This document shows positions 1-37,895 of a DNA stretch of 37,895 nt, in pieces. The first letter of the stretch is position 1. Every line of letters starts with the position of its first letter. The stretch comes from an uncultured Lachnospira sp. GTDB lineage: Bacteria > Bacillota > Clostridia > Lachnospirales > Lachnospiraceae. The stretch covers positions 1 through 37,895 of the forward strand of contig CALWKC010000028.1 of the NCBI GenBank assembly GCA_944381165.1. Reading direction: 5' to 3'. A model generated the notes under the pieces. It was not told where the DNA came from and searched no databases. It saw nothing but the letters and a program-made list of their open reading frames with translations. Made by a program: the position numbers and the translations under genes.

Positions 1-446
<446 letters not shown>

Positions 447-519
447 TTATAAATCCTTTTACTCATCTTAATAAAATAATTTATAACAGTGACGCTGCGC
501 GCCGCCGTTATTGCATTAT

Positions 520-542
520 ATTCATAGTGAATTGCTATGAAT
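520..542 (-). promoter_or_regulatory. Inverted repeat at the start of the metY leader
   Basis: The arms ATTCATAG and CTATGAAT are perfect complements with a 7-base spacer. The repeat sits just downstream of the predicted metY transcription start. It could be an RNA hairpin at the 5' end of the leader or a second protein site, because the spacer length matches that of the upstream dyad. The arm sequence differs from the upstream dyad. Confidence 0.45.
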
Positions 543-554
543 TACAGCGAGATA

Positions 555-583
555 AATATATCAGAGTTTTCCTATCATGTCAA
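555..583 (-). promoter_or_regulatory. Sigma-A promoter of metY
   Basis: On the minus strand TTGACA (578-583) and TATATT (555-560) are separated by exactly 17 bases. The start point would lie near 548, giving a leader of about 145 bases before the metY ATG. No T-box, SAM or other known riboswitch core was recognised in this leader. Confidence 0.8.
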
Positions 584-589
584 TAGGAA
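569..589. promoter_or_regulatory. Probable Rrf2/CymR-type operator over the metY -35 box
   Basis: TTCCTAT and ATAGGAA form a perfect 7-bp inverted repeat with a 7-base spacer that contains most of the -35 hexamer. A bound protein would block RNA polymerase. A near copy lies at the promoter of the operon that encodes the Rrf2 regulator (3554-3574). CymR of Bacillus and Staphylococcus, an Rrf2 protein, represses sulfur genes through AT-rich dyads of this general kind. The assignment to the local Rrf2 protein is inference. Confidence 0.65.
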
Positions 590-617
590 TTGTATATACA
601 TTTTCAAAACAATCTTA

Positions 618-702
618 GCAGATAAAGCGACAATTAAGCATTGACTGCTGCGCCTGCACAATCAATGCATGTTACTAAATCACGTAATTGTCGCTCATCT
701 GC
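618..702 (-). terminator. Long imperfect hairpin at the 3' end of the Rrf2 gene
   Basis: Bases 618-636 and 685-702 are complementary except for one mismatch and one bulge. Inside, 638-644 (GCATTGA) pairs with 662-668 (TCAATGC). The outer arm overlaps the stop codon of the Rrf2 gene. On the minus strand the hairpin is followed by TTGTTTTG, a weak U-rich stretch. It probably ends or stabilises the upstream operon transcript before the metY promoter. Confidence 0.45.
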
Positions 703-1109
703 ATCTGCATTTCCACCAAATCAGCGAGTGTAATTGTATCGACAACATTATTTATCGCGTCATTCAATTTTTTCCATACCAGATATGTCACACAGCCGCT
801 CTCACGCTCGCAGACTATATCATCGTCCTCAACGCACGCAACAGGAGCAAGCGAGCCCTCTGTCAGTCTCAAAATCATGCCCACCGTGCACTCCTTAGGG
901 TCCTTCTTAAGTATATAGCCTCCCTGTGCGCCTCGTATGCTTCTCACATAGCCGGCTTTATTTAAAACCGATATAATCTGTTCCAGATATTTATCCGACA
1001 CGCCCTGTCTCTTTGAAATGTCCTTAATGCTTACCGCCTCTCCGGTATTGTGCATGGCTAAATCCAGCATCAGGCGAACAGCATATCTCCCCTTAGTTGA
1101 TATTTTCAT
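675..1109 (-). CDS. Rrf2-family transcriptional regulator (CymR/IscR-like)
   Basis: A 144-aa protein of usual Rrf2 length. The N-terminus [18 protein letters not shown], a helix-turn-helix at about 26-48 and the wing RGAQGGY (59-65) are family hallmarks. Three cysteines, C92, C100 and C106 (spacing X7 and X5), lie where IscR holds its [2Fe-2S] cluster (IscR spacing X5, X5), so a cluster is possible but not shown. The ATG overlaps the mnmA stop as ATGA, with GGAGG in the end of mnmA, so translation is coupled. Neighbours mnmA, thiE and metY all handle sulfur or a sulfur-containing product, which points to a cysteine or Fe-S responsive regulator that probably also controls its own operon through the dyad at 3554-3574. 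Confidence 0.88.
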
Positions 1110-2179
1110 ATAATAGTACCTCCGCCTAAAATATAATCTCCGTCATATAAAACTAACGCCTGTCCGGGTGTAACCGCACGCTGCTTTTCATCAAAAACGC
1201 ATTCAAGCAGTCCTGTATCAGCCATTCTGACAGTACACTCCGCTCCCTCATGGCTGTATCTTATTTTCGCTTTTGCCCGCACGGGAGCTTCAATACTCTC
1301 AACCGACATAAAATTAAGCCTGTCCGCATACAGCTTTGATGAAAATACATCTTCATTTTCACCGATTACCACCTCGTTTGTATCAGGACGGATTGCCACA
1401 ACAAAAACAGGATGCCCGACAGCAAGTCCGAGTCCCTTTCGCTGTCCGACCGTATAATGTATAATACCCCGGTGCTGCCCCAGAATATTTCCGTCCAAAT
1501 CCACAAAATTACCCGGAGTACTTACATATCCCGTCTCACGGCTTATAAATCCCGCGTAATCATTATCAGGGACAAAGCATATTTCCATGCTGTCAGGCTT
1601 ATTTGCGACCTGTATGCCTATTTTGGAGGCTATTGCACGAATTTCGTCCTTTGTGTATTCTCCAACCGGCATAAGCGTATGTGAGAGCTGTTCCTGAGTA
1701 AGATTATACAGCGCGTATGTCTGGTCTTTTTTTGCGGTTACGGAGTTTCTGACAGCATACCGCCCGTTTGGCAGCTTGGAAATTCTCGCATAATGTCCCG
1801 TTGCGATATAATCCGCACCAATATCCATACTTCGTCTGAGCAGCGAATCCCACTTCACATATCTGTTGCAGGCAATGCATGGATTTGGCGTCCTCCCGTT
1901 AATATACTCATCAGTAAAATAATCTATAACATTTTCTTTAAATTCATTTTTAAAATTCATCACATAATAAGGAATATCAAGCTGAGCGGCAACTCTTCTT
2001 GCATCATCAACAGCCGTTATTCCGCAGCAGCCGCCGTTTTCCTCAATCTGCTCCTGTGACTCATCCTGCCATATCTGCATCGTAACCCCTATAACGTCAT
2101 ACCCCTGTTCCTTTAACAGATACGCCGCGACAGAAGAATCCACGCCCCCCGACATTCCAACAACAACTTTTTTTCTCAT
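1106..2179 (-). CDS. mnmA: tRNA-specific 2-thiouridylase MnmA
   Basis: MnmA activates uridine 34 of Lys, Glu and Gln tRNAs with ATP and inserts sulfur delivered as a persulfide. The 357-aa length is normal. The PP-loop SGGVDSS lies at 10-16; the catalytic cysteines are C104 in NPCIACNRY and C201 in [11 protein letters not shown], both present. [14 protein letters not shown] marks the central tRNA-binding domain. The gene is 56 bases downstream of thiE-HAD and overlaps the Rrf2 gene by 4 bases, so the three genes appear to share one transcript. No cysteine desulfurase gene adjoins it, which is often seen in Clostridia, so the sulfur donor is encoded elsewhere. Confidence 0.96.
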
Positions 2180-2235
2180 ATAATCCTCATTCCGGAGCGT
2201 CTCAAACTATCCTCATGCGCTCACTGTACAACCGT

Positions 2236-3501
2236 TTAATTCCTCAAATCTATGGTATCGTCGGCAAGCAGCTTTATTTTTTCCCAGTGTTCGTCTGAAT
2301 CTGCATCATATACGGCAACAACCTTACAGCCGGCTGCTTTTCCGTTTTCTACTCCGTGAAGCACATCCTCATAAATATAAGTGTCAGCAGGAGAAAAATT
2401 CATCAGCTCACAGACCTTTAAATAGCTGTTTGGGTCTTTTTTGTTAATTCCGATAGTGTATGAAGTAGTAATCATCTCAAAACAGTCAAGTACGCCAAGT
2501 CTCCTCATTGCCTGCTGCGCACACTTTTCATCGGAGTTGGTAAAAATACACATTCTGCTTCCGTTTGCTTTTTCCCTGAGCAAAAGCCTTCTCATTCCGG
2601 GCTTCATCGGAATATCATTTTTATAATGCTCCTCCATAATCGACAGGGCCTCTTCTTTCATTGTGTCCAAATCTACGTCAATGCCCAGTACATCCCGAAA
2701 ATAATTTCCGCACTCATTCAGGTCCATTGTATATGTCACGCTGTCAAAATCATCAGGAAGCACAGCGCCCTTATTTAATGCGAATTCTCTTGAAAGCCTG
2801 TGCCAGTACGGCATTGAGTCAAGAAGTGTTCCGTCCATATCAAAAATGATATTTTTAGGCTCATAATTAAATAATTTATCGCACTTACGCTTTAAGTCTG
2901 CTGTTGCATCTCCCGCATCCTTTGCCGCAAATATCGCGGATACAACCGCTAATCCCGAAACTCCTGTATCTTTTATCGCATCCATATTCTCATATGTTAT
3001 TCCGCCTATCGCAACTACAGGAATATCAACACTGCCGGCAATTTCAACAAGAGTTTCTATACTCATGTCCTTTGCATCGGTCTTGGTGCTTGTGTGAAAC
3101 ACCGCTCCGGTACCGATATAATCAGCTCCCAGAGCCTCGGCGCGCTGCGCCTGCAAGACAGTCTTTGCAGTCATTCCTATAATTTTATTATCGCCGAGAA
3201 TCCTGCGAGCCTCCTCATAATCCGTATCGCTCTGACCTATATGCACTCCGTCGGCATCCGCCTCTTTAGCCGCGTATACATCGTCGTTCACAACAAAAGG
3301 AACTCCGTACTTTGCGGCAATTTTTTTGATTTCCCGTGCCTGAGCCACCAGTTCTTCATGAGAGGCATTTTTATCGCGAAGCTGCAAAAATGTCGCCCCG
3401 TTTTTAAGCGCCTTCTCAACCTCATCAGCCAGTTTTTTTCCGTCAAGCCACCTTGTGTCTGTGATTGCATAAAGTTTCATATCTTTATATGAAATACCCA
3501 T
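2236..3501 (-). CDS. thiE: Thiamine-phosphate synthase fused to a HAD phosphatase
   Basis: Residues 8-212 are a complete ThiE TIM barrel, which couples the pyrimidine pyrophosphate and thiazole phosphate to thiamine monophosphate. LRDK (41-44), NDD (72-74), DGVHIGQ (84-90) and the phosphate-loop region TGAVFHTSTK (131-140) are visible. Residues 215-421 are a HAD hydrolase with nucleophile motif DMDGT (221-225), TNSD (321-324), a lysine near 354-355 and acidic motif ED (378-379), so both halves look active. A fused phosphatase could dephosphorylate thiamine phosphate or a precursor, or remove damaged phosphates; the substrate is not known. First gene of an operon with mnmA and the Rrf2 gene. 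The start has GGAGG 15 bases upstream, which is long; M8 is an alternative. Confidence 0.9.
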   Translation of the reverse strand: MGISYKDMKLYAITDTRWLDGKKLADEVEKALKNGATFLQLRDKNASHEELVAQAREIKKIAAKYGVPFVVNDDVYAAKEADADGVHIGQSDTDYEEARRILGDNKIIGMTAKTVLQAQRAEALGADYIGTGAVFHTSTKTDAKDMSIETLVEIAGSVDIPVVAIGGITYENMDAIKDTGVSGLAVVSAIFAAKDAGDATADLKRKCDKLFNYEPKNIIFDMDGTLLDSMPYWHRLSREFALNKGAVLPDDFDSVTYTMDLNECGNYFRDVLGIDVDLDTMKEEALSIMEEHYKNDIPMKPGMRRLLLREKANGSRMCIFTNSDEKCAQQAMRRLGVLDCFEMITTSYTIGINKKDPNSYLKVCELMNFSPADTYIYEDVLHGVENGKAAGCKVVAVYDADSDEHWEKIKLLADDTIDLRN

Positions 3502-3537
3502 AATGAGTTTTTAAAACCTCCACAAATTATTTTATAT

Positions 3538-3567
3538 ATATTACTACAAATAATTCCTACAAGTCAA
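3538..3567 (-). promoter_or_regulatory. Promoter of the thiE-HAD/mnmA/rrf2 operon
   Basis: On the minus strand TTGACT (3562-3567) and TAATAT (3538-3543) are 18 bases apart, with the predicted start near 3531. The -35 box lies inside the dyad at 3554-3574. No TPP riboswitch core was recognised; the leader is only about 30 bases long. Confidence 0.7.
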
Positions 3568-3574
3568 ATAGGAT
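3554..3574. promoter_or_regulatory. Second Rrf2-type dyad, over the operon -35 box
   Basis: TTCCTAC and ATAGGAT, spacer 7, have the same layout as the metY dyad (TTCCTAT and ATAGGAA, spacer 7); 12 of 14 arm bases agree, and both lie over the -35 hexamer. Since this promoter drives the Rrf2 gene itself, negative autoregulation is the simplest reading. Confidence 0.6.
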
Positions 3575-3640
3575 TTTAGGCTGTTTTCTTAAAATTTTAT
3601 TGCGCCATACAGCGCTGAAATTTATATACTGCACTTTGCC

Positions 3641-3669
3641 TTGACTTTAACATAAAATGTACCTAATAT
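3641..3669 (+). promoter_or_regulatory. Promoter of the MATE transporter gene
   Basis: TTGACT (3641-3646), a 17-base spacer and TAATAT (3664-3669) lie 50 bases before the ATG, with a GGGAG ribosome site at about 3704. Confidence 0.75.
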
Positions 3670-3719
3670 ATGTGTGAAACAATTCAGTTCTTCAACAAAA
3701 TACAGGGAGATTAAGTGTC

Positions 3720-5039
3720 ATGACAAAAGATTTAACTACCGGCAAAATCATGCCAATTCTTGTAAAATTTACCATTCCTCTTGTGCTCGGAAATTTATTT
3801 CAGCTTACATACAACGCTGCCGACAGTATTATTGTCGGACACTTTGTCGGAAAAGAAGCGCTTGCCGCCGTAGGCATATGTAATCCTATCACCACTCTTA
3901 TGATTCTTTTCCTGAACGGTTTGTGTATGGGAGCAAGTATTCTCATGGGAATGCAGTACGGAGCTAAGGATTATAAAACACTTCACCGTCAGATAAGCAC
4001 CACTATGATTTCAGGCGTGATTTTTTCAATAGTGCTGACAGTCATTTGCGTAGCGCTTGCCGTTCCTATACTCAGGCTAATGCAGGTAGACCCGTCTATA
4101 ATGAACATGACAAAAGAATATTTGAGAATAATATTTGTGGGGCTTGTATTTACATTTTTGTATAATTTTTTCTCAAGCACACTGAGAGCGCTGGGAGACA
4201 GCAATACACCGCTTTATTTTCTCATTATAAGCGCTGTTTTAAATATTTTAGGCGACCTGTTTTTTGTTATAGTCCTCAGGGCCGGGAGCAACGGCTGCGC
4301 CGTATCAACAGTGATAAGCGAAGCTCTCTGCTGCCTGTTCTGCATTATCTATATACAGAAAAAAGTTCCAATATTAAGACTCGGAAAAAAATGGACCGTT
4401 TTTGACATCAGTCTCCTGAAACGCACTATTGCATACGGCTGGGCGTCCGCCATGCAGCAGGCTACTGTACAGCTCGGAAAACTCGGTATTCAGGCTATTG
4501 TCAACACGATGGGCGTGTCAGTCTCCGCCGCTTTTACCGTTGTAAACAGAATTGATGATTTTGCCTACACCCCTGAGCAAAATATTGCTCATGCCATGAC
4601 TGCTCTGATGGCGCAGAATAAAGGCGCAGGCAAAAAAGACAGAATGCGCGAAGGCTTCAGGTGCGGTATAGTTCTGGAAATTATTTACGGCATAGCCATA
4701 TTTATGATTTGCTTTATTCTTGCCAGACCTTTGATGATGATGTTTGTAAAAGACGAGGAGGTTATACGTCACGGAGTAATATATCTGCGTCTTATTTCAG
4801 TAATGTATATCCTGCCGGCTTTCACCAACGGCATACAGGGCTACTTCAGAGGCATAGGCGATTTGAAAATTACGCTTATAAGCAGCTTTGTAAATATGGG
4901 CGTGCGCGTTCTTGCTGCAATACCTCTCGTATTTGTCCTCGGACTTGGCATAGAAGCGCTGCCTTTCTCTTATCTCGCAGGCTGGATAGGAATGCTTATA
5001 GCTGAGGTACCGCTGCTTATTAAGACTTATAAACAATAA
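3720..5039 (+). CDS. MATE family efflux transporter
   Basis: A 439-aa membrane protein with about twelve hydrophobic segments and the two-fold repeat of MATE antiporters, which export organic cations and drugs using a Na+ or H+ gradient. The first helix bears the family signature IPLVLGNLFQLTYNAADSIIVG (residues about 19-40), followed by FVGKEALAAVG. The second half has the matching PEQNIAHAMTALMAQNKGAG. The gene is single and divergent from thiE. The substrate cannot be read from sequence. Confidence 0.94.
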   Translation: MTKDLTTGKIMPILVKFTIPLVLGNLFQLTYNAADSIIVGHFVGKEALAAVGICNPITTLMILFLNGLCMGASILMGMQYGAKDYKTLHRQISTTMISGVIFSIVLTVICVALAVPILRLMQVDPSIMNMTKEYLRIIFVGLVFTFLYNFFSSTLRALGDSNTPLYFLIISAVLNILGDLFFVIVLRAGSNGCAVSTVISEALCCLFCIIYIQKKVPILRLGKKWTVFDISLLKRTIAYGWASAMQQATVQLGKLGIQAIVNTMGVSVSAAFTVVNRIDDFAYTPEQNIAHAMTALMAQNKGAGKKDRMREGFRCGIVLEIIYGIAIFMICFILARPLMMMFVKDEEVIRHGVIYLRLISVMYILPAFTNGIQGYFRGIGDLKITLISSFVNMGVRVLAAIPLVFVLGLGIEALPFSYLAGWIGMLIAEVPLLIKTYKQ

Positions 5040-5041
5040 AG

Positions 5042-5065
5042 GGGAATGCGCCGTGGCGCATTCCC
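5042..5065. terminator. Bidirectional terminator hairpin between MATE and proX genes
   Basis: GGGAATGCGC and GCGCATTCCC form a perfect 10-bp stem with a 4-base loop immediately after the MATE stop. The two genes converge here. T-rich sequence is modest on both sides. Confidence 0.75.
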
Positions 5066-5098
5066 TTCTTCATAATACTAAAAACACGGCATGTCTCT

Positions 5099-5641
5099 TT
5101 AATTGCCTTCAAGATGTACAACCGTCATATCATGGTGCACTTCCCTCAAAAAAGTATTAAATATATCGTCCGTCCTTACCTTTAGGCTTGAGGTATTCAC
5201 ACACGGATGACAGCCGATATACTCCCCCTTGAGCACATCCTCGTCGACCAGCAGGCGGACATTATTGTCAGTGTCATTCATAAGTCCCATAATGCTCACT
5301 GACCCGGGACTTATATCAAGATATTCCTCCATATGCTCCGTGTCGGCAAAAGACAGTCTTGCGCTGTTTATCTGCGACGACAGTTCCTTCGTCTTAAACG
5401 GCTTGTCAGCGGGCATCATAAGCAGATAAAAAGATGTCTTTTGCCTGTTGCACAAAAACAGATTTTTGCAAATTACAGCCCCAAGAATTCCGTCAATCTC
5501 TTCACACACCTCCATTGTCGTCGCAGGAGCATGGTCTGTTCTCTTATATTTTATTCCGAGCCTGTCCAAAAAATCATATACTCTTATTTCCTTTTCCTCC
5601 CGCCCTTCAGTGTTCACCGGGCGTCCGTCATATATCTCCAT
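5099..5641 (-). CDS. ProX-type Ala-tRNA(Pro) deacylase (YbaK/EbsC fold)
   Basis: The 180-aa protein belongs to the free-standing editing domains that hydrolyse mischarged aminoacyl-tRNA, the PrdX/ProXp-ala branch acting on Ala-tRNA(Pro). Visible signatures are DHAPATTMEVCEEI (about 36-49), KNLFL (59-63), the glycine-rich GSVSIMGL and GCHPCVNTSSL near the C-terminus. Its start overlaps the stop of the upstream Nudix fusion by one base (TAATG), so the two are translated together. Specificity for Ala-tRNA(Pro) is family knowledge, not visible directly. Confidence 0.85.
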   Translation of the reverse strand: MEIYDGRPVNTEGREEKEIRVYDFLDRLGIKYKRTDHAPATTMEVCEEIDGILGAVICKNLFLCNRQKTSFYLLMMPADKPFKTKELSSQINSARLSFADTEHMEEYLDISPGSVSIMGLMNDTDNNVRLLVDEDVLKGEYIGCHPCVNTSSLKVRTDDIFNTFLREVHHDMTVVHLEGN

Positions 5642-6492
5642 TATGCTCTCCTGTTTTTAAGTTCATTATCAATTAAATTCTCATATTCTAAAAAACGTCC
5701 CTGCTCTGATTTGACAAATCTTTCAGAATATACAAGCTTCTTAAATTCTTCATATGTAAGGAACTCATAATCCATAGTTTCGCCTTCCTGAAGATGTACC
5801 TCCGTGTCATTGTCAACATCTGTCAAATATCCGTGGTAAATACAGTGTCTCACGTCGTCAACGCAGTGATATATTTCCTTTAAATCATGGGTTGTCCTGC
5901 AAATACCCGTCTCCTCTTCAAGCTCACGCACAGCTCCCTGAAGCGGCGTTTCTCCCGCCAAAATCGAGCCACCGGTAACCTCCCATTTCAACGGATTAGT
6001 CTTGTTTCTCGAACGCTGTGTCGTAAGAATACAGCCGTCCTCCCTGCGCACATAAACAACAACGGCTATATGGTATACTCCTTTGTTCAGTGATTTTGCC
6101 ATACTCCTCGGTATCTGATACCCCAGCTTATTTTCATTGCAGTCATAGGCATCCCACATCTCCTCATTGAGCATTTCGACATAGCTGTCATAATACTGCT
6201 CCTGAAAATAAACCATTTCCTCTATCTGCTGTTTATTGTAAGGAATATTTTCGGGAGCAATGACCCATTTTTCCTCAATATCATCTTTTCTGTGAATAAC
6301 AGCAATCCTCTTTCCCGTAAAGCTGTCCAGCGGCGTGTCGACACCTAACACATAAGCATCCTGTTCCTCTCCGTCAGGAGCCATTATTCCCTCAATATAC
6401 CCGTAATTGACAGGATAAATCATTGACGGATAATCGGGATGAGAACTTCCGATAGGTCTGTCAATAGTAACATTATACAATTCATCTTCCAC
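5641..6492 (-). CDS. Inorganic pyrophosphatase-like domain fused to a Nudix hydrolase
   Basis: Two domains in 283 aa. Residues 1 to about 105 resemble class I inorganic pyrophosphatase: YPVNYGYIEG (26-35) and a motif DGEEQD (40-45) in place of the metal-binding DGDPLD, then a strand and a WVIAPE end. Two of the three conserved acids remain, so hydrolysis of PPi is uncertain. Residues about 136-275 are a Nudix domain with a complete box, G175-X5-E181-X7-RELEEETG (189-196), which cleaves X-linked nucleoside diphosphates or pyrophosphates. The start is GTG with a poor ribosome site; AAGGAAGG lies too far upstream. Transcribed with proX. The substrate is unknown; it may be a nucleotide by-product or isopentenyl diphosphate-like compound. 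Confidence 0.8.
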   Translation of the reverse strand: MEDELYNVTIDRPIGSSHPDYPSMIYPVNYGYIEGIMAPDGEEQDAYVLGVDTPLDSFTGKRIAVIHRKDDIEEKWVIAPENIPYNKQQIEEMVYFQEQYYDSYVEMLNEEMWDAYDCNENKLGYQIPRSMAKSLNKGVYHIAVVVYVRREDGCILTTQRSRNKTNPLKWEVTGGSILAGETPLQGAVRELEEETGICRTTHDLKEIYHCVDDVRHCIYHGYLTDVDNDTEVHLQEGETMDYEFLTYEEFKKLVYSERFVKSEQGRFLEYENLIDNELKNRRA

Positions 6493-6810
6493 TTTTAGTC
6501 TCTATGCTGCCTTCCTTTTTGTAAATTTAATTTTGCTTTATTATTAATTCCACAGGTCTGTTCGCACCTGCCGCAGATATAATTTTACAGCACATTTCAG
6601 AAAATGTCACTTCATTTCATACCATTTTAATGTAAAATTCACATGAAATATTTTATATTTGTTTTCTATAAAATCAGCTTTTAAAAATATACAATTAACT
6701 GAATTTTGTAAATATATTCCACCAAATACTGATTTTTTGCACATATTTTATTGCAAAGACAAATTTTTAGGCTTAAAATATATTTTATAAAACTTTAAGA
6801 GGACTTACAT
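6493..6810. promoter_or_regulatory. Divergent promoter region, Nudix fusion and gntR
   Basis: This AT-rich gap holds no gene. On the minus strand GTGACA (6605-6610), 17 bases, then TAAAAT (6582-6587) is a fair promoter for the Nudix-proX unit. On the plus strand TTGCAA (6751-6756), 17 bases, then TAAAAT (6774-6779) is a fair promoter for gntR. No convincing GntR operator was found. Confidence 0.5.
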
Positions 6811-7500
6811 ATGATGGAAATATTTGAACAGCTGCCTGGAGAAAATGCCAAAAAATATGCCAAAAGAATGCTTTTATATAATATAATCAACCTTAATTTC
6901 AAACCAGGTGACAAAATTAATGAAGCTGAGTTGTGTACGCTTTACGGAATAAGCAGAACGCCTATACGCGAAGCAATTCTTGAATTAAGCCAGCAGAATA
7001 TGATTGATATTTATCCGAAACAGGGAACTTTTGTGTCTCTCATCGACACTGAAGCAATCAACGAGTTTCTCTCGCTGCGTGAGCTTATGGAACAAAAAAT
7101 AACAGCCCTTGCATGTCAGCGTCTGAATTCGGAACATATTGCTCATCTGCGTGAAAATATCGCGCTGTGGGAGTATCATATTAAAAACAGCAGCGTCGCC
7201 AAAATGCAGCAGTGCGACAAGGATTTTCACAAATACATATATCATGCCTGCGGCAAACAGTTCTGGCATAAAATTATCCGCGAAAATGCCTATCAGTTTG
7301 ACAGAGTTGTCATACTGATGTTTTCATCTGTAGATACTGACAAGATTATACGCGACCACATAGAAATGGTAAATGCTTTTGAGGCTCACGACTCCGAGAA
7401 AGCGTATATCATCTCGGCGCAGCACACCGCAAGATATATAGAGCACAAAGAAGAATTTAAGAAAAATTTCCCTTCTTACTTTAAAAAAATTTTGATTTAA
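6811..7500 (+). CDS. GntR family regulator, FadR (FCD) subfamily
   Basis: The 229-aa protein has a winged helix at about 15-75 (NEAELCTLYGISRTPIREAI is the recognition region) and an all-helical FCD effector domain from about 80 on, with metal-ligand-like histidines in KDFHKYIYHACG and RDHIEMVNAFEAHD. FCD regulators bind small organic acids. AGAGG lies 8 bases before the ATG. The adjacent downstream element is the small RNA candidate at 7588-7815, and no metabolic gene adjoins it, so its target is not evident. Confidence 0.88.
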   Translation: MMEIFEQLPGENAKKYAKRMLLYNIINLNFKPGDKINEAELCTLYGISRTPIREAILELSQQNMIDIYPKQGTFVSLIDTEAINEFLSLRELMEQKITALACQRLNSEHIAHLRENIALWEYHIKNSSVAKMQQCDKDFHKYIYHACGKQFWHKIIRENAYQFDRVVILMFSSVDTDKIIRDHIEMVNAFEAHDSEKAYIISAQHTARYIEHKEEFKKNFPSYFKKILI

Positions 7501-7553
7501 TTTCACACCACAGAAAATTTTCCATTTTTTTGCAAAATAAGACAAAAAATCTG

Positions 7554-7582
7554 TTGACATATTATTTGTATAGTGGTATAAA
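7554..7582 (+). promoter_or_regulatory. Strong promoter with no protein gene behind it
   Basis: TTGACA (7554-7559), a 17-base spacer and TATAAA (7577-7582) match sigma-A consensus closely. Downstream to 7815 there is no credible ORF, but there are four hairpins and a terminator, so the promoter probably drives an RNA gene. Confidence 0.75.
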
Positions 7583-7587
7583 ATTAA

Positions 7588-7815
7588 TAACGTAATATAT
7601 TTCACACGTTGATATATATTACGCCTCATTATTATGTTGCTCCACCTGCAACAATAATTATGACAACCTCTCATTTTTGATATATAGCGGCAGCCACCTA
7701 CACATCCCCCCTCTTATAAAAGGTGGTTGCAGGCTATATCTCCTAATGAAAGGGTATCTTACATTCAACTTTGAGTTTGAGTAAGAGTTTATAGCGCCGC
7801 AAGGCGCTTTTTTTA
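7588..7815 (+). ncRNA. Candidate small regulatory RNA, about 225 nt
   Basis: Between the promoter and a classical terminator lie, in order: hairpin 1 (7591-7623, ten perfect pairs), hairpin 2 (7627-7662, GTTGC/GCAAC stem extended to about 14 pairs), hairpin 3 (7682-7739, seven plus ten pairs, with a 20-odd base loop holding six cytosines at 7706-7711), a weaker CTTAC/GTAAG hairpin (about 7757-7785), and the terminator stem AGCGCC-GCAA-GGCGCT with a T-run. An exposed C-rich loop is how several Firmicute sRNAs pair with ribosome sites of targets. It was not recognised as tmRNA, 6S, SRP or RNase P RNA. The start is estimated from the promoter. Confidence 0.7.
7793..7814 (+). terminator. Intrinsic terminator of the small RNA
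   Basis: AGCGCC and GGCGCT form a perfect stem with a GCAA tetraloop, followed by seven thymines. Confidence 0.9.
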
Positions 7816-7822
7816 TTCCATT

Positions 7823-7858
7823 AAAAAATCGGCACAGCCTCTATTGCAGCCATGCCGA
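7823..7858 (-). terminator. Terminator of the gltX operon
   Basis: On the minus strand TCGGCA and TGCCGA enclose a loop and are followed by six thymines (7823-7828). It lies just after gltX and back-to-back with the small RNA terminator. Confidence 0.65.
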
Positions 7859-7883
7859 AATCAATTTAATCCGGTTTTTAATT

Positions 7884-9548
7884 TTAATTCTGACTCATAG
7901 CACTTTCAATTCTCTGCCTCATCTGCTCTTCTCCCATGATATGGACTATTGACCACAAATCAGGCGTGTTTGCACGCCCTGTGACAGCTATTCTTACCAC
8001 CTCTGCCACATCAGATACATTTCCCTTATAATTATCAGGAGCCGCCTTGTACGCCTTCATATCGGAAGCATAACCATGCCTGTCGGCGATTGCCTTTAAC
8101 TTGTTAAACCATGCAGAATTGTCGTCGCTGTGATCATACTCAGACAGATAATCAGAAAGTATTTCTCTGACCTCTGAGCCGTCCAGCCTGAAAGCATCCT
8201 TTTCCTGAGAGCTATCCTCATCATCGAAGAAATATGAAATCATCTCAAATACCTGCTTTGCATACATGAAATCCTTTCTTCTGCGCTTCATTCCAACGCC
8301 CATATAAAGTCTTAAAATATCAAGCAGCTTCTCACGGTCCGCAAACCAAATATCTTTCTTTTCAAGCGCGTTTTCATCCGCCCATGTATAAAGGAAATCA
8401 AAGAGCTCCTCCTCTGAAAGCTTTGAAAGCTCATTTTTACAGATATTGTGAAGCTTATCCTTATCAAAAAGCGCACCTGACTGGCTCATTTTATCAATCG
8501 AAAACGGAAATTCATTAATGTCCTTGTCCGGAAACTGCTCATGCCACTCTTCAAAATTAGAATTGAGAAGCGTCATGAGATACACCTTCATACAATACGG
8601 ATGATACCCGTCCTGTCTGTAATAATCAAGTGAAAGCTCAGGGTCCTTTCTCTTGGAAAGCTTTCTCTTTCCTCCTGTTTCCTCGTCAAACTTCATCAGA
8701 TGCGCCGTGTGCGCATATTCCGGCATCTTAAAACCAAGCACATGAAAGAGTTCATAATGAACTGGTGCTGAGGCAAGCCATTCACCGCCTCTGACTACAA
8801 CTGTTGTGCGCATTAAATGGTCGTCAATAGCGTGCGCAAAGTGATAAGTCGGAATTCCGTCCCGCTTCAGAAGCACAATATCATGAATATTCTCAGGCAG
8901 CTTAACCTCTCCCTTAATACTGTCTTTAAATATAATTTCCCTGTCAGGGCTGCCCTGAGAGCGAAGACGCAGAACATACGGCTTGCCATCTGCTAAATTC
9001 TTTTCAATCTCATCAAGCGACAAATTACGGCACACAGCATATTCTCCGTAATATCCTGTAAGCGCCTTGTCGGCCTCCTGCTTCTGTCTGACTGCCTCAA
9101 GCTCCTCCTCAGTGCAGAAACACGGGTATGCAAGACCTCTCTCTACAAGATTTTTTGCATATGCATGATATATTTCCACACGCTGCCGCTGAAAATAAGG
9201 CCCGTATATATTCTGAGGGGCGTCATCCGGAAAGCCTGCTCCCTCGTCAAATTCAATATCAAAATATCTGAGCGTATCAATTATAAGCTCAACAGCTCCG
9301 TCAACCTTACGCTTCTCGTCCGTATCCTCTATTCTCAGATAAAAAACTCCGCCATGTCTGTGCGCAATGCGCTCGTCAGCAAGCGCGCTGTAAAGATTGC
9401 CGAGATGAATAAAGCCCGTAGGGCTTGGAGCCATACGTGTCACCTGCGCCTTAGCCGGCAGTTTTCTGTATGGAAACTTCTCCTCGTAATACTCCGGGGT
9501 ATGTTCAACATCCGGAAAAAGCATTTGTGCCAATTTATTGTAATCCAT
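7884..9548 (-). CDS. gltX: Glutamyl-tRNA synthetase, clostridial long form
   Basis: Charges tRNA(Glu) in the cytoplasm. The 554-aa chain carries the class I signatures: the HIGH motif as HLGN in APSPTGFIHLGN (about 41-52) and the KMSKS motif as KLSKR in GGKRKLSKRKDPE (about 300). The IEDTD block that binds ATP/Glu is present. The C-terminal helical anticodon-binding half is longer and more divergent than in the Escherichia protein, as in the clostridial lineage. GGGAGG lies ahead of the ATG. It is the last gene of a probable add, relA-like, gltX unit, 50 bases after the alarmone-synthetase-like gene. Specificity for Glu alone or Glu plus Gln cannot be read. Confidence 0.93.
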   Translation of the reverse strand: MDYNKLAQMLFPDVEHTPEYYEEKFPYRKLPAKAQVTRMAPSPTGFIHLGNLYSALADERIAHRHGGVFYLRIEDTDEKRKVDGAVELIIDTLRYFDIEFDEGAGFPDDAPQNIYGPYFQRQRVEIYHAYAKNLVERGLAYPCFCTEEELEAVRQKQEADKALTGYYGEYAVCRNLSLDEIEKNLADGKPYVLRLRSQGSPDREIIFKDSIKGEVKLPENIHDIVLLKRDGIPTYHFAHAIDDHLMRTTVVVRGGEWLASAPVHYELFHVLGFKMPEYAHTAHLMKFDEETGGKRKLSKRKDPELSLDYYRQDGYHPYCMKVYLMTLLNSNFEEWHEQFPDKDINEFPFSIDKMSQSGALFDKDKLHNICKNELSKLSEEELFDFLYTWADENALEKKDIWFADREKLLDILRLYMGVGMKRRRKDFMYAKQVFEMISYFFDDEDSSQEKDAFRLDGSEVREILSDYLSEYDHSDDNSAWFNKLKAIADRHGYASDMKAYKAAPDNYKGNVSDVAEVVRIAVTGRANTPDLWSIVHIMGEEQMRQRIESAMSQN

Positions 9549-9598
9549 ATTCAGCCTCCCGTAGAAATTTTAATCACGTACAAAACTCGTGTATTATA

Positions 9599-11434
9599 TC
9601 ATTTTGACTGTGTGTTTTCAATGTTTTTCTCTCTTATTTCAGCAACAAGCTGGCGTCTGTAAGCGCGGCAGCCGTTTTCATTCCAGTACTTTTTCTGTTC
9701 CAGCTTGATAACCTCAAACGTAGTCTCGAGTATATCAGACTTGTAGCTGGTCTTAGGCTCGGCATCACTGTAAAAAACAGTTATGGAATTATCATATCTA
9801 TGTTCATCAAGCCCGTATTCATACGCAAAACGACGCTTGCACTCCTCATCCTCAATCATCTTAATGTGAGCATAATATCCCACAAGATATGCAAAATAGT
9901 TGACGTCAAATTTATCAATCCACACATTATCATTTGCCATAAATACTATAACAGGAAATCTTCTGCCATAATTTTCTATGAGATTTTTCATCTCTTCATA
10001 ATTTTCCGTATTTACATGCTTAACATTTTCCCTCATGCGGACAACATCACAAATTCCGACATTGTCGGCAATTTCTCCGTAAAAATTAGGTCTTGAAAAA
10101 AGCACGTTCTCATTGTCCCTGTATCTCTCTTTCGGCTCTGCATACTCGTTGCTGACCTTAAATTCTATCCTGTCGCCGACTTTTTTCAGAGAAGCCCTGG
10201 AAATCCATATTCTGCTTGCGACCTTAGAGTCTATGTGCGTAGAGCATTCCTCAAAATACAAATCTTCCTCGTCATAATGCACCTCGACCATATAGCCCGG
10301 CAGGGTTTTATAATAATCTGCCACAGTCTCCGGCAAATCATTAAAAGCCTCGCTGTATCTTGAGTGTATCCACGCATAAATATAACCCGCTGCCTTTTTA
10401 AAAGCCTCCCGCGGCGTGAGATTAGTTGTTTCAAGAAACGTATCCGCCTGAAATACCTTATAATTTCCAAATTTTTTAAACGGCTCAAATTTTTTTCTTT
10501 TGCTGAAATTTTCCTCCGTTCCCGCTTCGCTTTCAATTCGCTCAAATACTTGATTAATGCGCTCATCATTTGGCCCAAGCTGATTTACAATTTTCACGAT
10601 ATAATTAATGCAGAGCTCGGGATTTTTGTCAAATGTGTTGTTCCACAGCTTTGTTATAGCAAGACGGCGGTCAAATTTAAAAAACTTTTTAGCTAACTCT
10701 GTATCTTCATCAAAAATCCTGCAAAGCTCCGGGTGCATAAGCTCGTTGTTGAGCTTCAGCCTGTAATGACACCTTATCATATCGCTCCACTTATGGTCCT
10801 TGTAATGCTGATGTCCCAAATCTTCAAGGAGCTTTACAACCGAATCGTCGCACAGCTCAAGTGTTGCAAGTATGCTGTTCATTTTTCTTGCCAGCGCCTC
10901 GTTGCCCTCTCCGAATGCAGAGCCCTTATATCTTAAATCGTGCTCAATTTCATGCCAGCCCTCAAATGAGTTCGTTCTGACCTGAACTTCAAAAGTATCA
11001 TCTATGTAGTCCGACAGCACAGGATTGACAATAGTTTTAGCCAGATAACCCGGCAGCTTGAATATTCCGTTTACCTTCATCGCCTTGAATTCATACTCAT
11101 TATTTTCGGTTGTCTCCCACACCCCGGGCTCGGCAAACAGAGTGTCAAGCAGACTTCTGCATATGGAAACATCGTCAACAAAATACAGCATTATTCTTAT
11201 GCCTATTAAATCCTGCATTTTTTTATCTTCATTTTCAGTTCCAGGACGCCTGTAATCCTTGTACTGCAGTTTATTGACAGTTGAGTCCGACGCCTTGACG
11301 CGGTAGGCTATTCTGTAATAGAAGCCCGCTTTTTTTAATTTTTCTTCAATAATGCTCAGTAAATCCACCCTCACAACGTCGGGAACTATAATCTGTTCCA
11401 CGCACTCTTTACAAAACAATTCATTTACCTTCAT
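9599..11434 (-). CDS. RelA/SpoT-domain protein with large unassigned C-terminal region
   Basis: Residues about 25-175 are a RelA/SpoT nucleotide pyrophosphotransferase domain: DLIGIRI with D75 and R80, GY (129-130) that stacks on guanosine, EVQVRT (149-154) and WHEIEHDLRYK (160-170). The acids that bind Mg and ATP are therefore kept. The usual SLH after GY is replaced by LAK. There is no HD hydrolase, TGS or ACT domain, so it is not a housekeeping Rel. About 430 further residues follow; the tail (about 330-611) contains SRPNFYGEIA, RRFPVIVFMAND and a YFAYLVGYYAHIKMI stretch, a pattern I have seen in proteins of unknown function near conflict genes, but I cannot name it. Likely product would be (p)ppGpp or a related pyrophosphorylated nucleotide. 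The start overlaps add by 14 bases. Confidence 0.75.
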   Translation of the reverse strand: MKVNELFCKECVEQIIVPDVVRVDLLSIIEEKLKKAGFYYRIAYRVKASDSTVNKLQYKDYRRPGTENEDKKMQDLIGIRIMLYFVDDVSICRSLLDTLFAEPGVWETTENNEYEFKAMKVNGIFKLPGYLAKTIVNPVLSDYIDDTFEVQVRTNSFEGWHEIEHDLRYKGSAFGEGNEALARKMNSILATLELCDDSVVKLLEDLGHQHYKDHKWSDMIRCHYRLKLNNELMHPELCRIFDEDTELAKKFFKFDRRLAITKLWNNTFDKNPELCINYIVKIVNQLGPNDERINQVFERIESEAGTEENFSKRKKFEPFKKFGNYKVFQADTFLETTNLTPREAFKKAAGYIYAWIHSRYSEAFNDLPETVADYYKTLPGYMVEVHYDEEDLYFEECSTHIDSKVASRIWISRASLKKVGDRIEFKVSNEYAEPKERYRDNENVLFSRPNFYGEIADNVGICDVVRMRENVKHVNTENYEEMKNLIENYGRRFPVIVFMANDNVWIDKFDVNYFAYLVGYYAHIKMIEDEECKRRFAYEYGLDEHRYDNSITVFYSDAEPKTSYKSDILETTFEVIKLEQKKYWNENGCRAYRRQLVAEIREKNIENTQSK

Positions 11435-12497
11435 ATAAAAACCTGTCCTTTATCTCCTCCGTCACAAATGCCGCCTCGGCAGAATTTATCAAAAACATTT
11501 TGCAGACATCATCTCCATACCCGAATGCATCGCACAAAAGCTTCATCTCATGCCTTATGTCAGTATTTGACACTGTCATATTATCAGTGTTAATCGTCAC
11601 TTTAACTCCCGCATCAATAAGTCTCTGAACAGGATAATCAAGTATATTATCAACTACTCTTGTGTTTAAATTGCTCGTAGGACAAAGCTCCAATGTAACG
11701 CCCTCCGCCGCAAGCATACGCATAAGCTCATCGTCCTGCACCGAATTAATTCCGTGACCTATTCTCTTCGCTCCGAATCTGACCGCTAATCGCACACTCT
11801 CAGCTCCCGCTGCCTCTCCCGCGTGAATTGTAAAAGGCAGACCCATACGTGCCGCCCTTTCAAAAAGCTTTTCATACCTTCGTGTCGGATAGAGTCCCTC
11901 TGCTCCGGCAAGGTCTACTGCCACAACGCCGCCTTCTCTGTCAAAAAACTCTCCGGCAGCATTAAGCGTCTCATAATTCTCATCATCGTTGCCGTCGCCG
12001 CGCATACAGCACAATATCAGATTGCTTAACAATCCCGTCCGGCACCCGGACAGGCTTCCTGCGGCGCTGTTGCTGCAAAAACCGTCGCCATTCCTGCTGT
12101 TCTCCGACAAAAAGCGCTCCCTTCCTCGCAGCGCCGCTTTTACAGCGTCTCTCTGCGTCATTTGCTTTCGTGTGTGAAGCTGCGGCGCAAACCGTATTTC
12201 ACTGTAAATAAGTCCCTGGCTGTCCTGAAGCTTCATCAGCTCATATACTGCCAGCTCAAGAGCCTCCGGCGTCTGCAGCAGCTCAAGCGGAAAATCAAAC
12301 TTTGTCAGATATTCATTCAAATCCCTGCACCCGCTTGAAACCTGAAGTCTCTTTTTTAGCTGCTCATCATCTGCTGCTCCCGTATCAATCCCCTGCATTT
12401 CGGCAAGCCTCCTTACCGTCCGGACAGGAAGAGAGCCGTCGAGATGAACGTGCAAATCTATAAACCGTATATTTTTATCCACAAAAAACCTCTCCAT
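11421..12497 (-). CDS. add: Adenosine deaminase
   Basis: Converts adenosine and deoxyadenosine to inosine forms for purine salvage. The zinc and catalytic signatures are all present in 358 aa: DLHVHLDGS (H16, H18), FTIHAGEAAG, KRIGHGI, LCPTSNL and INTDN. An insertion of about 20 residues rich in Ser, Gly and Asn, around 130-152 (NSRNGDGFCSNSAAGS), interrupts the barrel just before the strand that normally reads GLI..C.MR; it is encoded by more GC-rich DNA than its surroundings. The gene leads a probable operon with the RelA-like gene and gltX. Action on adenine or N6-methyladenine cannot be excluded by sequence reading alone, but length and motifs favour adenosine. Confidence 0.9.
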   Translation of the reverse strand: MERFFVDKNIRFIDLHVHLDGSLPVRTVRRLAEMQGIDTGAADDEQLKKRLQVSSGCRDLNEYLTKFDFPLELLQTPEALELAVYELMKLQDSQGLIYSEIRFAPQLHTRKQMTQRDAVKAALRGRERFLSENSRNGDGFCSNSAAGSLSGCRTGLLSNLILCCMRGDGNDDENYETLNAAGEFFDREGGVVAVDLAGAEGLYPTRRYEKLFERAARMGLPFTIHAGEAAGAESVRLAVRFGAKRIGHGINSVQDDELMRMLAAEGVTLELCPTSNLNTRVVDNILDYPVQRLIDAGVKVTINTDNMTVSNTDIRHEMKLLCDAFGYGDDVCKMFLINSAEAAFVTEEIKDRFLYEGK

Positions 12498-12544
12498 AAC
12501 TGTATATTTATATTATTATACAATTCATTACAACATAAATCAAC

Positions 12545-12580
12545 TTCCCGCACCAGCATATGCCGATACAGGAAGTCGCT
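12545..12580 (-). terminator. Possible terminator after pflA
   Basis: ACTTCC and GGAAGT enclose a loop that itself contains the near-palindrome CAGCATATGCCG. The tract after it on the minus strand is only moderately T-rich (TTGATTTATGTTG). Confidence 0.4.
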
Positions 12581-12605
12581 TTAATAATACGGGCATTAAC
12601 CGTTT

Positions 12606-13376
12606 TTACTGATTCAAATACCCCTTGTATTCCTTTGTCTCTAAAATATTGTTTGCGCGCTCTATCTGCTCGCCCGTCGGCGGAGCAACATCTTCAAGCG
12701 TGTAGTCCATTCCCAGCTCTTTCCACTTAAACACTCCGAGTGTGTGATACGGAAGGATTTCAAAACGGTCGACCGTCTTTAAACTCTTTACAAAATCGCG
12801 CAGCTTCTCCAAATCCCCCTCATCGTCGGTATATCCCGGCACAAGCACATGACGGATCCACATTTTTTTGCCGTTGTCAGATAAATACCTTGCTAAATCC
12901 AAGATATTGCTGTTATCCCAATGAGTGAGCGCTTTATGTTTTTCAGAGTCAATGTGCTTTATATCAAGAAGAAACAAATCCGTATATTTCATAAGCTCAT
13001 TAAACTTGCTGAAAAACGGCTCCTCGCGCGTAAACGGATTGCCTGAGGTGTCAAGCGTCGTATGAACGCCCTCGGCTTTTGCAAGCCTGAACAACTCCGT
13101 CACATAGTCAAGCTGCAGGAGAGCCTCGCCTCCGCTGACTGTTATGCCGCCGTTATCCTTCCAGTATGAACGGTATCTGAGCGCTTTTTTTAATGACTCT
13201 GCCGACGCTTCCTCATAAGAATTCTTGTCCTTCATTGCCCATGTATCAGGGTTGTGGCAATATCTGCATCTCATGTGGCAGCCCTGCAAAAATATAATAT
13301 ATCTCACGCCCGGTCCGTCTACAGAGCCGAAGCTTTCAACCGAGTGAATTATTCCCTTAATTTCTTTGTTTTCCAT
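12606..13376 (-). CDS. pflA: Pyruvate formate-lyase activating enzyme (radical SAM)
   Basis: Installs the glycyl radical in pyruvate formate-lyase under anaerobic conditions. The 256-aa protein has the CX3CX2C iron-sulfur motif (C33, C37, C40 in GCHMRCRYCHNP), the GGE-type SAM motif ITVSGGEALLQ, and LDIKH and WIRHVLVPGYTD blocks of the PflA subfamily. GGGG lies ahead of the ATG. pflB is not adjacent here, as it often is; the upstream neighbour is the fatty-acid operon, separated by 200 bases of palindromes. Confidence 0.93.
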   Translation of the reverse strand: MENKEIKGIIHSVESFGSVDGPGVRYIIFLQGCHMRCRYCHNPDTWAMKDKNSYEEASAESLKKALRYRSYWKDNGGITVSGGEALLQLDYVTELFRLAKAEGVHTTLDTSGNPFTREEPFFSKFNELMKYTDLFLLDIKHIDSEKHKALTHWDNSNILDLARYLSDNGKKMWIRHVLVPGYTDDEGDLEKLRDFVKSLKTVDRFEILPYHTLGVFKWKELGMDYTLEDVAPPTGEQIERANNILETKEYKGYLNQ

Positions 13377-13420
13377 ATACGATTCCCCTTTTTAAATATT
13401 CCGTTCTATGCACAGTCTAT

Positions 13421-13530
13421 CATGTGCGCAATACGCACATGAAGCCTCCGGCGGATTTTAAGCGCTCATATTTTTGCGGTAAACGCAAAAATTTATGCGC
13501 AATAAACTGTGCACTCTGTGCACAGTTTAT
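13421..13530. repeat. Cluster of three perfect short palindromes upstream of pflA
   Basis: Three inverted repeats, each with a 5-base loop: 13421-13441 (8-bp arms CATGTGCG and CGCACATG), 13470-13492 (9-bp arms ATTTTTGCG and CGCAAAAAT) and 13502-13530 (12-bp arms ATAAACTGTGCA and TGCACAGTTTAT). The words TGCACAGT(C/T)TATCAT and GCGCAATA recur in the cluster. They may be stacked RNA hairpins that end the fatty-acid operon or modulate pflA, redox-regulator sites, or an intergenic palindromic repeat family. Confidence 0.7.
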
Positions 13531-13578
13531 CATATAATATATTCTAAATCAAATGGGGGTTTTTATACGGTGATTGCT

Positions 13579-14682
13579 CTATATATACAACAGCTCTTCT
13601 ATCACATTTTTTACTGAAGAAATTTTTTTAATTTCGCCAATTTCGGCTCCGCAGAATATCAGTCCGTTGTCAACATCTCCCTTTACTGCTTTTATCAATG
13701 CGTCCGTTATACAGTATGGTATCTGCGCCGGATTGCATTTTGAAAGACATGACAGGCACTTTTTAACCGGAATGCTTTTTTGTTCTATACTTCTCACGAA
13801 TGCGTTTCTCACAGCACGCCCTGGCATACCGACAGGACTTTTTATTATCACAATATCATCCTTATCCGCATCGACATACGCCTGTTTGTAGCGCTCATCG
13901 GCATCGCACTCCTTTGTTGCAACAAACCTGCTTGCCACCTGTATCGCGTCGGCACCAAGCGAAAAAACATGCTCCGCGTCCTCTCTTGCAGAAATTCCGC
14001 CTCCTGCCGCCACTGCAATTCTTTTTGAAAATTTTTCTTCATACTCTTTTTTACAGTCTATAACAGATTTTACTATATTATCAAAATCAACGCTGTCCGG
14101 ACAGGCAGCCTCGTCAGCCGCATATCCGAGATGTCCTCCTGCCTTTGGTCCTTCAACGACAATTAAATCAGCAGTTTCGCCGTATCTGTCAGCCCAGTGT
14201 TTAAGTAATATTTTAGCTGCTCTTGCTGATGAAACAATAGGAGCTATGAACGGCTTTTTCACCTGAAACTTTCTGCATGCGTCTGACACAATGGACGGCA
14301 GATCAATAGGAAGTCCTGCGCCGCACACTATTATATCGGCGCCTGATTTTACAGCCTCCTCAACATGCTCTCTGTAATTTTTGAGAGCCGTCATGACGTT
14401 TACTCCTACCATGCCCTTATTCTGCGCAATTTCTTTTGCTTTCATAATATGAGCGCGTATAGCTCTCAGACAGCTCCCCAGCGTATCTGTCTCAAAGTCA
14501 GGTTCGTTAAACCCTATCTGAGCCGTTGATATAATGCCGATGCCGCCCTCCTTAGCCACAGCTCCGGCAAGGCCGCTCAGGCTCACTCCTACGCCCATTC
14601 CGCCCTGAATTACAGGTATATCCAGCTCTTTTCCGCCTATAACAAAAGTTTTTTTATTTTTACATTTTTCTAAATCTTTCAT
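13579..14682 (-). CDS. Nitronate monooxygenase-like flavoprotein (NPD family)
   Basis: The 367-aa FMN TIM-barrel protein has the family motifs PVIQGGMGVGVS (about 25-36), GVNVMTAL, VVEGPKAGGHLG and IAVAAGGGIS with GADAIQVASRFV. It is related to FabK but distinct from the FabK encoded at 21871: it carries a cysteine cluster CLSCLSKCNP near residue 315 that FabK lacks, and the AGGHLG histidine of nitronate oxidisers. The start lies inside the end of accDA (23-base overlap), which makes it the last gene of the fatty-acid operon. It may detoxify nitronates or act as a second enoyl-type reductase; which one is unsettled. Confidence 0.8.
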   Translation of the reverse strand: MKDLEKCKNKKTFVIGGKELDIPVIQGGMGVGVSLSGLAGAVAKEGGIGIISTAQIGFNEPDFETDTLGSCLRAIRAHIMKAKEIAQNKGMVGVNVMTALKNYREHVEEAVKSGADIIVCGAGLPIDLPSIVSDACRKFQVKKPFIAPIVSSARAAKILLKHWADRYGETADLIVVEGPKAGGHLGYAADEAACPDSVDFDNIVKSVIDCKKEYEEKFSKRIAVAAGGGISAREDAEHVFSLGADAIQVASRFVATKECDADERYKQAYVDADKDDIVIIKSPVGMPGRAVRNAFVRSIEQKSIPVKKCLSCLSKCNPAQIPYCITDALIKAVKGDVDNGLIFCGAEIGEIKKISSVKNVIEELLYI

Positions 14683-16384
14683 ATCTTTTTTCTGTCAGCT
14701 CCTCCGCTGTCATACTGCCTTTATCAATAAGAAAACCGGCAATAAGAATTTTTATATACATACAAAAAACTATAAGATTTTCTCTTGAAACAACTTCATA
14801 TTCAGGAATAATACGCTCGATAATTCCCATTTCAAGCAAATCCTTAGCTGTAATTTTCATATCCTCGCTGGCTTTTTCCGCCATTTTCGGATTTTTGTAA
14901 AGTATACTTGCAAACCCTTCCGGCGACAAAACCGAGTATACGGAATTTTCCAGCATCCACACTTCGTCCGCCGCCGCAAGCGCAAGCGCTCCGCCGCTGC
15001 CACCCTCGCCTATAACTATTGAAAGAATAGGGCATTTAAGGTCGGACATCTCAAACAGATTTTCCGCAATGGCTGTTCCCTGACCTCTCTGTTCCGCGCC
15101 TGCTCCCGGATATGCGCCCGGCGTATCGACAAAACAGATTACGGGTCTTTTAAATTTTTCAGCCTGCTTCATAAGACGCAGGGCTTTTCTGTAGCCCTCA
15201 GGATTAGGCATGCCGAAATTTCTGTAAATATTATCCTTTACGTTGACGCCCTTCTGATGACCGATTACGGTGACGGGCATTTTTCCAAACATTGCTATTC
15301 CGCCGATAATCGCCCCGTCATCTCCGAATTTTCTGTCTCCGTGGAGCTCGTAAAAGTTTTTCGTAAGCCTGTTAATATAATCAATAGTTGTAGGTCTCTT
15401 ATTATCTCTTGAGATTTTTACCTTTTCCCATGCCGACAGATTATTTTCCTGTGCATTCTCCCAGTCTATATCAGCATAGCGTTTTTTCAGATTGGCCCAT
15501 TTATCCTCAAGATATTTTTTATATTCAGCCAGTCTGTTGTCTTTATTTCTAATATGCAGCTTAACAATCTGTGAAAGTGTCTTTTTAAGATTACTGCGCT
15601 CAACGATATTATCAATCATTCCGTGTTCAAGCAAAAATTCAGCCCGCTGAAAACCCTTAGGCAGTTCCTGACCTATTGTCTGTCTGATTACTCTCGGTCC
15701 GGCAAAGCCGATTAACGCCTGGGGCTCAGAGAGAATAATATCCCCAAGCATCGCAAAGCTCGCCGTTACGCCTCCTGTTGTCGGATTTGTAAGCACTGTG
15801 ACGTACAGAAGTCCCGCCTTGTCATGGCGCTTTATCGCCGCGCTCGTTTTTTCCATCTGCATCAGGGATACAACGCCCTCCTGCATTCTGGCTCCTCCGG
15901 AACATGTAAATACAATCAGCGGAAGTTTTAATTCTGTGGCCTTTTCAACTGCGCGAGTCAGTTTTTCACCTACGACCTCGCCCATGCTCCCCATAAGAAA
16001 TCTTGTATCACAAACGCCTATGACAATATCATTTCCGTCTATTTTTCCGCGCCCTGTCACAATGGCCTCATCTAATCCTGTTTTTGATTTGAGCTCGCGT
16101 AATTTTTCAGGATAGCCCTCAAAACCGCACGGATTTTTTTCTTTAATTCCAACATCCCATTCCTCAAAGGTACCTGAGTCCAGCACCATTGATATTCTTG
16201 TTTTTGCGTCTATTTTGAAATAATGACTGCAGTTCGGGCAGACACAGTTGTTAAGATACATATCCTCTGTAAGAATCATTTTTGAACATTTCGGACATTT
16301 TGTAAACAACCCGTCCGGCACGTTTGCCTTGCTGTCGCTTACGGGCAAGGATGTATTTTTCTTAAAAAAAGACTTAAATTCCAT
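14660..16384 (-). CDS. accD-accA: Acetyl-CoA carboxylase carboxyltransferase, fused beta and alpha subunits
   Basis: One polypeptide carries both carboxyltransferase halves, which transfer CO2 from biotin to acetyl-CoA. The N-terminal third to half is AccD with a zinc ribbon (CPKC then CPNC, near 30-55), GARMQEG and NPTTGGVTASFA. From about residue 300 the AccA part begins, with GDRKFGDDGAIIGG, GHQKGVN and DTPGAYPGAGAEQRGQGTAIA, and ends in RYERFRKM. Fusion fixes a 1:1 ratio. I place the start at the second methionine (MEFKSFFKK), which has GGAG six bases before it; the first ATG at 16396 has a ribosome site touching it. The gene lies between accC and the NPD gene. Confidence 0.93.
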   Translation of the reverse strand: MEFKSFFKKNTSLPVSDSKANVPDGLFTKCPKCSKMILTEDMYLNNCVCPNCSHYFKIDAKTRISMVLDSGTFEEWDVGIKEKNPCGFEGYPEKLRELKSKTGLDEAIVTGRGKIDGNDIVIGVCDTRFLMGSMGEVVGEKLTRAVEKATELKLPLIVFTCSGGARMQEGVVSLMQMEKTSAAIKRHDKAGLLYVTVLTNPTTGGVTASFAMLGDIILSEPQALIGFAGPRVIRQTIGQELPKGFQRAEFLLEHGMIDNIVERSNLKKTLSQIVKLHIRNKDNRLAEYKKYLEDKWANLKKRYADIDWENAQENNLSAWEKVKISRDNKRPTTIDYINRLTKNFYELHGDRKFGDDGAIIGGIAMFGKMPVTVIGHQKGVNVKDNIYRNFGMPNPEGYRKALRLMKQAEKFKRPVICFVDTPGAYPGAGAEQRGQGTAIAENLFEMSDLKCPILSIVIGEGGSGGALALAAADEVWMLENSVYSVLSPEGFASILYKNPKMAEKASEDMKITAKDLLEMGIIERIIPEYEVVSRENLIVFCMYIKILIAGFLIDKGSMTAEELTEKRYERFRKM

Positions 16385-16405
16385 ACTGTTCTCCATCTTT
16401 CCATT

Positions 16406-17755
16406 TTACATAAAATCAGCAAACTCTTCAGATATAAAATTTGTCGTCACATTACCCTTTTTGAATTTCTCATTGCAGCATATCTCATATTGAAAATCGC
16501 GGTTTGTCGTGACGCCGTCTATTATTATTTCACCGAGAACACTCTTCATTTTACTGATTGCAAGACTGCGGCTGCTGTCGTGAACAATAACCTTCATAAT
16601 CATTGAATCATAAAACGGAGGTATCGAATAGCCCTGATACACGGCTGTGTCTATTCTGACCCCGTTTCCTCCCGGAATATGTATGTGGCTTATAGTTCCC
16701 GGGGAAGACGCAAAATTTTTATAAGGGTCCTCCGCGTTAATTCTCATCTCTATCGCAGAGCCTCTCAGCACAACGTCCTCCTGTGAAATGTTAAGCCTCT
16801 CGCCTGCGGCAATCTTAATCTGCTCTTTTATAAGGTCTATTCCCGTCACCATCTCGGTAACGCCGTGCTCAACCTGAATTCTTGTATTCATCTCCATAAA
16901 ATAAAAATTGTTATTTTTGTCGAGAAGAAATTCTACGGTGCCCGCGTTTGTATAATTGGCAGCCCTTGCAGCCCTCACGGCGGTCTCTCCCATTTTTTTT
17001 CTTATTTCTTCATTCAGACCGGCAGATGGTGATTCCTCAACCAGCTTCTGGTGATTGCGCTGTATCGAACAATCTCTTTCTCCGAGATGAATAATATTTC
17101 CGTAATTATCGGCAAGAATCTGAAATTCTATATGGCGCGGCTCCTCAATATATTTTTCTATATACATTGTTTTATCCGCAAAACCGTTTACTGCCTCTCT
17201 CTGGGCATTGTTGAATTCTCTCTCAAATTCCTGCTCGCCGCGGGCTATTCTCATGCCCTTGCCGCCGCCGCCAAGCGCAGCCTTAATCATAACAGGATAA
17301 CCTATCTGCTCCGCATATCTTTTGCCGTGAGACGCGTCAAAAACCGGCTCTTTCGTCCCCGGAATTACAGGAACGCCTGCGGCGGACATTGTGTTTCTTG
17401 CTTCCTGCTTATTACCCAGCTTTTCAATAACCTCGCTTGAAGGCCCGATAAACGCGATGCTGCAGGCTTTGCACAGCGCAGCAAATCTGCTGTTTTCAGA
17501 AAGAAAACCAAAACCCGGATGTATTGCGTCAGCCTTCACTGCAACCGTCGCGCTGAGTATTCTCTCAATATTCAAATAACTGTCCGCTGCCTGAGCCTTT
17601 CCGATACACACGCTCTCATCGGCAAGCTGTGTGTGAAGCGAATCTCTGTCAGCCTCAGAGTATACGGCAACCGTTCTTATTCCCATCTCACGGCAGGCTC
17701 TTATTATTCTTACGGCTATCTCGCCTCTGTTCGCTATCAAAATTTTATTAAACAT
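16406..17755 (-). CDS. accC: Acetyl-CoA carboxylase, biotin carboxylase subunit
   Basis: ATP-dependent carboxylation of biotin on AccB. The 449-aa length equals that of the Escherichia enzyme. ANRGEIAVRIIRA starts the biotin-carboxylase N-domain; the ATP-grasp glycine loop GGGGKGMRIA and the active-site block FMEMNTRIQVEHGVTEMV are intact, with Gly in place of the common Pro after VEH. AAGGAAGGGAA precedes the ATG. It lies between fabZ (94-base gap) and accDA (about 20-base gap). Confidence 0.96.
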   Translation of the reverse strand: MFNKILIANRGEIAVRIIRACREMGIRTVAVYSEADRDSLHTQLADESVCIGKAQAADSYLNIERILSATVAVKADAIHPGFGFLSENSRFAALCKACSIAFIGPSSEVIEKLGNKQEARNTMSAAGVPVIPGTKEPVFDASHGKRYAEQIGYPVMIKAALGGGGKGMRIARGEQEFEREFNNAQREAVNGFADKTMYIEKYIEEPRHIEFQILADNYGNIIHLGERDCSIQRNHQKLVEESPSAGLNEEIRKKMGETAVRAARAANYTNAGTVEFLLDKNNNFYFMEMNTRIQVEHGVTEMVTGIDLIKEQIKIAAGERLNISQEDVVLRGSAIEMRINAEDPYKNFASSPGTISHIHIPGGNGVRIDTAVYQGYSIPPFYDSMIMKVIVHDSSRSLAISKMKSVLGEIIIDGVTTNRDFQYEICCNEKFKKGNVTTNFISEEFADFM

Positions 17756-17849
17756 CTAAGTTCCCTTCCTTTATTCAGAAACACATATTCAAAAAACGCA
17801 GGCTTGCTCCTTTGCCGCGCTGAATATGACCTGTTTAGCCGCTGAATTT

Positions 17850-18272
17850 CTACTGCACCATAAATGTGAGTTCCGCAGTAAGAGCAACCTCTCCGTCTAC
17901 GGACGCCACCGCTCTGCCTATTCCGACAGGACCTTTCTGCCTGATAATTTCACATTCCATTTTGAGCTTATCACCCGGAACTACCTTGCGCTTAAATCTT
18001 GCATTATTGACAGCACCGAAATAAGCCGTCTTTCCCTTATTATTTTCAAGTGAGAGTATGGCGACTGCCCCAACCTGAGCACATGCCTCTATCTGAAGTA
18101 CTCCCGGCATTACCGGCTCTTTGGGAAAATGTCCCGCAAAAAAAGGCTCGTCGTATGTGACGCATTTATACCCGACAGCTCTCTCTCCCGGCACAAGCTC
18201 CTCTATAACATCAACCAGTAAAAAGGGATGTCTGTGCGGAATAATTTCCATTATCTGCTGAGTTGATAACAT
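17850..18272 (-). CDS. fabZ: 3-hydroxyacyl-ACP dehydratase FabZ
   Basis: Dehydrates 3-hydroxyacyl-ACP to trans-2-enoyl-ACP. The 140-aa hot-dog protein has HRHPFLLVD near the start and the catalytic pair H48 (FFAGHFP) and E62 (LQIEACAQ). No separate FabA or FabM gene is seen here. AAGGAGGAA precedes the ATG. A GC-rich hairpin lies in the 96-base gap after accB. Confidence 0.95.
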   Translation of the reverse strand: MLSTQQIMEIIPHRHPFLLVDVIEELVPGERAVGYKCVTYDEPFFAGHFPKEPVMPGVLQIEACAQVGAVAILSLENNKGKTAYFGAVNNARFKRKVVPGDKLKMECEIIRQKGPVGIGRAVASVDGEVALTAELTFMVQ

Positions 18273-18291
18273 TCAGTTCCTCCTTGTCTTT

Positions 18292-18343
18292 CGCGGGCAA
18301 TGACGCCAAACGGCTATAAAGCAATCGTTTGGCGGACGCCGCG
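18292..18343 (-). promoter_or_regulatory. Intercistronic hairpin between accB and fabZ
   Basis: CGCCAAACG (18304-18312) pairs with CGTTTGGCG (18326-18334), and outside it CGCGG (18292-18296) pairs with CCGCG (18339-18343). There is no T-run, so it is not a terminator; an RNA-processing or stability element is more likely. Confidence 0.55.
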
Positions 18344-18368
18344 TGATATTTGATTTCCGTGAACAATT

Positions 18369-18818
18369 TTACTCAATTACAAACATCGGCTGACCGTACT
18401 CAACCATCTGTTCATTGCTTACTAAAATATCCTTTACAACGCCGTCATAGTCGCTTTCTATTTCATTCATAAGCTTCATAGCCTCGATAATTCCGAGCAC
18501 CTGTCCCTTTTTAACCGTATCTCCCACAGACACAAAAGGCTTTTCCTCAGGCGATGACGCGCTGTAAAATATTCCAACCAGAGGCGATACAACCGTATGT
18601 CCGTCAACTGTACTCTCGGTCGTGATTTTTTCAGCTTGCGCTTCTGAATTGACATTCTCCGCTTTAATCTCTTTTCTGACTTCAATTACAGGCGCAGGCT
18701 GCGCTTGTGCTCTGTCGGCTGCAAACGAAAGCTTTATTGTCCCGTCGTCAAGCGTAAAGCTTGTAAGCGATGAATTTGAAACCGCTGTAATTAATTTCAA
18801 CACATTTTCTAATTCCAT
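18369..18818 (-). CDS. accB: Biotin carboxyl carrier protein of acetyl-CoA carboxylase
   Basis: Carries biotin between AccC and AccDA. Layout is classical: an N-terminal helix (MELENVLKLITAV), a Pro/Ala/Glu-rich linker, and a biotinyl domain with EAMKLMNE, where the lysine (115 in this numbering) receives biotin. I choose the internal ATG at 18818, which gives 149 aa, because GAGG lies six bases before it and the protein then begins like other AccB; an ATG at 18851 in the same frame has no such site. It sits directly after fabF. Confidence 0.93.
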   Translation of the reverse strand: MELENVLKLITAVSNSSLTSFTLDDGTIKLSFAADRAQAQPAPVIEVRKEIKAENVNSEAQAEKITTESTVDGHTVVSPLVGIFYSASSPEEKPFVSVGDTVKKGQVLGIIEAMKLMNEIESDYDGVVKDILVSNEQMVEYGQPMFVIE

Positions 18819-18843
18819 TGTTTTCCTCATTTCTGCGCTGCAT

Positions 18844-20076
18844 TTATACAAATTTCCTGACTGCTATGGTTGCGTTGTGACCGCCAAAGCCGAGCGAGTT
18901 GGAAATGGCTGCTTTTACCTCCCGCTTAAGCCCTGTACCTCTTACATAGTTTAAGTCCATCTCATCCTCTGTCTTGTCAAGACCTACGTTAGGGTGAATG
19001 TATCCCTCCTCTATTGTCTTGACGCAGGTTATAAATTCAACAGCTCCCGCCGCCCCCAGAAGATGACCTATCATAGATTTTGTTGAGCTTATCGGAATAT
19101 TGTAAGCCGTGTCTCCAAAGGCAAGCTTTATCGCTCTTGTCTCAAATAAATCGTTGTGGTGCGTGCCTGTTCCGTGAGCGTTTATATAGTCAACTTCATC
19201 AGGCTTTAATCCCGCCTCTTTTACGGCAAGCTGCATTGCGTGAGCGGCAGCGCTTCCGTCCTCGAGCGGAGATGTGATGTGATAAGCGTCTGAAGAGCAG
19301 CCGTAACCTGCAACCTCCGCATATATTTTCGCGTTTCTTTTTAATGCGTGCTCAAGTTCTTCAAGCACTACAACGCCTGCTCCCTCGCCCATTACAAAAC
19401 CGCTTCTGTCTTTGTCAAACGGGATTGACGCCCTCAAGGGATCCGTTGACTCCGAAAGCGCTGTGAGAGCCGAAAATCCGGCTATTCCAATAGGCGTAAC
19501 TGAACTCTCTGTTCCGCCCGCAAACATTACATCTGCCTCGCCGTGCTGTATGCTTCTGAATGCTTCTCCTATCGAATTAGTTCCGGTCGCGCAGGCAGTT
19601 ACAACATTAATGCTCTTACCCTTAAGCCCGAGCTGTATTGATACATTTCCTGCCGCCATGTTAGTAATCATTAACGGCACCAGAAGAGGATTAATTCTTG
19701 AAGGTCCCTTCTCGAGAAGCTTTTTGTGATTTGCCTCCATTACGGAAAGACTGCCTATACCTGAGCCAACTGACACACCGATGCTGTATGGGTCTTCCTT
19801 TTCAAGCTCAAGTCCCGAATCCTTAAGAGCCTCAAATGCAGCCGCAACCGCAAACTGGCTGAATTTTTCCATTCTGCGCGCAGCTTTAAAATCCATATAA
19901 TCGGCGGCGTTAAAATTTTTCACCTCCGCAGCAAGATGCACTTTATAGTCTGTTGTGTCAAAACCCGTTATCTCAGAAATACCGACAGTATTATTTTTAA
20001 CGGAATTCCAAAATTCCTCAGTATTAAGTCCTATTGGCGTTACCGCTCCAAGACCTGTTACTACAACTCTTTTCAT
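18844..20076 (-). CDS. fabF: 3-oxoacyl-ACP synthase II
   Basis: Elongating condensing enzyme: joins malonyl-ACP to acyl-ACP. The 410-aa thiolase fold has the Cys-His-His triad: C162 in VTACATGTNSIGEA, H301 in NAHGTGT and H338 in SMIGHLLGAAG. Its ATG overlaps the fabG stop by one base (TAATG), with GGAGG inside the end of fabG, so translation is coupled. Confidence 0.96.
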   Translation of the reverse strand: MKRVVVTGLGAVTPIGLNTEEFWNSVKNNTVGISEITGFDTTDYKVHLAAEVKNFNAADYMDFKAARRMEKFSQFAVAAAFEALKDSGLELEKEDPYSIGVSVGSGIGSLSVMEANHKKLLEKGPSRINPLLVPLMITNMAAGNVSIQLGLKGKSINVVTACATGTNSIGEAFRSIQHGEADVMFAGGTESSVTPIGIAGFSALTALSESTDPLRASIPFDKDRSGFVMGEGAGVVVLEELEHALKRNAKIYAEVAGYGCSSDAYHITSPLEDGSAAAHAMQLAVKEAGLKPDEVDYINAHGTGTHHNDLFETRAIKLAFGDTAYNIPISSTKSMIGHLLGAAGAVEFITCVKTIEEGYIHPNVGLDKTEDEMDLNYVRGTGLKREVKAAISNSLGFGGHNATIAVRKFV

Positions 20077-20822
20077 TATATATTCATACCTCCGTCAACT
20101 GAAATTACCTGTCCGGTTATATATTCAGCTTCTTCCGATGCCAGAAACAGTACTGTATTGCTTATGTCCTGTACCTTGCCCATTCTTCCGGCTGGTATCG
20201 CTTTCATAATTTCATTTTTTACCTCATCAGATAAAACCTTTGTCATATCAGTGTCAACATAGCCGGGAGCCACAGCGTTTACCGTTATTCCCCTGCTGGC
20301 AAATTCCTTTGCGGCAGATTTCGTAAGTCCTATAATTCCCGCTTTTGACGCGCTGTAATTGACCTGTCCCGCATTTCCGCAAATTCCTACCACGGACGAC
20401 ATATTTATTATTCTTCCGCTTCTCTGCTTGAGCATATATCTCGACACTGATTTGGTACAGTTAAACGTGCCCTTAAGATTAACCGAAATAACGCTGTCAA
20501 AATCTTCATCAGACATGCGAAGCATTAATCCGTCGCGTGTTATTCCGGCATTATTAACAAGAATATCTATTTTTTTATATTTTTCTATTATGTACTCCGT
20601 CATTTTTTTTACGGCTTCACTGTCCTGAACGCCGCACTTGTACGCTTCTGCGCTGCCTCCCGCGTTCTCTATTTCCCTTACTGTCTCATTTGCAGCTTCA
20701 TCATTGCCGCTGTAATTGACAATAACAAAAGCTCCTTCCTTTGCGAGACCTTTTGCTATTGCGGCTCCTATTCCTCTTCCTGCTCCTGTGACAAGCGCCA
20801 CTTTATTATCAAACTTTCCCAC
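20076..20822 (-). CDS. fabG: 3-oxoacyl-ACP reductase
   Basis: NADPH-dependent reduction of 3-oxoacyl-ACP. The 248-aa short-chain dehydrogenase has TGAGRGIG (12-19), NNAG (90-93), and the catalytic S143, Y156 and K160 (YSASK). The start codon is GTG, five bases after GGAGGAGC. It lies between fabD and fabF. Confidence 0.95.
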   Translation of the reverse strand: MGKFDNKVALVTGAGRGIGAAIAKGLAKEGAFVIVNYSGNDEAANETVREIENAGGSAEAYKCGVQDSEAVKKMTEYIIEKYKKIDILVNNAGITRDGLMLRMSDEDFDSVISVNLKGTFNCTKSVSRYMLKQRSGRIINMSSVVGICGNAGQVNYSASKAGIIGLTKSAAKEFASRGITVNAVAPGYVDTDMTKVLSDEVKNEIMKAIPAGRMGKVQDISNTVLFLASEEAEYITGQVISVDGGMNI

Positions 20823-20853
20823 AGCTCCTCCAATCCGATTTAAAAATTTAATC

Positions 20854-21807
20854 TTACTGATTTTTAATATCCGCTATTTTTTCAATATCGCTTATCTTCT
20901 CAATATTTATCAGCTTAATATCGTCTGTTCCCATGTCTTTCGCAGCCTTTTTAACAAAACCCGTAAGCGTTTTTCCCGGTCCGATTTCCACAAATGTATC
21001 ATATCCGTTCTCGATAATCTTTCTTATCGACTGCTCAAATTTTACAGAGCTGTATACCTGTTTCGCGAGCAGTTCTTTTATCTCATCAGCTCCGGTATTA
21101 ATTCCGACTGCCTCAGCCGTATAATTTGCAAAATAAGGCAATTTCACATTTTTTATTTTTGTATTTTTCAAATCGTCGGAAAGCTGCTCCCCAGCCTTCT
21201 TTAACATAGGGGAATGAAACGGACCGCTCACGTTGAGTTCAATAACTCTTCTAGCGCCCTCCTGCTTCAGCTTATCCATAGCCTTTAAAACATTTTGTTT
21301 TTCTCCGGATATAACAACCTGACCCGGACAATTAAAATTAGCCACACAGACATTTTCTGCGCCGCACTCCGAGATAACCCTTTCAACCAAATCTCCCGCA
21401 AGTCCGAGCACGGCAGCCATAGTTCCGTTTCCTGCCGGAACTGCGTTTTCCATATATATTCCACGGTTTCTCACCAGTCTCACGCCGTCCTCATATTCTA
21501 TTCCACCGCATGCGGTAAGCGCGCTGTATTCTCCTAATGAAAGCCCTATGGCACAGTCATATGTAAAATTATTCTCTGCTGCCTCTGCAAGCATTGCCAT
21601 TTCTGTCACATACAGGGCTATCTGTGTGTATTCAGTCTTATTGAGTTCTTCGTTCTCATCGAATATCAGGTGTTTTAAATCAATACCCGTTATTTCCTGT
21701 GCCTTTTTAAAACACTGTCTGCTCTTTGCAGATGCATTGTAAAAATCTTCGCCCATGCCCCTGACCTGTGCGCCCTGACCCGGGAACATAACAACTGTTT
21801 TGCCCAT
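20854..21807 (-). CDS. fabD: Malonyl-CoA:ACP transacylase
   Basis: Moves malonate from CoA to ACP. The 317-aa protein has FPGQGAQ (8-14), the nucleophile S90 in GLSLGEY, and H198 in GPFHSPM. AAGGAGG precedes the ATG. It lies between fabK and fabG. Confidence 0.95.
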   Translation of the reverse strand: MGKTVVMFPGQGAQVRGMGEDFYNASAKSRQCFKKAQEITGIDLKHLIFDENEELNKTEYTQIALYVTEMAMLAEAAENNFTYDCAIGLSLGEYSALTACGGIEYEDGVRLVRNRGIYMENAVPAGNGTMAAVLGLAGDLVERVISECGAENVCVANFNCPGQVVISGEKQNVLKAMDKLKQEGARRVIELNVSGPFHSPMLKKAGEQLSDDLKNTKIKNVKLPYFANYTAEAVGINTGADEIKELLAKQVYSSVKFEQSIRKIIENGYDTFVEIGPGKTLTGFVKKAAKDMGTDDIKLINIEKISDIEKIADIKNQ

Positions 21808-21870
21808 TTAAGCCTCCTTAATTCTGCTGTATGGCAGTTAAATCTATATTTATTGTTTTTCTGTCTGCCG

Positions 21871-22800
21871 CTAGGCATTTAACTTGAGAAGCTCTTCTGC
21901 CTTATCCATAATTTCAGTTATAATCTCTTCGCAGGTCTGTTCTTTTTTTATAAGTCCGGCTATCTGTCCTGCCATAACCGTACCCATTTTTACATCACCG
22001 TCGACGACAGCTTTTCTAAGTGCGCCAAGCGTGAGATGTTCAAGCTCCTCAAAAGAAACATTCTGCTTTTCCATTTCCAGATACTGTCTTGTCATTTCGT
22101 TTCTCAGCGACCTTACCGGATGTCCCGTGCTTCTGCCTGTGACAACAGAATCAATATCTCTTGCGGAAATCACTCTCTCTTTATACTGCTTGTGAACAGT
22201 TGACTCTTTTGCGACAACAAATCTTGTTCCCATCTGTACCGCCTCTGCTCCGAGCATGAACGCCGCGCACAAGCCTCTGGCATCCGCAATTCCTCCTGCT
22301 GCGACAACAGGAATGTCAACTGCGTCAACTACCTGCGGAACAAGCGTCATTGTTGTCTGCTCGCCTATATGACCGCCTGACTCCATTCCCTCTGCTATAA
22401 CCATATCAGCACCTGCACGCTCCATAAGCTTCGCAAGCGCCACAGACGCAACAACAGGCATAACCTTAATTCCTGCGTCTTTCCACATTTTCATATATTT
22501 TCCCGGATTGCCGGCTCCCGTAGAAACCGCGCTGACCTTTTCTTCCGCAACAACCTGAGCTACCTCATCGGCATGTTCACTCAAAAGCATTACATTTACT
22601 CCGAAAGGCTTATCCGTTATCTGCCTTGCTCTTTCGATTTCACCGCGCACCCATTCAGCAGGAGCATTTGCAGCTCCTATAAATCCAAATCCGCCTGCCT
22701 TGCTTACATTTGCCGCCAGCTCGGCGTTGGCAACCCATGCCATTCCTCCCTGAATTATGGGATATTTTATTCCAAGAAGTCTGGTTACTCTTGTCTCCAT
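21871..22800 (-). CDS. fabK: Enoyl-ACP reductase II (FMN-dependent)
   Basis: Last reduction step of each elongation round, using FMN and NAD(P)H. Features are PIIQGGMAWVANAELAANV, GVNVMLLS, EGMESGGHIG with the active histidine, and VVAAGGIADARG. Presence of FabK in place of FabI means intrinsic tolerance of triclosan, a family property. I start at METRVTRLLG (22800), which has GGAAGGG nine bases upstream and gives 309 aa; an earlier ATG at 22836 adds twelve residues with no ribosome site. It follows acpP after a gap holding two hairpins. Confidence 0.92.
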   Translation of the reverse strand: METRVTRLLGIKYPIIQGGMAWVANAELAANVSKAGGFGFIGAANAPAEWVRGEIERARQITDKPFGVNVMLLSEHADEVAQVVAEEKVSAVSTGAGNPGKYMKMWKDAGIKVMPVVASVALAKLMERAGADMVIAEGMESGGHIGEQTTMTLVPQVVDAVDIPVVAAGGIADARGLCAAFMLGAEAVQMGTRFVVAKESTVHKQYKERVISARDIDSVVTGRSTGHPVRSLRNEMTRQYLEMEKQNVSFEELEHLTLGALRKAVVDGDVKMGTVMAGQIAGLIKKEQTCEEIITEIMDKAEELLKLNA

Positions 22801-22853
22801 TATTTCAACCCTTCCGATGTCTGAATTTTGCGGCATTTCTGCCTTTAATTTAA

Positions 22854-22906
22854 GCGGAAGGCAAATCTGTGCCGTTATGCCTTCATACCGGTTTAAAGCC
22901 TTCCGC
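22854..22906 (-). promoter_or_regulatory. Inverted repeat in the acpP-fabK gap
   Basis: GCGGAAGGC (22854-22862) and GCCTTCCGC (22898-22906) are perfect complements, 35 bases apart. Together with the terminator-like hairpin next to acpP it makes the gap unusually structured. Confidence 0.5.
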
Positions 22907-22912
22907 CAACGC

Positions 22913-22937
22913 GAAAAACCCGCATTGCGTGTTTTTC
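22913..22937 (-). terminator. Leaky terminator-like hairpin right after acpP
   Basis: GAAAAAC and GTTTTTC enclose CGC/GCG around a 3-base loop. On the minus strand it begins about eight bases after the acpP stop, and the descending arm ends in five thymines. Read-through would give the rest of the operon, while termination would enrich acpP mRNA. Confidence 0.55.
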
Positions 22938-22945
22938 ATAATTTA

Positions 22946-23176
22946 TTAGTTTGCACCGTGTTCCTCAAGATAATCCATTACAGACTGAATTGTAGTGAGT
23001 TTCTCAAGCTCATCCGTAGGTATCTCAACAGAATATTCCTCTTCCAGCCCCATGACAAGCTCAAATAAATCGAGAGAATCAGCGCCTAAATCCTCTTTAA
23101 AGCTGCTTTCCGGCTTAATCTGCGCCTCTTCGATTCCCAACTGCTGTGCTACTAAACTTCTGATTTTTTCAAACAT
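22946..23176 (-). CDS. acpP: Acyl carrier protein
   Basis: The 76-aa acidic protein shuttles acyl chains on 4'-phosphopantetheine. The attachment serine is in DLGADSLDLFELVMGLEEEY. AGAGGAAAA precedes the ATG. It lies between fabH and fabK. Confidence 0.97.
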   Translation of the reverse strand: MFEKIRSLVAQQLGIEEAQIKPESSFKEDLGADSLDLFELVMGLEEEYSVEIPTDELEKLTTIQSVMDYLEEHGAN

Positions 23177-23230
23177 TTGATTTTCCTCTTTTCTCTAAAT
23201 TATCATTAATTAAAATATTTTTGATGACAG

Positions 23231-24211
23231 CTACCAGCGAACCAGCATGCTGCCCCAGCTAAGTCCTGCACCAAAGCCCGCAAATACAAGCAAATCTCCG
23301 GGGTGCAATTTATTTTCACGATTAAGCTCATCTAGCAAAATCGGTATGCTGGCAGATGATGTATTTCCGTATTTTTGGAGATTTGACGGAAATTTTTCCA
23401 TAACGGTTTTAACGTATTCGTTCTGAGCCTTGCCGCTCTCAGAAGCATTAATCTCAAGTCTTTTTGCGACACTCTCAATAATTCTTATGTTTGCCTGATG
23501 AAGAATGTAGTATTTGACGTCCTGCGTCTGCACACCTTCCTCTTCAAGCAAGTGCTTAATTGTTTCAGGTACTTTTTTGACGGCAAACTTGAATACTGCC
23601 TGACCGTCCATATGTATAAAGCCTGATTTTTCTGCTGTAAGGACATCGTTATTGTTTCCATCGTTGTGAAAATCACCGGAAATTATCTCCGCCCCGTCTC
23701 CTGAGGCTCTTCTTCCTACCACACATGCACCTGCTCCGTCGCCGAACAAAATACATGTGCTCCGGTCCTTCCAGTCAACCAGACTTGACATCTTCTCACT
23801 TCCAACTACAAGAATATTGCTGTATATCCCTGCCTCCGCATACGCTGCTGCTGTTGACAGCGCTGCGATAAATCCTGAACAGGCTGCGCTTAAATCAAAA
23901 CAGGCTGCGTTGCATGCCCCAATCTTTTTTTGAACTATGGAAGCACAGTTCGGGAAAAAATAATCAGGACTTGAAGTAGCAACAATTATTAAATCCACCT
24001 GTTCCGGCGTAACCGATGCATTCTCAAGCGCTCTGATACAGGCGTTTGCCGCCATATCGGATACCGTAAGTTCTTTGGCTATTCTTCTTTCTTTTATTCC
24101 TGTCCTTGATGTAATCCACTCATCACTTGTCTCTACAAGTTCTGAAAGCTCAAAATTAGACATTCTGTATTCCGGCAGAAAGCTGCCGGTCCCAACAATC
24201 CTTGCTCTCAT
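23231..24211 (-). CDS. fabH: 3-oxoacyl-ACP synthase III
   Basis: Initiates chains by condensing acyl-CoA with malonyl-ACP. The 326-aa protein has the triad C111 (DLSAACSGF), H238 (YYILHQANIRI) and N283 (KYGNTSSASIP). Between H238 and N283 there is an insertion of about a dozen residues (around 258-272, SESGKAQNEYVKTV) compared with the Escherichia enzyme. First gene of the operon; the ribosome site is weak (AAAAG, about 12 bases before the ATG), so leader context may matter. Confidence 0.95.
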   Translation of the reverse strand: MRARIVGTGSFLPEYRMSNFELSELVETSDEWITSRTGIKERRIAKELTVSDMAANACIRALENASVTPEQVDLIIVATSSPDYFFPNCASIVQKKIGACNAACFDLSAACSGFIAALSTAAAYAEAGIYSNILVVGSEKMSSLVDWKDRSTCILFGDGAGACVVGRRASGDGAEIISGDFHNDGNNNDVLTAEKSGFIHMDGQAVFKFAVKKVPETIKHLLEEEGVQTQDVKYYILHQANIRIIESVAKRLEINASESGKAQNEYVKTVMEKFPSNLQKYGNTSSASIPILLDELNRENKLHPGDLLVFAGFGAGLSWGSMLVRW

Positions 24212-24245
24212 AAATTTGCGTCACTTTTCTTTTATTATCTTATAT

Positions 24246-24258
24246 TTTGATTATCAAA
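24246..24258. promoter_or_regulatory. FabT-like operator downstream of the fab promoter
   Basis: TTTGA-TTA-TCAAA matches the 5-3-5 palindrome used by FabT, the MarR-family repressor of fatty-acid operons in Firmicutes. It sits 9 bases beyond the -10 box, over the expected start point. No FabT gene is in the window. Confidence 0.6.
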
Positions 24259-24266
24259 CATTTATA

Positions 24267-24295
24267 TTTATACTCCGCTCGGAAGATTTTGTCAA
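24267..24295 (-). promoter_or_regulatory. Promoter of the fatty-acid operon
   Basis: On the minus strand TTGACA (24290-24295), exactly 17 bases, then TATAAA (24267-24272). Leader to the fabH ATG is about 50 bases. Confidence 0.85.
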
Positions 24296-24301
24296 TAGTA
24301 T

Positions 24302-24314
24302 TTTGAAAATCAAA
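24302..24314. promoter_or_regulatory. FabT-like operator upstream of the fab promoter
   Basis: TTTGA-AAA-TCAAA has the same 5-3-5 form as the site at 24246 and lies six bases upstream of the -35 box. Two such sites flanking one promoter are unlikely to be chance. Confidence 0.6.
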
Positions 24315-24321
24315 AAAATAA

Positions 24322-24351
24322 GCATTACAAGTCTGATTAGACCTGTAATGC
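24322..24351 (-). terminator. Intrinsic terminator of the 188-aa gene
   Basis: GCATTACAGGTCT pairs with AGACTTGTAATGC (13 pairs, one G-U) around a 4-base loop, and TTATTTTTTT follows on the minus strand. Confidence 0.88.
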
Positions 24352-24372
24352 CTGTTTCTGTATATATTATTT

Positions 24373-24939
24373 TTAATGTTTTTTATTTTGAGGCAAGGAC
24401 ATATATTTATCCGACTCCTTAAATTCCTCATAGACATTGTTATACGCAGCTATCGTCTCCCCGCGTGCAAAGCTGTCTCCCATTGCTCTCGCCACAGCGT
24501 TAGTGTACAATTCGTGTGCCTCCTGCTTAGAGCTGCAATTTTTAAGCTGTGTTTCAAGCGACTCTCTCTGCTGCTGTACTCTTGCCATTTTAGCGTACTC
24601 AACCGGATTGTTAATACGAAGATACTGCATCTCGTCAGCAGTCAGCTTATCTCCGTTTTTAATTTTACGTTCAAGCTTATCAATAAATTCTTTCTTTTCC
24701 TCTTCAGTCATTCCGTCCGTCGGGTCAAATATACTGTCAACAGCGTCCCTGAGCGCCAAACCTATCTCGCTCACATCATATTCCGAAGATTTTTTTCCGC
24801 TTTCCTGTCCGTTATCCCGCTCCTTGGCATATTTTGCAAAAAGACTGCTGAAAACCTTGCTTTTGTTTTTTACACCGCTGCTGTTGTTTTTATAAAAATA
24901 CATGCTCGTGACGTTATAAACTTTTTCAACTTCTTTCAT
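24373..24939 (-). CDS. Hypothetical charged protein, 188 aa
   Basis: I do not recognise a family. The gene looks real: AAAGGAGG lies eight bases before the ATG and a clear terminator follows. The protein has no signal peptide or membrane segment. It is highly charged and mostly predicted helical from about 75 to 180: MTEEEKKEFIDKLERKIK and LTADEMQYLRINNPVEYAKM suggest short helical hairpins, and a glutamine/arginine-rich helix VQQQRESLETQL follows. A cytosolic or cell-surface-associated scaffold role is possible but unsupported. It is transcribed alone, between the polyphosphate kinase and the fatty-acid operon. Confidence 0.75.
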   Translation of the reverse strand: MKEVEKVYNVTSMYFYKNNSSGVKNKSKVFSSLFAKYAKERDNGQESGKKSSEYDVSEIGLALRDAVDSIFDPTDGMTEEEKKEFIDKLERKIKNGDKLTADEMQYLRINNPVEYAKMARVQQQRESLETQLKNCSSKQEAHELYTNAVARAMGDSFARGETIAAYNNVYEEFKESDKYMSLPQNKKH

Positions 24940-25076
24940 GCCGACCGCCTCCTTTTATATAAGTTTGCAAGCAACGTCATGCAGTATTTTGCAAATCTGC
25001 CACATTTTCATTTGCTTTATATATCGGCATTTCAGACGTTTTATTTTATTTATTTAAAGAAAAATTATTTTAAAGA

Positions 25077-26552
25077 TTAATGTTTGTCAAGCTTTTCCTC
25101 AATCGCCTCTATTACTGTTTTTAAAGCTTTAATCCTTGCATATTTTTTGTCATTTGATTCGAGAATATGCCACGGAGCATAGGCTGTGTTTGTCTTCTTT
25201 AGCATTTCATTGACAGCTTCTTCATATAAATCCCATTTTTCCCTGTTGCGCCAATCCTCGTCCGTAATCTTCCAGCGCTTTTCCGGTGTGTTCTCGCGCT
25301 CTTTAAAGCGAGCAAGCTGTGTATCTTTATCAATGTGGACCCAGAACTTTACTATTACCGCACCCCAATCCGCAAGCTCCTTCTCAAATTCATTAATCTC
25401 AACATACGCTCTCTGCCACTCATTTTCGCTGCAAAAGCCTTCAAGTCGCTCTACCATGACACGTCCGTACCATGTTCTGTCAAATATGGCTACATGACCT
25501 GTCTTGGGAAGTCTGTTCCAGAAACGCCACAAATAGTGCCTTGCCTTTTCATGCGGCTCAGGACTGGCAATAGGATGCACCTCATACCCTCTCGGGTCAA
25601 GCGCTTCTGTAATTCTTTTAATATTGCCTCCCTTTCCTGCCGCATCCCAGCCCTCATATGCTATAATTACAGGAATTTTTTTGCGGTAGATTTCATTGTG
25701 CAGCTCATTCAGACGCTTCTGATACTTGTCAAGCGCTGTATCATACTCCTTATCAGTCATGGTCTTATCCAATTTAACCTCTGACAGTTTTTCTATCTGT
25801 TTTAACGGAAACGCATTCTGCAAAAGCGGTACAGCCAACGCGCTATTCATAAGCGCAGTATCTATCCCCTGTACCAGCATTTCCAAAACCTGCAGATGCG
25901 CCCACTTTTTGCTCCCGGCATCTATAATATACCATGGCGAACTCGACTGATTTGTGTCGCATAAATACTGTTCATATATATCCATGCTTTTATTGTAATG
26001 TCTGCTCTGCCACATATCATATTTACTTACACGCCACTTTGTATTATCGTCTGAAAGCAGCTTTTCCAATCGTTTTGCGTGCTCCTGTTCATCAATCTGC
26101 AAGAAAAACTTAAGCAGAAGATAACCGTTATCTGTAAGCTGACGCTCAAAACGCTTAATGCTCTCTATTCTTTTTTTATAATCCTCATCAGATAATTCTC
26201 CCAGAACTTTCTGTTTTGTAACTTCACTTAACCAGCCGCTGTCCATAAATACAAATTTTCCGGCTTCCGGTATTTTGACAAAATGACGATACAAAAACGG
26301 CTTTCTCTTTTCCTCTTTCGTCGGCTCGTCCATGACCGCAACCTTAAAAAAGCGCGGGTCAATATTTTTAATGATTTTTCCGAGCACACTGCCTTTTCCG
26401 GCAGCTCCCCATCCTTCTAAAAGCACTAACACGGGCAGTTTTTTCTGCATAATTAAAATCTGCTGCTGTTGTAAGCGCTCTTTTGCCTTTTTAAGCCGTG
26501 ACTCCATTTCCTCGTCTGAAGGCTGCTCCATTCTGTTCCAATCCTTTAACAT
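25077..26552 (-). CDS. Two-domain PPK2 polyphosphate kinase (polyphosphate:AMP phosphotransferase type)
   Basis: Two tandem PPK2 domains in 491 aa, the architecture of polyphosphate:AMP phosphotransferase (Pap), which makes ADP from AMP and polyphosphate. Walker A loops are EGWGAAGKGS (46-55) and EGWDAAGKGG (300-309). The second domain keeps the lid motif FDRTWYGRVMVERLEGF; the first has MDSGWLSEV instead, so catalysis probably resides in the C-terminal domain, as in known two-domain members. GGGAGA precedes the ATG, and TATAAT lies about 50 bases upstream. Single gene. Confidence 0.88.
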   Translation of the reverse strand: MLKDWNRMEQPSDEEMESRLKKAKERLQQQQILIMQKKLPVLVLLEGWGAAGKGSVLGKIIKNIDPRFFKVAVMDEPTKEEKRKPFLYRHFVKIPEAGKFVFMDSGWLSEVTKQKVLGELSDEDYKKRIESIKRFERQLTDNGYLLLKFFLQIDEQEHAKRLEKLLSDDNTKWRVSKYDMWQSRHYNKSMDIYEQYLCDTNQSSSPWYIIDAGSKKWAHLQVLEMLVQGIDTALMNSALAVPLLQNAFPLKQIEKLSEVKLDKTMTDKEYDTALDKYQKRLNELHNEIYRKKIPVIIAYEGWDAAGKGGNIKRITEALDPRGYEVHPIASPEPHEKARHYLWRFWNRLPKTGHVAIFDRTWYGRVMVERLEGFCSENEWQRAYVEINEFEKELADWGAVIVKFWVHIDKDTQLARFKERENTPEKRWKITDEDWRNREKWDLYEEAVNEMLKKTNTAYAPWHILESNDKKYARIKALKTVIEAIEEKLDKH

Positions 26553-26659
26553 GATACTCTCCCAATTCTAAGCACGTTTTAATGGCTTATATCTGCCGCT
26601 ATTATATATAATCTCCACTCCCGGTCGTTTTACACACCTTAGGCAACGAATTCCTTGTG

Positions 26660-27052
26660 TTATTCAGATTTTTCGTTGAGCAGCTGCTCTAAAAATACTG
26701 CCGCGTCCTTCACACAGTCATTGCACTCCCTTAAAACCTCGCCTGTCCCTACCCCCTTCAGTTCCTTACATATGACAGACTTATTCTGCTCCTTAAACTT
26801 TGTGATTATTGTCTTTGCGTCCGCAAACGAAGCCTTTTTGTTTTTATTTACAAGACCGATTACAACGGCGGCGCCTATAAGCGCTCCGCAGGTCGCCTCC
26901 ATTGAGCCCATTCCCACGGCAAACGCCTGTGTAATATTCTTCATCGTCTCCTCATCTATACCAGCAATATCACAATATGAGCATGCAACTGCCTGCGCGC
27001 AGTTATATCCGCTTTTCTTTTTATTTACGGCTTCTAATGCCCTTGTCTCCAT
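26660..27052 (-). CDS. C_GCAxxG_C_C family redox-associated protein
   Basis: A 130-aa cytosolic helical protein of the C_GCAxxG_C_C family, named for conserved cysteines. Here they are C18 (GYNCAQAV), C55 (ATCGALIGA), C95 (SVICKEL), C110 and C113 (ECNDC). The family is proposed to be redox active or to bind a metal centre; no reaction is established. AGGAGG lies before the ATG. No redox partner gene adjoins it. Confidence 0.85.
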   Translation of the reverse strand: METRALEAVNKKKSGYNCAQAVACSYCDIAGIDEETMKNITQAFAVGMGSMEATCGALIGAAVVIGLVNKNKKASFADAKTIITKFKEQNKSVICKELKGVGTGEVLRECNDCVKDAAVFLEQLLNEKSE

Positions 27053-27608
27053 ATTTACTATCCTCCTGATAAAATATAATGCAGCGGAAAAGATGAAACA
27101 TATAAATCATGACCGCCCGGTGAATGAAACACATATGTATTCCTTGCTGTGTTTAGGCATAACGAATGAATTTTGATCACAATGCACTCAGCGTAATTGC
27201 ATAACTTCATCCTGCATTTTCATGTGAACAGGTTTTAAGTAGTGTTCATGAAGTCTTATCCATCCGTCCGAACATATCCTGACGTGAGATGTCTGCAAGG
27301 TTTATGATGTATTCCTCTGACAAACAATTTATCGGCACAGCGTTAACATACTTAATTCAGTTATTACACCTGTCTAATCATCTGGTCATTCTGTTTTTGA
27401 ATTGTTTCAGACTGTTTCTGCTCAGATAAAAGGATGAAATTATCCCTCATCTGTAGATACAGCTTAACTATTTTATCCTTAAAAAATTATTCAGTTCATC
27501 CATTTTTCCATATGTTTATTATACCACACATGAAGCTGAAAAGCAGCATATTTTCACTGTTTTCAGGAAATTCCGGATGCTTTCTTTAGAAAACGAAATG
27601 GAAAAAAT

Positions 27609-27863
27609 ATGCCGTATGAAACTTATAAGTATCTCAGCCATGACCCGGAATCCTTGACAATTGAACTTCATACAATTGAAATTTATGCTACTTTGCCAAA
27701 ACACCTTGATGAAAAAGCAAATATAGATCTTGCAAAACCGAATTACTTAATGCTATGGTCAGAAAGTCTTTCTCAGGAATTCCTGAACCACCCTACTAAT
27801 AAACCATCAGCGTTAATTTTACCGTCAAGCACATGGTCTGATGTTTACTGTCTAACTTTCTAA
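27609..27863 (+). pseudogene. Possible remnant of an accessory gene (Rpn/PD-(D/E)XK-like?)
   Basis: An 84-aa open stretch with no good ribosome site. The text YKYLSHDPESLTIELHTIEI followed by LPKHLDEK faintly recalls the central part of Rpn-type PD-(D/E)XK transposase/nuclease proteins (the usual form is I-H-X-I-E-L-P-K). The start and the nuclease core are missing, and the surrounding DNA is degenerate. It could also be a chance open frame. Confidence 0.25.
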
Positions 27864-27894
27864 AGCAATGGATTTGATGCTTGCGCATAAAGAA

Positions 27895-27927
27895 AGCCAT
27901 TAAGAAGGTTATGCCTTCCTGATGGCT
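27895..27927 (-). terminator. Terminator-like hairpin downstream of the zinc-ribbon gene
   Basis: Fourteen-base arms beginning AGCCAT and ending ATGGCT pair with one wobble and one mismatch around TTATG. On the minus strand TTTCTTTATG follows. It lies about 105 bases beyond the stop of the 408-aa gene. Confidence 0.5.
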
Positions 27928-28031
27928 ATGTATTAAATATTTAATTAACTTATATTAGATATTATTATTAATCCTTGAATATTCAATAAATTTCATAAAA
28001 AGTCCAACCATCTGCATCGTTCATTTGTAAT

Positions 28032-29258
28032 TTACTTTAACGGTTTCTCTTTATATTCCTCAATCCAATAGTTATAATAATCATTATTCCATGTTGTGCC
28101 ATCGTAAAAAGTCACGCTTTTTATACATCCTTTAATTGTCGTAAATGAACAATCTTCATCAATTCCCCATCCTTTATCATATCCATATGTTTCTCCAGGT
28201 AAGATATTGGCATCGCTTCCAGTTCCCATTATTAGGTATGCTGAAGTTAATCCTGTATTCCACTCTAACTTAACTGGATATCCATTAGCATCCCATGCCA
28301 AAAAGCCGACAACATAACTTTTAACTGTTTGATCAGAATTATTTTTAACAGGAGCCATAATCATATCAGGATATAATGCTTTCCATCTATCTGACTGAAC
28401 TGTAATGTATGGTTCATCAACTAAAACTACCTTTTGATTTGCTTTAGCTGTTTCTATTTTTGCTTGTTTCTCTGCCGCAAGCTTAGCAGTTTGTTTCTCG
28501 CTATATGTTTGTTTAAGATTAGTTAATTCAATATCATCTTTGTTAAACTCAATAGCCTTATCAATTACTTCTACAGCGCCAGAATAATCCTCTGAAGCTG
28601 CTAAATCAGCTGCTTTAGATATACATTCACTCTTATACTGTGTTACTAAATCTACCATCTTTGACTGCGCATTCGAATAATTACTATCAATATCTGAAAC
28701 TGATTTATACTTTTTCAATGCATTGTACAAATCGCCATTTGCCGCATACTCTTCTGCGCTTTTATAATCACTTCTGGACGACTCTAATTTATTAATAAAT
28801 GTCATAATCTCAGTAAATTCACTTTTTGTAAAATCAAACTGATCAAACTTTGCAAGTTCTTTTTTCGTTTCATCATATGTCGTCTTTCCTGACACATATT
28901 TTTCTTTAACGTCCTGCATCTGTGAAATTATTGAATTTTTAAAAACTTCTGCCTTTTTTTCATCGCTAGCTATCTCTTTATCATAAAGCGTCCTTGCACT
29001 ATCATAGTCTTCAGAAGCTAAATATCTTTCTATTCTCTTTGTCGGTGTATTGTTAATAGCAATAATTATTCCCGAAGCCACACCTACAACTACTATGACA
29101 ACAAGCACACATATTATCAATTTCAAATGCCTTTTTATTCCACCAAAAATCTTATTTTTATTTTCAATCCCCCTCTTTCTCTTAAATCCACAATGAGGGC
29201 ACTTTTTCAGAGAGTCACTCATCTCCTTGCCACATTCTTCACATATAATTAACCCCAT
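28032..29258 (-). CDS. Zinc-ribbon, single-pass membrane protein with repeat-rich extracellular region
   Basis: 408 aa. A zinc ribbon C6-X2-C9 and C20-X2-C23 (CEECGK, CPHCG) lies in the cytoplasm, followed by a basic stretch and one membrane helix (about 47-67, LIICVLVVIVVVGVASGIII). Outside, residues about 70-260 are helical TPR-like repeats (EDYDSARTLYDKEI, GDLYNALKKYKSV, EDYSGAVEVIDKAI), then a Lys/Ala-rich helix and a beta-rich C-terminal domain with many Trp/Tyr (YYNYWIEEYKEKPLK end). Firmicutes have many such zinc_ribbon envelope proteins of unknown role. AGGAGGT precedes the ATG. Lower GC than the core genes, which fits an accessory gene. Confidence 0.75.
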   Translation of the reverse strand: MGLIICEECGKEMSDSLKKCPHCGFKRKRGIENKNKIFGGIKRHLKLIICVLVVIVVVGVASGIIIAINNTPTKRIERYLASEDYDSARTLYDKEIASDEKKAEVFKNSIISQMQDVKEKYVSGKTTYDETKKELAKFDQFDFTKSEFTEIMTFINKLESSRSDYKSAEEYAANGDLYNALKKYKSVSDIDSNYSNAQSKMVDLVTQYKSECISKAADLAASEDYSGAVEVIDKAIEFNKDDIELTNLKQTYSEKQTAKLAAEKQAKIETAKANQKVVLVDEPYITVQSDRWKALYPDMIMAPVKNNSDQTVKSYVVGFLAWDANGYPVKLEWNTGLTSAYLIMGTGSDANILPGETYGYDKGWGIDEDCSFTTIKGCIKSVTFYDGTTWNNDYYNYWIEEYKEKPLK

Positions 29259-29462
29259 ACCAATACCTCCTATTTACATGTTTTTATATGTCATTTTTTT
29301 AACAATCTATTATTTTTTATAAACAATTCAAAAATTAACTAATCAATTCTAATTCTTGTTCGTTTTGCTTATTTATTATACTACTATTTTTAAAAAAATA
29401 CTAGATATATTTTTTAGGGCGCATGTTTGACATAACAAATCATGTATAAACTAATATAGGCT

Positions 29463-29519
29463 TTATTTTTTGTAAAATTTTAATCTTTTGTATTGCGTAT
29501 AGGTAATCTTGAAACTCGC
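29463..29519 (-). pseudogene. Candidate 3' fragment of the membrane-protein gene split by IS21
   Basis: Reading leftward from the IS21 left end gives ASFKITYTQYKRLKFYKK and a stop. It is in frame with the fragment at 32307-32498 on the other side of the element, and a Lys-rich tail is plausible for a small membrane protein. No target duplication was found to confirm the join. Confidence 0.4.
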
Positions 29520-29610
29520 TGTAAATAACGATAACTTAGTGCATGCTGCACGGAGTTTCAGTGCACGCCTTCCGGCGTTCCAGTGCATGCTTTCCGCTGC
29601 ATAGTGCATT
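29520..29610 (+). repeat. IS21 left end with repeated transposase-binding units
   Basis: Units at about 29538 (TAGTGCATGC), 29560 (CAGTGCACGCCTTCCG) and 29581 (CAGTGCATGCTTTCCG), with a last TAGTGCATTAC. The outermost bases TGTA match the right end inverted. A TATAAT box at 29628-29633 follows and may serve istA. Confidence 0.75.
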
Positions 29611-29681
29611 ACTATATTTTAGTCCTATAATGAGATTGGCACACATCTGTGTGACTATCATTTATAGGAGGTTCGATAATA

Positions 29682-31238
29682 ATGGTTGATTATCGAGAAA
29701 TCCTGAGACTGAAGAGTCTCGGGTACACAATGAAAGACATTGCATCCAGTGTCCACAGTTCCAGAAACACGGTTTCTGAAGTCCTGACATTAGCAGGGAA
29801 TCTTCATGTTTGCTGGCCGCTTGATGACGATGTTACCAACGCTTCACTAGAAGCTATGTTTTATCCGGGAAGGAATAAATCAGATGAGGAGCGTCTCATT
29901 CCTGATTATCCTAAGATTCACAAGGAGCTTGCTAAAAAGGGGGTTACCCTTACGCTTCTTTGGACAGAATACTGCCTTGAAGCAAGTGCTGCCGGTAAGA
30001 AACCTTACATGAGCACGCAGTTTAACGACAACTATCGTAAATGGGCTCGCATCACTAAGGCTACCATGCGTATTCAGCATAAACCGGGTGACGAAATGGA
30101 AGTTGACTGGGCAGGTGCAACAATCGATATATTCGATGAAGTTACAGGCATTGCCACTCCGGCATATCTGTTTGTAGCGGTACTTTCCTGCAGTTGTTAC
30201 GTTTATGCAGAAATCTGTCCTAACATGAAGTCAGATACTTTCATTAACTGTCATGTGCATGCTTATACATACTTTGGTGGTTCCACTCGTCTGTTGGTTC
30301 CAGATAACCTTAAAGCTGGTGTTACTAAAAATACACGTTATGATACTTTGATTCCAAAGGCATATAAGGAAATGGCTGACCATTATAATACTGCAATCGT
30401 TCCGGCAAGAGTAAAGCATCCGGATGATAAGCCTAATGCCGAGGGGTCTGTAAAGTTTGCAACCACTTGGATATTAGCTGCCCTGCGCAATTACCATTTC
30501 TTTTCTATTGAGGAGGCTAAAGCTGCAGTTTCAGAAAAACTGGAAGAACTTAATCTTCGCTCATTTAAAAAGAGGCTCGGAAATCGCTGCTCCGCTTTCA
30601 TGAACGAAGAAAGAGAGTTTTTGCAGCCGCTTCCCAAAGCCCCTTACGAACCGGCAGTCTGGTCCACTGCAAAGGTTCAGAATGATTATCTCATAAGTGA
30701 CGGAATCAATAAATACTCAGTTCCATTCGATTTAATCGGGGAACAGGTGGGTATCCGCCTAACCAGTGCAATGGTAGAGGTTTTTTATCATGGTGGACGT
30801 GTTGCTTCACATGTCAGAAGAGCTAATCCGCAGAGAGATCCTATCTGTATGAAGGAGCATATGCCACTAAACCACCAGAAGTATCTTTCTTATAACCCTA
30901 ATGAGTTTATCAACTGGGCAGACAATATAGGAGCTTCTACATTAAAAACAATGAATCACTTTCTTTATTCCGAAAAAGAACCGGAACAGGGATACAAATA
31001 TTGCATTGGTTTAATGAAAGCTGCTGAAAAATACGGAAACAACCGTATAGAAAAAGCCTGTGAGAGACTTTTAACTGTTACAGTACAGCCATCATTAAGA
31101 AGCATTATCACAATCCTTAAGAACGGGCAGGATAAACTGGGTGCCGATTCTAAAGGAACAAAACAAACAGGCAAAAAACGAAGTAATGGTATAACTCGTG
31201 GTCTTTCAGCCTACAGAAACGGAGGTGACGCAGAATGA
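29682..31238 (+). CDS. istA: IS21 transposase IstA
   Basis: 518 aa. An N-terminal helix-turn-helix (about 5-38, [20 protein letters not shown]) is followed by the DDE integrase core: D142 in EVDWAG, D208 in LVPDNLK and E254 in KPNAEGSV, all present. IstA cuts and joins DNA ends. AGGAGG lies before the ATG. The stop overlaps the istB start by four bases, the usual IS21 arrangement. Confidence 0.93.
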
Positions 31239-32023
31239 TTAATGCATCCACTTTCGAAAAACTAAAGGCGTTAAATTGTAGTGCTATGGCTGAAGAGTTT
31301 CAAAATCAGCTTAATGATTCAAGAGCATACAACTCATTAGGATTTGAAGAACGTTTAGGTCTTCTTGTCGATGCTGAATGGAATCGACGCCAGGCAAACA
31401 AACTAAAGAATCTTATTAAGCGGGCTGCCTTTTCCATATCTTCTGCATGTATTGAAGATATAGAGTATATACCAGATCGCAAGCTTGATAAAGCTCAGTT
31501 ACTCCGGTTTTCAACCTGTCAGTATATCAACGAAGGACATCATATCATCTTAAAGGGAGCAACCGGTTCCGGTAAAACCTATATGGCATGTGCCTTAGGC
31601 AATGCTGCCTGTCGTAAGTTCAAAACTGTACGATATATCAGGATGCCGGAATTACTTGACGAATTAGCACTTTCAAAATCAGATGGAACTTTCCGTAAAG
31701 TAATTAACGCATACTGTAAGACAGAGCTCCTTATCATTGACGAATGGCTGATTCGAAAGCTATCCACTCAGGAAAGATATGACCTTCTTGAAATCATCGA
31801 AAAGAGGATTAATAGTCCCAAGGGTTCCATGATTCTCTGTACCCAGTACAATGATGAAGAATGGTATGGACGTATTGACCCTGAATACGATGAAGGAAGT
31901 CCCATAGCAGAAGCTATAATGGACCGTATTACAAACAATGCCTACGACGTATTTATTGAAGGAAAAGTATCAATGCGACGTCGACATGGATTAAAAACAA
32001 AATCGGAAGGAGGCATTTCATGA
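31235..32023 (+). CDS. istB: IS21 helper ATPase IstB
   Basis: 262-aa AAA+ ATPase of the DnaC/IstB group that selects target DNA and activates IstA. Walker A is GATGSGKT (108-115) and Walker B LLIIDEW (about 165-171). It starts within the istA stop and ends within the start of the next small ORF. Confidence 0.93.
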
Positions 32024-32211
32024 TAAACGAATGTCCCTTCAATCATAACAACAGATGTGTGCTATGGAATGATTATCAGGTAGCACAGGTGGCTTTACAT
32101 GAAGCAGAGGAGCTATGTTCATCCAATTGGAATGAAATAAGTTACTTGCTGGATCGTGTACAGCTGCTTGAGTCATTGCTAAAAGAAAATGGAATAGACA
32201 TCCCAGAATAA
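32020..32211 (+). CDS. Small third ORF of the IS21 element
   Basis: 63 aa, start overlapping the istB stop as ATGA, with AAGGAGG in the end of istB. It lies inside the element, before the right-end repeats. The N-terminus [13 protein letters not shown] has a Cys/His cluster, followed by two helices rich in Glu and Leu ([22 protein letters not shown]). I do not recognise a family. Tight coupling to istB suggests a role in transposition or its control. Confidence 0.6.
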
Positions 32212-32306
32212 CAGCAATGCTCTGATGACCGGAAAGGGTGCACTGTATGAGCGGAAGCTATGCACTAAAACGCCGTGCAGTGTGCTCTAAGCGGTCGGAA
32301 TATACA

Positions 32307-32498
32307 CTCCTTATTACATACCATAAGAATTATAGGAATCAACATAATAAACCAGTAAATAACAATCATTGCTATCATTCTTCCTATTAAAGGAATCGAC
32401 ATTAAAACATATGCATTAAACATGTTGATGCCAAAAACACTTAGCATTACTCCTATAAAACCAATAATCAAATAAGTAATATTCTTCTTTTTATTCAT
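32307..32498 (-). pseudogene. Small membrane-protein gene cut by the IS21 right end
   Basis: Starting at MNKKKNITYL (GAGGAG eight bases upstream), 64 codons run to the edge of the IS21 element: two hydrophobic stretches (about 7-30 and 35-60, ending LIPIILMVCNKE). The frame then continues into IS DNA for 14 chance codons. Joined with 29463-29519 across the element it would give an 82-aa protein. Family unknown. Confidence 0.55.
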
Positions 32499-32682
32499 CA
32501 CCTTATCTCCTCTAAAAACTGGAATTAATTTAACTTTGCCATTAACCCCAACAATCGGGAATGCATTATACAGTGTCTTGATAAATACCCTTGAAGCAAA
32601 AATCACCTACTATGGTTCCCGGCTACTCTTTAAGTTCCATTATTGATTTCCTACGAAAATACTTTTTTCAATGAAATGATAT

Positions 32683-33375
32683 CTACAGAAAGTTCGCACA
32701 TACTGAGGCCAATACAACTGTAAAAATACCTGAAACTGCAATTGCAAGGCCGCTCATGGCTCCTTCTACTTCACCAATTTCGATTGCCCTGGCAGTTCCG
32801 ATTGCGTGAGAACTGGCCCCAAAGGCAAGTCCCTTTGAAATAGGTTCTTTGATATGAAATATTTTGCATATTATATCGCCAAAAACATTTCCAAGAACTC
32901 CTGTAATGATGATGACAGCTACCGTAATTTCTACACATCCGCCAAGTTCTTCTGATACCCCCATTCCAATTGCTGTGGTAATGGACTTTGGAAGAAGGGT
33001 TACATACTCCCTGTGAGACAAATGAAAAAGAACTGCAAGTCCAAATACCGTAGCAAGGCTGGTAATGACCCCTGCAATAAGACCACATACAACCGCCAAG
33101 TAGTTCTTCTTCAGAAGTTCCCACTGCTCATATAAGGGAATTGCAAGGCAGACTGTTGCCGGTGTCAAAAGATAACTTAGATACTTGGCACTTTCCTGAT
33201 ATACTTCATATTCCACGTTTCCTATTGCAAGCACAGCAATGGAAATGATGATGGAGATCAGCAATGGGTGGAAAATCCCTATTTTCAATTTTTTCTTAAG
33301 TGCCATGCCGATTACATATGCAACAAGACTAAGTGCCAGTCCTGCAAACAATGATTCCTGAAAAAAACTATTCAT
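32683..33375 (-). CDS. lrgB: LrgB family membrane protein
   Basis: Partner of LrgA. The pair has been linked to control of autolysis and, in later work on Firmicutes, to pyruvate uptake and export. The protein is strongly hydrophobic with the LrgB signature [20 protein letters not shown] and a conserved [21 protein letters not shown] use the ATG at 33375 ([10 protein letters not shown]), which overlaps the lrgA stop by eight bases and gives 230 aa of normal family start; an upstream in-frame start would add 18 residues from lrgA DNA. Confidence 0.92.
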
Positions 33376-33730
33376 CTTTCTTTTTTCCTGACTTTCTGAT
33401 AATGATTTGAGACACCCATCCCGTGGCAACCATAACTGTAATAATCGTCACTGCAGTAATGATGCTGACAGGTAATAAGATTGGCTGTAAAACCCCCCAG
33501 GTTGTCATCAGTCCAACTCCCGCTGGAATAAACATGATTGGCATGAACTCAATCAAAAATTTGCCGGTTTCCTTCACTGACTCTAATTTAATTACCTTAG
33601 TCATGAGTCCCAAAAACAAAATGATCATTCCATAAATACTTGCAGGAATCGGTAACGGCAAAAGGCATTTCAATATTTCCCCCAAAAAGGAAATTAACAA
33701 AATAATTAAAAATTGGTTGATGTATTTCAT
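33368..33730 (-). CDS. lrgA: LrgA/CidA family holin-like membrane protein
   Basis: 120 aa with four hydrophobic segments and the family text LPIPASIYGMIILFLGL (about 25-41) and FMPIMFIPAGVGLM (about 62-75). It overlaps the regulator gene upstream by four bases and lrgB downstream by eight, so the three form one tightly packed operon. Confidence 0.93.
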   Translation of the reverse strand: MKYINQFLIILLISFLGEILKCLLPLPIPASIYGMIILFLGLMTKVIKLESVKETGKFLIEFMPIMFIPAGVGLMTTWGVLQPILLPVSIITAVTIITVMVATGWVSQIIIRKSGKKKDE

Positions 33731-34407
33731 AATTCTAAACCGTCCTCCACAAAAACATAATGTTTCTCAAAATAGGCTTTACATTTCTCACGATCATGAT
33801 CTACAAGCCCACTGATTAGCAGGGCATGTATGTCAACCAATGCTTTTCTTGAGTCAGCATCTGTATGACCAATCACTTCTGGTATCAGTTCCAGATAAGC
33901 TTCACCAATAGGCTCCATTAAGGTTCTGAATAAAGTATTATCCGTCAAAAGCATCAATTTTCGATGAAAGATCCTGTCATACTCAGCAAATTCTTCTTTT
34001 GACGCAGTTATCATGCCATCTAAAATACTCTGAAAATCTGCGACTTCCTCCTTTGTAAGGCCTCTGTCCATGATCAATTCACATACCGAATAGGAAATCA
34101 CTTTTCGTACTTGGATAATTTCAGCCTTAGAAGTGGATTTTAAGGCAAGCATAGCTTTGATCATCATTGAAATGGATGAACCTGGATCTTTTGAAACATA
34201 ATTGCCAGAACCATGCCTGCTTTCAACGATACCTATGCCTCGAAGAATACTGATTGCTTCTCTGGTGGAATTTCTGCTGATTCCTGTTTTCTGAGCCAAC
34301 TCACGCTCTGACGGAATCTTGCTCCCCACAATCAGTTGACCGTCTGAAGCCATCTGGTATAAATAGTCTATAGCCTTCTGGTATTCACTATTTGTTTGAT
34401 TACTCAT
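33727..34407 (-). CDS. GntR/FadR-type regulator of lrgAB
   Basis: 226 aa. Winged helix at about 8-72 with IPSERELAQKTGISRNSTRE and the wing RHGSGNYV; FCD effector domain from about 90, with D144, H148 and H192-like residues in AEYDRIFHRKL and DIHALLISG. FCD proteins of this type sense pyruvate, lactate or other carboxylates. It heads the lrgA-lrgB operon and has a perfect FadR-type double operator over its own start point, so autoregulation is likely. Confidence 0.9.
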   Translation of the reverse strand: MSNQTNSEYQKAIDYLYQMASDGQLIVGSKIPSERELAQKTGISRNSTREAISILRGIGIVESRHGSGNYVSKDPGSSISMMIKAMLALKSTSKAEIIQVRKVISYSVCELIMDRGLTKEEVADFQSILDGMITASKEEFAEYDRIFHRKLMLLTDNTLFRTLMEPIGEAYLELIPEVIGHTDADSRKALVDIHALLISGLVDHDREKCKAYFEKHYVFVEDGLEL

Positions 34408-34439
34408 GTTTGATCTTATACCTCACATAGAAAAATGAC

Positions 34440-34463
34440 TGGTAGTACCACTTGGTACTACCA
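34440..34463. promoter_or_regulatory. Double FadR-type operator of the lrg operon
   Basis: TGGTAGTACCA (34440-34450) and TGGTACTACCA (34453-34463) each fit the GntR/FadR consensus TNGTNNNACNA, and together form a larger palindrome. They lie immediately downstream of the -10 box, over the predicted start of transcription. Confidence 0.8.
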
Positions 34464-34492
34464 ATTATATCACACACTTTGTATTCAGTCAA
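34464..34492 (-). promoter_or_regulatory. Promoter of the gntR-lrgA-lrgB operon
   Basis: TTGACT (34487-34492), 17 bases, TATAAT (34464-34469) on the minus strand. Confidence 0.85.
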
Positions 34493-34507
34493 TGGCAATC
34501 TCCCAGC

Positions 34508-34553
34508 CAAGTTGAAGTACCCCCACTTATAGAAGTGGGGGTACTTCAACTTG
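34508..34553. repeat. Perfect 21-bp hairpin with ATAG loop
   Basis: The arms 34508-34528 and 34533-34553 are exact complements, including a run of five C against five G. There is no T-run on either side. It may be the subterminal hairpin of a mobile element or a bidirectional RNA structure. Confidence 0.8.
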
Positions 34554-34574
34554 TAGACAAACTAATTAAAGAAA

Positions 34575-34614
34575 ATGCCTTATGAATATTAACGTATAAA
34601 TATTCATAAGGCAT
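34575..34614. repeat. Perfect 16-bp inverted repeat
   Basis: Arms 34575-34590 and 34599-34614 (ATGCCTTATGAATATT and its complement) flank an 8-base loop. It lies 21 bases after the 21-bp hairpin and directly before the structured RNA at 34641. Confidence 0.8.
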
Positions 34615-34640
34615 GTCTTCACTCACATAATCCTAAATTT

Positions 34641-34838
34641 TCACGTCAGCTACAAGCCGTGCGAGGATGCATCGAATTGGCTGACGGGAGCTTGCTCACA
34701 GGAAGACAATTTCGAGTGCAGACTCATAGGGCGACAGCCCGTGACCGAAAGACCGTCAGGTCTTGAGGTTAAGGCTTGTAGCGTTGCTCGGTTAAATCGG
34801 AATTTACATCATCCTAGATGCCCTTTCAGGCACCTAGA
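34641..34838 (+). ncRNA. Structured RNA, HEARO/omega-RNA-like, without a nuclease gene
   Basis: Compact pairing pattern: CGTCAGC (34644-34650) with GCTGACG (34680-34686); TACAAGCC in that loop (34651-34658) with GGCTTGTA far downstream (34773-34780), a pseudoknot; GAGT-GCAG-ACTC (34714-34725); GGGC-GACA-GCCC (34729-34740); and CTAGATGCC with GGCACCTAG (34814-34837). Few helix-sized stretches are unpaired, and the region has no credible ORF. The layout and the GGGCGACAGCCCGTGACCGAAAG text recall the HEARO RNAs that guide IscB/IsrB nucleases; that identification is from memory. No IscB/IsrB gene follows, and stand-alone copies are known for HEARO. Confidence 0.55.
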
Positions 34839-34890
34839 ACTATTGTACTACCAAACAACACTTTTTTCCATTGTTATTTTACAAACAATC

Positions 34891-35890
34891 TTAGTGTTTA
34901 TCAGCATTTTCCATCTTTTCTTTTTCTGCAATCTTTTCATGGATATTAGTGTTGTATAACTTATACAATCCAGTATCCTTGCTAATGGTATTATCAAATG
35001 GAACTACTACTGAGCCACATTTAATAAGTCCCATACCTGAGCCTGTGTTAGTAACAAATCTTAACTGTGCTTCAGATACTCCGATAACATCTGCCATCTT
35101 TGAACTATCTGTATTTGCCTGTTTAAGCAAAGCCACAAATTCTGAGTTGGCAAGCATTGTTGTAGCTGTGTAATTCTGCAAAAGATCGACTACATTCTGT
35201 GTGATTCCAGTACATAAACCGCCCTGCTTTCTTACCTTTTTCCACAACTGCTGCAAATATTTTGCAGAATATTCAGAATTAAGTAAGACGTGAAATTCAT
35301 CAATATAAAGCCAAGTAGCCTTGCCTCTCTTACCATTTTCAACGATTCTGTTCTGAATTGATTCCATCATTACAAGCATTGTAATAGGACTAAGCTCTGT
35401 ACCTAAATCCCTGATACCATAAACTGTAAATCTGTTATCAACATCAACATTTGTCTGATGATTGAAAATGTTTAGAGAACCATTTACAAATAACTCAAGT
35501 GACAATGCTATATCCTTTGCCTCTGCCTCTGGTTGTTCCATAAGAATATCATAGAAATCACTCATTATAGGCACATATTTTTCTCTGCTTCTTGCAATAT
35601 CGGTGTACATTTTTCTCACACATCTGTCAATAATTGACTTCTGCCTTGAGTTAAGCGAATCACCAATACACTGTTCACAAAGACCAAGCATAAACTCACC
35701 TTTTTCTCTTATCTGTCCTTTGGAATCGTTTGGATCAAGACTCCAGACATCAAGCTCAAGCGGATTTACGTAGTTATCTGTGTAAGTTGACATATTTACA
35801 ACACTTCCACCATAAGTTTCTGCTACATCAAAGTATTCATTCATTGGATCAATTACGATTATCTCATCATTTCCTGATAAGAATATCTTT
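34891..35890 (-). pseudogene. VirB4-like conjugation ATPase, N-terminally truncated
   Basis: About 330 residues matching the C-terminal half of the VirB4/TraE-type ATPase that powers type IV secretion in Gram-positive conjugative elements. DEIIVIDPMNEYFDV opens it, right after where the Walker A loop should be; Walker B is WLYIDEFHVLL (about 200-210), and RKQGGLCTGITQNVVDLL with the GLIKCG region follow. Walker A and the whole N-terminal domain are absent, so it cannot hydrolyse ATP as it stands. The 5' side runs into the lipoprotein gene in another frame. The natural stop is kept. Confidence 0.8.
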
Positions 35891-36082
35891 CTCTGTCTCT
35901 TCACTTCCAACTTCGGTTGTGACCTCTGTGACAGCTTCCGTTGCCATTTCTACTTCTTCAGTTGGCTTTACGCTTTCCGTCTGTTTCTCTGTCTGATTAT
36001 CAGCCTTTTCCTTACCACCATTACAGGCAACCATTGAAAAGACCAGTACTGCGGATAATAAGATAATACTTATCTTCTTCAT
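35867..36082 (-). CDS. Lipoprotein N-terminus, fused out of frame to virB4 remnant
   Basis: 71 aa starting MKKISIILLSAVLVFSMVAC: a lipoprotein signal peptide with lipobox M-V-A-C, then a Glu/Thr-rich linker (TEEVEMATEAVTEVTTEV). The last residues ILIRK are read from virB4 DNA in the wrong frame, so the folded domain has been lost. It is probably a deleted version of a lipoprotein in the transfer region; the N-terminus might still be exported. It lies just after the reconstructed 33-codon ORF. Confidence 0.55.
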   Translation of the reverse strand: MKKISIILLSAVLVFSMVACNGGKEKADNQTEKQTESVKPTEEVEMATEAVTEVTTEVGSEETEKDILIRK

Positions 36083-36087
36083 AGTAA

Positions 36088-36147
36088 TCACCCATCCCTT
36101 CTCCGCAAGAGGGACGGGCTTTGTGTTCCGTGCCATCCACCCTTGCG
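36088..36147 (-). pseudogene. 3' part of the tiny ORF interrupted by IS200
   Basis: Nineteen codons and TGA, in frame with 36832-36873 if the IS200 is removed. The stop lies just before the lipoprotein ATG at 36082, the tight spacing expected inside a transfer operon. Confidence 0.45.
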
Positions 36148-36162
36148 GTGAACTAAGTCATC

Positions 36163-36261
36163 AACCACCAGTTCAACTGGTGGTTTAATTTTGCCCCTCC
36201 AAAGGGGCATTGTTACTGCTCGCCCCGAAGGGCGGTGCCGCAAGCATTATTACTGGTCCGC
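36163..36261 (-). repeat. IS200 right-end hairpins
   Basis: Four stems in a row after the tnpA stop: CCGCTT/AAGCGG (about 36257-36272 side), GCCC-CGAA-GGGC, TGCCCCT/AGGGGCA and the outermost AACCACCAGT/ACTGGTGGTT (36163-36185). The outermost is the probable transposase-recognised hairpin; the others may protect or end the tnpA transcript. Confidence 0.65.
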
Positions 36262-36690
36262 TTATAAAGCGGTATTTCTCGAATCTTCTTTTCTTGATTC
36301 TTCTGCCTGCTCTTTGGTATATTTCTGTACTGCTTCATCGGTGATATTACCAATTGTTTCTACATAATATCCCCTTGCCCAGAATGCTTTGTCCCACTTG
36401 CTTTGTAATTCTGGATGTCTGTCATAAATCATCAGTGTACTTTTTCCCTTCAAGTACCCCATGAAATTTGATATACTAAGTTTCGGCGGAATTGCAACAC
36501 TAAGATGTACATGATCCGTACACACTGCTCCTGCAATAATATCTACATTTTTGTACTGGCATAATGTACTGAGGATTTCCCTCACATCTTCTCTTACTTT
36601 TCCATACAATACTTTCTTGCGATACTTGGGAATGAAAACTATATGATACTGGCATTTCCATCGTGTATGTGATAAACTTCTATTGTCCAT
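36262..36690 (-). CDS. tnpA: IS200 transposase TnpA (Y1 HUH)
   Basis: 142 aa, the normal size. The HUH metal site is H60-V-H62 in CTDHVHLSVAIPP, and the nucleophile tyrosine is in ARGYYVETIG (Y108 or Y109). It cuts single-stranded element ends. The ribosome site GGAGGAGG is partly buried in a 12-bp hairpin, which in IS200 keeps translation very low. The protein appears intact. Confidence 0.93.
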   Translation of the reverse strand: MDNRSLSHTRWKCQYHIVFIPKYRKKVLYGKVREDVREILSTLCQYKNVDIIAGAVCTDHVHLSVAIPPKLSISNFMGYLKGKSTLMIYDRHPELQSKWDKAFWARGYYVETIGNITDEAVQKYTKEQAEESRKEDSRNTAL

Positions 36691-36697
36691 TTGGACC

Positions 36698-36753
36698 TCC
36701 TCCTATGCTTGAAATTTGGCTTGCGACACCAATTTCATTGTAGCATAGGAGGA
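36698..36753 (-). promoter_or_regulatory. tnpA leader hairpin hiding the ribosome site
   Basis: TCCTCCTATGCT (36698-36709) pairs with AGCATAGGAGGA (36742-36753); inner GAAATTTGG and CCAATTTC extend the stem. The sequestered bases include much of the tnpA Shine-Dalgarno. This is known for IS200. Confidence 0.75.
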
Positions 36754-36831
36754 TTTTTATTGATATCCTCACCGTTTCCAACTACCCTATTCTCCCCAGC
36801 ATAGCTGGGGGATTAGGCTTTTCATTTATCT

Positions 36832-36873
36832 GTAATGCACGGGACACATAGGACTGTCCCGTATTCGGTGCAT
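36832..36873 (-). pseudogene. 5' part of a tiny ORF interrupted by IS200
   Basis: AAAGGAG lies six bases before ATG, and 14 codons (MHRIRDSPMCPVHY) run to TTAC at the element edge. Continuing at 36147 beyond the element gives RKGGWHGTQSPSLLRRRDG and a stop at 36088, six bases before the lipoprotein start. A 33-aa basic peptide would result. Function unknown. Confidence 0.5.
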
Positions 36874-36888
36874 CTTAAACTCCTTTCA

Positions 36889-36972
36889 TTATACCAGCTC
36901 TCTTATTTTAAAGAAATACTGCATAAATCGTCTGTTTTTCTTATAATTCAAGAATAAACCCTTTACCTGCAT
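36889..36972 (-). CDS. 27-aa basic peptide of the conjugative region
   Basis: MQVKGLFLNYKKNRRF opens a 27-residue peptide with AGGAGGTGA at ideal distance from its ATG. It ends 15 bases before the next start. It is short but has one of the best ribosome sites in the region. Basic and aromatic composition; no family recognised. Confidence 0.5.
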   Translation of the reverse strand: MQVKGLFLNYKKNRRFMQYFFKIRELV

Positions 36973-36986
36973 ACGCTCACCTCCTC

Positions 36987-37160
36987 TCAGAATGTGCCCA
37001 TTCTTACGAATGAAAGAAATATCCTTGCCACCATAGCGAATAGAAGAAGAATTATCCTGGCAAGTCCTAAGACCAGCTTCAACGCTCCAAGAATTATCCT
37101 TAATATCCACTTGAGTATCTCTAAAATCACTGTTCCTACGGCTCCCATAACTCTTCTCAT
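36987..37160 (-). CDS. Small hydrophobic protein of the conjugative element
   Basis: 57 aa from MRRVMGAVGTVILEILKWIL; hydrophobic almost throughout, with two likely membrane or amphipathic helices and several Arg/Lys at the ends. AGGAG lies ten bases before the ATG. The start is just beyond the stop of the upstream gene. Small membrane proteins of this kind are common beside VirB4 genes in Gram-positive elements; role unknown. Confidence 0.65.
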   Translation of the reverse strand: MRRVMGAVGTVILEILKWILRIILGALKLVLGLARIILLLFAMVARIFLSFVRMGTF

Positions 37161-37165
37161 AATAA

Positions 37166-37615
37166 TCATTCTCCTTTCGACATCCATCCCATTGCAAGTC
37201 CTGCAACATCTGCATCGTCCATAACATCTTCTGCCGGTTCTTGTGCTTCACTATTGGCTGCCTGCATTATTACCGGATGACCAACATTCATCCCGGATAT
37301 CACCCCGCCTAACAGCCTTATGACCTCTTTCCTTGCTTCATTGATTGCTGCTTCTATTACCTCTGCCTTAATGTCCTCAATATCCGCTGACCGAATATAT
37401 TCAGCCCTTTCATTATCTTTTTTCTTTGCAATAAAAGTCTCACTTCCATAATTGTCAATGTAAAACTTACATGCATCCAGTATAAACTGGTTCTTGGACT
37501 TAAAAATCTTTGGATCAAGATTCTGAATGACATTATTAATTAGCACATGGTCTGGATTATGCATATTTAGTCTAATTGTTGTTTTTACTTCATAATCAAA
37601 CTGTTTTGCCATCAT
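37166..37615 (-). CDS. Ribbon-helix-helix-like accessory protein, partner of ParM-like gene
   Basis: 149 aa. Residues 10-55 (TIRLNMHNPDHVLINNVIQ, then FILDACKFYIDNYG) have the short strand plus two helices of plasmid-type ribbon-helix-helix DNA-binding proteins. The rest is charged and then low-complexity Ala/Asp. It starts 12 bases after the ParM-like gene, the order of parM and a DNA-binding adaptor. It probably binds a centromere-like site for partition of the element; that is inference. Confidence 0.65.
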   Translation of the reverse strand: MMAKQFDYEVKTTIRLNMHNPDHVLINNVIQNLDPKIFKSKNQFILDACKFYIDNYGSETFIAKKKDNERAEYIRSADIEDIKAEVIEAAINEARKEVIRLLGGVISGMNVGHPVIMQAANSEAQEPAEDVMDDADVAGLAMGWMSKGE

Positions 37616-37623
37616 GCCACCTC

Positions 37624-37895
37624 CTAAGATAATCTCCTTGCACTTTTAAGCCCCATCGTAGCAAGCTGCTCATATCCTCTTGCATTTGCCTTTACATCAA
37701 GGTTATAGGAAATGTTCTTGGCATCGTGACTACCAAAATTCTTCATCACAACTGCCCCGCCCCCGACAAATACAATCGGTGTAGTCTTTAAGTTATACCC
37801 AAACTCACGGATTGAGTTATATACTGTTGTCCGGCAAATTAAATGATGCTCTATCAGGCAGATTATTTTATGCCGATTTCGGCTCCCATGGGGGG
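37624..37895 (-). CDS. ParM/StbA-like actin-family ATPase, C-terminal end
   Basis: Only the last 90 residues are inside the window. FGYNLKTTPIVFVGGGAVVM followed by VKANARGYEQLATMGL is the typical C-terminal nucleotide-binding part (GGGA phosphate loop) of ParM-type plasmid segregation ATPases, which form filaments to move DNA copies. The gene continues beyond the right edge. The stop is followed at once by GGAGGTGGC, the ribosome site of the next gene. Confidence 0.75.
   Translation of the reverse strand, partial: PHGSRNRHKIICLIEHHLICRTTVYNSIREFGYNLKTTPIVFVGGGAVVMKNFGSHDAKNISYNLDVKANARGYEQLATMGLKSARRLS

Follow-up and report, generated by a model that had tools for sequence, protein, structure and literature searches.

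RoxS/RsaE and FsrA are sRNAs of Bacillus and Staphylococcus that carry UCCC loops. IsrR from Staphylococcus is an iron-sparing sRNA with Fur control of isrR, and it is described as having three C-rich regions predicted to be single-stranded, two in loops and one beside a stem (PMC9410917). In LhrC from Listeria, three CU-rich motifs occur in a loop, in a single-stranded linker and in a second loop, and each can bind one mRNA at its Shine-Dalgarno region (PMC4132741). The regulatory RNAs of Lachnospira and its close relatives, which are gut commensals, seem little charted. A literature search found no paper on a Lachnospira sRNA. The accessible text of a stool small-RNA paper names reads from the family Lachnospiraceae, but not the sRNA described here (PMC10138442), and a word search of the main text of two ncRNA surveys (PMC11109978, PMC8632094) found no Lachnospir, Eubacterium, eligens, gltX or GntR.

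We analysed a stretch of 37,895 nt from an uncultured Lachnospira sp. (the window; the genome to which it belongs is labelled G000). The locus at 7554-7815 on the forward strand is very probably a real RNA gene. It probably encodes an independently transcribed, trans-acting sRNA that blocks Shine-Dalgarno sites or ribosome binding sites. The features of the locus and its neighbours are as follows.

5641..6492, minus strand: nudix-domain gene, with a homologue near the locus in all six members
6811..7500, plus strand: GntR/FCD transcription regulator gene, the upstream neighbour in five of the six members
7554..7582, plus strand: predicted sigma-70-type promoter, TTGACA-17 bp-TATAAA (boxes 7554-7559 and 7577-7582), from sequence
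7589..7815, plus strand: predicted sRNA transcript of about 225 nt (fold z-score of -8.1, homologues, no Rfam match)
7591..7623, plus strand: H1, the 5′ end hairpin, kept across members in form and not in sequence
7626..7663, plus strand: H2 hairpin, stem nearly invariant
7640..7646, plus strand: C-rich motif 1, H2 loop CUCCACC, the same in 6/6 members, with a mean unpaired probability of 0.86 in each
7663..7678, plus strand: C-rich motif 2, linker ACAACCUCUCAUUUUU, whose first 14 nt are the same in 6/6 members
7682..7739, plus strand: H3 hairpin with a 21-nt loop (7700-7720), stem covarying
7703..7716, plus strand: C-rich motif 3, H3 loop, CAUCCCCCCUCUUA, holding CCCCCC at 7706-7711
7757..7786, plus strand: H4, a weak hairpin, kept outside the window only in the sister species G020
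7793..7815, plus strand: intrinsic terminator of the sRNA (stem 7793-7808 and T run), from the terminator scan
7829..7858, minus strand: terminator-like site of its own for the mRNA of the convergent gltX, from the terminator scan
7884..9548, minus strand: gltX, the convergent downstream neighbour, with its stop at 7884

The sequence-only reading had described a near-consensus promoter and a terminator enclosing a region with no ORF, located between a GntR gene and gltX, and all of this held up. The promoter agrees with 11 of the 12 consensus bases and has a TG one base upstream of the -10 box, while sites of this score occur seven times in the 37.9 kb window, counting both strands. It is missing from the list made by the terminator and promoter scan, which demands a T at the last -10 position. 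Because of the position of the -10 box, the transcript would start at about 7589-7591. Three terminator-like sites were found in a region of 701 bases where 0.4 were expected (both strands), and the one belonging to the sRNA is the sole site on the plus strand. The sRNA has, by its sequence, a promoter and an intrinsic terminator of its own in the window. The gltX stop lies 68 nt beyond the transcript end and, since each strand has its own terminator, both transcripts can end in the window without overlapping. Plus-strand frames of at least 20 codons within 7589-7815 were limited to one of 35 and one of 23 codons, both starting with TTG. No ATG or GTG frame of that length was found inside the RNA on this strand, and no ORF was credible. 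On the minus strand, a 116-codon ATG frame, antisense to the GntR gene, and a 36-codon TTG frame reach into the RNA.

Six members are known, namely the window, four homologues in the genus Lachnospira (G020, G006, G004 and G016) and one from outside the genus. A blastn search of 61 genomes clearly recovered G020 (97%) and G006, G004 and G016 (80-82%). The other matches had E values above 0.001 and were taken as chance. A covariance-model search, which the sequence-only reading had proposed, also found relatives. The model built from the five Lachnospira members (R1) matched 5 out of 22 genomes of the genus, 3 out of 397 of the family and 1 out of 41 in G301 and its relatives; a six-member model (R2) matched 2 out of 392 genomes of the order. 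G301, from another Lachnospiraceae genus, is a new member (locus L030), scoring 73.8 bits with R1 and 86.1 bits with R2, of which it is itself a part. A 34 bit R1 match in G354 was rejected as a member, as the loops were absent. Low R1 scores mean little, because the wrong strand of a true member also gets 24.7 bits.

A pattern scan for the H2 loop and the linker in 84,980 species genomes returned eight stretches, five of which were known members. The remaining three (L031, L034 and L035) were from unrelated phyla, had no R1 match at E 0.01 and are likely chance matches. A viral stretch (L069) was taken as chance for the same lack of an R1 match at E 0.01. Diverged members may slip through the initial filters of these genome searches, so that absence elsewhere is not proven. 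In the 2.57 Mb genome of the window the gene has a single copy, with one blastn match (E 0.001) and one covariance-model match. In a motif scan around gltX in 21 genomes, all three C-rich elements were found in carriers only, and the RNA was absent near gltX in the non-carriers G002, G019, G007 and G013, as read by eye. Near-matches of the form TTGCTTC(A/G)CCTTCAA in L049, L051 and L052 were in apparent coding regions, as read without a family search. A C5 run was missing from the 420 nt downstream of all eight GntR homologues in non-carriers (L061-L068), and CTCCACC, present in four of these, fell within apparent coding sequence. Downstream of gltX in the non-carrier G007 (L054:940-1480), we observed a dense row of repeated short palindromes, e.g. 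GTGCACATC...GATGTGCAC.

The predicted fold is a row of separate hairpins, three strong ones and a weak fourth, followed by the terminator. For 7588-7815 the minimum free energy was -73.7 kcal/mol, whereas shuffles averaged -40.8 (sd 4.07), and none of 200 shuffles was as low (z -8.1). In the four members folded with shuffles, z was -8.1 for the window, -8.2 for G004, -8.5 for G016 and -7.7 for L030. The sequence-only reading had claimed four hairpins with long perfect stems. Long stems were indeed recovered, three of them strong, but H2, H3 and H4 contain bulges or mismatches, and H4 is weak and unconserved. In L030 an unrelated sequence makes a hairpin at the place of H1, a result from one fold, which pairs differently when the promoter flank is folded along. 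In H2, 11 of the 14 pairs never vary. Across the H2 and H3 core, both sides change in 7 of the 31 pairs, which 0 of 500 shuffles reached and for which slid controls gave 0-2, and pairing is present in 92.8% of cells. This covariation rests on few events, as the members number only six, two of which are 97% alike. RNAalifold, run on the five Lachnospira sequences, gave 7 of 47 pairs changed on both sides.

The ends of the RNA are kept to differing degrees. TTGACA occurs at the equivalent position in G020, G006, G004 and L030. The box is not kept in G016, where the promoter is less clear. Five of the six members have either a terminator or a stem followed by a U-run. Terminators lie 3′ of H3 in the window, G020, G006 and L030, those of G006 and L030 being different. 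In G016, and there only, a long U-run directly follows H3, with no downstream terminator besides H3. The exception is G004, in which H3 is followed by a strong palindrome with no clear U-run.

Three C-rich motifs are identical in all six members: CUCCACC in the H2 loop, ACAACCUCUCAUUU in the linker and CCCCCUCUUA in the H3 loop. The sequence-only reading had pointed to a single C-rich loop. CCCCCC is indeed present in the H3 loop, but it belongs to one of three conserved C-rich elements. The stem closing the H2 loop is also identical in 6/6 members. The H3 loop motif had an unpaired probability of 0.99-1.0 in all six, and its C-run is C6 in the window, G020, G006 and G004 and C5 in G016 and L030. 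For the linker, the unpaired probability was 0.29-0.44 in four members, 0.70 in G016 and 0.90 in L030. Several conserved C-rich motifs are predicted to be exposed in the loops and the linker, although exposure of the linker is only partial in the Lachnospira members, where the predicted folds leave it partly paired (unpaired 0.29-0.70). The loop motifs are identical between the two genera, although the H1 sequence is unrelated and H3 diverges.

We infer that the sRNA would be transcribed from its own promoter as 7589-7815 (+) and protected by H1 at the 5′ end and by the terminator at the 3′ end. H2 and H3 would hold out their C-rich loops, and the linker joining the two hairpins would supply a third C-rich stretch. 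All three may pair in trans with G-rich Shine-Dalgarno regions of mRNAs, using one or more elements per target, and the pairing would block ribosome loading, as has been reported from experiments for IsrR and LhrC. When the members are compared, the anti-Shine-Dalgarno type of Firmicute sRNA proposed in the sequence-only reading is the best supported: the hairpins are kept, the loops are conserved, the stems covary and most members keep a promoter-like box and a terminator.

Target prediction with the C-rich motifs, as the sequence-only reading had suggested, gave no significant genome-wide signal. The G000 sample comprised the window, a further stretch and 20 stretches of 20 kb each, in which a simple ORF caller gave 411 start regions. 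Duplex energies of the three motifs against these 411 starts showed no significant excess, with 7-60 of 60 shuffles matching, depending on the cut-off. Exact complements of the linker numbered 145 in six genomes, against 137 for a reversed-pattern control, the six RNA genes themselves included. For the loops, the counts against the reversed control in six genomes were 239 and 174 (H3) and 248 and 76 (H2). These excesses give no clear signal, because the Shine-Dalgarno sequence and codon use can explain them. Most complement matches in the fetched G000 loci were not at starts. GGAGG was found upstream of 140 of the 395 sampled starts, so G-rich sites to pair with exist. Of nine linker matches picked out, six were viewed in context (L081, L087 and L095 were left out), and all six (L077, L078, L080, L083, L086 and L093) were within or antisense to frames of more than 100 codons. 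A complement match in G016 was a palindrome followed by a T-run and is probably a terminator.

Among the matches listed, at least five complement matches were found on one strand within 6 kb on contig C14 of G000. They included the ribosome sites of a DHH-family gene and of a LytTR regulator (AGGGGGGAU), and a 12-nt perfect linker match in each of two duplicated leaders, which count as one event; an H2-type match was inside a coding region. The two leaders are near-identical duplicates. The module (L160:4371-11317) is composed of the DHH gene, the LytTR regulator and, in repeated units, a small exported-looking protein with lipoprotein-like proteins. Two of its proteins were tested and had no Pfam match. 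A further complement match, on C18, was also at a LytTR gene.

LytTR genes were gathered in eight genomes (58 matches; G020 was left out). In G000 the association of these genes with G-runs is real: GGGGG was found just before the start of 7 of 13 LytTR genes, counted by eye, and of 9 of 393 other sampled genes (Fisher p 5e-8; 10 of 393 when the stretch was widened slightly). Among the 13 genes (L160, L183, L252-L262), these seven have five or six G in a row as the ribosome site, which is rare elsewhere in the sampled genome. The sequence GGGGGGAU, which is complementary to the C6 loop, preceded 4 of the 13 LytTR genes and none of the 393 others. Outside the sample it was found before one exported-looking gene that is not LytTR, and three more copies in the genome were at no clear start. 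The association was noticed after the fact, and complementarity alone ties it to the RNA. In the other carriers, GGGGG preceded 2 of 26 LytTR genes (G006 1/8, G016 1/14 with one of 15 genes dropped because no start was found, G004 0/2, G301 0/2), and in non-carriers 1 of 18 (G007 1/3, G013 0/10, G012 0/5). At all sampled starts, GGGGG was counted at 15 of 564 in two carriers and at 1 of 173 in one non-carrier (p 0.14). Since the G-rich enrichment is not seen in the other carriers, we put forward the LytTR link as a hypothesis. If true, it would connect the sRNA with the signalling circuits of a gut commensal. A broader role as a post-transcriptional hub over peptide-signalling or secretion modules, with the C6 loop acting on LytTR ribosome sites containing GGGGGGAU and the linker on leaders of secreted-protein genes of the same modules, is speculative and on balance doubtful.

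The neighbourhood of the RNA is partly shared between members, and this shared synteny speaks for a common origin of the locus. It also bears on two further explanations. The RNA could be a 3′-UTR product of the GntR mRNA, matured from read-through and acting mainly on or with the GntR gene. GntR/FCD genes do adjoin the RNA upstream in the window, G020, G006, G004 and L030 (the regulators of the window and L030 being only 26% identical), and no plus-strand terminator-like site lies between GntR and the promoter in the window. However, a promoter-like site of its own is present at 7554, and the RNA is kept in G016, which has no GntR homologue beside it and none genome-wide at E 1e-20. In L030, GntR and the RNA have a hairpin with a long T-run between them, so that the RNA there is more than a GntR 3′ UTR and probably has its own transcription. 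Such an origin is therefore distinctly unlikely. That the RNA is an antisense or convergent-overlap regulator of gltX is scarcely credible. The two genes are convergent and close in the window, and in G016 the gltX stop is only a few bases away from the end of H3 and its U-run, but each strand has a separate terminator in the window, gltX is about 4 kb from the RNA in G006, and another gene intervenes in L030. The nearest gene in L030 is RelA/SpoT-like and gltX is second, the opposite of the order in the window. The gene in the window at 9599-11434 (-), whose order relative to gltX is swapped in L030, encodes a 611-aa protein with no more than a weak match to GTP-diphosphokinase, located near the N-terminus (32.8 bits; the cut-off is 320). 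The N-terminus of the nudix-domain protein at 5641-6492 weakly resembles inorganic pyrophosphatase (23.3 bits; the cut-off is 23.5).

It is very improbable that the locus is a small protein gene, or that palindromes cluster there by chance with no RNA gene. The 35-codon TTG frame inside the RNA and the overlapping minus-strand frames could be read in favour of this, but no plus-strand frame of at least 20 codons inside the RNA starts with ATG or GTG, members differ in the length of the loop region of the 35-codon frame, and the covariation and conserved loops are those of an RNA. Alternatively, the RNA might bind a protein, by titration or as a scaffold, with the invariant H2 stem-loop and the C-rich loops as recognition elements. 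The near-invariance of the H2 stem exceeds what loop pairing alone requires, and the lack of a genome-wide excess of mRNA complementarity points the same way. However, 7589-7815 contains no GGA, which makes a CsrA sponge unlikely, and the letters that never vary form C/U-rich anti-Shine-Dalgarno strings at three sites, the pattern of pairing sRNAs. Stems conserved in sequence are also described for IsrR (PMC9410917). We consider protein binding unlikely, and a trans-acting sRNA directed at Shine-Dalgarno sites remains the preferred reading.

The locus had been called unannotated, and a known Rfam family, the outcome named as refuting that claim, was not found at gathering or permissive scores. 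Rfam 15 at gathering scores gave no match in the window, and a permissive search of 7500-7900 gave seven chance-level matches, the best with E 0.36 and all far below gathering. 6S RNA is one long hairpin with a central bubble; it was unlisted even at E 10, and the fold here is of separate hairpins. CsrA sponges of the CsrB/RsmZ type carry repeated GGA in loops, a trinucleotide that the sRNA lacks. A cis-regulatory leader or riboswitch does not agree with the layout of the window, where a convergent gene comes after the terminator; the next gene is convergent in L030 too. RoxS/RsaE and FsrA also present exposed C-rich motifs against Shine-Dalgarno sites, but the Lachnospira RNA differs from them in size and architecture and has no Rfam match.

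The closest likeness is to IsrR and LhrC. Like IsrR as described, the Lachnospira RNA has three stem-loops and a terminator in a low-GC Firmicute host, three C-rich regions (loop, loop and stem-adjacent) and stems with conserved sequence. In both, the length of the C-run varies between species (4-7 C in CRR1 of IsrR, 5-6 in the Lachnospira RNA). The genus and the locus differ, and no homology to IsrR or LhrC was found, the Rfam searches having given nothing above chance level. No obvious Fur-like site was seen by eye at the Lachnospira promoter. LhrC1-5 likewise have three C-rich motifs laid out as loop, linker and loop (PMC4132741). Unlike the motifs of the Lachnospira RNA, which differ from each other and belong to a single-copy gene, those of the multicopy LhrC share CUCCC, and the last motif-bearing loop is that of the terminator in LhrC and that of H3 here. 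By analogy, we infer that the RNA may work like IsrR and LhrC, and claim membership of neither family. A narrow family with this layout would support exposed C-rich anti-Shine-Dalgarno elements as a recurring solution in low-GC Firmicutes, and the sRNA offers defined loops to mutate. Compared with IsrR and LhrC by description only, it is a new, narrowly distributed family of an already known kind of sRNA.
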